Source of the DNA: an uncultured Spirochaetales bacterium
GTDB lineage: Bacteria > Spirochaetota > Spirochaetia > Sphaerochaetales > Sphaerochaetaceae
Direction: 5' to 3'
Assembly (NCBI GenBank): GCA_949293335.1
Contig: CASFDA010000013.1
Coordinates: 248,001-312,000, forward strand
Length of the DNA: 64,000 nt
Part shown: in pieces, positions 1 through 64,000 of the stretch
Layout: every line of letters begins with the position of its first letter
How positions within the stretch are numbered: position 1 is the first letter of the stretch
Notes under the pieces: generated by a model
Database searches by the model: none
Told to the model about the DNA's origin: nothing
What the model saw: only the letters and a program-made list of their open reading frames with translations
Program-made: the position numbers and the translations under genes

Positions 1-1
1 T

Positions 2-1255
2 AAGAATCTCCTTATCCGGCCATGTGACAATAAGAGCGAAGTCAAAGTGGCTGTCGAGAAGATACTACAGAATGTTCGCGAAAAAGGAGATGAGGCGCTT
101 TTCGAGTATGCCAGAGAGTTCGACAACTCTTTCCTGTCTTCCCTTTATGCAAGTGAAGAAGAGTTTGCTGAGGCTGAATGCAAGGTACCAGAGAACATCA
201 AGAGAGCGATACTGAAAGCGAAAGAAAATATCGAGAAATTCCACAGAGCCCAGATTCATGAAGGTGAATCTCTTGAGATAAGTAGTGGAATCAGGTGCTG
301 GAGGAAGATCGTACCGATCAATAAAGTCGGTCTCTATGTTCCGGGAGGAACAGCTCCTCTGTTTTCTACTGTACTGATGCTTGCCATTCCCGCAGTTATT
401 GCAGGAGTGAAGGATATAATACTTGCAACACCATCAAAGGGCGGAAAAGTGAATCCGGAAGTCCTCTACAGCGCAAGAATTGCAGGAGTCGGGAAAGTTC
501 TGAAAGTTGGAGGGGCACAGGCCATTGCCGCTTTTGGCTATGGAACCGAAAGCATCGAGAAGCGGGATAAGATCTTCGGACCGGGAAACAGCTATGTCAC
601 TGAGGCGAAGAAACAGATTTCAATGTATACGCAAATTGATATGCCCGCAGGTCCTTCGGAAGTTATGGTCGTTGCAGATAAGACATCAAATCCGGCATTT
701 GTTGCAAGTGACCTGTTGTCTCAGGCCGAACATGGAAAGGACAGTCAGGTTATGCTCCTCATCATTGCAGAAGATGAGAGAAAAGCAAGAGACATATATT
801 TGAATGTTGAAAAGGAAATGGGGAAGGAGATTGCGGAAATCGGGCGTCATGAGTACATGCTTCCGTCTCTTTCCCACTCGTACGCATTTCATGTCAGAGG
901 AAAGAGTGAAGCGATTGAAATCATAAATGAGTACGCACCTGAACATCTGATCATATCCACAGAAGATCCTGCTTCGATCCTTGAATATGTCGAGAATGCA
1001 GGATCAGTCTTCCTGGGAAGCTATTCTCCTGAATCAGCGGGCGATTATGCATCAGGTACAAACCACACCCTTCCTACATCAGGCTGGGCAAAATCATACT
1101 CCGGTGTTTCTGTTGATTCTTTTATCAAGAAGATCACAGTTCAGGAACTTACTAGGGACGGTCTTTTCTCGATAGCGGATGTAGTAGAAGCAATGGCAGA
1201 GAGAGAAGGCCTTATGGCGCATTCCTATGCGGTGAAGGTCAGGAGAAAAGTATGA
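2..1255 (+). CDS. hisD: Histidinol dehydrogenase (5' end outside window)
   Basis: HisD oxidises L-histidinol to L-histidine in two NAD+-dependent steps, the last reactions of histidine synthesis. The frame is open to the left edge, and the residues before the first candidate start (GTG at 47) still read like HisD, so the gene is truncated by the window rather than starting at 47. Family motifs visible are GPGNSYVTEAKK, the MPAGPSEVMV stretch, DLLSQAEHG and APEHL, with a typical C-terminus. Its TGA overlaps the ATG of hisC (ATGA), implying translational coupling. The hisG gene expected upstream is not in view. Confidence 0.96.
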   Translation, partial: KNLLIRPCDNKSEVKVAVEKILQNVREKGDEALFEYAREFDNSFLSSLYASEEEFAEAECKVPENIKRAILKAKENIEKFHRAQIHEGESLEISSGIRCWRKIVPINKVGLYVPGGTAPLFSTVLMLAIPAVIAGVKDIILATPSKGGKVNPEVLYSARIAGVGKVLKVGGAQAIAAFGYGTESIEKRDKIFGPGNSYVTEAKKQISMYTQIDMPAGPSEVMVVADKTSNPAFVASDLLSQAEHGKDSQVMLLIIAEDERKARDIYLNVEKEMGKEIAEIGRHEYMLPSLSHSYAFHVRGKSEAIEIINEYAPEHLIISTEDPASILEYVENAGSVFLGSYSPESAGDYASGTNHTLPTSGWAKSYSGVSVDSFIKKITVQELTRDGLFSIADVVEAMAEREGLMAHSYAVKVRRKV

Positions 1256-2292
1256 TAGAAAAGTTTCTCAATCCATGGATCAGGGAGCTAGTCCCATATA
1301 GTTCTGCGCGCAGTGAGTTTTCGGGCGTGGCTGATGTTTTTCTGGATGCGAATGAAAGCTGGGAGAGCTACAGGCCGAATCTGAACAGGTATCCCGATCC
1401 GAAGGCGCGGGCTCTTCGCCTTGAGATCGAAAAACGTCTTGGCTTCTCGTTTTCCATGACAGGAATCGGGAATGGTTCTGACGAGATAATAGATCTGCTG
1501 ATAAGGATGTTCGCATCTCCGCACGAGGATTCCATCATGATAGAACGTCCTACTTATGGTACATACTCGGTTTTTGCGCGGACACAGGATGTGGCTGTCA
1601 TCGATGTTCCTCTGACAAAGGATCTCGATCTTGATGTCATCAGCATGGAGAAGATAATTGAGGAAAAGGAACCGAAGCTGACTTTCATCTGCTCTCCGAA
1701 CAATCCCACAGGGCGAGTCTATTCAATTGAAAAGATCGAGCGTCTTGCAGCATTGGAAAAAGGTATTATCGTAGTTGATGAGGCATATGCTGATTTTTCG
1801 GAGAATTTCTGTTCTGCATACTCCCTGATCGGAAAGCATGAGAACATTGTTGTCCTCAGGACCCTTTCGAAAGCTTATGGTGCTGCAGGTGCCCGCATAG
1901 GCATGCTCATCGGATCGGAAGAAGTTATAAAAGTTTTTGAGAAAACAAAGCCACCATATAATGTATCTCTTCTTTCCGAAGAGGCTGGACTTGGGGCATT
2001 ACGCGATGAACATGTCAAAAAGAGGATTGAGGATGTCAGGAAAAGGCGCAAGGAATTTTCATCGTTTCTCGAAAGTCTTGATTATGTGAGAGAAGTATTT
2101 CCGAGTGAGGCCAATTTCGTTCTTTTCCGCACAAGCGATGCAAAGTCACTATATGCATATCTCCTTGGCAAGGGGATTGTCGTCAGGGACAGGTCTTCCG
2201 AACCGATGCTTGAGAACACAATAAGGGTGACAATTGGATCTCAGGAGGAGATGGAGAGGCTCAAGAAGGAGATGAGAGGGTATGGAAAATAG
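1252..2292 (+). CDS. hisC: Histidinol-phosphate aminotransferase
   Basis: PLP-dependent class I/II aminotransferase that converts imidazole-acetol phosphate to histidinol phosphate with glutamate as donor. The 346-residue length fits the family. The motif SPNNPTGR and the region around the Schiff-base lysine (RTLSKAYGAAGARIG) are present, as is the VVDEAYADF aspartate motif. The start overlaps the hisD stop (ATGA) and the 3' end overlaps hisB by 11 nt, so it sits in the middle of a tightly coupled operon. Confidence 0.95.
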   Translation: MIEKFLNPWIRELVPYSSARSEFSGVADVFLDANESWESYRPNLNRYPDPKARALRLEIEKRLGFSFSMTGIGNGSDEIIDLLIRMFASPHEDSIMIERPTYGTYSVFARTQDVAVIDVPLTKDLDLDVISMEKIIEEKEPKLTFICSPNNPTGRVYSIEKIERLAALEKGIIVVDEAYADFSENFCSAYSLIGKHENIVVLRTLSKAYGAAGARIGMLIGSEEVIKVFEKTKPPYNVSLLSEEAGLGALRDEHVKKRIEDVRKRRKEFSSFLESLDYVREVFPSEANFVLFRTSDAKSLYAYLLGKGIVVRDRSSEPMLENTIRVTIGSQEEMERLKKEMRGYGK

Positions 2293-3421
2293 GATTGAGA
2301 AGAAAAAAGTGCTCTTCATAGACAGGGATGGGGTTATCGTAAAGGAGGATCAGGTAGATACTTTCGAGAAGGTCATCTTCATTCCTCATGTGTTTGAGGC
2401 TCTCAGGGAGATCAGGAAGCGGACTGATTACCTTCTTGTCCTCGTGTCCAATCAGGATGGAGTCGGAACACCAGCTTTCCCGTATGAAGATTACATAGGT
2501 CCTGCAGAGAGGATATTCGATACGCTCAAAGGGGAGGGGATCGTCTTTGATGACATCAATATAGATTTCTCTCTTCCTGAGGACAATTCTCCGATGCGCA
2601 AGCCGAATACTGGCATGATTGATGGTTATCGATCTGAGGAATATGACATGTCAAAGTCATTTGTCATCGGCGACAGGCTGACCGATATGATGCTTGCAAG
2701 AAACATGAATGCACGCGGATTCCTTCTCAATACTGATGATGTGGTTGTCCCGGAAGATCTTGAGGATACTGTTGTGATGCATACGAATTCATGGCTCGAT
2801 ATCCTTTCATACCTTACGGGGGAAGAAAGCCTTGCGCACAGGACGGCGAGGATAGACAGAAAGACAAAGGAAACCGAAATCGATCTTTTCCTCGATCTTG
2901 ATGGTACAGGGGAAGGAAAGATTGAAAGCGGAATACCATTTCTTGATCATATGCTTGAACAGATAGTGAGGCATTCGCGAATCGACTTCACGGGTTATGT
3001 GAAGGGGGATATAGATGTCGACTTCCATCATACTACAGAAGATATTGCCATCGTGCTGGGGGAGGCCATCCTATCCGCACTTGGAGAAAAGAGGGGCATT
3101 GAGCGTTATGGATTTGAGACATTGATGATGGATGATGTTGTTGTCACATGCGCAATCGATTTCTCATCCCGTCCTGAGTTCATTTTTGATGTTGATTTCA
3201 CTCTGCCTTATGTTGGGACTTTCCCGACCGAACTCATCAGGCATTTCTTCCGTTCGTTTTCAAATTCAGCAAAATGCAATCTGTACCTATCTGCAAGATG
3301 CGGAGGTGACAGTCATCATACTGCAGAAGCGCTTTTCAAGGCATTTGCCAGAAGTATCCGCAAGGCGGTGAGGAGAATACCTGGAGATACAAGGATCCAG
3401 AGCACAAAGGGGAAATTATGA
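2282..3421 (+). CDS. hisB: Bifunctional histidinol-phosphatase / imidazoleglycerol-phosphate dehydratase
   Basis: Two-domain HisB of 379 residues. The N-terminal HAD phosphatase half (about 1-175) carries the nucleophile motif FIDRDG, and later SNQDG and VIGDRLTD. The C-terminal IGPD half (about 185-379) has FLDHMLEQ, DFHHTTEDIAI and GGDSHHTAEALFKAF, the histidine/glutamate metal-binding motifs. The HAD half lacks the zinc-binding Cys/His cluster of the E. coli enzyme: the loop before RKP reads LPEDNSPM. It overlaps hisC by 11 nt and couples to hisH through ATGA. Fusion HisB is best known from enteric bacteria and Bacteroidetes. Confidence 0.95.
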   Translation: MENRIEKKKVLFIDRDGVIVKEDQVDTFEKVIFIPHVFEALREIRKRTDYLLVLVSNQDGVGTPAFPYEDYIGPAERIFDTLKGEGIVFDDINIDFSLPEDNSPMRKPNTGMIDGYRSEEYDMSKSFVIGDRLTDMMLARNMNARGFLLNTDDVVVPEDLEDTVVMHTNSWLDILSYLTGEESLAHRTARIDRKTKETEIDLFLDLDGTGEGKIESGIPFLDHMLEQIVRHSRIDFTGYVKGDIDVDFHHTTEDIAIVLGEAILSALGEKRGIERYGFETLMMDDVVVTCAIDFSSRPEFIFDVDFTLPYVGTFPTELIRHFFRSFSNSAKCNLYLSARCGGDSHHTAEALFKAFARSIRKAVRRIPGDTRIQSTKGKL

Positions 3422-4008
3422 TAGCTGTAATAAAATACAATGCCGGAAATATCCTTTCCGTCATGAACGCCCTGTGGCGTCTCGGCAAAGATGCTGTGCT
3501 TACAGATGATCCGGATACTATAAGGAAAGCAGATCGTGTGATTTTCCCCGGGGTGGGAGAGGCTTCAAGTGCGATGAGATATATAAGGGAGCATGCCCTA
3601 GATGAAGTGATTGTTTCGCTTCAGCGGCCGTTTCTCGGCATATGCCTCGGCCTTCAGCTTATGTGCTCATATTCGGAGGAAGGGGACACAGAATGCCTGG
3701 GCATATTTTCAGACAAAGTCTCTCTCTTCCCATCCGACAGGGGCTATAAGATTCCGCACGTTGGATGGAATACCATCACAAATCTGAGGGGAAGTCTTTT
3801 CTGCAATGAGCTTGAGGATGAGTATATGTATTTTGTCCATTCTTACTATGTTCCAATGTCAAAGTATTGTACTAGCGTAACAGAGTACGATGGTCTTTCC
3901 TTCTCCTCTTCTCTGGAGAAAGACAATTTCATTGGAGTCCAGTTCCACCCTGAAAAGAGCGGGAAAATGGGGAATTTGATTCTCAAGCGTTTTCTGGAGG
4001 AGCTATGA
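3418..4008 (+). CDS. hisH: Imidazole glycerol phosphate synthase, glutaminase subunit
   Basis: Class I glutamine amidotransferase that supplies ammonia to HisF. The nucleophile-elbow motif FLGICLGLQLM and the catalytic HPEKSG near the C-terminus (GVQFHPEKSG) give a complete Cys-His-Glu triad. At 196 residues it has normal length. It overlaps hisB by ATGA and overlaps the next gene, hisA, the same way, so HisH and HisF are made from the same message. Confidence 0.95.
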   Translation: MIAVIKYNAGNILSVMNALWRLGKDAVLTDDPDTIRKADRVIFPGVGEASSAMRYIREHALDEVIVSLQRPFLGICLGLQLMCSYSEEGDTECLGIFSDKVSLFPSDRGYKIPHVGWNTITNLRGSLFCNELEDEYMYFVHSYYVPMSKYCTSVTEYDGLSFSSSLEKDNFIGVQFHPEKSGKMGNLILKRFLEEL

Positions 4009-4727
4009 TCATATTTCCGGCAATAGATCTAATAGGCGGAGAAGTTGTACGTCTCAAAGAGGGAGATTTCGCTAGCAAGAAAAGCTACAGTAAGAATCCT
4101 GAGGATGTTGCAAGGACATTTCTTGATGCCGGACTTATGCATCTTCATCTGGTGGATCTTGATGCGGCGAGAAGAGATGGAAATAATCTTCTGCTGCTTG
4201 AAAAGCTTTCCTTGCTTGGTCTTGTAATTGATTATGGTGGAGGAATAAGGGGAAAGGAGGATGCAGAAAGAGCGTTTTCTGCCGGTGCGAATAAAGTGAA
4301 TGTCGGATCCCTTGCTGTCAGAGAACAAGTGAAGATGCTCGATTTAATCTCTTGCTACCCCGGAAAGATCATTCTATCTGCAGATGTAAAAGATGAATTG
4401 ATAAGGATTTCCGGATGGGAGGAGAAGACAGATCTGGAGATCATTCCGTTCCTTTCTTTTTATAAAGAAAATGGAATTACTGAATCTACTGTCACAGACA
4501 TAAAATGCGACGGAATGCTCTGTGGTCCATCTTTTGAACTTTACAGCAAGATAATGAACGAACTTCCGGATCTGAACCTTATCGCCTCTGGTGGCATATC
4601 TGGTAAAGAAGACCTCCTCCGTCTTTCTTCGATGGGTTTATATGGGGTGATCGTTGGAAAAGCATATTATGAGGGAAAGATCTCCCTTGCGGAGATGAAG
4701 GAGATTGAATGCTTGCAAAGAGGATAA
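4005..4727 (+). CDS. hisA: Phosphoribosylformimino-5-aminoimidazole carboxamide ribotide isomerase
   Basis: TIM-barrel Amadori isomerase (ProFAR to PRFAR). The N-terminal [14 protein letters not shown] carries the first catalytic Asp. The second is in the segment [21 protein letters not shown], read as two shorter motifs around SADVKD and GWEEKT. A phosphate-binding glycine motif ASGGISG lies near the C-terminus. It has 240 residues. It overlaps hisH by 4 nt and hisF by 19 nt, and is paralogous to hisF next door, as in most bacteria. Confidence 0.94.
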
Positions 4728-5470
4728 TACCATGCCTTGATGTCAAAGACGGGAGGACCGTTAAGGGTGTGAATTTCGTTTCACTCCGGGATGCCGGTTC
4801 TGTTCTGGAGCTTGCTGGTTTCTACTCTGATTCAGGGGCAGATGAGCTGGTGTTTCTTGATATCACGGCAACAGTGGAAGAGAGAAAGACACTTGTCTCC
4901 CTAGTGAGGGATGTTTCGCATACTATTTCTATTCCTTTTACAGTCGGGGGAGGAATCAGGAGTGCGGAGGATGTCGATCAGATACTTTCTGCAGGAGCAG
5001 ACAAGATATCGATAAACTCAGCTGCCGTACGCAACCCTGGAATAATCAACGACCTCAAGGCTCGTTTTGGTTCTCAGTGTGTTGTCCTCGCACTTGATGC
5101 AAGACGTAGTGAGAAAATGCCTTCAGGGTATGAAGTCTTCATTGATGGCGGCCGGACGGGAACGGGCATTGATGCACTTTCATGGGCAAAAGAAGCTGAA
5201 GAGAGGGGGATAGGGGAAGTCCTTCTCACATCAATGGATAAAGATGGCACAAAGGATGGTTTCGACATCCCTTTGACACGTACTCTGAGTATGGGCCTCG
5301 GTGTTCCTGTAATTGCTTCGGGTGGTGCGGGGTGCATGGAGGACTTTTCAGAGGTATTTGGAGAAGGGAAGGCAGATGCGGCCCTAGCTGCTTCAGTCTT
5401 TCATTTCAAGGAAATAGAAATACCAGAGTTGAAGAAGTTTCTGAAATTGTCTGGAATTCCTATACGTTAG
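4709..5470 (+). CDS. hisF: Imidazole glycerol phosphate synthase, cyclase subunit
   Basis: TIM-barrel cyclase that joins PRFAR with HisH-derived ammonia to make IGP and AICAR. The start region [20 protein letters not shown] is diagnostic and holds the first catalytic Asp; the second is in ALDAR. Phosphate loops VGGGIRS and ASGGAG are present. It has 253 residues, and its first 19 nt lie inside hisA. A 15-nt gap with a strong AGGAGG box follows before hisIE. Confidence 0.95.
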
Positions 5471-5485
5471 AGGAGGATTTTTGTT

Positions 5486-6076
5486 ATGGATCTGGATTTT
5501 TCAAACAAGGTTGTTCCTGTCGTAGTTCAGGATGCGATCACTGATAAGGTTCTTGCTGCTTTCTGCATGTGTGAAAAGGCATTAGAAGCAACTGAAGAGA
5601 ACAAGATCGTCATGTACTATTCAGAAGATGAAGGAAAGATCAAAGTGCTCGGAGAGGAGAATAACAGTCCTTTTGTCGTCAGGGATATGTATCCATCTTC
5701 TGACAAGAGAAGTCTTTTGATAAAGGCTGTCCCCTCGGGGGAAAGTGCACTCACATTTTTTGGAGAGAAGAATGATCCGGCAGGGGAGGCTGCTGAGGAT
5801 TTCCTTTCGTACCTTGAAGGTGTGGTCGAGGACAGAAAAGCCCATCCTCAACCAGGATCATATACAAATAAACTTTTCGATAGTGGTATCAATAGGGTAG
5901 CCCAGAAGGTCGGAGAAGAGGCCGTCGAACTTGTCATCGAGTCAAAAGATGATAACGAGGATCTTTTCCTGGGTGAGGCTGCAGACCTGATGTATCACTA
6001 CATTGTCCTTCTTGTAAAGAAAGGATATACGCTCTCTTCTGTCGTCAATGTGCTCAAGAAGAGGCACAAGAGGTAA
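5486..6076 (+). CDS. hisIE: HisIE with intact HisE (PR-ATP pyrophosphatase) and degenerate HisI domain
   Basis: The C-terminal half (about 98-196) is a normal phosphoribosyl-ATP pyrophosphatase: KVGEEAVELVIES and EAADLMYHYIVLL. The N-terminal half (1-96) aligns to PR-AMP cyclohydrolase by its start (VVPVVVQDA, then A-L and T-E spacing) but key residues are gone. The Mg-binding D-C-D-x-D run reads S71-S72-D73-K74-R75, the zinc-binding C-H reads A88-L89, and the second Cys is absent. An AGGAGG box lies just before the ATG. The cyclohydrolase step is probably done by another protein or a structural remnant is kept here. Confidence 0.85.
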   Translation: MDLDFSNKVVPVVVQDAITDKVLAAFCMCEKALEATEENKIVMYYSEDEGKIKVLGEENNSPFVVRDMYPSSDKRSLLIKAVPSGESALTFFGEKNDPAGEAAEDFLSYLEGVVEDRKAHPQPGSYTNKLFDSGINRVAQKVGEEAVELVIESKDDNEDLFLGEAADLMYHYIVLLVKKGYTLSSVVNVLKKRHKR

Positions 6077-6090
6077 TTTAATATTGAGAA

Positions 6091-6116
6091 TGCCAGCCGG
6101 AATATTCCGACTGGCA
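6091..6116 (+). terminator. Long hairpin after hisIE
   Basis: A near-perfect inverted repeat with one mismatched pair 15 nt after the hisIE stop. Without a following T run it may act as a 3' stabilising hairpin rather than a classical intrinsic terminator. Confidence 0.45.
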
Positions 6117-6309
6117 AATGAAAAAGCAAGTCCTAGTCACTAAAAAAATTTTTTTGCCATATATGTCTGTGTTATTGGTTGCATATAAAGAGCATAGAAA
6201 AGTTTGTTGACAGAAGACTTATCGCTTTTGGTCAAAGAAACATTTTCGATCAGCGGCGAGCAAAGCCCCGGTTCAGGCGGAAAGTTGCCACTTGAACGTT
6301 TAGCTAAAT

Positions 6310-6326
6310 CAATCAGTTTGTGATTG
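6310..6326. promoter_or_regulatory. Palindrome, candidate operator of the MarR-type gene
   Basis: Reads CAATCAGTTTGTGATTG, a perfect 6-nt inverted repeat with a 5-nt spacer, about 70 nt upstream of the divergent-free marR-like start. MarR dimers bind palindromes of this size, so autoregulation is plausible but unproven. Confidence 0.35.
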
Positions 6327-6380
6327 TAAATTATTAATTAAATTCGCTTGGAATTTTCAAATGCTCTATTATTTCCTTCA

Positions 6381-6398
6381 TGCTAAACTATATACATG
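6381..6398 (+). promoter_or_regulatory. Extended -10 promoter placing +1 at the start codon
   Basis: TGcTAAACT at 6381-6389 is an extended -10 box, and only six bases separate it from the ATG at 6396. No Shine-Dalgarno lies upstream. The expected transcript start coincides with the ATG, predicting a leaderless mRNA. Confidence 0.4.
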
Positions 6399-6833
6399 AG
6401 TCCAGATTATGATGTTATTGGAACAATAAAGACCCTTGAGGCGAAGCTGAGAAGAAAAGCAGAAAAATGGCCTGGGATCAATAATCTTTCGGTCTCGGAG
6501 ATGGATGTCATAATTGCTCTTGATAAAGAAAAAGATAAGAAACTTGAGCTGAAAGAGATAGAAGCCAGGATGTTTGCTCCCCAGTCAACAATATTTGGCA
6601 TTGTAAAGAAACTTGAACAAAAGGGAATGGTGGAACTTGGTGGAAGCTCTGATGACAAAAGGATAAGGATTGCGTCTCTTACAGAAAAAGGCATTGATTT
6701 CTGCAAGCGATCAGCGGATGACAGACTCGAGGATGAAGCGCTTCTCCTTTCCGGCCTTACAGAAGAGGAGAAGCTTATTTTCGCTGTCCTTTTGAAAAAA
6801 GTAGCAGATACCATGAAATTGAAAGAAAAGTAG
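6396..6833 (+). CDS. MarR-family transcriptional regulator
   Basis: A 145-residue winged helix-turn-helix protein. The central part shows the MarR pattern: LKEIEARMFAPQSTIFGIVKKLEQKGMVE is the HTH (about residues 48-76), followed by the wing SSDDKRIRIASLTEKG. N- and C-terminal helices would form the dimer interface. The target genes are not obvious. It stands alone, convergent with the lipoprotein gene at 6893, and a palindrome at 6310 may be its operator. The start has no ribosome-binding site but a -10 box lies directly before it. Confidence 0.88.
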   Translation: MSPDYDVIGTIKTLEAKLRRKAEKWPGINNLSVSEMDVIIALDKEKDKKLELKEIEARMFAPQSTIFGIVKKLEQKGMVELGGSSDDKRIRIASLTEKGIDFCKRSADDRLEDEALLLSGLTEEEKLIFAVLLKKVADTMKLKEK

Positions 6834-6892
6834 GGGTCTCTGGACATACTTTTCTTTCTACAAGAATGAGATGGGCAAATGATCAATAACTC

Positions 6893-7798
6893 TCAAATCT
6901 GAACATAGAATGTTTCTGACCCATAAGATCCTTTTTCTACACTTTCCATCGTGACATCTATCCTGCCACCAGATGATGTACTGACCGTTTTCCCTGTTCC
7001 TATGAGTTTCCCACTCTGATACCAGTATATGTCGATCTCGTCTTCCTTTACGTTTATGGGAATCTTCTCCAGCCTGATTTCCAGCGTAAGCTCCTGTGGA
7101 TTCTTTTCGCATATTTCTATCGTCCCTTCGATTGGAGCTGATGTACTGTCAGTAATCAGAATGACAGGATTCTCACTTCCAAACTCCGTGAAAGAAAAGA
7201 ACAGAGATGTGTCCCTGTCGTCGTATATATTGCTTCTGGTACTCTTCTCAGAAAGGAAGGAGCCACTGCTGTCATATAGTCTTGCGTCTATCGTGTATTC
7301 TCCGCTGGAGATGTTTTCAAGGGTATATGAATAGCCTTCATCGCTTTTGGTGATCTTTATATTGCGAAGGAGATATGTCCCGTCGTTCTTCCCGATTGAC
7401 AGGATGACGAATGCTCCGTCATAGATCGGTACATCGTCAATGTCGAACTTGATGACAAGATTGCCAGAACCTGAAAGATAATCGCATGTGATACGCAGGT
7501 TCTCTTCCTCATCTCCGATAAAGAATGACGCTTCCTTTGTCGCGATGATCTTCTCTCTGCTGTCGTAGAACGTCACATAAATCGTGTAGTTCCCCTTTTT
7601 CAGGATAAGGGCCAGCTGTTCTTCATATACATCGACACTCTCTGAGTATCCGCCGCTGCCAAAGATCATCACTTCTGCATAGCTGACATCATCGTTCCAG
7701 TTGCTGAAGCTTATGTTTATTTTCCCGCTCTCATCCTCATTCATGCAGGATGAAAAGAATATGATTACGGCCAGTGGAAGAAGAAAAAACTTTTTCAA
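6893..7798 (-). CDS. Putative surface lipoprotein, function unknown
   Basis: 301 residues starting at TTG (7798) behind a strong AGGAGG box. A short charged N-terminus, a hydrophobic stretch and the lipobox FSSC put the lipidated Cys at residue 18. The rest is rich in Ser, Asp, Gly and beta-prone segments such as GEYTIDARLYDSSGSFL and GNYTIYVTFYDSREK, suggesting two or three tandem beta-sandwich (Ig-like or carboxypeptidase-regulatory-like) modules. I do not recognise the family. It is convergent with the MarR gene and lies downstream of the peroxiredoxin gene on the same strand. Confidence 0.7.
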   Translation of the reverse strand: MKKFFLLPLAVIIFFSSCMNEDESGKINISFSNWNDDVSYAEVMIFGSGGYSESVDVYEEQLALILKKGNYTIYVTFYDSREKIIATKEASFFIGDEEENLRITCDYLSGSGNLVIKFDIDDVPIYDGAFVILSIGKNDGTYLLRNIKITKSDEGYSYTLENISSGEYTIDARLYDSSGSFLSEKSTRSNIYDDRDTSLFFSFTEFGSENPVILITDSTSAPIEGTIEICEKNPQELTLEIRLEKIPINVKEDEIDIYWYQSGKLIGTGKTVSTSSGGRIDVTMESVEKGSYGSETFYVQI

Positions 7799-7843
7799 AG
7801 ACGGTGCCTCCTGATTAGGAAGCGCCGTATGTCTGGATTTTGC

Positions 7844-8296
7844 CTAAAGCCTCTTGAGGGAAAGCTCTGCGTCTTCCTTTGCCTTTGCCTTCCTTCTGAC
7901 CTCAATGAGCTTGCCTTCCTCGTCGATCAGGAATGTGCTCCTTTCAACTCCGAAGGTTTTCTTTCCATACATGTTCTTCTCTCTCCACACATCATACATC
8001 TTGATGACATCGAGATTCTCGTCTGAAAGGAGGAGGAAGGATAGATTCTGTTTTTCCATGAATGACTGGTGACTTTTCTTGCTGTCCTTGCTTATTCCGA
8101 TCACGACTGCATTCTTTTCTGCGAATTCCTTCAACCGTTCCTCATAAGACTTTGCCTCGAGAGTGCATCCCGATGTGTTATCTTTCGGGTAGAAGTACAG
8201 AACCACCTTCTTTCCCCTGAAATCGCTTAGTGAGTGCTTCACACCGTCCTTGTCTTCCAATGTGAAATCTGGAGCTTCCATTCCTGGTTCAAGCAT
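7844..8296 (-). CDS. bcp: Bcp/PrxQ-type peroxiredoxin lacking the usual resolving cysteine
   Basis: Thiol peroxidase of the AhpC/TSA superfamily that reduces hydroperoxides in the cytoplasm. The peroxidatic Cys44 is in the motif YPKDNTSGCT, and the thioredoxin-like fold pattern (APDFTLEDKDG, VVLYFYPKD, FGVERSTFLIDEEG) is clear. The resolving Cys that many Bcp proteins carry five residues later is Lys49 here, so a 1-Cys mechanism or an external thiol is implied. The 150-residue length is normal. It overlaps the tcdA gene upstream by 8 nt. Confidence 0.9.
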   Translation of the reverse strand: MLEPGMEAPDFTLEDKDGVKHSLSDFRGKKVVLYFYPKDNTSGCTLEAKSYEERLKEFAEKNAVVIGISKDSKKSHQSFMEKQNLSFLLLSDENLDVIKMYDVWREKNMYGKKTFGVERSTFLIDEEGKLIEVRRKAKAKEDAELSLKRL

Positions 8297-8996
8297 TTTT
8301 CCCTCCGATCATCCGTTTGTCTGATAGTAATAGGGATAGAGCTGCATGGCTAGCAAATTCTCCGAAAACAGCCACGATTGTCGAGAGACTTCCAAGCTCA
8401 GTGCCGTTCTTCAAAGCCTCCTCTGATGAGAAGACTGCTATCACACCATTCTCGATTCCTTCTTTTCTGAGACCTGTTCGAACTTTTTTTGCAAGCGGAC
8501 AGGCATATGTTTCACTGATATCTGCAATCCTGATCTTCGTTATGTCGAGCTTGTTTGCGGCCCCCATCGAGGAGACGACAGGAATTGACATATTCCTGGC
8601 CCTTTTGATCAATGCGATCTTGGAAGTTACGGAGTCGATCGCATCGATCACGATATCTGTTTCCGAAAGAATTCTCTCCGCATTTGCCTCTGAGAAGAAT
8701 TCATAATAAGTAGTACATTCGACGTCAGGATTTATACTCATTACCCTTTCTTTTGCGACATCAACCTTCCTTTTACCGATATTGTCCGAAAGAGAGAGCA
8801 ACTGCCGGTTTATATTGCTCTTTTCGAAGTTATCGTGGTCACATAGCACAAAACGGGAAATGCCTGTTCTTGCAAGTGAGTCAAGTACATAGCCGCCGAC
8901 ACCTCCAAGTCCTATGATGGCGACTTTCTTCTTCTCAAGTGAACTGACATTATCTTTTCCTATCAACGTCCTGAGTCTGTCTAAACACTCGTCCAT
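8289..8996 (-). CDS. tcdA: tRNA threonylcarbamoyladenosine dehydratase (ThiF/MoeB-like)
   Basis: An E1-like adenylating enzyme that cyclises t6A37 to ct6A in tRNA. The ATP-binding motif is GLGGVGGYVLDSLARTG, followed by CDHDNFEKSNINRQ (the R/N nucleotide contacts) and DAIDSVTSKIALI. The family SSMGAANKLD stretch is also present. The 235-residue length fits TcdA/CsdL rather than ThiF. It overlaps the TatD-like gene upstream by 16 nt and bcp downstream by 8 nt, a compact three-gene unit. Confidence 0.88.
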   Translation of the reverse strand: MDECLDRLRTLIGKDNVSSLEKKKVAIIGLGGVGGYVLDSLARTGISRFVLCDHDNFEKSNINRQLLSLSDNIGKRKVDVAKERVMSINPDVECTTYYEFFSEANAERILSETDIVIDAIDSVTSKIALIKRARNMSIPVVSSMGAANKLDITKIRIADISETYACPLAKKVRTGLRKEGIENGVIAVFSSEEALKNGTELGSLSTIVAVFGEFASHAALSLLLSDKRMIGGKNA

Positions 8997-9604
8997 AGTT
9001 CGTTTTTCCTCATTTCCATTTTTTCAGAAACATCCTCATCAAGCATCCTGGAAGCCTTTTCATAGAGCATTTTTATCTTTTCTTTCTCTTCCTTCGATGT
9101 CTTCATGTCACTTTCAAGAAGAAAAGGTAGGGTAACAAGTTTTTTTATATCCCGTGTCCTGAAACTCAGGGGAGAAAGAGAGATGAAGTAGGAAGCATTT
9201 GCTATTTTCAGTGCCTCTTCATAACTTGAGGTATATGAATGGAAGATCGCTTTCCTGATTTTATGTTTTCTCAGCATGTCGAGTATCATTTGATTGTATC
9301 TTACAGAATGAATCAGCACTATGCGTTCTCTGACGATTGATGAAGAAAGTATTTCTTCTAGTTCGTCCTTGTGATCAGGACTGAAAAATCGTTTGTCCAG
9401 ACCGACTTCACCGACGTTCCAATCACTGTTTTCTTCAAGCAAGGACAGGAATCTATCCAGCGATATATGATTTTCCAGCCATGGCATATAACCGAGCGCG
9501 ATCTTCGTATTGCTCTTTCCTGTGAATGACAGATCTTCGGCAGTCACAAGTGATATGAATGCATCGTCATTGCATTCTCCGTTATGGGCATGAAAATCAA
9601 ACAT
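8981..9604 (-). CDS. Short TatD-family metal-dependent hydrolase
   Basis: A 207-residue, divergent member of the TatD amidohydrolase superfamily, about 50 residues shorter than typical. Recognisable metal-site elements in order are FHAHN (the HxH motif), GEVGLDKRF (the Glu), LIHSVRYN, AIFHSYTSS (the two His) and LESDMK (the final Asp). TatD proteins are linked to DNA/RNA 3'-exonuclease and D-Tyr-tRNA deacylase activities; the exact substrate is unknown here. The ATG follows a TATACT box by six bases, so its mRNA may be leaderless. Confidence 0.75.
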   Translation of the reverse strand: MFDFHAHNGECNDDAFISLVTAEDLSFTGKSNTKIALGYMPWLENHISLDRFLSLLEENSDWNVGEVGLDKRFFSPDHKDELEEILSSSIVRERIVLIHSVRYNQMILDMLRKHKIRKAIFHSYTSSYEEALKIANASYFISLSPLSFRTRDIKKLVTLPFLLESDMKTSKEEKEKIKMLYEKASRMLDEDVSEKMEMRKNELWTSV

Positions 9605-9651
9605 AGGGAAAGTATATCCGATTGATCACTGATCTTGAAGGATGATATAGT
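9602..9651. promoter_or_regulatory. Divergent promoters for tatD-like gene and mntP
   Basis: Minus strand: TATACT (complement of 9611-9616) followed by six bases and the ATG at 9604. Plus strand: TTGATC at 9622-9627, an 18-nt spacer and an extended -10 TGaTATAGT ending at 9651, serving mntP. The two promoters share about 45 bp. No yybP-ykoY-type riboswitch can be fitted into this short gap. Confidence 0.5.
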
Positions 9652-9669
9652 GCCTTGAGGAATTAAGAA

Positions 9670-10245
9670 ATGGACAATGCAACGATCGCAATAATATTTG
9701 TTATCGGAGTCGGGCTGAGCATGGATGCCATGGCTATCTCGATCTGCAAGGGGCTTGTTACTCGCAAGGAAGAAAAACTCAAGACGGCTATTGCATGTGC
9801 CGTTTATTTTGGTTTTTTCCAGGCTCTTATGCCTCTTCTTGGTTATCTTCTTGGAAATCAGTTCGAATCTACGATAAGCAGTTTTGATCACTGGCTGGCC
9901 TTTATTCTCCTCTCTTTCATAGGTGGGAAAATGATATATGAGGCATTGAAAGGCGGCGAAGAAGATTCTTCTTCCTGCATCTCCTTTTCGAAAATGCTTC
10001 CACTTGCAGTTGCCACAAGCATAGATGCACTTGCCGTTGGCATTTCCCTTGTCGCTCTTGATGTGGAAATCATTCCATCATGCCTCATGATTGGAATAAC
10101 GACAGCTGTAATATCTTTCCTGGGGTGCTTCTTCGGTTCTCTCTTTGGAGCGAAGTTGAAGGATAAGGCAGGAGTTCTCGGTGGTGTAATTCTAATTGTG
10201 ATAGGATTTAAAATACTTTTTGAGCACCTAGGGATCCTAAGCTAG
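9670..10245 (+). CDS. mntP: Manganese efflux pump MntP
   Basis: A 191-residue inner-membrane Mn2+ exporter with six predicted helices in a two-fold repeat. The duplicated signature GVGLSMDAMAISICKG near the N-terminus and VATSIDALAVGISL after the central loop carry the membrane Asp residues characteristic of this family. A short acidic cytoplasmic loop (GGEEDSSS) separates the halves. A GAGG box precedes the ATG. The divergent promoter region contains no visible manganese riboswitch. Confidence 0.93.
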   Translation: MDNATIAIIFVIGVGLSMDAMAISICKGLVTRKEEKLKTAIACAVYFGFFQALMPLLGYLLGNQFESTISSFDHWLAFILLSFIGGKMIYEALKGGEEDSSSCISFSKMLPLAVATSIDALAVGISLVALDVEIIPSCLMIGITTAVISFLGCFFGSLFGAKLKDKAGVLGGVILIVIGFKILFEHLGILS

Positions 10246-10250
10246 CGTTG

Positions 10251-10336
10251 TTGACTTCAAGAGTCACCAGATGATATAGTCTAATAGCCTCTTTATCCGC
10301 ATAGCGGATCGAAATTATAGGCCACAAGGAGGAACC
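10251..10336 (+). promoter_or_regulatory. rpsF promoter and leader with candidate S6:S18-type structure
   Basis: TTGACT (10251-10256), an 18-nt spacer and TATAGT (10275-10280) form the promoter. The leader folds as an inner stem ATCCGC/GCGGAT (10295-10309) inside an outer GCCT/AGGC pairing, with a CCG in the inner arm. S6:S18 complexes bind such leaders in many bacteria; assigning that role here is inference. Confidence 0.5.
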
Positions 10337-10624
10337 ATGATCCAGAATTATGAGTTCACATGTATCTTCCTTTCTGATGAAGAGAAGATGAAGGAGGGGC
10401 TTTCTTTCGTTCAGGAAGCCTTCGCAAAGAGCAATGTCAAGATCACAAAGCAGGATGATCTTGGTGTAAAGACGCTCGCGTATGAAATCAACAAGCAGGA
10501 CAAGGGACATTACGTCTATTTTGAGATCGAGTGTGATTCTCAGGTTGTAAAGCCGCTTTCGAGGGAATTCCAGCTCAGTTCTCTTGTTCTCAAGTTCCTC
10601 TTTATCAATCCAGAGAACAAGTGA
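10337..10624 (+). CDS. rpsF: 30S ribosomal protein S6
   Basis: A 95-residue small-subunit protein that binds S18 on the platform of the 30S subunit. The motifs VKTLAYEINKQDKGHYVYFEI and the beta-alpha-beta arrangement are typical of S6. An AAGGAGG box lies seven bases before the ATG. It is first gene of the rpsF-ssb-rpsR-membrane protein-rplI unit, the common bacterial order, and sits behind a promoter and structured leader that may bind S6:S18. Confidence 0.96.
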   Translation: MIQNYEFTCIFLSDEEKMKEGLSFVQEAFAKSNVKITKQDDLGVKTLAYEINKQDKGHYVYFEIECDSQVVKPLSREFQLSSLVLKFLFINPENK

Positions 10625-10638
10625 GATTGGAGGAATAG

Positions 10639-11121
10639 ATGGCAAGTGATCTCAACATGGTGGCACTCGTCGGACGGCTCGTCAGGGAAGCAGAGCTGAG
10701 GTATTCCAATAACGGCATGGCCATTCTCCGTTTCTCTATCGCTGTCAACAGAACACGACGTGTCCAGAATGATTTTGAAGATGAGGTCAACTATTTCGAT
10801 TGCGTATATTTCGGTCGGGGAGCTGAGAGCGTTAATCAGTTCTTGGAAAAGGGCCGTCAGGTTGCAATCAGCGGAGAACTCAGGCAGTCACGCTGGGAAC
10901 AGGACGGACAGACGAGAAGTCGCGTGGAAATAGCTGTCAATACTCTCTCTCTTCTTTCCTCTCCACGTCGCGAAGGCGATGGTTATCCGAGTGAAATTAA
11001 GAGAGGTGGAGTCAGCCCGAGCCATCAGAACACAAGGAAGCAGGCTGTCGAGGATGTGAATATCCCTGATGATGACCTGCATGGACCGGAGGATTTCTCC
11101 GATGATACGATTCCATTTTGA
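10639..11121 (+). CDS. ssb: Single-stranded DNA-binding protein
   Basis: A 160-residue SSB. The OB-fold occupies about residues 1-110 (MVALVGRLVREAELRY, then FDCVYFGRGAE). A flexible low-complexity linker follows, ending in the acidic tail DDDLHGPEDFSDDTIPF whose last residues (DDTIPF) match the partner-binding tip used by replication and repair proteins. Its place between S6 and S18 is standard in bacteria. Confidence 0.96.
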   Translation: MASDLNMVALVGRLVREAELRYSNNGMAILRFSIAVNRTRRVQNDFEDEVNYFDCVYFGRGAESVNQFLEKGRQVAISGELRQSRWEQDGQTRSRVEIAVNTLSLLSSPRREGDGYPSEIKRGGVSPSHQNTRKQAVEDVNIPDDDLHGPEDFSDDTIPF

Positions 11122-11136
11122 TTTTAGGAGCAGAAT

Positions 11137-11418
11137 ATGAACGAAGATAAGGATTTCAACGAATTGGATAAAACTTCCCTCAAGGACAGGAAGATGGGAC
11201 AGAGAAAGGGAACTTTCAAGAAGAAAGTCTGTAAGTTCTGCCAGGGGGCAGCTCCTGCTGACTACCGCAATCCTGAGAATCTCCGCCGCTATATAACAGA
11301 GCGTGGCAAGATTCTTCCTGCACGCATCACAGGAACATGTGCAAAACATCAGAGAGCTCTCAACAGGGAAATCAAGAGAGCCAGAGTGCTTGCATACCTT
11401 CCATTTGAGAAGAAGTGA
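11137..11418 (+). CDS. rpsR: 30S ribosomal protein S18
   Basis: A 93-residue protein. The conserved core begins at CKFCQG and contains [25 protein letters not shown] with HQR following, the S18 signature. The N-terminus is a lysine-rich extension of about 30 residues ([16 protein letters not shown]). It is the partner of S6 encoded at 10337. A ribosome-binding site overlaps the TTTTAGGAG run before the ATG. Confidence 0.95.
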
Positions 11419-11424
11419 TTAAAG

Positions 11425-12372
11425 ATGCTGGGAGAAAAAGGTGAGAGTGGGGTAAGAGTCGAGATTCTCATGGCTCTTCTAGTGTCCTCGCTATTGTCGG
11501 TCACTGGGTTTGTGGGTTTTCTCGTTCCTTTCCCGATCATGCTTTTGAATACCCGGTATGATAGGAAGACTGTATATCGGTTGCTCTTGTTGGAATTCTT
11601 CATAATATTTGTTATGAAGGTATTTCCTTTCCTTCAAACGGATAAAGGGCCACTTGATATACTGTTGCTGGTTTTTGAGATGTTAAGCCCAGCGATAATG
11701 CTTATTGCTGGTGCGATATGGATAGCTGTGGAAAGAAAAGCAGCAACAAGGAAGATTTTGTTATCCTTATTGCCAGCAATTTTCTTTCTGCTGATGGTGA
11801 TTCTCTATCTATGGCATGACAGGGCGCTCCGGGAAGATGTGACAATCTATTATCTGGATGCGTTTGGCCTGATGATAAGGGGATTGTTTTCTAATCTCAG
11901 TGATGCACTTGTCCAGAATATAGCGAACATACTGCTCTCTGTGATTCTGATGATGATCCTTCCTTATTATTCAGTGGCCATCTGTGTGACAGGGTTCTTG
12001 TATGAGGCTTTGGAGCATTCAAAGGAAAGCACATGGGAAGATGAGGTAGGGGCACTTACTGTTGAGAGTGGCTTTATCTGGGCGTTCATATCCCTTTGGG
12101 GGTTCGTCCTCTTCTCCCGCTTTTTGTCAATTCCCCCTCTAGTGGGATTTGCCATAGTCAACTTGGCGCTCACCGTTTCTTGCTTATACCTGATGCAGGG
12201 GTTCTCTGTGATCTTGTATTTGCTGAGAAAAAGGGAGATAAGGATCAGGGCTTTTTCCCTTTTCCTTATTCTTTTCCTACTTTTCTTTATCGTGCCTGGG
12301 CTGAACATATTTGTGTTCCTGCTGGTCCTTATACTTGGACTGGTTGAGAACTTCGTCGAATTGAGAAGATAG
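11425..12372 (+). CDS. Polytopic membrane protein, possibly DUF2232/YybS-like
   Basis: 315 residues with about eight hydrophobic helices and little else, e.g. LLSVTGFVGFLVPFPIMLLN near the start and LFLILFLLFFIVPGLNIFVFLL at the end. Position between rpsR and rplI matches YybS-type (DUF2232) proteins of Firmicutes and unnamed membrane proteins of treponemes. The sequence alone does not prove membership. The start at 11425 is seven bases after rpsR with a poor ribosome-binding site; ATG 11470 is an alternative. Confidence 0.6.
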   Translation: MLGEKGESGVRVEILMALLVSSLLSVTGFVGFLVPFPIMLLNTRYDRKTVYRLLLLEFFIIFVMKVFPFLQTDKGPLDILLLVFEMLSPAIMLIAGAIWIAVERKAATRKILLSLLPAIFFLLMVILYLWHDRALREDVTIYYLDAFGLMIRGLFSNLSDALVQNIANILLSVILMMILPYYSVAICVTGFLYEALEHSKESTWEDEVGALTVESGFIWAFISLWGFVLFSRFLSIPPLVGFAIVNLALTVSCLYLMQGFSVILYLLRKREIRIRAFSLFLILFLLFFIVPGLNIFVFLLVLILGLVENFVELRR

Positions 12373-12381
12373 GAGTCAAAA

Positions 12382-12999
12382 ATGAAGATCATTCTCACTC
12401 AGGATGTCGTTAACCTCGGAGAAGAGGGAGATGTAAGGGTAGTCAAGGATGGATATGCAAGGAACTACCTCCTTCCTACTGGCGCTGCAGTAATCTACAA
12501 CAAGACTAATGAGGCTATTTTCAAGTCTCGCGCTGCTCAGATCGAGAAGAGGAAGGAAGAGAAGAGGAAAGAGGCAAGGAGCCTCAAGGAAAAGCTCGAT
12601 GAGCTTACTATCCAGATCGTTGTATCTGCTGGTGAGAGCGGAAAGCTTTTCGGTTCTGTAACTTCCCAGATGGTCCAGGAAGAGCTCAAGAAGAATGGAT
12701 TTGAGATCGAAAGGAAGAAGATTGAGGTTGCTACACACGCAATCAAGATGACAGGAAGCTATACAGTACTCATTCACCTCTATGAGAACGAGTCGAGCAA
12801 GGTAAAGCTCAATGTCGTTTCTGTTGAAGAACTCAAGGCTCTCGAGAAGAAGGCTGAAGAGGAAAGGAAGCAGAAGGAAGAGGAAGAGAGAAAGGCTGAG
12901 GAAGAGCGACTCAAGGCAGAAGCTGAGGCTGCGGCAGCAGAGGCTACTGTTTCTGAAGAAGCATCTGAAGAGGTTGCTGAGGAAAGCACAGAAGAGTAA
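12382..12999 (+). CDS. rplI: 50S ribosomal protein L9 with long charged C-terminal extension
   Basis: The first about 150 residues are ordinary L9: MKIILTQDVVNLGEEGDVRVVKDGYARNYL-type N-terminal domain (seen in pieces VVKDGYARNYLLP and GSVTSQM), central helix and C-terminal domain. A further about 55 residues follow, made of KKAEEERKQKEEEERKAEEE-type repeats and then an Ala/Glu/Ser tail ending in EESTEE. L9 is normally about 150 residues. The tail looks like a charged helix followed by disorder. An AGGAG box precedes the ATG. Confidence 0.94.
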   Translation: MKIILTQDVVNLGEEGDVRVVKDGYARNYLLPTGAAVIYNKTNEAIFKSRAAQIEKRKEEKRKEARSLKEKLDELTIQIVVSAGESGKLFGSVTSQMVQEELKKNGFEIERKKIEVATHAIKMTGSYTVLIHLYENESSKVKLNVVSVEELKALEKKAEEERKQKEEEERKAEEERLKAEAEAAAAEATVSEEASEEVAEESTEE

Positions 13000-13033
13000 T
13001 CTTCTTGCCTTTGTTTGAATATAATATCGGGAA

Positions 13034-13076
13034 GCTCCTCTCCTTTATATGCTGGAGATGGAGCGTATGATATAAT
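13034..13076 (+). promoter_or_regulatory. Hairpin and extended -10 promoter of the first 6S-like RNA
   Basis: A hairpin at 13034-13064 (GCTCC-CTCC pairing with GGAG-GGAGC) may end the rplI transcript. It is followed by TGaTATAAT at 13068-13076, a consensus extended -10. Transcription would start near 13083. No good -35 box is seen. Confidence 0.5.
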
Positions 13077-13082
13077 TTGCAG

Positions 13083-13252
13083 AGCACGAAATCTCTGCAT
13101 GCAGTGAAATGTATGTATACTCTGGTGAAGCTGGCATGAGTCTTGAACAGGATTCTTCTGAGCAAGTATCTGGCACTGAAACCGGAACCCCTTTCTTTTC
13201 TAGATGGGGGTAGTTCACGTGAAGGGATGCTTTTTTATGCATCCCTTTTTTT
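13083..13252 (+). ncRNA. 6S-like structured RNA, copy 1
   Basis: About 170 nt between a consensus extended -10 and a strong terminator. It shares sequence and fold with 26930-27166: a closing stem (GTGAA 13104-13108 with TTCAC 13214-13218), an arm closed by TCTGGT/ACCGGA (13121-13126 with 13181-13186), an apical CTTG...CAAG stem, then a small hairpin ACCCC/GGGGT (13187-13211) followed by AGTTCACGTG. A rod with an open centre and a small 3'-strand hairpin is the layout of 6S RNA, which binds housekeeping RNA polymerase. The family assignment rests on architecture, not a search. Confidence 0.62.
13222..13252 (+). terminator. Intrinsic terminator of the first 6S-like RNA
   Basis: A perfect 9-bp stem AAGGGATGC/GCATCCCTT with an 8-nt loop, followed by a run of T. 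It lies directly upstream of dnaB, so dnaB needs read-through or its own promoter. Confidence 0.85.
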
Positions 13253-13271
13253 CTTCAGGAAGGAGGCTAAT

Positions 13272-14687
13272 ATGGCAGATAGCAGGATCGGACGCACGCC
13301 ACCACACAATGATGATGCGGAAAAAGCTGTCCTCAGCGCGCTGATAAGTTATCAGGAAACCTATGAGCGAATATCGCGTATCATCCAGTCTGGTGATTTC
13401 TATCATCCGATGAACCAGGTCCTATATCAGGCGATAAGCGACATGAAGATCGCGAACATCGTTTCAGTGGATATGGTGACTTTGGTCGATTACCTCCAGA
13501 AGCATGATCTCCTTGCGAAAGCGGGGGGTGTCCCTTACATAACGCAGCTCTCTGATATGTATTCGCTTTCTGCCAATGTCGAGAACTATGCCCGCATCGT
13601 AAAGGAGAACTCAATACGGCGTACATTGATAAGGATCAGTGAAGCAACAGGTACTTCCGCATTCGATGAGTCCGAGGATCCATATTCTGTCCTTGAGGAT
13701 GCAGAGAGAAAGCTTACAGAGATTTCCATCAACTCACATGCCAATGTTGCAGAATACTATTCTGCGAATAGCGAGATCAGCAACGTCATCAATGAGATTC
13801 TTCAGAAGTTTGAGGGCGAATGGGAAAACACTAATATAAACACTGGATTTGATCTTATAAACAAGTTCACTAACGGTGGTTTCCAGAGAACTGACTATAT
13901 AATTATCGGTGCTCGCCCGAGTATCGGTAAGTCTGCTTTCGCAGTCAGCCTTATACGCAATATGTTGCAGAAGAATTATAAGGTTGCATTCTTCTCGCTT
14001 GAGATGCCTGCAAATCAGATCATCATGCGTCTTCTTGCCACACAGAGCAGGATTGACCTTACGAAGTTCTTCACTGGACATCTGACTTCGAGGGAAGTCG
14101 ATTCCATCACAACGGCAGCGGAAACTCTCTATCAGAAAGAATTCTATCTGATCGATGAATCAAACATGAAGCTTTCGGATCTTATAAGCAGGGCAAGACT
14201 TCTGAAAAGGGAGAAGGACATAGACATAATTTTCATCGATTACATTGGCATCATAGATGCAGGACTTCCTAGGACAACCCCAAGACATGAGGAGATAGCT
14301 TTCATATCCAAGGCCCTAAAACAGCTTGCGAGAGAGCTGAAGGTCCCTGTTGTTGTCCTCTGTCAGCTTTCAAGGGATACCGAGGAGCTGGAACCACAGC
14401 TTTCCAGTCTCAGGGAATCTGGGGCTATTGAACAGGATGCTGACCTTGTCTTCCTCCTTCACAGGAGAAGAAGCATAAATGATCTTTCAGATGAGGACCA
14501 GCAGAAACTGATTGTTCTTGAAGATGGTTCTGTCATACAGTCGACACGACTTATTGTTGCAAAGAACAGGAACGGCATGACAGGTACGATATATGTCGGG
14601 TACCTTCTCAGTGCAACGTCATTCGAGAATATAGAACAGGACAAGTCAAGGTTCATTCAGCCGGAAAGAAGACTGAAGACTAAATGA
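13272..14687 (+). CDS. dnaB: Replicative DNA helicase DnaB
   Basis: A 471-residue hexameric helicase that unwinds DNA at the fork. The N-terminal primase-interacting domain starts ADSRIGRTPPHNDDAEKAVLSAL (given here as the motif NDDAEKAVL); the RecA-like core has Walker A GARPSIGKSAF, Walker B DIIFIDYIGI, and the motif CQLSRDTEELEPQLSSLRES. I place the start at ATG 13272, behind AGGAAGGAGG; the reading frame continues upstream to 13143 but that stretch is the 6S-like RNA and its terminator. The 3' end overlaps rseP, which converges, by 8 nt. Confidence 0.94.
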   Translation: MADSRIGRTPPHNDDAEKAVLSALISYQETYERISRIIQSGDFYHPMNQVLYQAISDMKIANIVSVDMVTLVDYLQKHDLLAKAGGVPYITQLSDMYSLSANVENYARIVKENSIRRTLIRISEATGTSAFDESEDPYSVLEDAERKLTEISINSHANVAEYYSANSEISNVINEILQKFEGEWENTNINTGFDLINKFTNGGFQRTDYIIIGARPSIGKSAFAVSLIRNMLQKNYKVAFFSLEMPANQIIMRLLATQSRIDLTKFFTGHLTSREVDSITTAAETLYQKEFYLIDESNMKLSDLISRARLLKREKDIDIIFIDYIGIIDAGLPRTTPRHEEIAFISKALKQLARELKVPVVVLCQLSRDTEELEPQLSSLRESGAIEQDADLVFLLHRRRSINDLSDEDQQKLIVLEDGSVIQSTRLIVAKNRNGMTGTIYVGYLLSATSFENIEQDKSRFIQPERRLKTK

Positions 14688-15990
14688 TCAGTCTCAGGAG
14701 ATCGATGCTGTACATTCCAAGTATTATGAGAACTGCAAAGAAGAGGCCGGTGATCTCTATTGCCACATAGGTCCTGGGCCTCAGCGGATGTCTCTTAATC
14801 ATCTCAATTAGAGCAAGAAGCATTTGTCCGCCATCGAATGCAGGGATGGGAAGGATGTTCAGTGAAAACAGGCTGATTGATACCAGCGAGAGAAGATAGA
14901 GAACAGTCCTGAGAGTTGAAGATACGCCATAGCCTGCAGCAAGTGTTGTGATGCGACCAATTTCATTTGAGGCGAATACCGGTCCTTGCATCATCTGGTG
15001 CAGATGTGGAAAGTCAAGAGAGAGCAGAGCCCCAAGTCCTTCAAGTGTAGAGAGAAAATATCTTATGCTCATTGAAATGCCATAGCTGAATGGATTGGTC
15101 AGAACACTTCTTCTCTTCACATAATCAGTCTGCCAGGAGAATGGAAAGTCATTCCCTTCTATCCTCTGAGTCACGATTTCCCCATTTCTGAGGATCTCAA
15201 GGTCAAAGCTGCCATTTCCTGACGTTGCCACATCAAGCGTGTTATGAACTATTTTCCCGTTAGATGATATGATTCTGTCTCCTTTTGAAAACGATGGACT
15301 TGAGCTCTCGCCTATAACCGGTTCCTTTATCAGGGCAATGCCGTAGTATGGCCTTTTTTCGATCGTTATTGCGTCTATTGAAATATTTTCAACCTTTCCT
15401 TTCCTTAGAACTTCCAGTGTGATGCTTTCCCCATCAGTGGGCAGTAAGGAGACGAAACTCTGATAATCGTTTACTTTGTGTCCGTCGATTGAGAGTATGA
15501 GGTCGCCTTTCTCGATATCATTCTCATATGCGTATTCACCGTAGATTTCAGGATAGCTTGCCGTATCGGTCACATATGCCTCATCACTTGTGTGTGGTAC
15601 GGGAATCAGGGCCACAAGCGAGAAGAGCAGGACAGAGAGCAGGAAATTCGAAAGAGGGCCTGACAGATATATCACAAATCTCCTGAAAGGACTTCTGGAA
15701 AAATATGATCCTTCTTCCAAAAGCCCGAAATCCCTCTTCTTCTCAGAAAGCGCCTTGCCAAGTTCGATAGAACCCTTCATGCGGCAATACCCCCCGAAAG
15801 GAAATGCTGCAATCCTGTATTCCGTTTTCTTGCCATAGTAGGAAAACAGGGTAGGGCCCATGCCGAATGCGAAGACATCCACATCCACATTCATCATGCG
15901 TGCAGAAATGAAATGTCCGAGCTCATGGAAAAATACGACAAGTCCGATCAGCAGAAAACCTATGATGAACTGGAGAATTGATATGATCAT
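14680..15990 (-). CDS. rseP: RseP-type site-2 zinc metalloprotease
   Basis: A 436-residue inner-membrane M50 protease that cleaves transmembrane anti-sigma factors or signal-peptide remnants. The HELGH zinc motif is at residues 22-26 in the first helix, and the third metal ligand is in the C-terminal NILPIPAFDGGQ. Two PDZ-like segments lie between (around YENDIEKGDLILSIDGHKV and SFSKGDRIISSNGK). Its start abuts the dxr stop, and it ends the minus-strand rpsB operon, as in many bacteria. Confidence 0.92.
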   Translation of the reverse strand: MIISILQFIIGFLLIGLVVFFHELGHFISARMMNVDVDVFAFGMGPTLFSYYGKKTEYRIAAFPFGGYCRMKGSIELGKALSEKKRDFGLLEEGSYFSRSPFRRFVIYLSGPLSNFLLSVLLFSLVALIPVPHTSDEAYVTDTASYPEIYGEYAYENDIEKGDLILSIDGHKVNDYQSFVSLLPTDGESITLEVLRKGKVENISIDAITIEKRPYYGIALIKEPVIGESSSPSFSKGDRIISSNGKIVHNTLDVATSGNGSFDLEILRNGEIVTQRIEGNDFPFSWQTDYVKRRSVLTNPFSYGISMSIRYFLSTLEGLGALLSLDFPHLHQMMQGPVFASNEIGRITTLAAGYGVSSTLRTVLYLLSLVSISLFSLNILPIPAFDGGQMLLALIEMIKRHPLRPRTYVAIEITGLFFAVLIILGMYSIDLLRLII

Positions 15991-17063
15991 CAGATTTCCT
16001 TCTTTATGATCTTTTTTACGTTCTCGATATTGTGGAAGATTTCTTCTGTGCTTTCTGCTCTCCTTGAAAAATCATGAGATAACACAATATCAGCAAACTC
16101 AGGAATTCGCGTAATCGGTATCTCTCCACCGATGAATAGATTCCTTGCATATTCATTTGCAGCCATGTACGCGCCGGGATAGAAACCGCCCTTTTCAAGA
16201 GAGAGATATGAAAGTGAGAGCATTTTCCATTTCTCCTTGTCCCAGGGGAGGAATGTGAGAGAATGTGGAAAGTTAGGAGTGCGGGCGATTTTTTCCTTCA
16301 CATCATCCCCCAGCAAAGCTTTGAAGATGGGAAATGCCATGTCTGGCATGCTCTCTTCAAGATACATTCCTCCATTCCTGAGTTCTACAATCGAATGTAT
16401 CTTTGATTCAGGATGGATCACAACGCTGATTTTATCTGGAGGGAACGAAAAAAGATAACTTGCTTCTATTACTTCAAGCCCTTTGTTGGCAAGTGTCGCG
16501 GAATCAACTGTAATTCCAGCACCCATATTCCATGTAGGGTGTGCCAGGGCATCTTTGAGCGTTATCTTTTCATTGAGTCCGCATCTGAAGAAAGGACCTC
16601 CGGAACATGTGATGATGATCCTGTCCACATTCTCCTTTCCATGTGCATTTATCAGAGTATTTATAGCACTGTGTTCGCTATCTACAGGAATGATCCTGAT
16701 GTCGCTCTTTTTAGCCTTTTCAAGGAAATAATCACCACCAAGGACAATGGTTTCCTTATTTGCCTGCGCTATGTCCTTTCCAAATTCAAGCAGGATATCA
16801 CTGTATATCAGTCCTTCAGAACCGGAGACTGCATTAAGCGTTATGTCAAAATCTAAAGAAGAAACAAATGATGTGAAATCCCGTATTTTTCTCCCCTTCA
16901 TCAGAAGATATGGGACATGGTATTTTTCTGCGATTCTTTCTGTCTCTGCACTCTGATAAGAGACAATACCTGCTAGCTGAATATAGTCTGGGAACTTATC
17001 AAGATTATTTAGGAAGGTTGTACCTATTGAGCCTGTTGCTCCAAGAAGGAGAACCCTTCTCAT
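15990..17063 (-). CDS. dxr: 1-deoxy-D-xylulose 5-phosphate reductoisomerase
   Basis: Second enzyme of the MEP isoprenoid pathway, converting DXP to MEP with NADPH. Visible features are the N-terminal GATGSIGTTFL nucleotide loop, QANKET, VDSEHSAI (metal and substrate residues), CSGGPFF and the VDSATLANKGLEVIEA stretch. Length 357 residues is slightly short of the usual 385-400. The pathway is also represented by ispG at 43202. It overlaps cdsA by 4 nt. Confidence 0.95.
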   Translation of the reverse strand: MRRVLLLGATGSIGTTFLNNLDKFPDYIQLAGIVSYQSAETERIAEKYHVPYLLMKGRKIRDFTSFVSSLDFDITLNAVSGSEGLIYSDILLEFGKDIAQANKETIVLGGDYFLEKAKKSDIRIIPVDSEHSAINTLINAHGKENVDRIIITCSGGPFFRCGLNEKITLKDALAHPTWNMGAGITVDSATLANKGLEVIEASYLFSFPPDKISVVIHPESKIHSIVELRNGGMYLEESMPDMAFPIFKALLGDDVKEKIARTPNFPHSLTFLPWDKEKWKMLSLSYLSLEKGGFYPGAYMAANEYARNLFIGGEIPITRIPEFADIVLSHDFSRRAESTEEIFHNIENVKKIIKKEI

Positions 17064-17899
17064 ATGATCTCAACAACGCGCAGGAGCGTAATGAAGGCAG
17101 GTGCCGCAAGCATCAGCGAATCTACAGAATCGAGAACGCCTCCTCTGCCAGGTATCGCTGTTCCCGAATCTTTGACCCCTGCGCTTCTCTTGAAGAGAGA
17201 TTCCACCAGATCACCAAGTTCTGCAAAGATGGCCGTAAAGAGACCAAGGAAGAATCCGATGAACGGAGAGAATGCAAAATATGAAGGAAAGACAACAGGA
17301 GCAAGAGCTCCAATGATTGCCGGGATGAAAGAGCCTCCGATATAACCCGCAATGCTCTTTTTGGGACTTACCTTGACATATCCCTGATTCCCCCTCCCGA
17401 ACAACATTCCAACAAAGAATGCAAATGTATCTGATGAGAATACAAAAATCAGATAGAGGAATATATATGCGGTACTTGCAGGTATGAACGCCATATCGAT
17501 TACAAATGTCGAAAGTAGACCGGGATACAGAAATACCAAAGTTGTTCCAGCTACGCGTTCAATGCTCTTATGGAAGTCATCTGCTGCGCCTCTGAATACT
17601 TCTACAGCGAAAGTAAGTATTACGATGGCCGCAAAGATATGGAAGCTGATGAGACTCTCTTCTCCCATATGTCTTGAGATATATTCTGAAATTGGAAGAA
17701 GAATTGCCAGATATGAAAGCTTTGAAATATTTACTTTTCTCTTTACTATCGTATACATCTCATGAATGCCCATTGCAAAGGCAACAGTAAAGAAGAATAC
17801 AAAGCCGATCATGTCATATTGCGGAAAAATGAGAATGAAAAGGACAAGAAGGGGCAGAAGCACTGCCGATGAGATTATTCTTTTAGCAAGTGTACTCAT
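17060..17899 (-). CDS. cdsA: Phosphatidate cytidylyltransferase
   Basis: Makes CDP-diacylglycerol from phosphatidic acid and CTP at the inner membrane. It has 279 residues with about seven hydrophobic helices. The C-terminal signature reads KVSPKKSIAGYIGG, then IPGRGGVLDSVDSLMLAAP, close to the family pattern PGHGGxLDRxDS, but with Arg and Ser where His and Arg are usual. It overlaps its neighbours by 4 nt on each side (uppS and dxr). Confidence 0.9.
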   Translation of the reverse strand: MSTLAKRIISSAVLLPLLVLFILIFPQYDMIGFVFFFTVAFAMGIHEMYTIVKRKVNISKLSYLAILLPISEYISRHMGEESLISFHIFAAIVILTFAVEVFRGAADDFHKSIERVAGTTLVFLYPGLLSTFVIDMAFIPASTAYIFLYLIFVFSSDTFAFFVGMLFGRGNQGYVKVSPKKSIAGYIGGSFIPAIIGALAPVVFPSYFAFSPFIGFFLGLFTAIFAELGDLVESLFKRSAGVKDSGTAIPGRGGVLDSVDSLMLAAPAFITLLRVVEII

Positions 17900-18576
17900 A
17901 TCAGTCCTCCAAATTTCCTTTTTCTCTTTGAATACTCTATAATGATATTATCTATCATTTCAGCATTCCAATCGGGAAAAAGTCTATCATAAAATGCAAG
18001 TTCGGTATACCCAGATTGAAGCAACAGAAAGCCACTGAGCCTTTTTTCCCCAGCAGAACGTACAATCATGTCAGGCATCGGCAGTTCGGGATTGTCCCTG
18101 TTTGCGAGCAAATCATCAAAAGTAGGGGATTTGATGCCTTTTCCGACAGCCCTTCTGATCAGACGTGTGATCTCATCGCTTCCTGAATAATTGAACAACA
18201 CCTGAATCGTAAGGTTCTTTCCTGATGCTGTATATGATTCGAGCGAACTCATTTTAGCGACAAAGCTCTTTTCAAGGTTCTCCCTGCTTCCAGAAAAAAC
18301 AACTCTTATCCCTTTATCCTTCAGGTTCGTCCTTTCTTTTTCGATCGCGCTTTCAAAAAGCGAGAAGAGCTTTCTTCTCTCATCTTCAGGCCGTTTCCAG
18401 TTTTCAATGGAGAATGCAAAGACCGAAAGGCATTCGATTTCCCTCTCGATTGCTCTGTCTATCAGACGAAGGAGGGCATTGAAACCCTCCTTGTGTCCTT
18501 CGAATCGCTCAAGCCCTCTTGCTTCGGCCCAGCGTCCATTGCCATCCATGATGATGCCAAGATGTCTCAGCTTCAT
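17896..18576 (-). CDS. uppS: Undecaprenyl diphosphate synthase
   Basis: cis-Prenyltransferase that makes the C55 lipid carrier for peptidoglycan. The catalytic motif GIIMDGNGRWAEARG is near the N-terminus, and FAFSIENWKRP and the C-terminal LRSAGEKRLSGFLL-type region (here VRSAGEKRLSGFLL) are conserved. It has 226 residues. It overlaps cdsA by 4 nt and directly adjoins frr, so lipid-carrier synthesis is co-expressed with translation factors. Confidence 0.94.
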   Translation of the reverse strand: MKLRHLGIIMDGNGRWAEARGLERFEGHKEGFNALLRLIDRAIEREIECLSVFAFSIENWKRPEDERRKLFSLFESAIEKERTNLKDKGIRVVFSGSRENLEKSFVAKMSSLESYTASGKNLTIQVLFNYSGSDEITRLIRRAVGKGIKSPTFDDLLANRDNPELPMPDMIVRSAGEKRLSGFLLLQSGYTELAFYDRLFPDWNAEMIDNIIIEYSKRKRKFGGLI

Positions 18577-19130
18577 CAGATCTCCATGATCTCCTTCTCT
18601 TTTTCTTCGGCGATCTTCTGGATTTCCTGTACGGAAGAGTCGGTGAGCTTCTGAATCTTGGCCTCTCCGTCTTTCTGCTGGTCCTCGCTGATAGTTCCAT
18701 CCTTCTGGAGTTTCTTCAGCTCTTCCATGGCGTCTCGGCGGACATTTCTGATTGCAACCTTGCTGCTCTCTGCTGTCTGTTTTGCGCTCTTTGCGAGTTC
18801 CTTCCTCCTCTGTTCTGTAAGAGGTGGGAAGTTGACTCTGATCAGCTTTCCGTCATTATTCGGATTCAATCCAAGTTCTGACTTCTGTATTGCTTTCTCA
18901 ATCGCACCAAGAACACTCTTGTCCCATGGCTGGATCACGACGAGGCGAGCCTCTGGAACACTGATAGATGCCACCTGATTAAGAGGGGTCTCGGTTCCAT
19001 AGTAATCGACCTTGAGTTTTTCGAAGAGGGAGGCGCTTGCACGCCCCGTCCTCATCTGCTGGAATTCGTTTTTCAGACTCTGGATGCACTTTGTCATCCT
19101 TTCTGAACAGTTATCCAAAACGTTCTGCAT
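18576..19130 (-). CDS. frr: Ribosome recycling factor
   Basis: A 184-residue factor that splits post-termination ribosomes with EF-G. The long coiled-coil and the motifs RTGRASASLFEKLKVDYYGT, PEARLVVIQPWDKS and the N-DGKLIRVNFPPLTEQRRKEL stretch are diagnostic. It follows tsf after 7 nt, with no pyrH gene between them, unlike the common rpsB-tsf-pyrH-frr order. Confidence 0.96.
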   Translation of the reverse strand: MQNVLDNCSERMTKCIQSLKNEFQQMRTGRASASLFEKLKVDYYGTETPLNQVASISVPEARLVVIQPWDKSVLGAIEKAIQKSELGLNPNNDGKLIRVNFPPLTEQRRKELAKSAKQTAESSKVAIRNVRRDAMEELKKLQKDGTISEDQQKDGEAKIQKLTDSSVQEIQKIAEEKEKEIMEI

Positions 19131-19137
19131 TTCAACC

Positions 19138-19986
19138 TCAGCCGTTTACGCCTGCCTGGAAGACGTAGTAATTCACGATGCTGATCTTGGCATCATGCTT
19201 CTTTGCGACTTCAGCGATAGCTTCCTTGACGGACTTGCTGTCGTCCTTGACGAACTTCTGATCCTCAAAGCAGATCTCACTGTAAAGCTTCTGCATCTTG
19301 CCGTTTACGATACCGCTCTTCACCTTCTCTGGCTTGCTCTTGAGCTTCTCATCCTGTTCGACCTGAGCAAGGAAGATTCCCCTCTGCTCTTCCTCATATG
19401 CCTTGTCGATGCTCTCTGCATTGAGGAACTGAGGCTTGAAAGCTGCAGCATGGAGCGCAAGATCGTGAGAAAGTACCCTCACATCCTCTTCCTGGAAGAT
19501 CTCTGGCTTGTCAGAAGAGAGATTGACGAGAACAGCGACAGCACCCTCTCCATGAATGTATGTAGCTGCATAGCTTGCAACATCAACTACAACAAGCTTT
19601 TCAAGTGCCATGTTCTCCTTGATGATCGCGATCAGATCATTGACCATCTGATGAAGTTCATCGTTTACAGCTGTATATCCCTTCTCGAGCACGACAGAGC
19701 AAATATCCTCGCCGAGCTTCTCGAAGTCCTTGTTTTTTGCAACAAAGTCTGTCTCGCATGAGAGAGAGAGAAGAACAGCCTTCTTCCCGTCTGTCTTGAC
19801 GAAGACCCTTCCGTTCTCTGTTGCCCTGTCCTGTCTCTTGGCAACTGCAGCAAGTCCCATCTCCTTCAGGATCTTCTCAGCCTGAGCAAAATCTCCATTT
19901 GCCTGTGTCAGGGCCTTCTTGCAGTCCATCATGCCTGCGCCCGTGATGTCACGGAGCTTCTTTACATCTTGTGCACTGATTGCCAT
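19138..19986 (-). CDS. tsf: Elongation factor Ts
   Basis: Guanine-nucleotide exchange factor for EF-Tu. The N-terminal UBA-like domain with KKLRDITGAGMMDCKKAL is unmistakable, and the core has SLSCETDFVAKN with the Asp-Phe pair that inserts into EF-Tu. At 282 residues it has normal length. It lies 5 nt after rpsB in the minus-strand operon. Confidence 0.96.
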   Translation of the reverse strand: MAISAQDVKKLRDITGAGMMDCKKALTQANGDFAQAEKILKEMGLAAVAKRQDRATENGRVFVKTDGKKAVLLSLSCETDFVAKNKDFEKLGEDICSVVLEKGYTAVNDELHQMVNDLIAIIKENMALEKLVVVDVASYAATYIHGEGAVAVLVNLSSDKPEIFQEEDVRVLSHDLALHAAAFKPQFLNAESIDKAYEEEQRGIFLAQVEQDEKLKSKPEKVKSGIVNGKMQKLYSEICFEDQKFVKDDSKSVKEAIAEVAKKHDAKISIVNYYVFQAGVNG

Positions 19987-19991
19987 AAATC

Positions 19992-20834
19992 TTACTCCTC
20001 GTCCTCATCGGAAGAATCGAGCTCTTCCTCATCCTTCTCTTCATCCTTTGGCTCATAGTTGGAGAAGTCTTCGATCTCTACATCCTTTTCCTGAATGCTC
20101 TCATCGCTCTGGATGTCCTCATCATCAAGGCTTTCGATGATCTGGATTCCAGCGCCGCTATCTGCATCGATAACTGCGTTTGCGATGATCTCAACGAAAA
20201 GGGAAATTGCCCTGATTGCATCGTCGTTACCTGGAATTGGGTAGGCGATGTCTGTTGGGTCACAGTTTGTATCTACTACAGCAATTACAGGAATTCCAAG
20301 TCTCTTTGCCTCTGCAACAGCCGTAGCTTCTTTCTTTGTATCAATAATGAAAAGGGCACCAGGAAGCTCCTTCATGTCCTTGATTCCACCAAGGTTCTTC
20401 TCGAGCTTTTCCTTCTGCTTTGTATAGAGTGCGACTTCCTTCTTTGTCATTGAATCAAAGATTCCGTCCGCCTCCATTCTCTCGATCTTCTTGAGCTTTG
20501 CAATGCTTTTCTGGATTGTTACGAAGTTTGTGAGCATGCCACCGAGCCAGCGATTTGATACATAAGGCATGTTACATCTCTTTGCCTCTTCTTCAATTGC
20601 CTGCTGGGCCTGCTTTTTTGTGCCTACGAAAAGAATCTGCTTTCCGTTCTTGACCTGTGTTCTGACAGCTTCGTATGCTTCAACGATGCATGCGCTTGTC
20701 TTCTGAAGGTCGATGATGTGAATTCCGTTTCTCTCTGTGAAAATGAAACGGGCCATTTTCGGATTCCACCTCTTTGTCTGGTGGCCGAAGTGTACACCTG
20801 CTTCAAGCAGGCTTTTCATTGTTACTACTGCCAT
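19992..20834 (-). CDS. rpsB: 30S ribosomal protein S2 with acidic tail
   Basis: The first about 225 residues are standard S2 ([64 protein letters not shown]). A further about 50 residues are almost entirely Asp/Glu/Ser, ending [17 protein letters not shown] box precedes the ATG. The upstream 250 nt contain a promoter, a folded region and a terminator-like hairpin on the same strand. Confidence 0.95.
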
Positions 20835-20951
20835 GAATGACTCCTACGCAAATGAAAACAATACTATGTTTTCGTCCTTTCGCTTTATCTCACCCATACG
20901 GGCGGAAATTTTCCTTTAAGAGTCTATAGGAATGTGGATTAATAATCAATA

Positions 20952-20980
20952 CACAAAGAGAAATCCCCAATTGATGGGGA
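20952..20980 (-). terminator. Terminator-like hairpin upstream of rpsB
   Basis: On the minus strand UCCCC-AUCAAUU-GGGGA followed by UUUCUCUUU. The stem is short and the U tract interrupted, so it may be conditional. Confidence 0.45.
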
Positions 20981-21076
20981 CTCCTCTCTCTTTCTGTCTG
21001 CGCCTCCAGACATCTCCGGAGGCGACTATGGCGGTCCCTCTCTACGGCAACCCGACTCACGTCAATTAAGCCACTG
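20952..21076 (-). ncRNA. Structured leader or small RNA ahead of rpsB, family unknown
   Basis: Read on the minus strand, a candidate transcript starts near 21076. It nests three helices: AATTGA/TCAATT (21062-21067 with 20969-20974 as plus coordinates), GGGAC/GUCCC (21034-21038 with 20977-20981), and a 7-bp CGCCTCC/GGAGGCG hairpin (21001-21024). Then comes a hairpin TCCCC/GGGGA (20964-20980) and a T-rich TTTCTCTTT. The first two helices use bases of the last hairpin, so the folds exclude each other, as in a switch. It matches no riboswitch I know. Confidence 0.5.
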
Positions 21077-21081
21077 ACTAA

Positions 21082-21110
21082 GATATAACATGAAGCATAC
21101 TGGATGTAAA
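21082..21110 (-). promoter_or_regulatory. Promoter ahead of the rpsB leader
   Basis: On the minus strand TTTACA, a 17-nt spacer and an extended -10 TGtTATATC, giving a start near 21076. The AT-rich DNA just upstream could act as an UP element. Confidence 0.5.
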
Positions 21111-21366
21111 CTGATTTTATGTAAAAAATGATTGTTTTTTATATTTGTCTTTTTTAAATAAGTTCTTTTGTTTATGTAATTTAGTGAATTTTATGTAGAT
21201 GAAATTCAATTAGTATAATAAATCATAAATATGATATGTTATTTATTATTAAATAATCATAAAATACTATAATTTAAATATGTACTGATATTGTAACAAT
21301 ATATATAAGAATGCCTATATTTCATTTATTTAACCTTTTTGATACTCTTCAAATTGGGTAAATCAG

Positions 21367-22353
21367 ATGAGAGAAATTGAGGTAAAGGCCAGGGTCAGTT
21401 CTTTTGATTCCATGAAGGAGAAAATCGACCATGTCCTGGGTTCTGAAGGAATCCGAATTGAAAAGGATGACAGATATTTCAAGTTTCCTGCAGATGCGGT
21501 GCAGAGAGTGAGAATCAGACGGTTTAGTGATCACTTGGAGATGACGAGCAAGAAGACAGGGGAAAAGGACGGACTTGAAGATAACGAGGAATATGAGATC
21601 TCATATTCCATTTCTGACTATGAAGAGAGTGTAAAGCTACTGAAGAACCTTGGCTTGGAGGATTTCTTCACAAAGCATAAGGAAGGATATGAATGGCATA
21701 AGGACGGAATTCATTTTGAATTGTTCAACGTCAATGACATAGGATCTTTTCTTGAGCTGGAGGCAATCCTTCCTTTTGACTCAGATGAGAAAGCAAATGA
21801 GGAAGAAAGGAGTAGGATACTTTCTTACATTTCCATCTTTGGGCTAGGAAAAGAAGACATTGAGACGAGGAGTTATCGTGAGATGATACTCTCAAGAGAG
21901 GGAAGAATGACAACTTCTATAGATGCATATACAGATGGGGGGTGTTCTGGAAATCCTGGCCCCGGCGGATGGGCGTTCGTGGTTGTTTCAAATGGCGTCG
22001 AACTGACTCACTCATCCGGCGGGATGAAATATACGACAAATAATCAGATGGAACTTACCGCTGTAATCAATCTTTTGCGGTATCTGAAGGAAAACAGAAT
22101 AAATAAAGCAAGGATCCATACAGACAGTCAGTACGTGAAGAACGGAATAACGAACTGGATTTTCTCATGGAAGAAGAACGGCTGGCGTACGAGTGACGGA
22201 AAGAGTGTCAAAAATAGGGAGCTCTGGGAGACTTTGTCATCTCTTTCCTCCTCGCTTGATGTCAGTTGGGTATGGGTAAAGGGGCATGCAGGGGATGAGT
22301 TCAATGAACTCTGCGATTCCCTTTGTCGAAAGGAAATGGAGGTATTGCGATGA
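21367..22353 (+). CDS. Fusion of a CYTH phosphohydrolase/cyclase domain with ribonuclease HI
   Basis: One continuous 328-residue frame. Residues 1-180 are a CYTH domain with the EIEVK (ExExK) signature at 3-7, basic residues VRIRRF and a C-terminal FLELEAIL acidic motif; such domains act on triphosphates (class IV adenylate cyclase, thiamine or inorganic triphosphatases). Residues about 181-328 are RNase HI with all active-site motifs: YTDGGCSGNPGPGG, MELTAVINLL, HTDSQYVKNG and VKGHAGDEFNELCD. An internal ATG at 21907 behind GAGAGGGAAG could also give free RNase HI. The 3' end overlaps the chromate transporter by ATGA. Confidence 0.88.
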   Translation: MREIEVKARVSSFDSMKEKIDHVLGSEGIRIEKDDRYFKFPADAVQRVRIRRFSDHLEMTSKKTGEKDGLEDNEEYEISYSISDYEESVKLLKNLGLEDFFTKHKEGYEWHKDGIHFELFNVNDIGSFLELEAILPFDSDEKANEEERSRILSYISIFGLGKEDIETRSYREMILSREGRMTTSIDAYTDGGCSGNPGPGGWAFVVVSNGVELTHSSGGMKYTTNNQMELTAVINLLRYLKENRINKARIHTDSQYVKNGITNWIFSWKKNGWRTSDGKSVKNRELWETLSSLSSSLDVSWVWVKGHAGDEFNELCDSLCRKEMEVLR

Positions 22354-22910
22354 AAGTGTCACTTTTCAAGCTTTATTATACATTTGCATATATTGGCCTA
22401 GTCACATTTGGAGGTGGCCTTGCCATGCTCCCGATATTCAATAGGGTGCTGATAGAGAAGAACAATTGGTGCACTGAAGAGGATCTGGCGAGGTATTATG
22501 CGATAGGACAGTGTACTCCTGGAATTATTGCGGTAAACACAAGCACGTTTATCGGATATAAGGAAAGGGGTGTGATCGGTGGCATTGTTGCGACCCTTGG
22601 CATGGTCACTCCCTCATATATCATAATCACTCTGATTGCAACCGTCCTCACCAATTTTGAGGACAATATCTATGTGATCAATGCGATGGCAGGAATCAGG
22701 ATTGGTGTTTGTGTCCTCATGACAAATGCCATCCTGAAATTGGCAAAGAACGCTATTGTCGATATCTATACGACTGTTGTTTTCCTGATCGCACTGTTCT
22801 TGCTTTTTATTTTGGGAATATCTCCGGTAGTTATAGTGCTATTCGGAATTTTGGCAGGTCTCTTCTATACGCTTGTCAAGGCAAAGAAGGAGGTGCGGGA
22901 TGCTCAGTGA
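22350..22910 (+). CDS. Chromate-transporter (CHR) family protein, first subunit
   Basis: A short-chain CHR protein of 186 residues with about six hydrophobic segments. Family motifs are VTFGGGLAMLPIF, the YYAIGQCTPGIIAVNTSTFIGY stretch and a second hydrophobic repeat. I start it at ATG 22350, which has a GGAGG box and overlaps the preceding stop (ATGA). Short CHR proteins work as adjacent heterodimers, and the next gene encodes the partner. Whether chromate, sulfate or another anion is the real substrate is not known. Confidence 0.88.
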   Translation: MKVSLFKLYYTFAYIGLVTFGGGLAMLPIFNRVLIEKNNWCTEEDLARYYAIGQCTPGIIAVNTSTFIGYKERGVIGGIVATLGMVTPSYIIITLIATVLTNFEDNIYVINAMAGIRIGVCVLMTNAILKLAKNAIVDIYTTVVFLIALFLLFILGISPVVIVLFGILAGLFYTLVKAKKEVRDAQ

Positions 22911-23460
22911 AGTTCTCTTGCTATGTTTTGAATTCTTCAAGACTGGACTTTTTGCGATTGGCGGCGGGCTTGCGACAATACCTTTCCTATATGACATCGC
23001 AGACAGGATGTCATGGTTTACGCGATATGATGTCGCGATGTTCATCGCAATCTCCGAAGCCACTCCTGGACCTGTCGGCATCAACATGGCCACATATGCC
23101 GGCTATAAGGTATTTGGCATCTTCGGCGGAATATTGTCAACACTTTCCCTCGTCGCACCAAGTATCATAATCATTCTCATCATTGCAAAATTCCTGAAAG
23201 AGTTTGACAAGAATAAGTTTGTGGTCGGAGCGCTTTATAGCCTGAAGGCAGTTGTCATCGCACTTTTCATCCTTGCTCTTTGGAATGTCTATTCAGTCAC
23301 ACTTGTAACTCCAACAGATGCAGGCATGACCTTTCATCCGATCGAGATCATCTCGTTTATAGTGATGCTGTTCCTTGCAATTAAATTCAAGAAGCTAAAT
23401 CCACTGATCTGGATAGGTGTCGGCGCGGTGATAGGGATTATCTTCTCCCTCGGAACCTGA
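22900..23460 (+). CDS. Chromate-transporter (CHR) family protein, second subunit
   Basis: A 186-residue partner of the preceding gene. It has the same signatures: FAIGGGLATIPFLYD near the N-terminus and the ISEATPGPVGINMATYAGY pattern. ATG 22900 with AAGGAGG upstream is the start; the gene overlaps the first subunit by 11 nt. Together the two halves would make the antiparallel six-helix pair that a full-length CHR protein contains in one chain. The 3' end overlaps the convergent TPR lipoprotein gene by 23 nt. Confidence 0.88.
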   Translation: MLSEVLLLCFEFFKTGLFAIGGGLATIPFLYDIADRMSWFTRYDVAMFIAISEATPGPVGINMATYAGYKVFGIFGGILSTLSLVAPSIIIILIIAKFLKEFDKNKFVVGALYSLKAVVIALFILALWNVYSVTLVTPTDAGMTFHPIEIISFIVMLFLAIKFKKLNPLIWIGVGAVIGIIFSLGT

Positions 23461-24172
23461 GGGGTACTTCGAGCCCTTGCTGAATTGTATTTAGCATCGG
23501 CTCAAGCATGAACATGAATCTTCCGCTTTCCTCTGACATGTATTGATATTTTCCTTTAAAAGGAATTTCAATGTCATTTACCAGACGCAGCAGAGGGATT
23601 TCCCATGGTGGTACGAAGAGTGGCAGGTCGACTTTCTCTGTTTCTTTCCTTATGTCTGTCATTCTCGACACAAAGAAAGGATAGCTCTTGGCAAGCTGAT
23701 CGATTGCGCTTCTTTCTTCCGGATTGATTTTCAGGATGTCAAAAGCTATTGCATTTGCCCGTTCCTGATCAGAAACTTCAGAAGATGCCTGCATCAGCAT
23801 TATCATCAGGTCCTTGTCTCCGGGAAGGACATTCAATAAGAATTCAAGGGATGCGATATATCCTTCTAGGTCTCCCATTTCACGTTCTGCATATGCGGAG
23901 AGCATATGAAATCTCAGTTCAGATGGAAAGAAACGTGAGCCCTCCCTTGCTACTTGAAGAGCCTCCTCGTATTTTCTTTCGATGAGGTACGAGTACGCGA
24001 GGTTATAAACAAGTTCTACAGATGGCCCCTCTGAATAGATTGCCTCTGTATAGACTCTCAATCTTTCATCAATAGGAAGACCATCTGCGATCCTCAGGTA
24101 TCTTTCATTGCTGCTCTGGCAAGAAGCCAGGAGCAGTAATGTGATGATGCTAACCAAGCACAGTCTTTTCAA
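23438..24172 (-). CDS. Lipoprotein with TPR-like helical repeats
   Basis: 244 residues. A signal peptide ends in the lipobox LASC with the lipidated Cys at residue 18. Residues about 35-165 form helix pairs spaced like tetratricopeptide repeats (ELVYNLAYSYLIERKYEEAL, then LRFHMLSAYAEREMGDLEGYI, cited in part). The C-terminal 80 residues are unfamiliar. Function is probably a periplasmic scaffold. Its start overlaps the upstream phosphoribosyltransferase gene by 23 nt and its end overlaps the convergent CHR gene. Confidence 0.75.
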   Translation of the reverse strand: MKRLCLVSIITLLLLASCQSSNERYLRIADGLPIDERLRVYTEAIYSEGPSVELVYNLAYSYLIERKYEEALQVAREGSRFFPSELRFHMLSAYAEREMGDLEGYIASLEFLLNVLPGDKDLMIMLMQASSEVSDQERANAIAFDILKINPEERSAIDQLAKSYPFFVSRMTDIRKETEKVDLPLFVPPWEIPLLRLVNDIEIPFKGKYQYMSEESGRFMFMLEPMLNTIQQGLEVPLRFRGRR

Positions 24173-25205
24173 TTTCCCTCACCTGACTGCGATACAAATT
24201 CACGATCGAAGAACCGTAATCTGCTATCAGCTGCATCATGTTCCTCTGATTCTCTCCCTCGTCTGTGCCATTCAGCCTATCTCCAGCATCTCCAAGACCC
24301 GGCAGGATATAAGCCTTTTCGTTCAGAACCGGATCCATCCACAGTGTGTATATCTCGGCTTCCTCTATGGCCCTCGTTATCCTCAATGAGCCTTTGAGTG
24401 CTGAAATAACATTCAGGAATTTGATCGACTTAGGCTTGATATGCTGTTCTTTCAGATATTTTACGATCGTAACGAGCGAACCACCTGTCGCGTTCATCGG
24501 ATCTGCGAAGACAAGATCCTTTCCGTCGAGTTCTGAAAGATTGAAGAAGGATCGTTCTAGATCAAGTACATACGCCATATTTTTCTCGTTCTTTGTCTCA
24601 TCTCTCTTGATCCTGAAAAGCGCGAATGGGGTAATGAATCCGTTTGACGAGAAATCCTCCATTTCCTTGCTTATGATCATCGATGGAAGAAGTGCACCGC
24701 GAAGCATTACGCACATCACGCTATTTTCTATCAGATGGTCCACATCAGGAATCCTGTGGATTGCGTAGTTCTTTACTGGAATATCTACGGGTGTCTCCTG
24801 CAAGAGGCTTCTCTTTTTCTTGAGGCACTGATCCGAATATGCATGGTTGAACAGCATCTCATATGCTCTCTGGATATAATAGAGGAACTCCTCATGGCCT
24901 GTTTTGGGATCTCTGAGCTTTGCAATGATCCTCGAGCACTCTGCATGCATTTCATCTGGGGTGTCGAATGAATAAACATGTATCTTCCCGTTCTTTTTGC
25001 TAATTTCCTCAAGGGCATGTCCGATGGAACGCGCTGAATCAGAAAGTTCCTCGATCGCCTTCTCGTCTTTCCTTCCGCTCTTATCTATCCTCTCACAGAG
25101 TCTGAGTGACTCCTCATACATGTTTTCAATATCACTTATGTTCTTCTTGTCCTCATCGGTAAGAAATCCATCCAAATCCACAGCGTTGAGTATGATCTTA
25201 GACAT
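24150..25205 (-). CDS. Uracil phosphoribosyltransferase domain with long N-terminal extension
   Basis: 351 residues; the C-terminal about 200 form a UPRT-like fold. The PRPP loop reads VFADPMNATGGSLV and the uracil-binding C-terminus PGLGDAGDRLNGTDEG, both close to bona fide UPRT. The first 150 residues are mainly helical and charged, and are not part of UPRT. I start it at ATG 25205, behind AAGGAG; a longer frame to 25307 lies in the adk promoter region. Pyrimidine salvage fits the uridine phosphorylase at 34368. Confidence 0.8.
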   Translation of the reverse strand: MSKIILNAVDLDGFLTDEDKKNISDIENMYEESLRLCERIDKSGRKDEKAIEELSDSARSIGHALEEISKKNGKIHVYSFDTPDEMHAECSRIIAKLRDPKTGHEEFLYYIQRAYEMLFNHAYSDQCLKKKRSLLQETPVDIPVKNYAIHRIPDVDHLIENSVMCVMLRGALLPSMIISKEMEDFSSNGFITPFALFRIKRDETKNEKNMAYVLDLERSFFNLSELDGKDLVFADPMNATGGSLVTIVKYLKEQHIKPKSIKFLNVISALKGSLRITRAIEEAEIYTLWMDPVLNEKAYILPGLGDAGDRLNGTDEGENQRNMMQLIADYGSSIVNLYRSQVREIEKTVLG

Positions 25206-25224
25206 TTTGACTCCTTGAAAGAGA

Positions 25225-25304
25225 ATTATACAGAAAATGAATCCTGTTTGACACTTCTTTAAAAGAATAATCGTGTTCAAAAATCCCTGTTTTGCTGATA
25301 TAGT
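25225..25304. promoter_or_regulatory. Divergent promoters of the UPRT-like gene and adk
   Basis: Minus strand: TATAAT (complement of 25225-25230) about 20 bp before the UPRT-like ATG. Plus strand: extended -10 TGaTATAGT at 25296-25304 serving adk. Neither has a convincing -35 box. Confidence 0.5.
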
Positions 25305-25329
25305 CAAATCTGTCTTAAGGAGAGATTAT

Positions 25330-25956
25330 ATGAATCTTGTATTTCTAGGCCCTCCCGGAGCGGGAAAGGGTACGATTGCAGCTTTGGCAAAAGAGAGGCT
25401 CTCTCTTCTTCACGTTTCAACAGGCGACTTGTTCAGATCAAACATCAAGGAGAAGACAGAACTCGGGAAGAAGGTAGAGCAGATTCTTGCTTCAGGAAAC
25501 CTTGTTCCAGATGAAGTGACGATCGAGATGGTCAGGGAAAGACTTAAGAAGGATGATGCTGAAAATGGCTACATCCTAGATGGCTTTCCTCGGACAATCG
25601 CACAGGCGGATGCACTCAAAGAGATGGCAAAACTCGATGCGGTCGTGAACTTCGTTCTCTCGAAAGAAGAAATCCTGAAGCGCCTTTCCGGACGCAGAGT
25701 CTGCAAGAGTACAGGCAGGACCTACCACATCATATTCAACCCACCTAAGGTAGAGGGTAAGGATGATGAGACAGGCGAGGACCTGATTCAGAGAGATGAT
25801 GACAAAGAAGATGCGATCCTCAATCGACTTGACGTCTATGAAAAGAGCACAGCTCCTCTGATCGACTATTACAGGGCTGCAGGGCTACTTGTGGACATTG
25901 ATGCCAGCAAGACTCCGGAAAAAGTTCTGGAAGAAATGATCGCTAAGCTTGGCTGA
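25330..25956 (+). CDS. adk: Adenylate kinase
   Basis: A 208-residue enzyme interconverting ATP+AMP and 2 ADP. The P-loop GPPGAGKG is at residues 7-14. STGDLFR, the GFPRT motif (DGFPRTIAQA) and RLSGRRVC before the LID are present. The LID keeps only one Cys (RRVCKSTGRTYH), so it is not the four-Cys zinc form. ATG 25330 with AAGGAGAG is the start; the longer frame to 25273 covers the promoter. Confidence 0.95.
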   Translation: MNLVFLGPPGAGKGTIAALAKERLSLLHVSTGDLFRSNIKEKTELGKKVEQILASGNLVPDEVTIEMVRERLKKDDAENGYILDGFPRTIAQADALKEMAKLDAVVNFVLSKEEILKRLSGRRVCKSTGRTYHIIFNPPKVEGKDDETGEDLIQRDDDKEDAILNRLDVYEKSTAPLIDYYRAAGLLVDIDASKTPEKVLEEMIAKLG

Positions 25957-26343
25957 GGGCCGTCGCACTTTCATATTTTGTTTTGAAATCATGCAGGACA
26001 TCGCAATTATGGTGTCCTGTTTCATTTATTAAATGATCCTCTTTTAAATGACCTGTAGTAACGACAGATACCCCAAAAATATTATTTGCAGTTTGATATG
26101 GAAATGAAATGTTTTCAGCCTTCAGAATAATATAAAATTGTGGAATAAATTGAATTGCTAACTCTTTATACAATATTTTGATAAAAATATTCAAATTAAA
26201 GAATCAAAAATATAATACGAAGATTTTTGTCTATACTTTTAATAAACTCTTTACCCAAGATAAATGATTAAAATACTGAATAAACATTCTGAAATAAGAA
26301 TAAATATATCAAGTTTAAATTTAAAAGTATTAAAAATTAACCT
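25957..26343. other. AT-rich gap with a terminator, no gene seen
   Basis: After the adk terminator (25994-26019) about 320 nt are very AT-rich with many short A and T runs and no believable ORF on either strand. It ends at a TTG start that has no clear ribosome-binding site. Confidence 0.5.
25994..26030 (+). terminator. adk terminator
   Basis: A 7-bp stem CAGGACA/TGTCCTG with a 12-nt loop followed by a T-rich TTTCATTTATT. Confidence 0.65.
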
Positions 26344-26850
26344 TTGAAATTTATATTGGTATTTACATTGTTTCTTTGCGTTTTGGCTTCTTCTTTTGCA
26401 ACTGATTATGATATCGGAGGAGGACAGAAGTTAATTCTCAAAGAGGATGGAACCTATGAGATTATTACTTCAGTCATTGATACAAGCGTAGTGCAGGGGA
26501 AACAGTACAGTCTTGATATGAAGCGTTCGCTGGATCCCCTGATTGAACTCATGGTTCTTGAGGATCCATCAATCATGCTTTTGGGAAAGGATTATGTTGC
26601 TTCTCTCCTTGAAGGAATGATTGGAACAGAATTTCCCGCTGTCTCTTTGATCTTCATCTCTGGGGAGAAAGTCCTTCTCACGATAGAAGGGTCAAGTCCG
26701 CAAGAGGCATCATATAGAATTTCGGCTGACAATTCACTTTTCATTACTGGTGCAGATGGAGAAGAAGCAGAGGTAGGGAGTTTTAGTCCAGACTTTTCGG
26801 AGTTGAGAATTGTCGTGGAAGGAGTTGTGCTCCATCTAGTTTGCCAGTAA
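26344..26850 (+). CDS. Small exported protein of unknown function
   Basis: 168 residues starting at TTG 26344. The N-terminus KFILVFTLFLCVLASSFA is a signal peptide with a likely cleavage after SFA. The mature part opens YDIGGGQKLILKEDGTYEII, a beta-hairpin pattern often seen at the start of small periplasmic domains. The rest alternates hydrophobic and acidic stretches without a known motif. It is preceded by an AT-rich gap and followed by the second 6S-like RNA. The start is uncertain because no good ribosome-binding site is visible. Confidence 0.6.
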   Translation: MKFILVFTLFLCVLASSFATDYDIGGGQKLILKEDGTYEIITSVIDTSVVQGKQYSLDMKRSLDPLIELMVLEDPSIMLLGKDYVASLLEGMIGTEFPAVSLIFISGEKVLLTIEGSSPQEASYRISADNSLFITGADGEEAEVGSFSPDFSELRIVVEGVVLHLVCQ

Positions 26851-26914
26851 CTGAGATCTTTTATCAAAAAATATCGAGAAGACTCCAATCTCTATAGAAT
26901 GGAGATGAATCGTA

Positions 26915-26923
26915 TGGTATACT
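26915..26923 (+). promoter_or_regulatory. Extended -10 of the second 6S-like RNA
   Basis: TGgTATACT, in the same sequence context (GTATG-TATA-T) as the promoter of the copy at 13083. Start expected near 26930. Confidence 0.5.
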
Positions 26924-26929
26924 TCAATT

Positions 26930-27166
26930 AGTTGCTTGCAGGGCAGGAAAATCTCTGCACGTATGTGGGACGCATGTAAATCTCTATCCTCATGCACGTG
27001 ACGATGAGGAAAATCTCTGCACGTATGTGGGACGCATATGTACTCCGGTGGAGCTAACGTAAGACTTGAGTAGGTTTTCCTGAGTAAGCAGCTGGCGCTG
27101 AAGCCGGAAGCCCGCTCTTCTTAAGTGTGGGTAGTTCACGTGTGTTGGCAGTGCTCTGCAAATTTT
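26930..27166 (+). ncRNA. 6S-like structured RNA, copy 2, with internal duplication
   Basis: A diverged homologue of 13083-13252. Its arm is closed by TCCGGT/GCCGGA (27044-27049 with 27103-27108) where copy 1 has TCTGGT/ACCGGA: a compensatory set of changes. The small 3' hairpin is CCCGC/GTGGG (27111-27131), again different in sequence but equal in position, followed by the identical AGTTCACGTG. The outermost stem is TTGCAGGGCA/TGCTCTGCAA (26936-26945 with 27152-27161), with a U tract after it. The 5' strand carries two copies of a 31-nt repeat, making the RNA about 60 nt longer than copy 1. Confidence 0.6.
26945..27037 (+). repeat. 31-bp direct repeat, 62-bp period, inside the second 6S-like RNA
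   Basis: Units 26945-26975 and 27007-27037 are identical (they start AGGAAAATCTCTGCACG). Between them lies a hairpin TCCTCAT/ATGAGGA (26987-27010). Confidence 0.85.
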
Positions 27167-27177
27167 TGCTAAAGCTC

Positions 27178-27206
27178 TTTACATAAAATATGTTTTGTTG
27201 CAAAAT
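27178..27206 (+). promoter_or_regulatory. Promoter of tRNA-Val
   Basis: TTTACA, a 17-nt spacer and CAAAAT, placing the start about six bases before the mature tRNA. GTGCTCTG (27151-27158) and CAGAGCAC (27209-27216) form an inverted repeat across it. Confidence 0.5.
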
Positions 27207-27218
27207 GTCAGAGCACAC

Positions 27219-27290
27219 GGAGGATTAGCTCAGCGGGAGAGCGCTTGCCTTACAAGCAAGATGTCACAAGTTCAATCCTTGTATCCTCCA
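27219..27290 (+). tRNA. tRNA-Val (anticodon UAC)
   Basis: A full cloverleaf of 72 nt: acceptor GGAGGAT/ATCCTCC with discriminator A, D arm GCTC/GAGC, anticodon stem CTTGC/GCAAG enclosing CTTACAA with anticodon UAC, and T arm ACAAG/CTTGT enclosing TTCAATC. The 3' CCA is not encoded. Confidence 0.95.
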
Positions 27291-27297
27291 AAAAGAT

Positions 27298-27323
27298 CTC
27301 CTTACTTCTGTAAGGAGTTTTTT
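27298..27323 (+). terminator. tRNA-Val terminator
   Basis: A perfect 8-bp stem CTCCTTAC/GTAAGGAG with a 4-nt loop and six T. Confidence 0.9.
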
Positions 27324-27374
27324 AATGCCTTCATTCCAAGCTTTTTCTGATATGATACAAGATGGAGTGTTTTG

Positions 27375-27911
27375 ATGAAAAAGATACAATTGATCATTCT
27401 TATCATTGCTTCTCTTTCTCCGCTGTTTGCTTTTCCGAGTGATGAAATGATAAAAAGTGCGGCAGATAATCTTGGAATACCATATGATGATGTGTGGGAA
27501 TTTACATACGAATACTACAGCACAAGATCGACGGAAACAGATCTTTTTGCTATTGATATCCTCAATGAGATGGCCAAGTCAGGTCTTCCATTATCTGATA
27601 TAGTCGCCTATACCGAAGAGACAGATCCGAATAACATGATAGGAAAACCGGAAGGATATTCAAGCAAGGCAGATGCTAGAGATGAAAGACTCTTGACGAC
27701 AGATCCTACGATCACTGTGGAGGTCTTTCCGACACACGAAGATGCAGAATCCAGGAAAAAATATGTGGATTCAGTTGCAGAGATATTTTCGTTTGCGAAA
27801 GAATATTCATATGTGGTAGGTCCTGCTTTGCTCAGGCTTGACTCTGCGTTCTCCGCTACGCAGGCAGAAGAATATCGCGTAGTATTTTCGTCAGTGCTAA
27901 ACGGAAAGTGA
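27375..27911 (+). CDS. Small exported protein of unknown function
   Basis: 178 residues from ATG 27375 (a TTG codon precedes it directly). A signal peptide KKIQLIILIIASLSPLFA is clear. The mature part is acidic and helical (SDEMIKSAADNLGIPYDDVWEF), with a C-terminal SFAKEYSYVVGPALLRLDSAFSA stretch. No family recognised. It is a monocistronic gene between the tRNA terminator and the YggS-like gene. A GGAG box lies seven to ten bases before the start. Confidence 0.7.
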   Translation: MKKIQLIILIIASLSPLFAFPSDEMIKSAADNLGIPYDDVWEFTYEYYSTRSTETDLFAIDILNEMAKSGLPLSDIVAYTEETDPNNMIGKPEGYSSKADARDERLLTTDPTITVEVFPTHEDAESRKKYVDSVAEIFSFAKEYSYVVGPALLRLDSAFSATQAEEYRVVFSSVLNGK

Positions 27912-28031
27912 GAATACATCTCATCTCCATCCGCTCTTTCGGAATCAGGAATTGACTAATAAAATTCAATCTCTGTATTCTCATCATGAGGCTGGGGATT
28001 GTCCTGGCTTTTTTACTTCCGGAGGGGATAA

Positions 28032-28670
28032 ATGAGCAAATACAGGGATATTCTTTCCACTCTTGGCCCCGGCGTCACACTTCTTGCCGTCTCCAAGACA
28101 AAACCATACGAGGATGTGAAGGCATTATATGAAGAAGGTGCACGCCTTTTTGGAGAAAACAGAGTCCAGGAGATAGAGGAGAAGTTCCCATCCCCAGACG
28201 AAAGGCCTGAGGGAATGAAGATTTTCATGATTGGACACCTCCAGAAGAACAAAGTGAAAAAAGCTGTGGCCCTTGCAGACAGAATAGAATCTGTTGATTC
28301 TCTAGAACTGTTGGAGAAGATTGACAGCGAAGCGGGAAAAATCAATAAAAAGATAGATATTCTCCTGGAGTGGAAAAGTTCTGATGACGAGAACAAGAGT
28401 GGCTTTGATGATGAGACAAAGCTGATGGAGGCTGTCTGTATCTCCCGCAAACTCTCGCATGTCAATCTCCTCGGACTGATGACGATCGGGCCTCTCACAG
28501 ATGATAAAGAGAGAGTGAGATCAGCATTCAGGGAAACGAAGGTTCTGTTTGACAAGATAGGAGGACTATCTGTTTTATCGATGGGAATGAGTGGCGATTA
28601 TGATATTGCGCTTGAAGAAGGATCCACCGAAGTAAGGATAGGAACACTTCTTTTTGGGAGGAGAGGGTAA
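28032..28670 (+). CDS. YggS-family PLP homeostasis protein
   Basis: A single-domain TIM-barrel PLP-binding protein, 212 residues, without known catalysis; it buffers pyridoxal phosphate. The PLP lysine is in LLAVSKTKPYEDVKALYEEG, followed by LFGENRVQEIEEK, FMIGHLQKNK and LLGLMTIGP, and the C-terminal LSMGMSGDYDIALEEGSTEVRIGTLLFG phosphate-binding region is seen in parts (SMGMSGDYDIA, EVRIGTLLFG). A GGAGGGG box precedes the ATG. The next gene starts directly after its stop. Confidence 0.92.
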   Translation: MSKYRDILSTLGPGVTLLAVSKTKPYEDVKALYEEGARLFGENRVQEIEEKFPSPDERPEGMKIFMIGHLQKNKVKKAVALADRIESVDSLELLEKIDSEAGKINKKIDILLEWKSSDDENKSGFDDETKLMEAVCISRKLSHVNLLGLMTIGPLTDDKERVRSAFRETKVLFDKIGGLSVLSMGMSGDYDIALEEGSTEVRIGTLLFGRRG

Positions 28671-29000
28671 TTGAAATTCACTCGCGTGCTCGCTGTCATG
28701 CTTTTACTCCTCATTCCTTACAATCTGATGGCAGATCCTGTCGTATATGAGTATGAGCCATACACAGAGGAGGAGTTTCCGATCTGGGTGCATGAATTGA
28801 GAAGGGCCGAATCCATATTCTTCGGTTCCTTTGTCCTCACTTTCCCTGTAGCTGCCCTCTGTTATAATATTGCCGCACAGTATGGAATGCCCACTCCGAG
28901 TGAGAATTATCAGCAGGTGCTGATGCAGGCCGCATGGGCAGCAGGGCTTTCCCTCCTCATAACGGGCATCGACTGGATAATAGGACTGGCAGATGGCTGA
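28671..29000 (+). CDS. Small membrane protein of unknown function
   Basis: 109 residues starting at TTG 28671, immediately after the yggS stop and behind GGGAGGAGAGGG. There is an N-terminal signal or anchor, then a charged stretch (EYEPYTEEEFPIWVHELRRAE), and two hydrophobic helices (SIFFGSFVLTFPVAALCYNIA and GLSLLITGIDWIIGL, quoted in part). It overlaps the rluD-like gene by 8 nt. No family recognised; the coupling suggests co-expression only. Confidence 0.65.
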   Translation: MKFTRVLAVMLLLLIPYNLMADPVVYEYEPYTEEEFPIWVHELRRAESIFFGSFVLTFPVAALCYNIAAQYGMPTPSENYQQVLMQAAWAAGLSLLITGIDWIIGLADG

Positions 29001-29934
29001 AGAGAGAAGTTTGAGTATTCTTTCAGAAGAACGGGATAGGGTAGATAAAGTCCTTAGCAAGGATCCTGATATCCCGAGAAGCCTCTTTTCAAAGAAGGAT
29101 ACGCATATCTATGTGAACGGTACCGAGGTCAAGAAGAGCCATATAGTCTTTCCCGGAGATGAAGTGAGGGTAACTTGGATCGAAGAGTTATTTTCTGGTG
29201 TCAAAGGAGAAGATATTCCTCTTTCTGTACTTTATGAAGATGATGACATAATTGTCATAGACAAGAAGGAAGGAATGGTCGTGCATCCAGCTGCTGGAGT
29301 TTATTCTGGCACTCTGGTGCATGCTCTTGTCCACAGATTCGGGGAAGATTTCCTCCTCTCTGATTCCATACGGCCTGGAATCGTCCATCGTCTGGACAAA
29401 GATACCAGTGGAGTCATGGTAATTGCAAAGACAAAAACGGCCCATGAGAGACTCTCTGTGTCTTTCAAAGAGCATGATGTCAGGAAATTCTATCTTGCGA
29501 TTGCAGAGGGGAAATTCAAGGAAAAGTGTGGCAGGATAGATAAGAACATAATCCGCAGCAGAAGTGACAGGAAGACTTATACAGTCACAAAGAACCCGAA
29601 CGAGGGGAGGACTGCCCTTACACTATACGATGTAATTGGCGAAGCAAAGCCAGGCGGAACGTTATTGCTTGTTGAAATACTTACAGGTAGGACACATCAG
29701 ATCAGGGTCCATCTTAAAAGCATTTCCCATCCGATCATCGGAGACAAGATATATAATCCGAAGAGCAAAGCAGAGAAGCTGATGCTCCATTCATATAGTC
29801 TTACGATCAAGCATCCAGTAAGTGGAGAGGAGATGACGTTCACAACAGCTTTCCCGGAGAGATTCAGATCTTCTGGGGATGAGTTGATCACTGAGGTCAA
29901 TTCCCTTTTAAAGAAGAAGCTTTCAGGCAAATAA
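28993..29934 (+). CDS. RluA-family 23S rRNA pseudouridine synthase
   Basis: 313 residues. An N-terminal S4 RNA-binding domain (about 10-75; DKVLSKDPDIPRS, then GTEVKKSHIVFPGDEV) is followed by the catalytic domain with the HRLDKDTSGVMV motif carrying the nucleophilic Asp, YEDDDIIVIDKKEGMVVHP and GRTHQIRVHL. S4 plus RluA catalytic domain is the layout of RluD (pseudouridines at 1911/1915/1917), but RluC-type proteins share it, so I leave the symbol open. The 3' end overlaps the convergent MBL gene by 12 nt. Confidence 0.9.
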   Translation: MAEERSLSILSEERDRVDKVLSKDPDIPRSLFSKKDTHIYVNGTEVKKSHIVFPGDEVRVTWIEELFSGVKGEDIPLSVLYEDDDIIVIDKKEGMVVHPAAGVYSGTLVHALVHRFGEDFLLSDSIRPGIVHRLDKDTSGVMVIAKTKTAHERLSVSFKEHDVRKFYLAIAEGKFKEKCGRIDKNIIRSRSDRKTYTVTKNPNEGRTALTLYDVIGEAKPGGTLLLVEILTGRTHQIRVHLKSISHPIIGDKIYNPKSKAEKLMLHSYSLTIKHPVSGEEMTFTTAFPERFRSSGDELITEVNSLLKKKLSGK

Positions 29935-30504
29935 AGTTGCCTCCGCTTCCAGCATGTCCTGATTGAACATCTTCTCGATCCTTATCTTTGACGGTGAGCC
30001 ATGTCCGGGGAAAATAAGGGTATTGTCATCGAGAGAAAAGAGTTTTCTCCTTATTCCGTCGATAAGAAGTTCTTTTCCAACGAGGGATTCTGTAATACCG
30101 ATGGACCCGGACTCCAGCGTGTCCCCTGTGAAGATGACATTGTCGATCTTGTAGCAGACTGAATCGATGCTATGGCCAGGAAGATGGAGAACGTGTATAT
30201 CCATTGATCCAATCTTTATGACATCCCCGTCCCTGAGTTCCTGTGCCTCGATACCACCTATCTTCTTGTGGTATGCATAGATTTTCGGCTTATAGATTTT
30301 GAATAGGGTGCCAAGGCCATCTGTATGTGCTGTATGGGAGTGGGTTATCAGAATGCCTTCAAGCGACATTTCCCCTTCAATTTTGGAAATCATCTTGTAG
30401 TCGACAGCCGAAGGATCCACTAGTACTCCCTTATGTTCGATCTCATCCTCTATGAGATATACATTCACAAGATGTTTGGATGAAAGGAATGTGGTTATCT
30501 TCAT
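29923..30504 (-). CDS. Metallo-beta-lactamase-fold protein with altered HxHxDH motif
   Basis: 193 residues of the glyoxalase-II-like branch. The metal motif reads THSHTAHTDG: His55, His57 and His60 are kept but the Asp that normally precedes the third His is Ala59. The later ligands are present: PGHS, FTGDTLESGSIG and FPGHG. Loss of that Asp should weaken the second metal site, so activity as a standard hydrolase is uncertain. It overlaps the pentapeptide gene upstream by 4 nt. Confidence 0.82.
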   Translation of the reverse strand: MKITTFLSSKHLVNVYLIEDEIEHKGVLVDPSAVDYKMISKIEGEMSLEGILITHSHTAHTDGLGTLFKIYKPKIYAYHKKIGGIEAQELRDGDVIKIGSMDIHVLHLPGHSIDSVCYKIDNVIFTGDTLESGSIGITESLVGKELLIDGIRRKLFSLDDNTLIFPGHGSPSKIRIEKMFNQDMLEAEATLFA

Positions 30505-31097
30505 CTGAGTACCCTCTGCTTGAAGAATGCCTCTTCCGGATTCGAATACTTGAATGAGACTGCGCGAATGATAGATGAACGGAAGTTCGTCCTCTTCAGG
30601 TTGCAGTCTTCGAAGTTTGTCTCTATGAGTTTTGAAAGGGAGAAGTTTGAAAAATAGAGATCGGAAGATTCAAAGCTCGACTGATAACAATCCACTCCCA
30701 TGAAGTTAGTGTGTATTATTGTGCTCCCAGAGAAATCCGTACTCTGGATACTTGCACCAGAGAATACAGAATAACGTATCGTTGTGTTCCTGAAAGTACA
30801 GTTGTCGAAGACCGAATAGTCGAAGAAAGATGTTGAAATGGATGCATTATCGAAATTGCAGGAACGGAAATAGCAGAATGCGAAGTTTGATGCATGCATC
30901 ACGAGACCGCTCATGTCCAGACTATCGAACTCAGCCTCTACAATCGAAACATCCGATATGTTCTTTCTGACTGTCAGGCAATCAGAGAACTGCCGAAGTA
31001 TTTCTTCCTTGTCCTTTGAATGATGGTAACAGACATTGCTTCCTGGAAGTGCATAAGTATGACAACCTGCGACCTGACACTTTTTCTGACTGAACAT
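30501..31097 (-). CDS. Pentapeptide-repeat protein with N-terminal Cys/His cluster
   Basis: 198 residues. Residues about 50-190 are pentapeptide repeats of the A(D/N)LxX kind with Phe or Leu in the centre (SNFAFCYFRSCNFDNASIS, then FRNTTIRYSVFSGASIQSTDF), which fold as a quadrilateral beta helix. The N-terminus has CQVAGC and VCYHHSKD, a small possible zinc site. Some pentapeptide proteins mimic DNA and protect gyrase; nothing here shows that role. It is coupled by ATGA-type overlap to the MBL gene. Confidence 0.8.
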   Translation of the reverse strand: MFSQKKCQVAGCHTYALPGSNVCYHHSKDKEEILRQFSDCLTVRKNISDVSIVEAEFDSLDMSGLVMHASNFAFCYFRSCNFDNASISTSFFDYSVFDNCTFRNTTIRYSVFSGASIQSTDFSGSTIIHTNFMGVDCYQSSFESSDLYFSNFSLSKLIETNFEDCNLKRTNFRSSIIRAVSFKYSNPEEAFFKQRVLR

Positions 31098-31126
31098 AAC
31101 TAGATTCTACAGTCTTTCAATTGCAA

Positions 31127-31166
31127 TTGCACGAGGATATTTAAGTGTGTATCATAACTTTCCATG
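31127..31166 (+). promoter_or_regulatory. rsgA promoter directly before the start codon
   Basis: TTGCAC (31127-31132), a 17-nt spacer and TATCAT (31150-31155). Only eight bases separate the -10 from the ATG at 31164, and no Shine-Dalgarno is visible, predicting a leaderless mRNA. Confidence 0.5.
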
Positions 31167-32072
31167 GAGGCACGGATCCTTAGGACAATCAACGGACTAT
31201 CTGACGCAGAGGATAAAGATGGGAAGCTCTGGCTTCTCAGGATAAAGGGAAAAGTTCTCCAGAGTGTGAAGAATGAGTATAACCCCCTTGCCGTTGGCGA
31301 TATTGTAGCGTTTGAGCCATATTCCGATAGCGAAGGACTCATAACAGAACGTCTTGAGAGGAGAAGCATGTTCTCAAGATGGAATATGAAGGGGGAGATG
31401 AATCAAGCCATATGCGCGAATATGGATCAGGTGATGATCCTCATTAGTGTCAAAAACCCTCCTTTCCGGATGCGTTTTTTGGACAGAGCCCTCTGCTCGG
31501 TCTCAAATTGTCCGGTCCTGATAGTCGCCAACAAGATCGATCTCGGAATTGATGATGATGTCAAAGAGGCACTTTCACTTTATGAATCAATCGGCTATGA
31601 TGTTACGTATTTGTCTGCACTTTCTGATTCGCTTGCAATAAGGGAAAAGCTTGAAGGCAAGGTTACTGCAATAGTGGGGCAGAGTGGCGTTGGAAAATCG
31701 ACTTTGGTGAACGCCCTCACAGGAAGTGAACAGAAGACAGGAAGGATCGTTGAAAAATACGACAGGGGACGGCATACCACGAATCACTCCATATTGCTCC
31801 GGGGAAATGGCCTCGAGATAATAGATACTCCCGGTGTCAGGGAGATAATGGTGCCTTTCGAGGAAAAAAGGAATGTGTTGTCATCATTTCCTGAATTGAG
31901 GGATGTCGAGTGCAGATTCCGCGGATGTCTTCATCAGGGAGAGGATGGCTGCAGAGTTCCGTATCTTGTATCTGTCGGGAAGATATCTGCAGAACGTTAT
32001 GAAAGTTATCTCAGGATCCTTGACTCGCTTGACGAAAGGAGGCCGCTTTATGAACGGAGAGAAAAGAGCTGA
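31164..32072 (+). CDS. rsgA: Ribosome small-subunit-dependent GTPase A
   Basis: A circularly permuted GTPase for late 30S assembly, 302 residues. An OB-fold N-terminal domain (about 1-70) precedes the G domain, in permuted order: VANKIDL (G4), then GQSGVGKSTLVNAL (G1) and DTPGVRE (G3). The C-terminal zinc site is C-x6-C-x-H-x5-C (from ECRFRGCLHQGEDGC). The start has no ribosome-binding site. The gene overlaps mutS2 by 23 nt. Confidence 0.94.
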   Translation: MEARILRTINGLSDAEDKDGKLWLLRIKGKVLQSVKNEYNPLAVGDIVAFEPYSDSEGLITERLERRSMFSRWNMKGEMNQAICANMDQVMILISVKNPPFRMRFLDRALCSVSNCPVLIVANKIDLGIDDDVKEALSLYESIGYDVTYLSALSDSLAIREKLEGKVTAIVGQSGVGKSTLVNALTGSEQKTGRIVEKYDRGRHTTNHSILLRGNGLEIIDTPGVREIMVPFEEKRNVLSSFPELRDVECRFRGCLHQGEDGCRVPYLVSVGKISAERYESYLRILDSLDERRPLYERREKS

Positions 32073-34356
32073 AGAGAAGATACGGATTCTTGGAAAGATA
32101 GAACTGGACAAGGTTCTGTCCCTGATCTCTTCCTATTCACTCTTTCCTGAGACTAAGCCTTATTTTTCATTTGATCTTTTCTCATCTGAGCAGGATGAGA
32201 TCTTCAAGAGAAGGAAAAGGGTGGGGCGATATATCTCATTTCTGGAAGGAGAGAGGGAGATTTCATCATTTCCTCCAGTTGCAGATATCCTTTCAGAGCT
32301 TGAGGATAATCAGATTGATCTCTCTGGCGATAAGATCTACATTCTTGCTTCCTTTCTGAAAAGTTATGTGAAACTGCTTGAATTTGATGAAAGGGAAGAT
32401 GAGATAAATGATGAGTGGCTCGCTCTCTCTGGCGAAGTGTTCTCGACACTTGATGTAGATGGCAACGTCCTTCCCGACCATCCTCTCCTGAAAGAACTCA
32501 GAAGGGAACTGGATGAGAAGAAGAGGAAAAGAAGGGAATACACTTCTTCCTTCATCAGGGAAAACGAGGATCTGGTGATGTCATCAACTCCCTCTTTCCA
32601 TTCAGGACGCATGCTTTTTCAGATCAAGAGCATGTACAGGAACAAAGTGCCAGGATATGTTGAAGGCGAAAGCGGGAGCGGGAAGGCCCTTTATATTGAA
32701 CCGTTCCAGCTTGTCGATCTCAATAATGATGTAAGCCTCGCAGAGGCGAGGATCGAAAACAGGATAAGGAAGATACTTAGGGATTTTTCGGTGAGGATGA
32801 AGAGTCTGCTTCCTTCCTTGCGCTCAATGAGACGCGATGTGATTTCTTTTGATCTTTACTATTCATTTGCAGCGTACATGAAGAAGATGAAAGGAAAGGC
32901 CTGTGCGATCTCTGATGTTGTCTCCATTGTCAGAGGAAGGCATCCTCTGCTTTCAGAGCCTGTTCCGATAGATCTGAAGATTAAGAAAGGGGTGAAGGGA
33001 GTGGTGCTCTCTGGCGCGAATGCTGGAGGAAAAACAGTTTCAATGAAGACACTTGCCCTTCTTGCCGCATTGAACCAGATCTCTGGATATTCCCTTCTGG
33101 ATGAGAAGTCATCTCTGCCTGTTTTTTCTTCAATCCTTGCCGACATCGGAGATGGACAGTCGATATTCGACGATGAATCGACATTTTCTGCCCACATGGA
33201 GAAAATCAGGGTGATAAGTGATCTTGTCGATGACGACTCGCTTGTCATCCTTGATGAGCTTTCTTCCGGAACAGATCCTGAGGAGGGATCGGCCCTTGCC
33301 CTTTCCATCCTTACATATCTCAAGGAACATTCCCGTCTGGTAGTAGTCACAAGCCACTATTCATCGCTGAAGGAGAGGGCATATGCGGATGAGACGCTGA
33401 TGAACGCATCGATGTCGTTCGATGAAGATAATGGGAAACCGACATTCTCCATCATTCCAGATGTTCCGGGTGAAAGCCATGCGCTCTCGACAGCAAAGAG
33501 GAAAAAGCTTCCTGAAAAGATAATCAATGATGCATATGAGAATCTGAAGGGAAAAAAAGGCAGCGTCGCATCCCTCATATCGAAGCTGATGGATGAAAAG
33601 AGGGAACTCGAGTCTCTTATATCCCTTCAGAAGGAAGAGCTCAGGAAGGTCTCTGATGAGAGGAAGAAGCTTGAAGAGGAGAGGGATAAAGTAAAGAGGA
33701 GGGAACTCGAGCTCGATAGGACCTCTCTGGATGAATACTCGAAACTCCTCAGGGAAGGCCGGAGGGAAGTAGAAAGCATAATCAAGGGACTTTCCGGTGG
33801 AAAAAATAGGGAAGAGGCGAAAATCCACAGGGAAAGGCTGTCTGAACTCTCCGAGAAAGAGAAAGAGGAAAGGGCTCGCCTTGATGCTTCAGATGTTGAA
33901 GAGAAGAGGGATTTCTCCGTTGGCGAGATAGTCCTCTGCGGGAAAATGAGAAAGAGCGGAAGGATTCTCAAAAAGGAGAAGAAGAACATGTTCCTCGTCC
34001 TCCTGGATGGTGGAGTGAAGATGACCATCAAGGGAAAGGATATGGTGAGGAAGGAAGAGAAAGACAAGGGCAAGAAAGTCCTTTACGATATCTCCTCATT
34101 TTCCAGGGAAAGCGCTAGTTATTCGCTTGATCTGAGGGGGAAGACCCTTGAAGAGGCAAAAGAAGCTCTTTCTGAGGAGATAGACAGCGCCCTCCTTTCT
34201 GGCTTGAAGCGTTTCGAAGTCATCCATGGTTATGGAGATGGGATTCTGATGCGTGGCTTGCATGAGTATCTGAAAAAGAGGCCAGAGGTAGTTTCCTACA
34301 GGTTTGCAAATCCTGAGGATGGCGGAATGGGGAAAACCTATGTAGACTTGGAATAG
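32050..34356 (+). CDS. mutS2: MutS2, Smr-domain MutS homologue
   Basis: A 768-residue protein acting on branched DNA or collided ribosomes. The core and clamp precede the ATPase with Walker [13 protein letters not shown] and the Walker B region [16 protein letters not shown] long charged coiled coil (about residues 500-640) follows, and then a C-terminal Smr nuclease-like domain ([27 protein letters not shown]). ATG 32050 sits behind AAGGAGG inside the rsgA end; a longer frame reaching 31903 has no support. It lacks the mismatch-recognition domain, as MutS2 should. Confidence 0.93.
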
Positions 34357-34367
34357 GGAGGTGTTTT

Positions 34368-35159
34368 ATGTCTGACTATATGGAGGGAAGTGGAATCTGT
34401 TATCACCTGAGGATCAAGAGAGGTGATGTCGGACGTTATGTGCTCCTCCCCGGAGATCCGAAGAGAGTAAAGAAGATCGCAGCTTTTCTAGAAGATGCCA
34501 AAGAGGTGGCAGATTTCCGTGAATTCGTCACGTACACAGGATATCTTGAAGGAGAGAAGGTCTCTGTCACATCAACAGGAATAGGGGGGCCGAGCGCGGC
34601 CATTGCTGTCGAGGAGCTTTATTCTGCTGGTGCCGACACTTTCATCAGGGTAGGTACCTGCGGAGGGATAAAGATCGACGTGAAGCCAAGGGATCTCGTG
34701 ATCGGTGAGAGTGCAGTCCGGCTTGATGGGACAAGCAAGGAATATGCGCCAGTCGAATATCCAGCAACTGCGGATTTCTCTGTAACTCTTGCCCTTTTGA
34801 AGGCGGCAAGGGGGCTTTCCCTCCCATGCCATGTCGGCGTTGTGCAGTCCAAGGATAGTTTCTATGGTCAGCATAGTCCGGAAGTAATGCCGACTAGTGC
34901 CCTTTTGGAGTACTACTGGGAGGCCTGGAGAAGACTTGGTGTCCTCGCTTCCGAAATGGAAAGTGCCGCGATCTATACTGTCTCTGCACGACTTGGCGCA
35001 AGAGCCGGAAGCATCTTCTCCGTGGTAGGTAATCAGGAAAGGGAGAGGCTGGGCCTTGAGAATAAGTTCAACCACGATACGGAGGATGCGATCAGAGCTG
35101 CGGTTGAAGCTGTGCGACTCCTGATTCTGTCGGACAAGGGAAAGAAGGATCTGCTCTGA
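34368..35159 (+). CDS. udp: Uridine phosphorylase
   Basis: A 263-residue nucleoside phosphorylase of the NP-I family that cleaves uridine with phosphate. Motifs: [14 protein letters not shown] near the start, [25 protein letters not shown] and the C-terminal [14 protein letters not shown]. The specificity region [14 protein letters not shown] resembles uridine rather than purine enzymes. GGGAGGTG lies before the ATG. Together with the UPRT-like gene at 24150 it suggests pyrimidine salvage. Confidence 0.9.
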
Positions 35160-35477
35160 TCAATAGAATGCAATACCTTCTTCTTCCATTTCTTTCCTTC
35201 GCCTTGAAAGAAGGTCATTGAGGCTCTCTCCGTCCTTTTTCCTTTCGTCGAGAGCGATCTGGAACAGCTCCAGACCCATCTCTGTATATTCTTTCTGAAG
35301 TTCTTTGTTGCTATGCATTCCCATGTCAAGGCGAAAGCGTTCATCCTTGTATGTCTTGACAAGATCTTCGCTTTTTGAAAGGAATACTCGCCCATTTGTC
35401 AGGTTTTTGATCACATATGTCCCAGCAACTGGTACAGGGGATAGGAATTCATCGTAGTTCATGACAATAAAAGGCAA
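35160..35477 (-). CDS. Small GIY-YIG-like protein, probably inactive
   Basis: 105 residues. The first half follows the GIY-YIG order: GTYVIKNLTNGRVFLSKSEDL, then a helix and the His/Asn-rich MHSNKELQKEYTEMG and LFQIALDE. In active nucleases the two landmark tripeptides are GIY and YIG; here they are GTY and FLS, and the catalytic Arg is not evident. It is likely a degenerate or repurposed fold. It is convergent with udp and divergent from the V-ATPase operon. Confidence 0.55.
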   Translation of the reverse strand: MPFIVMNYDEFLSPVPVAGTYVIKNLTNGRVFLSKSEDLVKTYKDERFRLDMGMHSNKELQKEYTEMGLELFQIALDERKKDGESLNDLLSRRRKEMEEEGIAFY

Positions 35478-35620
35478 CTATAAAGTGCACTATGCTGTCA
35501 AGGTAAAAAACAATCGATAAAATCGGTGTATATTTCTTGTTTTTCGTCTTCTTTTGTGGAATTTATATTACATGGGTGTTAATGTAAGAAACGTTAAAAA
35601 AACTATTAGGTAGGTGTTAA

Positions 35621-36202
35621 ATGGAGATGCAGATTCAAGATCTGATCGATTCCATTCGCAAAGAAGGCCTTGATAAAACCAATGCTGAATGCGAGAAGCT
35701 GATTGCTGAGGCAAAGGAGAAGGCCGAAGGAATCGTCAAAGAAGCTGAAGAGAAGGCAGCTAAGCTTGTCTCTGACGCTGAAAGGAGGATTGAACTTGAG
35801 GAAAAGTCCAGTAAAGCCGGACTTGAACAGGCCTCAAGGGATGCACTCCTCTCATTTAGGAAGAAAATGGAGGATGAGGTTTCCTTGATTCTAAAGTCTA
35901 AGGTCTCATCGAGCTTGGATCCAAAAGCACTTGTTGAACTCATTTCACTGCTTTTGAAGGAGGAGGAAGATGGCTCTGTCGTACTCGTTCCTGAAAAACT
36001 GGAGAAAGAAGTAGCAGCTTCTCTTGCCAAAGAGCTTGCAGACAAGGTTGCAAAGGGACTTCAGGTTAAGGGCTCTGGCCTCATAGGGGGTGGATTCAAA
36101 ATTATGGAGAAGGATGGAGAGGGTTATATCGACCTTTCCGACGACGCGCTGGTCTCACTTCTCATGCCACATCTTTCTGACAGCCTGAAGAAACTTATCT
36201 AA
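35621..36202 (+). CDS. atpE: V-type ATP synthase subunit E
   Basis: A 193-residue peripheral-stalk protein. The N-terminal half is a long Ala/Glu/Lys-rich coiled coil (NAECEKLIAEAKEKAEGIVKEA, quoted in part) and the C-terminal half is a small globular domain ending GFKIMEKDGEGYIDLSDDALV. It opens the operon E-DUF2764-A-B-D-I-K. The 143-nt gap upstream must hold the promoter; only AT-rich hexamers, no convincing pair, are visible there. Confidence 0.88.
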   Translation: MEMQIQDLIDSIRKEGLDKTNAECEKLIAEAKEKAEGIVKEAEEKAAKLVSDAERRIELEEKSSKAGLEQASRDALLSFRKKMEDEVSLILKSKVSSSLDPKALVELISLLLKEEEDGSVVLVPEKLEKEVAASLAKELADKVAKGLQVKGSGLIGGGFKIMEKDGEGYIDLSDDALVSLLMPHLSDSLKKLI

Positions 36203-36213
36203 GGGGGCTGTCT

Positions 36214-36750
36214 TTGGCCAAGTACTATTATTTCATCTCGTCACTTCCAATGCTGAAGATGGAGGAGGATCCACCTTTCAGCTATCAGGAGTTCCTTGAG
36301 AAAGCTAAAGGGCTTATGAAGGGAAAAGACTATGCTGAAATACTTTCATGCTCATCGAGCGCAGAAGGTGAGCCGCATAGTACCCTGATGAAGAAATGGA
36401 AGGATTATAAAGTTCTCGTAGAGTCCACCTTGGTGGATCAGAGAGCAAGGAAGTTAGGACTGGATGACTCAAGGTACAAGCTTAAGGGAAAGGCCGATGG
36501 GGTGCTTTCTGACAGGATCCAGAAGATCGTAAATGAGCTTGATCCTCTGCAGGGTGAAAGGGAAGTGTTATCGATTTATTTTGATTTTCTTTCATCCATT
36601 CCGCTACAGGATCCGTTCTCTGTCGAGACGCTCATGATCTACGCGCTGAAGCTGGAGCTTTTGGAAAGGAGCCGGAGCTTCTCCCAGGAGAGGGGAAAGA
36701 ATGAGTTTGATCGTCTTTTCCAGAAGCTTGGGGATGATTTGTCCAAATAG
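36214..36750 (+). CDS. DUF2764-family V-ATPase operon protein
   Basis: 178 residues starting at TTG 36214 behind AAGGGGG. The start KYYYFISSLPMLKMEEDPPFSYQ (in part YYYFISSLPML and PPFSYQEFL) is the hallmark of DUF2764, found between atpE and atpA in spirochaete and chlamydial V-ATPase operons. It is mostly helical, which would suit a role in place of the missing subunit C, but this is inference. The 15-nt gap to atpA holds a GAAGG box. Confidence 0.82.
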   Translation: MAKYYYFISSLPMLKMEEDPPFSYQEFLEKAKGLMKGKDYAEILSCSSSAEGEPHSTLMKKWKDYKVLVESTLVDQRARKLGLDDSRYKLKGKADGVLSDRIQKIVNELDPLQGEREVLSIYFDFLSSIPLQDPFSVETLMIYALKLELLERSRSFSQERGKNEFDRLFQKLGDDLSK

Positions 36751-36765
36751 AAGGAAGGTTAGGAA

Positions 36766-38490
36766 ATGCAATTGAAAACCGGTCATGTCGTTGGCGTTAA
36801 CGGCAACATGGTGAACGTGGCTTTCGACAGTGACGTCATCAAGAACGAGGTCGGCTACATCGTTGTCGGGGATACGAAGCTGAAAGCTGAGGTAATCAGA
36901 ATTACTGACGGTGTCGCGGCCATGCAGGTATATGAGATGACTGGAGGAATAAAGGTAGGGGACAAGGTGGAGTTCACCGGGGAGCTTTTGAGCGTTGAGC
37001 TCGGCCCTGGTCTGCTCACACAGGTCTTTGACGGACTTCAGAATCCGCTGCCTGAACTCAGTGAGAAGTGCGGGTTCTTCCTCCAGAGAGGTGTGTACAT
37101 CGATCCGATTCCCAATACAGAATGGGAATTCACTCCCTCGAAGAAGGTAGGGGATACTATCGAGGCTGGAGACAGTTTCGGTTCAGTTCCAGAGGGAATA
37201 TTCACACATAAGATCATGGCACCTTTTTCTTTAGTCGGAGAGTGGACTATAAAAAGCATCAAGGAAAAGGGCAAGTATTACGCGAAGGATACGATCTGTA
37301 CTATCGAGAATAAAAATGGCGAGAAGAAAGATCTTTCAATGATCATCACCCAGCCTGTCAAGGTTGCTATCAAAGGTTATGATGAGCGGCTGCGCCCTGA
37401 TGAGCCGATGGTTACAAAGATCAGGATCATCGATACGTTCCTCCCTGTTTCCAAAGGGGGTACATACTGTGTTCCGGGACCGTTCGGAGCGGGTAAGACT
37501 GTTCTTCAGCACCTTACCAGCCGAAATGCAGATGTCGATATCGTAATCATAGCAGCCTGTGGAGAGCGTGCTGGAGAGGTCGTTGAAGTTCTCAAGGAGT
37601 TCCCTGAACTCACAGACCCGAAGACAGGCAGATCCCTGATGGAGAGGACGATCATCATCTGCAATACTTCAAGCATGCCTGTTGCCGCTAGAGAGGCATC
37701 TGTATACACAGCTGTGACTATGGCTGAGTACTACAGGAACATGGGTCTTGACGTTCTCCTTCTTGCAGATAGTACATCGCGCTGGGCTCAGGCAATGCGT
37801 GAGATGTCTGGTCGTCTGGAGGAAATTCCTGGTGATGAGGCATTCCCTGCTTACCTTGAATCGAGGATCAGTGAGTTCTATGAACGTGCTGGAAAGGTAA
37901 GGCTGAAGGATGGAACCTACGGTAGCGTAACAATCGGAGGAACAGTTTCTCCTGCTGGCGGTAACTTCGAAGAGCCCGTTACCCAGGCGACGCTCAAAGT
38001 TGTCGGAGCTTTCCATGGACTTTCAAGAGAGAGATCTGATGCGAGAAAGTATCCTGCAATCGATCCTCTGGAATCCTGGTCAAAATACGAGGGAATCATT
38101 CCTCGCGATGAGGTGGATGAGGCATATTCATATATCTCCAGAGGAAATGAAGTGAATCAGATGATGAAGGTCGTCGGAGAAGAAGGTACAAGCCTTGATG
38201 ATTATATCATCTATCAAAAGGGTGAACTCGTCGATTCAGTATATCTCCAGCAGAACTCCTTCGATCCTGTCGACGCATCTGTAGAAGTTTCGAGACAGAA
38301 ATACACATTCTCTGTTCTTCTGGACATTCTCAGATCATCTTTTGCCCTTAGTGACAAGAAGGATGTCCGTCTCTATTTCAACCAGATGAGACAGCTCTTT
38401 TTGGACTGGAACGGAAGTGTAGAGAACAGCGAAGAATTCAAACAGCGTGAAAAGGCCCTGAGGGACCACATAGAGTCAAAGAAGAGGTGA
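36766..38490 (+). CDS. atpA: V-type ATP synthase catalytic subunit A
   Basis: The 574-residue catalytic subunit. Walker A is [11 protein letters not shown], preceded by the long non-homologous insert typical of A subunits (residues about 115-185). [33 protein letters not shown] carries the Walker B and arginine-rich elements (quoted in part [19 protein letters not shown]). It pairs with atpB, whose start lies a few bases after the atpA stop. Confidence 0.96.
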
Positions 38491-38495
38491 GAGTT

Positions 38496-39803
38496 ATGGC
38501 AATTGGGAAAATACATACAAAAATTGAATCGATTGTCGGAAACGTCATCACCGTAAAGGCTGAGGGCGTTAGGAACGGGGACCTTGCAGAGATCACAAGC
38601 GGAGGCAAGAAAAGCCTTGCAAACGTCATCAAGCTGGATAACGACAAGGTATCGCTGCAGGTGTTCTCTGGTGGACAGGGAGTTTCAACAGGGGATAGCG
38701 TCCGCTTCCTGGGCCTTCCAATGATGGTGAGTTCTTCTGAAAATATGCTCGGACGCATCTTCAATGGTGCAGGTGAGCCGAGGGACAAGGGACCTGTACT
38801 CGACGATGAGATGATCGAGATCGGTGGTCCTTCAGTAAACCCTTCCCGTCGTGTCATGCCTAAGACGATGATCCGTACTGGTATCCCGATGATCGACATG
38901 TTCAATACTCTCGTCGAGTCACAGAAGCTTCCTATCTTCAGCGTATCTGGCGAGCCGTACAATGAACTGCTTGCACGTATTGCCATGCAGGCAGAAGTCG
39001 ATGTGATCATCCTCGGTGGTATGGGCCTGAAATACGATGATTACCTCTACTTCAAGGAAACGCTTGAGAAGTCTGGTGCCCTTTCAAGGACAATCATGTT
39101 CATCCATACGGCATCCGACCCGACAGTAGAATGCACACTCGTTCCGGATCTTTCCCTCGCTGTTGCTGAGAAGTTTGCGCTCAATGGAAAGAAAGTTCTT
39201 GTACTGCTTACAGATATGACGAACTTCTGTGATGCGCTCAAAGAGACAGCAATCACAATGGAACAGGTTCCTTCCAATCGTGGATACCCTGGAGATCTCT
39301 ATTCCTCTCTTGCATCAAGATATGAGAAGGCAGTCGATTTCGAGGGTGCTGGCTCTGTAACTATCCTTGGTGTCACGACAATGCCTGGTGATGATGTCAC
39401 ACACCCGGTCCCGGACAACACAGGATACATCACAGAGGGGCAGTATTACCTCAGAAACGGGCATATCGAGCCATTCGGTTCTCTTTCCCGTCTGAAGCAG
39501 AACGTCAACAAAGACACCCGCGATGACCACAGGGCACTTATGGACGGCATGATCAAACTCTACTCATCTTACAAGGATAGCCTTGAGAAGAAGAGCATGG
39601 GCTTTACGATGAGTGACTGGGATGAGAAGCTCTTGAAGTATGGCGAGATGTTCGAATCGCGTCTGATGGATCTCAAAGTCAATATTCCGCTTGAGGATGC
39701 TCTCGACGAGGGCTGGAAGATACTCAGCGAGTGCTTTGAGCCAAATGAAACTCTTCTGAAGAGTGATCTTATTGAGAAGTACTGGCCGAAAAAGCTCAAG
39801 TGA
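38496..39803 (+). CDS. atpB: V-type ATP synthase regulatory subunit B
   Basis: The 435-residue non-catalytic partner of subunit A. It lacks a P-loop; the equivalent region reads [40 protein letters not shown] and [15 protein letters not shown] are conserved, as is [16 protein letters not shown] choose ATG 38496 with a GAGGTGAG box; a GTG nine bases earlier overlaps the atpA stop and is less likely. Confidence 0.95.
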
Positions 39804-39815
39804 GGATGAATCTGG

Positions 39816-40421
39816 ATGAAGCTTACAAAGAACGAGCAGAAAAAACAGAAAGACGCCTTGAAGCAATTCCAGCGCTATCTGCCTACTTTGCAGCTCAAGA
39901 AACAACAGCTACAGCTTGTTATCAGAGAAGCCGAAGCTGAGTTGGTAAAGCTGAAAGAGGAGAGGGAAAAGGCCATTTCTGGCTTGGACTCCTGGATTGC
40001 GGTCTACGGCGAGAATGCTCTCTTTTCTCCAGAGAAATCCATCATCAACCTTCTCAAGGTCAAGGAAATCAGGAAATCGTACCAGAACGTTGCTGGTGTC
40101 AGCGTTCCTGTGTTCGAATCCCTGGTCTTCGAAGAGATCAGATACGACCTGTGGGAGTATCCTCTCTGGGTCGATGGAGCTCTGAAGGCTCTCAGGGATA
40201 TGGCAAAGTACGATGCCCTCATTCTCACTCAGGAGGAGAAGATCAGTCTCCTTGAAAAAGAGATGAGGACTACAAGTCAGAGAGTGAATCTCTTTGAGAA
40301 GGTCAAGATTCCTGAAGCGAAAGAGAACATCAGGGTTATTGGAATCTACCTGCAGGATCAGCAGACAGCTGCTGTAGTCCGGGGAAAGATATCGAAGAAG
40401 AAACTGGTAAAGGCAGGCTGA
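39816..40421 (+). CDS. atpD: V-type ATP synthase subunit D
   Basis: The 201-residue central-stalk subunit that turns inside the A3B3 head. It begins with the typical LTKNEQKKQKDALKQFQRYLP and ends with a second long helix around VNLFEKVKIPEAKENIRVI, the two forming an antiparallel coiled coil. It lies 12 nt after atpB and 4 nt before atpI. No subunit F gene, which normally partners D, is found in the operon. Confidence 0.92.
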   Translation: MKLTKNEQKKQKDALKQFQRYLPTLQLKKQQLQLVIREAEAELVKLKEEREKAISGLDSWIAVYGENALFSPEKSIINLLKVKEIRKSYQNVAGVSVPVFESLVFEEIRYDLWEYPLWVDGALKALRDMAKYDALILTQEEKISLLEKEMRTTSQRVNLFEKVKIPEAKENIRVIGIYLQDQQTAAVVRGKISKKKLVKAG

Positions 40422-40425
40422 TAGC

Positions 40426-42282
40426 ATGATAGAAAGAATGAAGAAGGTCATTGTCGTATCAACGATGGGAAAGAAGAGGGATACTCTTGTTTCTCTTCGC
40501 AAATGCGGCGTTATGCATGTATCGGATGTCGTCCAGAAAACAACAGGGGTTGAAGATAGCGAAGAGAGATGCAAGGGACTGGAAGACGTTCTTGCCCTCA
40601 TGAAGGAAAATGGGGGAAAGAAAGTCAAGACAGGTGCATCCCTTCCTGAGAGCGATGAGCTTTTCTATTCGATGCTTGTCAGCGACCTCTACGAATACAG
40701 AGCTCTTTCTGATAGGATACAGATCCTTTCCAGAGAGATCGAGAGAGTATCTCCGTATGGGGATTTCGATGTTTCTGAGATCGAAGCTCTTGCAAAAGAT
40801 GGATATGCACTGACTTTCTATACTCTTAGTGGAAAAGAGCTTGAAAAGCTCAATGCTTCAGAGGACGGCTACTATTTGATAAAAAGTGGCAAGGAAGCTA
40901 TGGTCGCATCCATCAACAAGAAGCTCAATGTCTCTGGTCTCTTTGAATTCAGTCTTCCGGAAAAGGGGCTGAGCGCGCTCAGGACGGAAAAAGAAGAGAA
41001 GGCAAAAAGATTGGAATCTGTGCTTGCAGAGATCATGTCATATGCTCCGTACAGCACGAAGATCAGGAAGGAGCTGGAAAGGCTTGAGTCGATCATAAAC
41101 TTCTCGAGAGTTGAGAATACAGTCGGAAGCGACGGCACATTCTGTTTCCTTACTGGCTACGTTCCTGTTTCTGAAGTCGGGAGATTCGAGAGTTTTGCGC
41201 ATGAGAATTCCTGGGCATACTCTATGGATGATCCGTCGGATGAAGACAATCCTCCAACAAGGGTGGTCAACAAGAACGTATTCAGGATCGTCAAGCCGAT
41301 CTTTGATATTCTAGGTACCGTTCCTGGTTATAACGAGAGAGACATCTCGAGTTACTTCCTTGTGTTCTTCACACTATTCTTTGCCATGATCGTTGGAGAT
41401 GCCGCTTATGGCTGCATATTCCTTCTCCTTGCGATCTATATGAGTGTGAAGAGCAAGAAGAGCGGTAAGAAAATCAGTGATGCGAACTTCCTTCTGTACG
41501 TGCTTTCTGTAGGCACTATAGTATGGGGTGCTATAACCGGCACATGGTTCGGATCAAAAGCAATTCTGGAACATTCGGCATTCCTCAGGAGTCTGGTGAT
41601 TCCTGCGATTACGAACTATCCGGAACTTTTCCCGGGAACCGATTCGGAGTGGGTACAGAACAATGTGATGCAGTTCTGCTTCATAATCGGAACAGTGCAG
41701 CTTTCACTGGCATGTGTACTCAATATCAAGGACAAGATAGGACGGAAGGACCTTTCCTGGGTTGCTGACCTCGGTTGGCTTATCGATATCCTTGTCCTTT
41801 ATTTCCTGGTACTCTTCCTTGTCATCGGAGCAGACGTATCCAGTATGTTCCCAGTGATTATCGGAGGGGTGATCGTCGGTTATTTCCTTGTGCTCATATT
41901 TGGAGCTCAGGGTCCTGGAATACCGTTCAAGAAAGGGCTTATATCGGGACTTGGAGGATTCTTCACGACGTTCCTCAACACAGTATCGTGCTTTTCGAAC
42001 ATAATGAGTTACATCCGTCTCTTTGCAGTCGGCATGTCCTCACTTGCAATTGCCCAGTCCTTCAATGGAATGGGAGGGGGAATGCATGGTGCGATGATGA
42101 TATTCGGAATTGTCGTCATAATCTTCGGTCATGTGCTCAACCTCGTGATGGGTCTGCTTTCAGTAGTAGTTCACGGAGTCAGGTTGAATCTGTTGGAATT
42201 TTCCGGTCAGCTTGGAATGGAGTGGTCCGGATACGAATACGATCCGTTCAGGGAGAACGGCGAAAATCAAAAACTAGGTTGA
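40426..42282 (+). CDS. atpI: V-type ATP synthase subunit I
   Basis: A 618-residue membrane stator protein. The first about 300 residues are a soluble coiled-coil/globular part, and the C-terminal half has seven or eight membrane helices. The functional Arg region of the fifth or sixth helix is near NIMSYIRLFAVGMSSLAIA, where SYIRLFA carries the ion-pathway Arg. GDAAYGCIF is also conserved. It couples to atpD by a 4-nt gap. Confidence 0.92.
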   Translation: MIERMKKVIVVSTMGKKRDTLVSLRKCGVMHVSDVVQKTTGVEDSEERCKGLEDVLALMKENGGKKVKTGASLPESDELFYSMLVSDLYEYRALSDRIQILSREIERVSPYGDFDVSEIEALAKDGYALTFYTLSGKELEKLNASEDGYYLIKSGKEAMVASINKKLNVSGLFEFSLPEKGLSALRTEKEEKAKRLESVLAEIMSYAPYSTKIRKELERLESIINFSRVENTVGSDGTFCFLTGYVPVSEVGRFESFAHENSWAYSMDDPSDEDNPPTRVVNKNVFRIVKPIFDILGTVPGYNERDISSYFLVFFTLFFAMIVGDAAYGCIFLLLAIYMSVKSKKSGKKISDANFLLYVLSVGTIVWGAITGTWFGSKAILEHSAFLRSLVIPAITNYPELFPGTDSEWVQNNVMQFCFIIGTVQLSLACVLNIKDKIGRKDLSWVADLGWLIDILVLYFLVLFLVIGADVSSMFPVIIGGVIVGYFLVLIFGAQGPGIPFKKGLISGLGGFFTTFLNTVSCFSNIMSYIRLFAVGMSSLAIAQSFNGMGGGMHGAMMIFGIVVIIFGHVLNLVMGLLSVVVHGVRLNLLEFSGQLGMEWSGYEYDPFRENGENQKLG

Positions 42283-42297
42283 TAAAGGAGTTTGGAA

Positions 42298-42738
42298 ATG
42301 TTTGACAACCTTGCTTATATCGGAATGGCTTGTGCTCTCGCACTTTCTGCCAGTGGTTCTGCCATTGGTGCTGGTATTGCATCTCAGGGTGCAGTAGGGG
42401 CTTGGAAGAAGTGTTATGCTCAGGGTAAGCAGGCACCGTTCATGATGGTCGCATTCGCAGGCGCTCCTCTCACACAGACGATCTACGGCTTCCTTCTGAT
42501 GAACTTCATCTCAAGCGCAATTTCAAGTGGATCTGCATCTCCTGCACTCTGCTGCGGAATTGGTATCTTCTGTGGTATCGCTATCGGTCTTTCAGCTGTT
42601 TTCCAGGGAAAGGTTTCTGCAGCGGCATCAGATGCTCTTGGTGAGACAGGAAAGGGAACTGCAAACTACTTCATCGTCATCGGTATTGTAGAGACAGTCG
42701 CTCTCTTCACTCTCGTTCTTTCGCTTCTCGTCCTCTGA
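42298..42738 (+). CDS. atpK: V-type ATP synthase subunit K, predicted Na+-binding
   Basis: A 146-residue proteolipid with four helices from a two-hairpin duplication. Only the second hairpin has the ion-binding carboxylate, Glu132 in GIVETVALF. The equivalent first-hairpin region reads APLTQTIYGF. Thr59, Gln60, Gln103 and Glu132 line up by motif and spacing with the Na+ ligands Thr64, Gln65, Gln110 and Glu139 of Enterococcus hirae NtpK. ATG 42298 has an AAGGAG box; TTG 42292 is less likely. Confidence 0.94.
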   Translation: MFDNLAYIGMACALALSASGSAIGAGIASQGAVGAWKKCYAQGKQAPFMMVAFAGAPLTQTIYGFLLMNFISSAISSGSASPALCCGIGIFCGIAIGLSAVFQGKVSAAASDALGETGKGTANYFIVIGIVETVALFTLVLSLLVL

Positions 42739-42761
42739 GGAAGAGACATATTTCTGATAAT

Positions 42762-42800
42762 CGGCTTGTCCGTATCATTGCGGGCAGGCCGTTTTTCTTA
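42762..42800 (+). terminator. V-ATPase operon terminator
   Basis: An 11-bp stem CGGCTTGTCCG/CGGGCAGGCCG (two G-U pairs), 8-nt loop, then TTTTTCTTATTTT. Confidence 0.88.
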
Positions 42801-42848
42801 TTTTCCCGTTTCATTCTTTATTAATGGCTTTTCAAGTGCGAGAGCAAG

Positions 42849-42887
42849 TTGTCCTACTTCAACTGTTTGTCATAAAATGGCCTTGTG
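42849..42887 (+). promoter_or_regulatory. Promoter with start codon at +1, before the ispG unit
   Basis: TTGTCC (42849-42854), an 18-nt spacer and TAAAAT (42873-42878). The GTG at 42885 is six bases after the -10, with no Shine-Dalgarno, predicting a leaderless mRNA for the long downstream unit. Confidence 0.5.
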
Positions 42888-43199
42888 ATAAAGGATAAGA
42901 TCAAGAACTTAATTAAGATAGAAGGGTTACTCGAGAGTCTCAAGGACGTACCTTCTATGACAGGCTGCGATATAGATTATTCTTCTTCTTTTTCTGTCGA
43001 CAGAAAGAGATCTTACTTGTATGAAGTACTGAAGGGCAGGGCACGTGCCCTCACGACCTGGAGGGAAACACCAGAGAGCAAGGAAGTCACCGCGCTCTTT
43101 ACCGTTGAAGAAGGCGAATGTGTCCTCTACTTTCCAGGAGAGCCACATCTTGTCATGCCTGTTGATGACGCAGAGATTTCCCTCTTTGTTCTGGAGTAA
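42885..43199 (+). CDS. Small cytoplasmic protein of unknown function, upstream of ispG
   Basis: 104 residues from GTG 42885. The sequence is soluble, with no signal or membrane helix. The first half is basic and helical (IKDKIKNLIKIEGLLESL), the second has an acidic beta pattern (EVTALFTVEEGECVLYFPGEP). No family recognised. It is 2 nt from ispG, so they are very likely translated from one mRNA. The start is inferred from a promoter directly in front; ATG 42957 would be the fallback. Confidence 0.6.
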   Translation: MIKDKIKNLIKIEGLLESLKDVPSMTGCDIDYSSSFSVDRKRSYLYEVLKGRARALTTWRETPESKEVTALFTVEEGECVLYFPGEPHLVMPVDDAEISLFVLE

Positions 43200-43201
43200 C
43201 G

Positions 43202-44242
43202 ATGTTTTCCAAAAAGGTTGCTACAGTCGGATCTCTGAAGATCGGCAAGGATAATCCAGTTAGAGTTCAGACTATGTGGGAAAGCCGCATAGATAGAAGT
43301 CAGTTCGGGGTCATAAAAGAGAGGATCTCTCGCCTTTATCGGGATGGACTTGAACTCATCAGATTTTCTGTACTTGACGAAGGGGATGTGCAGCTATTGA
43401 AGGATTTGAAGGATGAACTTCCTATCCCCGTTGTTGCAGACATACATTTTGATTACAAGCTGGCACTCAGCGCACTTGAATCGGGAATTCCAAAAATTCG
43501 GATAAACCCCGGAAATATCGGTGCAAAGTGGAAGAGCGATGAAATATTCGCCCTTGCGCGTGAAACTGGAGCTGCCGTCCGAATCGGTCTCAATTCTGGT
43601 TCGCTTCCGAGGAAGAGCGGCTCTGTCAGCTCGGTCATGGTATCCAGTGCTCTCGAGTATATAGAGAATGCGGAAAAGAAGGGACTGGAGAATCTCGTCA
43701 TCTCTCTCAAGTCAAGCAATGTCGATGCTGATATAGAGGCCAATCTGAAACTTGCAGAGCTCACACCTTATCCGATACATCTCGGAGTCACGGAGGCAGG
43801 TGGACCTGTCGAGAGCAGTGTCAGGTCTGCCTATGCCCTGACAAAACTCCTCGAGCACAATGTCGGGGATACTATCAGGGTATCGATCACAGGGAGCATT
43901 GAAGACGAAGTGCTTGCAGCAAATGAGATACTCTCGGTCTGCCACTTGAAGACCGGTGGCGTGAGGATCATTTCTTGTCCGCGTTGCGGAAGGCATACTT
44001 TCGATACGATCTCAATGCTAGAGAAGATAAGAAACAATATCCATCTTGTTACAAGACGGGATATTACGATCGCAATCATGGGCTGTCAGGTGAATGGCCC
44101 GGGAGAGGCGAGGACCAGTGACTATGCAGTGACAGGGCTTGGGAGGAAAGTATTCATCTACAAGAAAGGTGAGCTATACAAAGAGGTAAGGGAAGAGGAT
44201 GCCCTTGATGAGCTTCTGAAGGTAATTGAAGATGATAGATAA
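43202..44242 (+). CDS. ispG: 4-hydroxy-3-methylbut-2-en-1-yl diphosphate synthase
   Basis: Iron-sulfur enzyme of the MEP pathway, converting MEcPP to HMBPP. At 346 residues it is the short bacterial form. Motifs: [24 protein letters not shown], and the C-terminal 4Fe-4S cysteines in [11 protein letters not shown] and [11 protein letters not shown]. The dxr gene at 15990 supplies an earlier step of the same pathway. Its 3' end overlaps uvrA by 11 nt. Confidence 0.95.
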
Positions 44243-47036
44243 ACTGAAGATAAAAGGTGCCAGGGAACACAACCTCAAGAACATATCGCTTGAGCTTCCG
44301 AAAAATTCCCTTGTTGTTCTTTCCGGGCTTTCAGGGAGCGGGAAGTCGTCCCTTGCGTTCGATACGATATTCGCAGAGGGGCAGCGAAGATACATGGAAT
44401 CCCTCTCTTCATATGCAAGGCAGTTCCTTGGCCGCATGGAGAAGCCTGACGTTGATTCGATCGAGGGCCTTTCCCCTGCGATCGCGATAGAACAGAAATC
44501 GACAAACAGGAACCCAAGGTCGACTGTTGGGACTGTAACAGAGATATATGACTATTACAGGCTCCTTTTTGCCAGAGTGGGGAAGAAGTATTGTCCGAAA
44601 TGCGGACGTGAGATAAGTGAGATGTCGATCGACCAGATCATCTCCATCATCTTCTCCCACAAGGAAGACGGAAGGATCATGGTGCTGGCTCCGGTTGCGA
44701 GGGGCAAGAAAGGTGAATTCAAGAAGACGCTTGAGGATGCATGCAGACTTGGCTACGTGCGCGCTATGATTGACAAGCATATCTATTCACTCGATGAGGA
44801 CATACCCTCGCTCGACAAGAATGTGAAGCACAACATCTCTATCCTCATAGACAGGATGAAGAACAACAGGGATTACCGTTTCCGCCTGTCAGAGGCAATA
44901 GAGAAAGCGAGTGAAGTTGCCAATGGATTTGTTGAAGTCGTCTATGTCGATGAGGATGAAAAGGCTGAAATCTATTCCGAGAAGAACAGTTGCCCCGATT
45001 GCGGAATAACATTTCCTGAAGTCGAGCCAAGGACGTTCTCTTTCAACAATCCATTCGGGGCATGTCCGGAATGCAATGGCCTTGGCTTCAAGAAGAACTT
45101 CGATGTGGACAAGCTTATTCCGGATATGAACCTGTCCTTCAATGAAGGGGCGATCAAAACCTGTTCTGCGAAATCAAGGCAGGACCGGACAAAATATGGA
45201 GCTTTCTTCGAACATTACGGATATACTCTAGATACACCGATCTCATCCCTTCCTGACAGGATATTCGATATGCTCCTATATGGAAGTCCTGATCGCATTG
45301 AATACACGTACACATCATCAACTGGACGTTTTCAGGAACACTTTACTTCTTTCCCCGGCCTCATCAAGGATATGGAGAGAAGGCTCAGGGAATCTTTCAG
45401 CATGAATATACGGATGTGGCTTGAGTCGTTCCAGTCAATGACTACATGTCCGACATGCCATGGTGACAGACTCAAGAAGGAAGCGCTTTCTGTGCGCATA
45501 AATGGAAAGAACATCATGGACATCTCCAAGCTGAGCGTGAAAGAAAGCATCCTGTTCTTCAAGGATCTTGTCCTTTCTGAAAGCGAGATGAAGATCGCAT
45601 CACAGATTCTCCGGGAAATAAACAGCAGGCTCAAGTTCCTTGAAAACGTAGGTCTGGGTTATCTCACTCTTCAGCGTCAGGCACAGACTCTCTCAGGGGG
45701 AGAGGCACAGCGGATCAGGCTGGCAACTCAGATAGGAAGTGCCCTTACAGGGGTGATGTATGTTCTTGATGAGCCTTCTATCGGCCTTCACCAGAGGGAT
45801 AACTGGCAACTTATAAGGACACTAGAGAACCTCCGGGATCTTGGCAATACGGTCATTGTCGTCGAGCATGATGAGGATACCCTGAGATCGGCAGATTATC
45901 TTGTTGATATAGGGCCTGGTGCAGGCGAGATTGGTGGTTATGTTGTTGCAAAGGGTACTCCGAATGAGGTGATGGCGGTAAAGGAATCGTACACAGGGCA
46001 GTATCTTGCAGGGAATATAAAGATCGAAGTGCCAGAGACGAGGAGGAAGGGAAACGGCAAGTTCATCACCTTGAAAGGATGCCGGAAGAATAATCTGAAG
46101 AATATCGATGTCTCGTTCCCTCTTGGAACGATGACCACGATAACAGGTGTTTCTGGAAGCGGTAAGTCAACACTTCTGAGGGAAGTGTTGCTTCCTTCGA
46201 TCAAGGATCCTCTGCATCTGAAGGACCTCGATTCCATAACTGGGCTCGAGTACATCGACAAAGTGATCGATATAGACCAGTCCCCTATAGGCAGGACTCC
46301 GAGATCCAATCCAGCAACCTATGTGGATCTCTTCACTCCAATCAGGGAACTTTTTGCATCCATGAATGAGGCTAAGGCCCGTGGATATACACCAGGCCGG
46401 TTCTCTTTCAACGTCCCGGGTGGAAGGTGTGAGAACTGTCAGGGCGATGGCGAGATGAAGATCGAGATGCATTTTCTTCCCGATGTGTTTGTGAAGTGTG
46501 ATGTATGTGGTGGAAAGAGGTACAACAAAGAGACTCTTGAAGTCACATTCAAGGGGAAGAATATCGCCGATGTACTTGATCTGACTGTCCGTGAGGCCCT
46601 TGATCTGTTTTCATCCATCCCGAAGATAAAGAGGAAGCTCGAGACTCTGATGGATGTCGGTCTTGACTATATAAAGCTTGGGCAGAGTGCGCTGACTCTT
46701 TCCGGAGGAGAAGCCCAGCGGGTCAAGCTTGCCCTGGAGCTTTCGAAAGTCAGTACTGGCAATACTCTCTATGTCCTTGATGAGCCAACTACAGGTCTGC
46801 ACTTTGTGGATGTGAAGAAGCTCCTGGAGGTCCTTGGTCGGCTTGTGGATCAGGGCAATACTGTATTGTTGATCGAACATAATCTCGATGTGATAAAATC
46901 TTCTGACTACATCATCGATCTTGGTCCTGAGGGGGGCGACGAAGGAGGATATATCGTCGCGAAGGGGACCCCTGAGGAGGTTGCTTCTGTGAAGGAAAGT
47001 TATACTGGGATGTTTCTCAAGAGGTACATTGTCTAG
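44232..47036 (+). CDS. uvrA: UvrABC excision nuclease subunit A
   Basis: A 934-residue damage-recognition ATPase. Two ABC modules are visible: Walker [13 protein letters not shown] and [11 protein letters not shown], with signature motifs [11 protein letters not shown] and [11 protein letters not shown]. Zinc modules use CPKCG/CPDCG and [13 protein letters not shown] with [15 protein letters not shown] 44232 is preferred over TTG 44226. It ends one base before the next ATG, so it is tied to the following LptD-like gene. Confidence 0.96.
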
Positions 47037-50000
47037 ATGTCAAAGCGCCTCATACTCCTTCTCGCTATATTCTTCTTGCTCTCCGTCAGGCTTTTTGCCC
47101 TGACAGCTTTCGACATCTTTGATGCCGACAGGAGCGAGCTTGAAGACATGGCTGAATTAAGAGGCATTGAGACTGCCGGCATCAGCGACAATGAGCTGAG
47201 AAACCGTCTTTATGAACACGAAGGTGTCGACCATTACGAGGAAGTAGTTTCAAATCTGGCTGACAGCTATACTGTGACAATAAACCACACGGATTCGCTC
47301 TCATCTGTTTCTGGCATAACCACGCTGAGGGGAAATGTATCACTTCTTTTCACTTTTCAGAACGGAAACAGAAATCTTTCGTCTGATCTCGTGATCATCG
47401 ACAACGACAGGAAGCTTTTGAGCGCGATTGGAAATGTCAGTTTCGTCGAGGATGATTCCAGCGGAGGAAACACTATAAACGCGGACATCGTGACGTTCTA
47501 CTGGGACAGGGGTACCCTTTATGTCGAGAGGGCCGCGACATCGAGTGAAAAGGATCTTGATACGTCCACGACCCCGATAACCGTCTACTCGGTAGGGGAC
47601 AAACTCACTTTCCTCGACAATGGCACGATCGTCTATGAGGATGGTTTCATTGCATCGAGCGAGAAGGATCCCCACTCATCGATATCCGCATCTGAGATCA
47701 TGATGCTGCCAGGTTCTGACATGCTCATCGAGAACGCTATCCTCCGTATCGGACGTGTCCCCGTCTTCTATTTTCCCGTCTTCTTCTATCCTGGATCAGT
47801 GATCACGGGAAATCCTGCGTTCGGCTTTTCATCTAGCAAGGGAGCGTTTCTGAACACGACGTTTGAACTGCTCGGACATACAGATCTAATCAGTGACAGC
47901 CAGAACTCTTCTTTCCTTGCTATATTCGACAATTCGAACGGAGACAGGAGCAATCTGATTCCGAATGGTGCGTATTACTCTGAAGGCGAACCCGAGGGAT
48001 GGCAGAAATGGGCATTCGATACAGATAGCCATATTGCAGTGCTTGCGGACGCATACTCTTCCGTAGGTATCCATCTCGGTCTTGATATGAAGCTCAATTT
48101 TCTCTCTGGAAAGCTTTCGCTTTCGACTCTTAGCGGCATTGCGTTTTCAAGGCAGTCTCGCGGTCCTTTGGGAAATTTCAGATATTATGGAGTGAACGCT
48201 TTTTCCTATGACGACTTCGGTCTTGCTCTCGATGTCTCGATTCCATTCTATTCCGACCGTTCTGTCATGCATGAGTTCCAGAACAGACTCACGAACTTCT
48301 CGATTGAGCCGCTTTTCGGACAAAGTCCGACTTTCCCTGAGACTTACAGCACATATCTTTCATCTTTCACGAGGAGTATTTCTCTTTCATACAGTCTTCC
48401 GTCTGCATATGAGACTAATTACCTCTCTGATTTCCGTCTTTCTGAACTCATGCTGCAGAGCAGATACACATGGTCCAGTACGCAAAACAGATATATAATC
48501 GATGAACTTGTCCTGCCTGTATTCGATTTTGCCCTCTCAGGTTCGTTCTTTGACGAGAACTTCCTGAAAGAGAAGGCAGATGTTGTCGAGGAGAAGATAG
48601 ATACTCAAGACAGACTGCTCATTTCTGATCCGCTTCTCTATCCAATATTCGAGCCTGAGATCACGGCAAAGAGTGTTTCGCAAACAGAGGACTATTCATT
48701 TGTCATGCGGTATTCCTTCAGTGAGAATCTGCAGAATGAATATGGTTATACGAATGGAACTGAAAGCGATTCATTCTTCAGTTCTGAAAGTGAATTCAAT
48801 CTTGAATTCCTCCTGAACGCGGGTAAATATCTACAGATAGAGGATACCATAACCCCATATTACGATTACCAGAGTCAATGGGATCAGAGTCTGAGCGAAG
48901 AGAATCATGATTTCAGACTCACTAATGCGCTCGATGTGACGATTCCTTATATCGGACTTGAGTACCGTCTGACTAACAGGCTTTACACCTGGAACAGGGA
49001 TTTTGAGAATGGTATCGTTGATCAGAGCACGACAGCACTGGGCTTTGATGAAGACAGCGTACTCATGCATTCGATCGGCCTTAACAAGTCATTCGAGACA
49101 GAATTCGGAACATTCACGCCAAGTATTTCATATACACTATATCCACTTGTCGGAAGTCTCAATCCGGCTTTTAGTTACCGGTTCCGCGACTTTGCTGTCG
49201 CAATCAGCTACAGGATGGAGGAAGATGAAGATCAGAATAAACTCCTCAGCGATCTAGCTGCCCTTTCAATTGCTTATGACAGTACTTACTTCACAACCTC
49301 ATGGCGGTTTGAATACGATACATCTGAACTTTACAGCAGTACAGACTACCTGAGGCCATTTGATGTGACGGCAAATGTCGGCTTCAGGACGAAGGACAGG
49401 AAGTGGGCGATAACAGAGCGCGTAGTTTATGAAGGGTTCAGCGATAGCGAGAGTGCTGTAAACTACTTTTCTGAAATAAGGACGGTCCTGACACTTCCTT
49501 TTACCGAGATATCACTAAACTTTGAGGGGTCAATGGGTGCTGTCGAGTTCAGTTCGCTCGATTTCGTATTCGACATGGAAGAACAGGTATTCCAGTTCTG
49601 GAAGGGGAGGATATACCTCTCCCTGGGGCTTTTCGTCGAGCTTCACTACGATGCGCTCAACCCATACTCGTCATATTTCATCTTCGAACCCAGCGTGACG
49701 TTCTCGATTGCTGAGTTCTGTGATCTGAAATTCTCGCTGCGTTCCGTAAACAATAATTTCGGCACATACTTTGACAGCGATGGAAACTTCTCTTTCTCAT
49801 CGCTATGGGAAGATTTCCTCCGATCCTTTGACATCTTCTCTGGAGGAAACAGAAACACGAATTTCAATATGGAGTCCCTTTCTATAGAGTTCGTGCATTA
49901 TATGGCTGACTGGGATCTCCATTGCCGCTATACGGCATCAGTTGCGCTTTCAAACGGATCATATCGTTTCATGCCGGAGTTTGCTGTCTATCTGAGCTGG

Positions 50001-50084
50001 AAGACATTCCCGGATCTCAAGGTGGATCAGGCATGGGAGAACAGAAGCGGATCGTGGCAGAGGACTGAAAGTCCGTTCGTGTGA
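47037..50084 (+). CDS. LptD-like outer-membrane assembly protein
   Basis: 1015 residues with a signal peptide (LILLLAIFFLLSVRLFA). An N-terminal OstA/LptA-like jelly-roll follows (about 85-170: TINHTDSLSSVSGITTLRGNVSLL in parts; LTFLDNGTIVYEDGF). The rest is a large beta-barrel of alternating aromatic strands (FSYDDFGLALDVSIPFY, YFEPSVTFSI-like), ending in an aromatic-rich C-terminus. Treponemes carry proteins of this kind although many lack LPS; the cargo is unknown. It starts one base after the uvrA stop. Confidence 0.8.
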   Translation: MSKRLILLLAIFFLLSVRLFALTAFDIFDADRSELEDMAELRGIETAGISDNELRNRLYEHEGVDHYEEVVSNLADSYTVTINHTDSLSSVSGITTLRGNVSLLFTFQNGNRNLSSDLVIIDNDRKLLSAIGNVSFVEDDSSGGNTINADIVTFYWDRGTLYVERAATSSEKDLDTSTTPITVYSVGDKLTFLDNGTIVYEDGFIASSEKDPHSSISASEIMMLPGSDMLIENAILRIGRVPVFYFPVFFYPGSVITGNPAFGFSSSKGAFLNTTFELLGHTDLISDSQNSSFLAIFDNSNGDRSNLIPNGAYYSEGEPEGWQKWAFDTDSHIAVLADAYSSVGIHLGLDMKLNFLSGKLSLSTLSGIAFSRQSRGPLGNFRYYGVNAFSYDDFGLALDVSIPFYSDRSVMHEFQNRLTNFSIEPLFGQSPTFPETYSTYLSSFTRSISLSYSLPSAYETNYLSDFRLSELMLQSRYTWSSTQNRYIIDELVLPVFDFALSGSFFDENFLKEKADVVEEKIDTQDRLLISDPLLYPIFEPEITAKSVSQTEDYSFVMRYSFSENLQNEYGYTNGTESDSFFSSESEFNLEFLLNAGKYLQIEDTITPYYDYQSQWDQSLSEENHDFRLTNALDVTIPYIGLEYRLTNRLYTWNRDFENGIVDQSTTALGFDEDSVLMHSIGLNKSFETEFGTFTPSISYTLYPLVGSLNPAFSYRFRDFAVAISYRMEEDEDQNKLLSDLAALSIAYDSTYFTTSWRFEYDTSELYSSTDYLRPFDVTANVGFRTKDRKWAITERVVYEGFSDSESAVNYFSEIRTVLTLPFTEISLNFEGSMGAVEFSSLDFVFDMEEQVFQFWKGRIYLSLGLFVELHYDALNPYSSYFIFEPSVTFSIAEFCDLKFSLRSVNNNFGTYFDSDGNFSFSSLWEDFLRSFDIFSGGNRNTNFNMESLSIEFVHYMADWDLHCRYTASVALSNGSYRFMPEFAVYLSWKTFPDLKVDQAWENRSGSWQRTESPFV

Positions 50085-50157
50085 ACACCTGATTAATTGA
50101 AAATGATTTCTATCGGTTGTATCATCTAGGAAGTTCCAGTGGAACAAGGAGTGCTGT

Positions 50158-51078
50158 TTGGTTCATTCTTATGCTTTTTCCTCTTCTGCGAGCGCCGAGA
50201 AGGTTCTTGGAGTGAACGACAAGAATCTGTCTTATCTCGAGATGCTACTTGCCTCTGATATGACTGTAAGGGGAAATGTAGTCTTCCTTGAAGGGGACAA
50301 CCCTTCTTTCATCCCGCTCATGGAACGACTAGAGAGCCTTTCGAAACAAGATGGGGAGATAAGCGAAAGCGAAATATTCATGGAGTACCAGGACATATTC
50401 TCATCTGAGAACATGGAGAATCTTTCTATCCTTGTCCGAGACAGGAGGATTCATCCTAAAAGTCAGAACCAGAGAAAATATATGAAGGCCCTCAGCGATA
50501 ACCAGATAGTGTTCTCTGTCGGCCCTGCCGGAACAGGAAAAACTTTCATTGCGATCGCGTACGCACTCTCTGAACTGATTTCAGGAAGAAAAAGGAAGAT
50601 AATTCTTTCCCGTCCTGTAGTTGAAGCCGGTGAATCCCTTGGTTTCTTGCCTGGTGATCTTTCCCAGAAACTCAATCCTTACATGAGGCCTCTTTATGAT
50701 GCGATGGAATACATGCTCTCGTTTGAAAGCCTCAGGAGATATCTTGATTCGGGGGCGATAGAGATTTCTCCTCTTGCTTACATGAGAGGACGTTCCCTCA
50801 ATTCTGCTGTCGTGATTCTTGACGAAGCGCAGAATGCGACAAAGGCACAGATGAAGATGTTCCTCACCAGACTAGGAGAGGATTCTGTGATGATAGTCAC
50901 AGGGGATCCGTCTCAGATAGATCTTCCAAGAAAGAGCGATTCTGGCCTTTGTGAGGCAATTGAGCTGTGTGAGGGAATTAATGGAATAGAGATTGTACGT
51001 TTTTCTTCAGAAGATGCGATCAGAAGCCGTATAATTAGAGAAATTATCCGCGCTTATGGGAGGAAAGAGGATGTTTAG
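50158..51078 (+). CDS. PhoH-like ATPase (YbeZ type)
   Basis: 306 residues starting at TTG 50158, seven bases after AAGGAG. The core is a P-loop ATPase: Walker A GPAGTGKTFIAIA, then SRPVVEAGESLGFLPG and Walker B VVILDEAQNAT, with VTGDPSQIDLP. YbeZ partners YbeY in rRNA maturation. Order phoH-pgpH-ybeY is common in bacteria. It overlaps the next gene by 8 nt. Confidence 0.93.
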   Translation: MVHSYAFSSSASAEKVLGVNDKNLSYLEMLLASDMTVRGNVVFLEGDNPSFIPLMERLESLSKQDGEISESEIFMEYQDIFSSENMENLSILVRDRRIHPKSQNQRKYMKALSDNQIVFSVGPAGTGKTFIAIAYALSELISGRKRKIILSRPVVEAGESLGFLPGDLSQKLNPYMRPLYDAMEYMLSFESLRRYLDSGAIEISPLAYMRGRSLNSAVVILDEAQNATKAQMKMFLTRLGEDSVMIVTGDPSQIDLPRKSDSGLCEAIELCEGINGIEIVRFSSEDAIRSRIIREIIRAYGRKEDV

Positions 51079-53263
51079 CGATCAGATCAGAGACGCCATA
51101 TCCTATTTTTCCAAGAAAGGCAAGATCGCTTTCTGGATCCTTGCGGTTGTTGCTGTAGCCCTTGCCCTTGTACTGCCTCTCACTCTCCCGAATTCATCTT
51201 TGAGGAAGATCGTCCTCACAAAGGACTATCAGAGCGGAGAACTTGCGGATGAAGATGTGTATTCTCCGGTGACGATGTCCTTTCTGGACGAGGTAAGGAC
51301 AGCGGAAATACAGAGGAATGCAGCGATGAGGATCCTTCCGATCTTCACTTATGATATTTCTGGAACATTCCGTACTCTTGTGCTGTTTGATGACTATATA
51401 ACCCAGATTGAAATAGGAAGTTCCGATGGTGCACGCTCCCTTCTGGGCGCGACATATGTCGATGAGCACAATGTGACTCCGAGGCTCCTTTCCCAGAGTG
51501 AGAACCCGAACCGGCCTCTCATCATACGTCTTGCCCGTGAAGAGCTTGAGCGTCTGATGCTCACAGGTGTATTTTCAAGCCAGGATCTGAGCAACGTCCG
51601 TGATGATGGTTATGAAGAGATAACAAGGGAGTTCCTTCATCCAGATACCACTATTACAGAATCGCATGTTTCCCTCTCTTCTCTGGTAACAGAGAACGAT
51701 GTCTCGTCATCTGTCCTTTCGTCATGCGTCGATTACACGACGCTGAGCTTGTCAGAAGGCATGCTCGTTTCTGATCTCGTGTCATTATTTGCAAAGCCAA
51801 ACATCATGTATGACGAGCTTGAGACGATCAAGAAGAGGGAGATTGCGGCACGTGATGCCGGTACGGAGTTTGTCCGTATAAGTCAGGGTGATCTCATCAT
51901 CGCAAAAGATACTGTGATCACAGATAGGGAACTGAGGATCATAGACGAAATAAACCAGAGTAGGGTGAATGTAGATCCTCTTGAGACAATTGTAAATCTT
52001 GCGTTCCTCGTCGCAATATTGTCATTCACGATCGTATTTCTGGTCTTCTTCATCCCGTATAAGGCAAGGGTGCCATTATATCTCATGATGTTTCTTTCCC
52101 TCCTTATACTCACAGAGCTCTTTTCTTTTATGATAATGAGCTATTCCCTCGCGCCTGATGTCAATATGCCTGTTGATCCGATTCTTCCAGTGCTCTTCAT
52201 GCCTGTTTTCTTTGCTCTGATGACAAACAAGAGGAGAATCGGTTTTACTGTCGGGTTTGTTCTTGCGGGCTTTTCTGTGATATATCCCACGAGCACGAAG
52301 TTCAGTTTCTTCTATTTCCTTGTCATCATCGAGTCTGCCGTCATGTTCATTCGTTTTGGCACAAATAGGATAGACATGATTTATCAGGCACTTTACTCAT
52401 CGCTGTTTGTAGCTCTTGTCACAGTCGCATTCGGCATTCTTTCTGCATATACATATCAGGTTATTGTCCAGTCCGTGATCGTTTCTGTCATGAATGTGAT
52501 AATCACATATGTTGCAGTGTCGATCTGTCTCCCGATTACAGAGAGGATATTCAATATTCCGACGGTATTCAGGCTACAGGAGCTTTCGTCATCAGATTCC
52601 CCGACGCTCAACAGGCTCAATCAGGTTGCCCAGGGAACATTCAACCATACCCGCAATGTTGCAGAAATGTCTTATCTTGCCTGCAGGGAAATCGGACTCA
52701 ATGCTGAACTTGCCAGGGTAGGCGCGCTTTATCATGATATCGGAAAGGCAGAGCATCCTGAGTATTTCATTGAGAACCAGAACGGAAAGAACGCGCATGA
52801 CATGCTCACGAATAACCTCTCTGCTGCTGTGATCAAGAGCCATGTGAAGCTCGGAGTGGAGAAGGGCAGGGAGATAGGGCTTCCACAGGAAGTACTTGAT
52901 ATCATAAGTGAACATCATGGAAATGATATCATCTCGTACTTCTATAATGAGGCAAAGAAGAATGCACAGGGAACTGATATCACGGTCAGGGAAGAGGACT
53001 TTAGATATACTGGCAATATTCCTCAGACTCCTGAATCTGGAATTGTGATGCTTGCTGACTGCGTCGAAGCGGCAAGCCGTACACTCAAGAATCCTAACCC
53101 GCAGAAGTATGATCGTCTGATCATGAACATCATGATATCCAAGATAAATTATGGACAGCTGTCAGATAGCCGTCTTACGCTCAGTGACCTTTTCAAGGTC
53201 AAGGACACATTCATCCGCTTCCTGATGGGAAGGGACCATCAGAGAATCGAATACGATAAGTGA
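51071..53263 (+). CDS. 7TM receptor with HD phosphohydrolase domain (PgpH-like)
   Basis: 730 residues. A first helix (about 20-40) is followed by a large extracytoplasmic domain (about 50-290), a cluster of seven or eight helices, and a cytoplasmic HD domain with GTFNHTRNVAEMS, LYHDIGKAEHPEYF, HVKLGVEKGREIGLP and ISEHHGNDII. This is the layout of PgpH, the c-di-AMP phosphodiesterase. Whether it hydrolyses c-di-AMP here is inferred. ATG 51071 has a GGGAGGAAAG box and overlaps phoH. Confidence 0.88.
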   Translation: MFSDQIRDAISYFSKKGKIAFWILAVVAVALALVLPLTLPNSSLRKIVLTKDYQSGELADEDVYSPVTMSFLDEVRTAEIQRNAAMRILPIFTYDISGTFRTLVLFDDYITQIEIGSSDGARSLLGATYVDEHNVTPRLLSQSENPNRPLIIRLAREELERLMLTGVFSSQDLSNVRDDGYEEITREFLHPDTTITESHVSLSSLVTENDVSSSVLSSCVDYTTLSLSEGMLVSDLVSLFAKPNIMYDELETIKKREIAARDAGTEFVRISQGDLIIAKDTVITDRELRIIDEINQSRVNVDPLETIVNLAFLVAILSFTIVFLVFFIPYKARVPLYLMMFLSLLILTELFSFMIMSYSLAPDVNMPVDPILPVLFMPVFFALMTNKRRIGFTVGFVLAGFSVIYPTSTKFSFFYFLVIIESAVMFIRFGTNRIDMIYQALYSSLFVALVTVAFGILSAYTYQVIVQSVIVSVMNVIITYVAVSICLPITERIFNIPTVFRLQELSSSDSPTLNRLNQVAQGTFNHTRNVAEMSYLACREIGLNAELARVGALYHDIGKAEHPEYFIENQNGKNAHDMLTNNLSAAVIKSHVKLGVEKGREIGLPQEVLDIISEHHGNDIISYFYNEAKKNAQGTDITVREEDFRYTGNIPQTPESGIVMLADCVEAASRTLKNPNPQKYDRLIMNIMISKINYGQLSDSRLTLSDLFKVKDTFIRFLMGRDHQRIEYDK

Positions 53264-53270
53264 GAAGGAC

Positions 53271-53699
53271 ATGTATACACTTGAATTGAATTCATACCCT
53301 CTTGATGAGGAAAAAATCGGAATGTACCTAGACCTCTTTTCGAAGGAACTTTCCCTTAAAGGGGACTACTCCGTATCTTTTGTATCTGACGATGAGATAA
53401 GGGAACTGAACTTCGAATATAGGGGAAAGAACGAATGCACAGACATACTTACATTCGCATTCGCTGACACCGATCCATTCCCGAACCCGGAAGGAAGCGT
53501 TGAGCTTGGAGATATTTTCATAAGCCTTGCAAGCATGAAGAGGAACGCAGAGGCATTCGGAGTAAGCGAAGACGAAGAGCTTCGCCGCCTCCTCCTTCAT
53601 GGGCTGCTTCACCTTATGGGGTATGACCACAAGAGCAACGATTTTGAGAAAGAGGAGATGCTCATAAAGCAGGAAGAGATTCTTTCCAGATTGAAATGA
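53271..53699 (+). CDS. ybeY: Endoribonuclease YbeY
   Basis: 142 residues. Zinc-dependent ribonuclease for 16S rRNA 3' maturation and quality control. The HGxLHLxGYDH motif reads HGLLHLMGYDH with a preceding LRRLLL, and TDILTFAF is conserved. It lies 7 nt after the HD gene and completes the phoH-pgpH-ybeY set. The region after it is a mobile-element remnant area. Confidence 0.94.
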   Translation: MYTLELNSYPLDEEKIGMYLDLFSKELSLKGDYSVSFVSDDEIRELNFEYRGKNECTDILTFAFADTDPFPNPEGSVELGDIFISLASMKRNAEAFGVSEDEELRRLLLHGLLHLMGYDHKSNDFEKEEMLIKQEEILSRLK

Positions 53700-53774
53700 A
53701 TATTGTCCTTTTCCTGTATTGATTCAGGATATTAGTCAGTTTAACTTGTTTGGCCCCTTTTCTCGGAGCCCTTC

Positions 53775-54171
53775 TTAAGGTGTATTTTGATAACAAATAT
53801 TTTCCATGTATTCATGTGTCTGTGTTGCATGGGGAGCCTTTGTGTTCATTCTGATTTCCTATGAATTGTTTCGATTTACGGCAGATTTTTCCAACGTCTT
53901 GAAAGTAGAAGGAGTCAAACCTCTTAGAACAGTATGCGACCTGGAATTGTTGTAATAGCCCCCGATCCATCAGTAGATGACCTACGGGCATGTTCGAGAT
54001 CATCGAAAGCAAACACTATCGCTTGATAGTGGAATGGATGTTCTCCTGAGTTGCATTCTCTCACATGAGAGGAATACCGAATTTCTCTGTTGTCTTGAGG
54101 CTTCTCTCATTCTGTACATAGATCAGTTCTGCCACCATCTTACGGAATTGCCTTGAATACCTCTTTGGCAT
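53775..54171 (-). mobile_element. Remnant of an IS3-family-type insertion sequence
   Basis: Minus strand, starting at ATG 54171: MPKRYSRQFRKMVAELIYVQ and then TTEKFGIPLM stop, an orfA-like HTH start. Further on, in another frame, YYNNSRSHTVLRGLTPSTFK matches the C-terminus of IS3-type integrase proteins. The middle of the element is missing, with stops in between, so it is decayed. No clean terminal repeats found. Confidence 0.65.
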
Positions 54172-54283
54172 CTTTACCTCCTAACTGAGTGTATACCCTT
54201 TGCTTTCTGTGTCCACTGTACGCGTAATTTCGACCGGTATTAATGAAACAACAAATCTCTGAGAAGGATAGGAGGGCGGATGG

Positions 54284-54852
54284 ATGTTCCTGGACTACGA
54301 TTCGTATTCATACTGCATACATGGAAGGACACATATGAGGAGCGGAAAGAGAAGGCTTGTAGAGAAGATCCAGAAGTAGACGAAGCTTGACCCATTGGCG
54401 GAATTATCTTCCTGTTCTGCGGAAGCCAGAAGAGAAAGATAAAAGCCATTATGGGATGGGTATGGATTCTGGTTACTGATGAAGAGGCTTGAAAATGGCA
54501 CATTCTGCTTCACTGAACTTGGGGCAGATGTCTCTGCTGCGTATTATTTCCTTGTGCAGAGCTGAATCAATCTTAGGATAGATCCGGGGAGCTACCTTAC
54601 GCACCTTTTCCCAATGCAGGAGATGAGGACAGGGAGGCATGGAAGGTTTTTCTTCCATGCAATTCGATATTTCTGATGCTGTAGAATACAGTAAGTTTCC
54701 AGAGAAGGCTACTCCTGATATTGAAAGGAAAGGAGCCCTACATACGCAGAGGCCGCAAGACCATCTTCAGATAATCCTTCTCCTATACATCTCATGATCT
54801 GATCGTACCCTATTGAGCTGATAGGGACGATTCTCTATGAGATTACGCTTAC
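54284..54852 (+). mobile_element. Remnant of an IS66-type insertion sequence
   Basis: A tnpB remnant (54284 to about 54510) reads HGRTHMRSGKRRL, then in a shifted frame GGIIFLFCGSQKRKIKA, then back to LWDGYGFWLLMKRLENGTF, the TnpB core. It is followed by GADVSAAYYFLVQS, SYLTHLFP and EDREAWKVFLPCN from the C-terminus of the IS66 transposase (TnpC); the rest is deleted. The sequence CGCTTAC at 54846-54852 may be the right end. Confidence 0.6.
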
Positions 54853-54902
54853 CGCTAAAAAAGAAGGTTTTCAACCACAATCGCATGGCTAGAAATATTG
54901 AC

Positions 54903-55013
54903 TGAACTGACCCCCAGAAGGTAGACACGAAACGGACCTTTTCACAGGAGGAACAAGGAAGTGAAAAGGAAAACAGAAGAGGAGTCCGTGAATCAGAGAG
55001 GACAAGGGGGTTA
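54903..55013 (+). mobile_element. Left end of an IS3-family-type element
   Basis: TGAACTGACCCCCAGAAG at 54903 resembles an IS3-family terminal repeat. The frame after it reads TKRTFSQEEQ, like the start of orfA. The frame then runs without a break into the YhcG-like pseudogene. Confidence 0.4.
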
Positions 55014-55785
55014 GTTCACATCTGGAGAATGAAGCAATTCTACGAAACTTATAAGGGTAACCCAAAACTCTCACCACTGGTGAGAGAAATATCATGGACT
55101 AACAATCTTCTGATTATGACTGCTTGCAAGACTGACGAAGCAAGGGGAATTCTACATCAGAGCCTGTATTGAGAACCACTATTCAAAAAGAGAGCTTGAA
55201 CGTCAGATTGACAGTATGCTCTATGAGCGAACTGCTATATCGGATTCGAAATATGGCGCTTTGGCAAGGAGAAATGAAGGACTTTCCGCTCTGCGAGATG
55301 CCTATGTGCTGGAATTCCTGGATCTCCCAGACTCATACAAGGAAAAGGATCTCAGAAAGCAGATTGTATCCCACCTAAAGGACTTCATCCTTGAATTCGG
55401 AAAGGACTTTTCATTCATCGGAGAAGAGTATCGCCTACAGGTTGGCAATACTGATTTCTTCATAGATCTTCTCTTTTTCAATCGGGCTCTTTCCTGCCTT
55501 GTCGCAGTGGAACTCAAGATCGGCCTGTTCCGTCCTGAGCATCTAGGGTAGCTGAACCTGTATCTGGAGGCACTGGACATGGATGTCAGAAAGCCTAACG
55601 AGAATCCAAGCGTCGGTCTCATACTCTGTACAGGAAAGGACGATACTGTTGTGGAATATGCTCTTTCAAGAAGCCTCTCTCCCGCGATGGTTGCAAATTA
55701 TACGCTTCACCTCCCTGACAAGAAGAAACTACAGGAGAAAATGCGAGAGATTGCAGAGATTTCAGCTGAAGAGCTGGAGCTTTAA
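55014..55785 (+). pseudogene. Broken YhcG/DUF1016 PD-(D/E)XK nuclease gene
   Basis: Pieces in order: WRMKQFYETYKGNPKLSPLV, REISWTNNLLIM, then after a one-base frameshift near 55150 YIRACIENHYSKRELERQID, DFSFIGEEYRLQVGNTDFFID and LVAVELKIG. A TAG at 55549-55551 interrupts before LNLYLEALDMD, where related proteins read G-K/Q-LNFYLE. The last part ends EISAEELEL. The N-terminal half is missing. So the gene has a truncation, a frameshift and a stop. Family members occur beside restriction or toxin loci. Confidence 0.8.
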
Positions 55786-57231
<1,446 letters not shown>

Positions 57232-57236
57232 TCAAA

Positions 57237-57288
57237 GGGCGATTTGCCCATCTTTTTGGGCCTGCTATCACAGCAGGCCTTATTTTTA
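57237..57288 (+). terminator. Two stacked terminator hairpins between gap and pgk
   Basis: GGGC/GCCC (57237-57249) followed by ATCTTTTT, then an 8-bp GGCCTGCT/AGCAGGCC (57259-57279) followed by TTATTTTT. They would let gap be expressed above pgk. Confidence 0.75.
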
Positions 57289-57299
57289 AGGAGAATACA

Positions 57300-58478
57300 A
57301 TGGTTCTACATACTGTCAAAGAAGCCGATCTTAAGGGCAAGAGGGTACTTATCCGTGTTGATTTCAACTGCCCTGTCAAGGATGGAGTTGTAACAGATCC
57401 GACTAGAATCAAGGCTGCTCTTCCTACAATCGAATACATCCTTTCTGAGGGTGCAAGCCTTGTCGTGATGTGCCATTTCGGCCGTCCTAAGGGAGAGAAG
57501 AAGATGGAGTATTCGCTTCTTCCTGTCAAGAATGAGTTCGAGAAGCTTCTCGGAAGAAAGGTTACACTCGCTCCAGATGTAATCGGAAGCGAAGTGGACA
57601 GCCTCGTATCTGCCCTCAAGCCTGGCGATGTCCTCATGCTTGAGAACGTGAGGTTCTACAAGGAAGAGGAGAAGAATGATCCAGAATTCGCCAAGAAGCT
57701 TGCAAGCTATGGTGATGTATATGTAAACGACGCTTTCGGAACTGCACACAGGGCACATGCATCCACTGAGGGTGTGGCTCACTATCTCCCTTCCTATGCA
57801 GGTTTCCTCATTGAGAAAGAAGTCAAATACATGGCACCACTTCTTGAGAATCCTGAGCATCCTTTCGTTGCGATCATCGGAGGAAGCAAGGTTTCAAGCA
57901 AGATCACCGTCCTTGAGTCCCTCGTCAAGACATGTGACAAGATCGTTATCGGTGGCGGTATGGCATATACATTCCTGAAGGTTCAGGGACACGAGGTAGG
58001 AAAGTCACTTCTCGAAGAAGATTACCTCGAGACAGCAGCCAGCTTCCTTGCAAAGGCCAAGGAGAAGAACGTCGAGGTTATTCTTCCTGTCGATCATGTA
58101 TGTGCAAAGGAGTTCTCTGAGACAGCAGAGGCAATAACTGTTTCAACTGTGGACATCCCGAGCGATCTGATGGGCATGGATATCGGGCCAAAGACAGTTG
58201 AACTTATTACGAAAGCTCTCAAGGATGCCAAGAACGTAGTCTGGAACGGACCGATGGGAGTCTTTGAGTTCAGTCAGTTTGCAAACGGCACTGAAAAGGT
58301 TGCATTTGCGCTTGCCGAATCTGACGCAGTGAGCGTAGTAGGTGGTGGTGACAGTGTCGCTGCTATCAACAAGTTCGGTCTTGCTGACAAGATTTCACAC
58401 GTATCCACAGGTGGTGGAGCATCTCTTGAGTTCCTCGAGGGCAAGACCCTTCCTGGAATCAAGGCACTGGAGAAGTAA
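57300..58478 (+). CDS. pgk: Phosphoglycerate kinase
   Basis: A 392-residue two-lobed kinase making ATP from 1,3-bisphosphoglycerate. [58 protein letters not shown] and GGGDSVAAI are all present. An AAGGAG box follows the terminators. Its stop precedes tpiA by one base. Confidence 0.97.
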
Positions 58479-58479
58479 A

Positions 58480-59238
58480 ATGAGAAAACCATATATTGCA
58501 GGAAACTGGAAGATGAACATGACCCCAAGCGAAGGGGCAAAGTATGCAGCTGAACTCAGAAAGGCTGTCGAGGATAGCAAAGCCGATGTCAAGGTTATGG
58601 TAGCACCACCATTCGTGACTATTCCTGCTGTCGTAGAGGCTCTGAAGGGTTCTTCTATTATTGTTGCTGCGCAGAACATGGCAAACCACACAAGTGGTGC
58701 ATATACAGGTGAAGTTGCACCTGCTATGCTCAAGGACCTCGGAGTGAATACTGTGATCCTTGGCCACAGCGAGAGAAGATCATACTATGGTGAGAGCGAT
58801 GAGTTCATCAACAGTAAGGTACTCCTGGCTCTTAGCGAAGGAATGGACGTGGTTCTCTGCGTTGGTGAGACGCTTGAGGAAAGAGAAGGTGGAAAACTCG
58901 AAGAGGTTCTTTCTCGTCAGGTAACTGTAGGACTCAAGGGTGTTGAGCCATCACAGATGGCACATATCACTATCGCATATGAACCTGTATGGGCTATCGG
59001 AACCGGAAAGACAGCAACTCCAGAGGACGCAGATAGTGCGCATGCATATATCCGCTCTGTTGTTAAGTCTCTCTATTCAGATGATATTGCAGAAAATCTC
59101 ATTATTCAGTATGGTGGTTCTGTTAAAGCTAACAATGTCAAGGCGCTGATGGCAAAGGAGAATATCGATGGGGCACTCGTGGGAGGTGCATCCCTTTCTG
59201 TCGAGCTCTTCCTGCCTATCATAACTTTTGACAAGTAA
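58480..59238 (+). CDS. tpiA: Triosephosphate isomerase
   Basis: A 252-residue TIM barrel. MRKPYIAGNWKMN marks the start at ATG 58480, one base after the pgk stop; the upstream continuation of the frame overlaps pgk. GHSERR has the electrophilic His, and YEPVWAIGTGKTATPEDA the base Glu, with QYGGSVKANN at the phosphate site. It completes a lower-glycolysis cluster. Confidence 0.97.
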   Translation: MRKPYIAGNWKMNMTPSEGAKYAAELRKAVEDSKADVKVMVAPPFVTIPAVVEALKGSSIIVAAQNMANHTSGAYTGEVAPAMLKDLGVNTVILGHSERRSYYGESDEFINSKVLLALSEGMDVVLCVGETLEEREGGKLEEVLSRQVTVGLKGVEPSQMAHITIAYEPVWAIGTGKTATPEDADSAHAYIRSVVKSLYSDDIAENLIIQYGGSVKANNVKALMAKENIDGALVGGASLSVELFLPIITFDK

Positions 59239-59256
59239 TATCGGAGTTATCGAAAA

Positions 59257-59649
59257 ATGGGAATTTTCAGTATTATCCTTTTGGTGTGCTTCATTGTAGT
59301 ATCCCTGATACTTGTCTTTCTCGTTGCGATCCAGAGTGATGACAGCGTAGGACTTGGCGGTGTTTTCGGAGGCAATTCAGAATCTGCGTTCGGAAGTAAC
59401 ACTGTCAGTTTCCTTCATAAGGCTACTACAGTTCTTGCCATATTATTCATGGTACTTGCACTTCTTGTGTCTCTCGCAGGAAGGGCTTCTGGCGGACACG
59501 TTCTTGAGGCTCTTCAGGAAACTCAGACTGAAGCAGGTACGACATGGCTTGAAAGTGAGAATGCGACAGCAGCTGACAGCACAGCTCTGGAAGCAGATGC
59601 AGCAGGAAATGCTGTAGAAGCAAGCACAGCAGAAACAGGAAACAACTGA
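59257..59649 (+). CDS. secG: Preprotein translocase subunit SecG with long C-terminal tail
   Basis: 130 residues. Two membrane helices (IILLVCFIVVSLILVFLVAIQ and VLAILFMVLALLVSLA, in parts) flank VQ-type loop GLGGVFGGNSESAFGSNT, the SecG signature. A hydrophilic Glu/Ala/Thr-rich tail of about 45 residues follows (EADAAGNAVEASTAE). Location after tpiA is common for secG. A strong GU-rich stem closes the message. Confidence 0.88.
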   Translation: MGIFSIILLVCFIVVSLILVFLVAIQSDDSVGLGGVFGGNSESAFGSNTVSFLHKATTVLAILFMVLALLVSLAGRASGGHVLEALQETQTEAGTTWLESENATAADSTALEADAAGNAVEASTAETGNN

Positions 59650-59658
59650 TTTATACTG

Positions 59659-59694
59659 AATGGGTCGGGGAAGTCTATTTTTCTCCGATCCATT
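59659..59694 (+). terminator. Hairpin after secG
   Basis: A 14-bp stem, AATGGGTCGGGGAA with TTCTCCGATCCATT (two G-U pairs), 8-nt loop. Only a short T-containing tail follows. Confidence 0.6.
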
Positions 59695-59722
59695 ATTGTC
59701 TATGTATCTTTTGTATTCTTTT

Positions 59723-59771
59723 CTTTCAAAGGATGGATTTTAACTTCATTTAATGTAAAATCCTTTGAAAG
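59723..59771 (+). promoter_or_regulatory. Long inverted repeat upstream of the parvulin gene
   Basis: CTTTCAAAGGATggATTTTA and TAAAATCCTTTGAAAG form 16 bp with a 2-nt bulge and a 13-nt loop. It ends 35 nt before the ATG. Could be an operator or mRNA element. Confidence 0.4.
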
Positions 59772-59806
59772 ATGAATCTATTTTTGTATAAAAAGGGGAT
59801 GTTTTA

Positions 59807-60883
59807 ATGAAAAGGAATTTATCAGAAAGGATTATCCTCCTCTTTATCCTTCTCTTCGTGTCATTTTGTGTATTTGCAGATCAAGCAACAACGATTGTCT
59901 CATCCCCAGCGGCAACGGTTAACTTGATCCGTAACCATGCCATTACCAATTCGGATCTCGATCAGGAAGTACAGAACTATGCAGACAACGGCATAAATAT
60001 GTCTAGAGAGCAAGTTCTCGATATCATGATAAATGATGAAGTTTTCCTTCAGGGCGCTGCGAGGGATGGTATCAGTGTATCAGACATGCAGCTTGACCAG
60101 CAGATCCAGGCAATCCGCACTGAAGTGAACAGAAGTTTTCCAACTCCTCTGACAGATGAGCAGTTCGAGGCGATCATTGCCCAGCAGACAGGAATTTCTT
60201 ATGCCGATTACAGGGAAGCGCTCCGCAACCAGATGCTCATCCAGCTCTATGTGATGCAGGAAAAAGGTGAGGAGATAAGGAATGCCAATATCACTCCATC
60301 AACAAAGGACATAGAGGATTTTTACAGGAAGAACAGACAGAACTTCTACTCACCTGAGAGTGTGAAGCTTGCACATATATACATTCCTTTCGTGACTGCG
60401 TCGGATAGTGTCACTGAAGAAGATGCTGCCAGTCAGAATGCGGCAAATGCAGAGCTCATGATTGATGTGGCAGCCAGAATCAAGAGTGGAGAGATTTCAT
60501 TTGAAAAGGCTGTGCAGGACTATAGTCAGGACGATGGAAGCAAGAATATCGGCGGCGATATCGGATGGCTGAGAATTGACAACGAACAGGCGCGTCAAGG
60601 TTTTGGGGATGATTTCTTCTATGCTGTCATGGCAATGCAGCCGGGGGATGTATCTCCGATGCTTGAAAGCAATGTCGGCTATCATATTGTGAAAGTCTCA
60701 GTGCACACAGAAGGCAAACTTCTTGGAATCGATGATTATCTCAATCCTGAGTCCACTGTAACAGTCAGGGAGTACATATCCAATGTGCTGAGCAGCCAGA
60801 ATCAGCAGACTGCCTTCCAGCAGGCTCTGGATGAGCTTATAACAGAGCTCAGAGGTCAGGCCAGGATCAGGGTCTACGTATGA
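59807..60883 (+). CDS. Exported parvulin-type peptidyl-prolyl isomerase (SurA/PrsA-like)
   Basis: 358 residues with signal peptide (IILLFILLFVSFCVFA, no lipobox Cys after it). An N-terminal chaperone helix set (about 40-180) is followed by a parvulin domain (about 185-305): VKLAHIYIP, ISFEKAVQDYSQDDGSKNIGGDIGWLRI and GDVSPMLESNVGYHIVKV. It is probably a periplasmic chaperone for outer-membrane proteins. It is coupled to nusB by ATGA. Confidence 0.88.
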   Translation: MKRNLSERIILLFILLFVSFCVFADQATTIVSSPAATVNLIRNHAITNSDLDQEVQNYADNGINMSREQVLDIMINDEVFLQGAARDGISVSDMQLDQQIQAIRTEVNRSFPTPLTDEQFEAIIAQQTGISYADYREALRNQMLIQLYVMQEKGEEIRNANITPSTKDIEDFYRKNRQNFYSPESVKLAHIYIPFVTASDSVTEEDAASQNAANAELMIDVAARIKSGEISFEKAVQDYSQDDGSKNIGGDIGWLRIDNEQARQGFGDDFFYAVMAMQPGDVSPMLESNVGYHIVKVSVHTEGKLLGIDDYLNPESTVTVREYISNVLSSQNQQTAFQQALDELITELRGQARIRVYV

Positions 60884-61320
60884 ACAAGGGATTTTCTTCC
60901 AGGACAAGGGCCAGGGAGATAGCCGTCTCCACGCTCTATAGTCTTGACTTCAACCATAACCTGGATGCGAATACAGATCTTCTTTCGTTTCCAGGAATGA
61001 GTGATGAGGAGATGCAAAGCCTCGGTGAGGAGGAGACTACTTATGCACGTCTCCTGATAAGGGGAACACTTGAGAACCTCTCTCAGATCGATGGGATCAT
61101 CTCCTCATACTCAATCAACCGGCCTCTTGACAAGATCAGCATTGTGGACAGGAACATTCTCCGGATTTCCATCTTCCAGCTCCTCTATCAGAAGGATACG
61201 CCGGCTGCTGTTGTAATCGATCAGGCGGTAAAACTCAGTCAGGCACTTTCGAATGATGTTTCGTATAAGTTCATCAACGGAATACTCGATAAGTTCGTCA
61301 AAGATGGTGAATTTTCATGA
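60880..61320 (+). CDS. nusB: Transcription antitermination factor NusB
   Basis: A 146-residue all-helical protein for rRNA transcription and 16S processing. SSRTRAREIAVSTLYSLDF is the N-terminal signature, and DKISIVDRNILRISIFQLLY and VVIDQAVKLSQALS are typical (quoted in parts). It overlaps the parvulin gene and map by ATGA at each end. Confidence 0.93.
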   Translation: MNKGFSSRTRAREIAVSTLYSLDFNHNLDANTDLLSFPGMSDEEMQSLGEEETTYARLLIRGTLENLSQIDGIISSYSINRPLDKISIVDRNILRISIFQLLYQKDTPAAVVIDQAVKLSQALSNDVSYKFINGILDKFVKDGEFS

Positions 61321-62066
61321 TAATGTTGAAAAATGAGAAGGAGATTGATGGGATCAAGGAATCTGGAAAGTATCTTAAAGGACTTTTCGAGGAACTTGAT
61401 TCCAGGATTAAGGCGGGTATGTCTACTTTTGAAGTAGACAAGATTGCACATGATTACATGAAGAAGCACAATTGTGGCGCTCCTTGTCTTGGATACTATG
61501 GTTATCCTGCAGCAACATGCGTGAGTGTCAACGATACTGTGATTCATGGTATTCCTTCGCGTGACATAGTCCTCAAAGATGGAGATCTGGTTTCTGTAGA
61601 TATCACACTTGAGAAGAACGGCTTCATCTCTGACAGTACACATACATATGAGATTGGGACAGTTTCTGATGAAGTGCATCTTCTGAACGAAAGAACCAGG
61701 AAGGCTCTCTATCTCGGAATTGAGAAAGCAGGAGAGAAAGGTTCCCGTCTCTTTGATATCGCATCTGCTATCGAGAAATACATCTCACAGTTTGGGTACG
61801 GAATTGTCAGGGAATACTGTGGCCATGGAGTTGGCTTCGAGATGCACGAGGATCCTCTGATCTATAACTATGTCTCTCCGAGGAACACAAATTCCAGGAT
61901 CAAGAGGGGAATGGTGTTCTGCATAGAGCCTATGATCAACATGGGAACGAGCCGGATCAAAGAGCTTGATGATGGATGGACAGTAAAGACAATGGACGGA
62001 AAATGCGCCTGTCACTGGGAGCATACTGTAGCCATAAGGGAAACAGGACTTGAGATCCTGACATGA
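61317..62066 (+). CDS. map: Methionine aminopeptidase
   Basis: A 249-residue type I dinuclear enzyme removing the N-terminal Met. Metal ligands appear in order: VDITLEKNGFISDSTHT (two Asp), GHGVGFEMHEDP (His), CIEPMIN (Glu) and WEHTVAI (Glu). Unlike the two-Cys zinc-finger extension of other forms, no N-terminal extension is seen. It overlaps nusB and the following gene by 4 nt each. Confidence 0.94.
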   Translation: MIMLKNEKEIDGIKESGKYLKGLFEELDSRIKAGMSTFEVDKIAHDYMKKHNCGAPCLGYYGYPAATCVSVNDTVIHGIPSRDIVLKDGDLVSVDITLEKNGFISDSTHTYEIGTVSDEVHLLNERTRKALYLGIEKAGEKGSRLFDIASAIEKYISQFGYGIVREYCGHGVGFEMHEDPLIYNYVSPRNTNSRIKRGMVFCIEPMINMGTSRIKELDDGWTVKTMDGKCACHWEHTVAIRETGLEILT

Positions 62067-62701
62067 AGAAGGAGAAGTTAGGAATGGTTGAGAAAGAGTT
62101 CATCACCCAGGAAATGATCAGGGACGCTTCTTTGAAGCTATGCCACAGGATGTACAAGGAGGATGGATTCTTTCCAGACATTATCTATGATTCCCTTCGT
62201 GGCGGTGCCTACATGGCAAACGTCATGAGTGAATATTACAAGATCGTTGCGAAAAGCGCGGGAAAGAAGCCTGTGCTTTATGCAGCTGTTGTTGCCAGAA
62301 GCTATGGTTCTGTAAAGGAACATTCGAGCCACGTCGATATTGATGGCTGGACTGTGAAGCCTGAAGATCTTCCGAAAGACAGCAAGGTCCTGATTGTCGA
62401 TGATATCTTCGATACAGGAATGACTGTAAATGCATTGGTTGGCAAAATGCTTGATGCAGGGCTTATCCGGGAGAATATCAAAGTGGCTGTCTATGATTAC
62501 AAAGTACATGTCTATGACGACAATGCTCTCTCTGTCCATCCTGATTATTTTGCGAGGAAGCATATAATAGAAAGGCCCGAGGACTCAAAGTGGATCCATT
62601 ACACAATGCACGAGTTCCTTGGACTTACTTCATCTGAGATTGACCAGCTTTATGACGATGAAGAAGTCAAGCACATTTTGAAGGAGATACTCTCACTTTG
62701 A
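62063..62701 (+). CDS. Purine phosphoribosyltransferase-like protein
   Basis: 212 residues. The PRPP loop VLIVDDIFDTGMTVNALV and the start FITQEMIRDASLKLCHRMY and SLRGGAYMANV match the type I PRTase fold of Gpt- or archaeal-type hypoxanthine transferases. The base specificity (guanine, xanthine or hypoxanthine) is not readable. It overlaps map by 4 nt and the convergent MFS gene by 9 nt. Confidence 0.82.
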   Translation: MKKEKLGMVEKEFITQEMIRDASLKLCHRMYKEDGFFPDIIYDSLRGGAYMANVMSEYYKIVAKSAGKKPVLYAAVVARSYGSVKEHSSHVDIDGWTVKPEDLPKDSKVLIVDDIFDTGMTVNALVGKMLDAGLIRENIKVAVYDYKVHVYDDNALSVHPDYFARKHIIERPEDSKWIHYTMHEFLGLTSSEIDQLYDDEEVKHILKEILSL

Positions 62702-63850
62702 TCTTTTCTTGAGGACTGACGTCACAGAGATGATGTTCAGGATCAGGAATATCAGTACAAACAGAGGCAGGAGCGAAAGAGAAATCCTTTCTCCTATGAA
62801 GCCGAACAAGTTTGGCATGAGCGCAACGCTGACATATGATGCTGCCATCTCCAGGCCAAGGACAAATGAAGACTGCTGTGCTGGGAATATCTCTGCCGTC
62901 TGATAGACTAGCATCGGATAGATTGGCGCACACCCGAGGCCATATACAAAAATGGCAATCCATATTAGTTCCTCTGAGAGGAACAAGAGCATCAGTATGC
63001 CAACAAAAATCAGGATTTCTCCAGTTCTGATAAGTGTTTTAGGTCTGAACTTGTCTGAAAATAATCCTGTTGCAAGACGACCTACAGTTATGCCAAAAAA
63101 CAGCATACCTCCAGTAGATGCCGCGATGCTCGAAGATAGGTTTCTTGAAAAGACAAGGAAAGTAGGGGCCCATAGCATCATGGTCTGTTCGACAGCACTG
63201 TAAGTGAAGAAGGAGAGCATAGCTGGAATGACTCCCTTCACATCCTTTATCCTTATCTTGGTTCTCTCTTCACCAGCATCCTCCTTGTATATTTCACCTT
63301 TTTCCTTTTTCCAGAGAGGAAAACTTGAAAAGACAATAATGGAAATGAGGATCTGGAAAAGTCCTATTGAGAAATAACCGGTGCGCCATGAAACACCATT
63401 GGAGAACAGGTGACTGAAAAGCAGTGGAGCAACCATCGTGCCTATGCCCCAGAATGCATGGAGGAACCCCATTACATTGCTTTTATAATGCTGTGATACG
63501 TAGTTGTTCAGAGATGCATCTACTGCTCCTGCGCCGAGACCCAGTAGGATCGCTATAGGCAAGAAGACAAAGAACGAAGTGGATATTGAAAACAAGAGGA
63601 GGCTGATGGCTGTCATCAGGATAGATATGAATGTAAGTACTTCTGTCCTTATCCTGTATGCGTTTCTAGAGTACAGGAGACTGGATATCACCGTTCCGAT
63701 TGAGACTACAGTTCCGACAAGTCCCGCCACAGACACACCGATATTCAGATCTGTGTGCATAAGAGGCCAGGCCGTTCCCAGCATGGAATCGGGAAGGCCC
63801 AGCGATATGAATGAAATGTAGATTACGAAAAGGAGGAGGAAGTGACTCAT
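62693..63850 (-). CDS. Major facilitator superfamily transporter
   Basis: 385 residues with about 12 predicted helices. The start (YISFISLGLPDSMLGTAWPLM) and GLGAGAVDASLNNYVSQHY in the middle resemble the FucP/sugar-type and fucose/GlcP-like branches (quoted in part). The loop VGRLATGLFSDKFRPK is the MFS motif A of the second half. Substrate unknown. The start ATG overlaps the stop of the upstream gene on the minus strand (ATGA), so a partner continues beyond the window. Confidence 0.85.
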   Translation of the reverse strand: MSHFLLLFVIYISFISLGLPDSMLGTAWPLMHTDLNIGVSVAGLVGTVVSIGTVISSLLYSRNAYRIRTEVLTFISILMTAISLLLFSISTSFFVFLPIAILLGLGAGAVDASLNNYVSQHYKSNVMGFLHAFWGIGTMVAPLLFSHLFSNGVSWRTGYFSIGLFQILISIIVFSSFPLWKKEKGEIYKEDAGEERTKIRIKDVKGVIPAMLSFFTYSAVEQTMMLWAPTFLVFSRNLSSSIAASTGGMLFFGITVGRLATGLFSDKFRPKTLIRTGEILIFVGILMLLFLSEELIWIAIFVYGLGCAPIYPMLVYQTAEIFPAQQSSFVLGLEMAASYVSVALMPNLFGFIGERISLSLLPLFVLIFLILNIISVTSVLKKRSK

Positions 63851-64000
63851 GTCGTACTTGGTCTGGATGACTGTACAGTTCCGCTTTCAATGTCGATGTA
63901 TCTTAGACTATGATTTCCAGTAGGGAAGAAGAAATATGACCCTGTATAGTAATAAAGTCCAAGAGCATCATAATGCGAATACCCCTGTATCGAGTGTATT
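63847..64000 (-). CDS. 3' end of an unknown gene (rest beyond window)
   Basis: The last 51 codons of a minus-strand frame that is open to the right edge and ends with TGA overlapping the MFS start. It reads YSHYDALGLYYYTGSYFFFP and then HSLRYIDIESGTVQSS. The aromatic, strand-like pattern could be a beta-propeller or sugar-processing protein, but I cannot assign it. Coupling suggests a function with the transporter. Confidence 0.6.
   Translation of the reverse strand, partial: IHSIQGYSHYDALGLYYYTGSYFFFPTGNHSLRYIDIESGTVQSSRPSTT

Follow-up and report, generated by a model that had tools for sequence, protein, structure and literature searches.

What does the structured stretch upstream of rpsB encode? 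The window analysed here is the whole 64,000-nucleotide stretch of contig CASFDA010000013.1, from an uncultured Spirochaetales bacterium, and an earlier note had read its positions 20952 to 21110 as a switch-like leader in which competing helices attenuate the rpsB operon. Our analysis points to a different unit. The region very probably holds a separate small RNA gene, with both transcript and ends predicted from the sequence, and the best overall explanation, which we consider probable, is a stand-alone, genus-specific small RNA gene whose product binds a protein or ligand in trans.

According to the sequence and the ORF list, the features of this RNA all lie on the minus strand, the strand that also carries rpsB (20834–19992). 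The following elements would delimit the transcript.

21105–21110, minus strand: −35 element TTTACA of the small RNA promoter, read from the sequence.
21082–21090, minus strand: extended −10 element TG-T-TATATC (−10 at 21087–21082), separated from the −35 element by a 17-nt spacer and read from the sequence.
20954–21077, minus strand: putative small RNA gene of about 124 nt from predicted start to terminator end, identified by covariance model, fold and genus-wide homologues.
20955–20989, minus strand: intrinsic-terminator hairpin with a T-rich 3′ side and the core GTCCCC/GGGGAT at 20981–20963, from minimum free energy (MFE) prediction.

Both the promoter and the terminator hairpin with its T-rich tail are thus present as the earlier note described them. 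All 45 copies of the RNA for which upstream sequence is available have the −35 element at this position, and most also have TG-n-TAT at the matching one. The promoter sequence predicts a start near 21077/21076. Downstream, 45 of 46 copies have a terminator after hairpin P4, compared with 13 of 861 windows drawn at random from these loci (1.5%). Because the −35 element and the terminator are this widely kept, the unit is best described as a predicted transcript, some 125 nt long, whose start and stop signals are conserved. Of the features expected of a stand-alone small RNA gene, it therefore appears to have a promoter and an intrinsic terminator of its own. No small ORF within the RNA has a start position or length common to most copies. 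The sole copy lacking a recognisable terminator is that of G001 (L105); like the window copy it precedes rpsB, and read-through may happen in that genome.

The predicted transcript also appears to have a conserved structure, as expected of such a gene. The minus strand of 21078–20940 folds with an MFE of −59.7 kcal/mol, compared with −39.9 ± 4.0 for shuffled sequences (z = −4.97; none of 200 shuffles as good), in agreement with the earlier proposal of a structured region after the promoter. Read on the plus strand, the region does not stand out (z only −1.69). The MFE fold of the small RNA itself (−57.9 kcal/mol) contains a three-way junction, hairpin P4 and the terminator all together.

21028–21074, minus strand: three-way junction P1–P3, supported by covariation, with all three helices 97–100% paired.
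21074–21070/21032–21028, minus strand: P1, 5 bp, with pair types UA/CG/GC/UG/AU.
21069–21065, minus strand: strand joining P1 to P2, UUAAU in the window and UUAAA in the consensus.
21064–21061/21056–21053, minus strand: P2, 4 bp, with pair types UA/AU/UG, GC/AU/GU and CG/GC/UA/UG.
21052–21049 and 21047–21046/21038–21033, minus strand: P3, 4 bp, a bulged G and 2 bp, from the consensus structure.
21048, minus strand: the bulged G of P3, an invariant residue.
21001–21024, minus strand: hairpin P4 (21024–21015/21010–21001), in which 6 of 9 modelled pairs are changed on both sides among 43 distinct copies.

In the consensus of 46 copies (43 distinct), the joining strand between P1 and P2 is the only linker within the junction. 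Among the distinct copies, 97.4% of cells are paired, 12 of 24 pairs show changes on both sides, and 112 cells are compensated, where shuffles give 28; covariation scores 0.428, compared with 0.180 for shuffled alignments and at most 0.082 for slid controls. A caveat on all these values is that a related structure was used in fitting the 46-copy alignment. An independent MAFFT alignment of the first 19 sequences shows covariation as well, and RNAalifold returns an essentially equal structure for it. The check in related genomes that the earlier note had proposed therefore does recover conserved helices, and these are P1–P4. Invariant residues comprise most of P3 with its bulged G, UU.A of the joining strand, the A ahead of the 3′ strand of P3, and the AG after P1. 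Unpaired invariant residues are few and scattered, in runs of at most 2 nt, and form no long seed. Loop L3 differs between copies in both length and sequence and keeps a purine bias. In one subclade (L085–L089, L128–L130), P4 is separated from the terminator by an additional element, TCGCAATGGATGTATTGCCTTAAGCGA or a variant of it.

The RNA is confined to a single genus as far as our searches extend. A DNA search of 100 related genomes gave 19 with a match, the genome of the window included, all in one genus. With a covariance model built on an alignment of 19 sequences, the RNA was found in 45 of 48 Candidatus Ornithospirochaeta genomes and in none of 91 other genomes of the family, which represent 21 further genera; a second, richer model gave the same result. 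The window copy (G000:C13:268998-269078) scores 81.4 bits. Two of the three absences in the genus fall in assembly gaps at contig ends: the contig of G033 stops about 100 nt beyond the start of the neighbour gene, and in G026 the match to this gene starts at codon 81, near the contig start. The third genome, G043 (a 78% complete assembly), also lacks the neighbour gene. Each genome has a single copy except G003, where two copies, including L100 (G003:C59:1-80), lie on two contigs and one of the two is nearly identical to the copy of G034; G003 is probably a mixed MAG.

A phylum-wide model search of 393 genomes gave no convincing match beyond the genus; the one match outside it, in G249 (29 bits, E 0.002 per genome over 393), was taken as chance. 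Nothing outside the genus exceeded 23.7 bits in a permissive search of 35 genomes. A scan of IMG/VR returned no match with the stricter of two patterns and 41 with the looser, none above 16.4 bits in the model. Two pattern matches in Planctomycetaceae and Verrucomicrobia contigs had no score in the model. Rfam searches found nothing relevant in the window at gathering and permissive thresholds (best local match patAB, 18 bits against a cutoff of 92) or in seven relatives at E up to 1. The searches indicate a small RNA family that is real and new, confined to one genus within their reach and without a match in Rfam 15. Among the papers searched we found no small RNA work for Ornithospirochaeta or Sphaerochaeta, and the text of a survey that includes a spirochaete genome mentions neither Sphaerochaeta nor Treponema. 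The analysis thus adds a well-supported structured RNA family for uncultured gut spirochaetes for which we found no published small RNA. The RNA resembles stand-alone intergenic bacterial small RNAs in size, promoter, terminator, single copy and intergenic position. It differs from them in being limited to one spirochaete genus with no counterpart in Rfam 15, and in that conservation is highest in a compact three-way junction and not in a single-stranded seed.

The genes around the RNA bear on how it might act.

21367–22353, plus strand: divergent gene and conserved upstream neighbour, a CYTH–RNase HI fusion (Pfam CYTH, RNase_H).
19992–20834, minus strand: rpsB (ribosomal protein S2), from the ORF list, the next gene after the RNA here and in one relative only.

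A CYTH gene is present in 43 of the 46 RNA loci, and a divergent membrane-protein gene adjoins the RNA in 42. The window encodes CYTH and RNase HI in one protein of 328 residues; most other genomes of the genus have them as separate adjacent genes. On the downstream side, the RNA is followed by argG in 36 loci, by rpsB in two (this genome and G001) and by another co-directional gene (c37) in one. A convergent gene comes directly after it in the remaining seven, of the VanZ type in five and a c-di-AMP receptor (PF06153) in two; at the receptor loci (G019 and G020; L092 and L095) this gene lies about 120 nt from the start of the RNA, with rpsB beyond it. No constant co-directional gene follows the RNA, as one would for an attenuator or riboswitch. 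This distribution across loci argues for an RNA that acts in trans.

In the mechanism that we propose, transcription would begin at 21077/21076 from the RNA's own minus-strand promoter and end at its own terminator near 20954. Because this terminator would stop transcription, the RNA would normally not be continued into rpsB, and it would not act in cis to switch the gene that follows. Its 5′ part would fold into the compact junction P1–P3, followed by hairpin P4 and the terminator. The junction, with the invariant P3, the UUAA strand, the bulged G and the AG linker, would most likely bind a protein or a small ligand, in trans. We favour such binding over antisense pairing, at about even chances, because the invariant residues gather in a compact junction, no long seed is seen, and Hfq and CsrA were not found: model searches of the window's own draft genome (estimated 99% complete) gave no match to PF17209 (Hfq) or PF02599 (CsrA). 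More tentatively, the RNA may represent a new class that arose at or near the base of the genus, its junction being the protein- or ligand-binding module of a trans-acting global regulator in bacteria without a detected Hfq or CsrA. Present in one copy throughout the genus, with a junction that hardly varies, and found in a genome where Hfq, CsrA and 6S RNA all went undetected, the RNA makes a good candidate for a global regulator specific to this lineage.

Among the alternatives, a trans-acting antisense RNA that uses the purine-rich loop of P3 or the UUAAA strand to pair with mRNAs is possible, though we think it rather unlikely. A stand-alone gene with its own terminator fits this mode, and the purine bias of the P3 loop could allow pairing with a CU-rich target. 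The variability of L3 and the shortness of the unpaired invariant runs speak against pairing, as does the lack of an Hfq match, although Hfq-independent pairing or other chaperones would be compatible with it.

A riboswitch or attenuator of argG, with the argG leader as the ancestral state and the window copy displaced by rearrangement, is improbable. The frequency of argG downstream, mostly at about 240 nt from the RNA start, is what such a leader would give, and the gathering of invariant residues at the junction and in one helix is shared with three-way-junction riboswitch aptamers. However, neither a downstream gene nor an alternative pairing of an expression platform is conserved with the RNA, whose terminator is intact in the argG loci. 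The covarying RNA also persists where no co-directional gene directly follows (L090, L091, L093, L094, L096). Beyond the terminator, the argG loci contain AT-rich sequence with ArgR-box-like ATGCAT repeats, which occur as well in another genus that has no RNA. A cis role in some conditions at the 36 same-strand argG loci retains a slight residual likelihood. The repeats, ATGCAT/AATAAATATGCA, lie upstream of argG in this genus as well as in another of the family (L106, L114, L168–L172). Five genomes that belong to another genus in the family have argG back to back with the divergent gene and no RNA between the two.

A diverged housekeeping RNA (6S or SRP) or a CsrA-titrating RNA is very unlikely. 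Genus-wide presence in one copy per genome is typical of housekeeping RNAs, and 6S RNA (RF00013) likewise requires no downstream partner, but there is no Rfam match near threshold. The only SRP RNA match (RF00169) in the window's genome is at G000:C33:71605-71702, away from the small RNA locus. RF00013 has no match in this genome, a result that is not decisive, as the model also misses many control genomes; the small RNA is, moreover, shorter than 6S RNA and forms a three-way junction where 6S RNA has its long rod and central bubble. ANGGA is a CsrA-type motif, which the invariant AGGGA in the 3′ strand of P3 fits, but no CsrA was matched in the genome.

The reading from which we started depends on helices that would exclude one another. 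When GGGAC/GUCCC or AAUUGA/UCAAUU is forced, the fold reaches −38.6 or −34.8 kcal/mol, respectively, 19–23 kcal/mol costlier than the MFE; the pair probabilities are about 1e-12 or less, and either pair is found in just one of 43 distinct copies, that of the window, so the competing helices are not a conserved property of the RNA and the proposed attenuation finds no support in them. An attenuating rpsB (S2) leader, in which alternative helices choose between termination and read-through into rpsB-tsf, is therefore hardly tenable: the RNA does lie 5′ of rpsB on the same strand in the window and in G001, but a gene other than rpsB is downstream in 44 of 46 loci, and in those genus genomes that we examined rpsB is served by a promoter region and a leader of its own, also where the RNA sits elsewhere. 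The earlier note had offered a new ribosomal-protein leader or a small RNA; covariation, promoter, terminator and the lack of an Rfam match uphold the small RNA, and the leader half is not supported. A tempting mis-reading of the locus as a new rpsB switch is thereby corrected.

rpsB itself is preceded by separate signals.

20923–20949, minus strand: candidate rpsB promoter, TTGATT (20949–20944), a 15-nt spacer and TATAGA (20928–20923), from the sequence.
20835–20910, minus strand: separate candidate rpsB (S2) leader, AATTTCC-GCCCGTATGGGT-GAGATAAAGCGAAAGGA with the Shine-Dalgarno region, identified by conservation and lying outside the small RNA.

The second promoter noted earlier is thus seen as a weaker candidate, and the upstream regions of rpsB in the genus have TTGAAC-type boxes at a similar place. 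The candidate leader is kept ahead of rpsB in 27 genus sequences, and its apical hairpin covaries (17 both-side cells compared with 4.1 in shuffles). A search of the window with Rfam gave no match for 20910–20835. S2 autoregulation has been reviewed (PMC10931766), and an rpsB motif has been described for bacterial groups that, as listed, do not include spirochaetes (PMC2704228). The small RNA resembles such a leader in being a structured RNA upstream of rpsB in the window; it differs in having its own terminator and in not being conserved at that position, and the genus rpsB leader is a different element directly 5′ of the start codon. A related element is recognisable before rpsB in most of the 20 other families of class Spirochaetia sampled, pointing to a genuine S2 leader that is distinct from the small RNA and conserved throughout the class. 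Its layout (L139–L166, L235–L254) consists of TTTCC, the covarying hairpin, GAGANANAGAGAAGGA, a second hairpin and the Shine-Dalgarno sequence.
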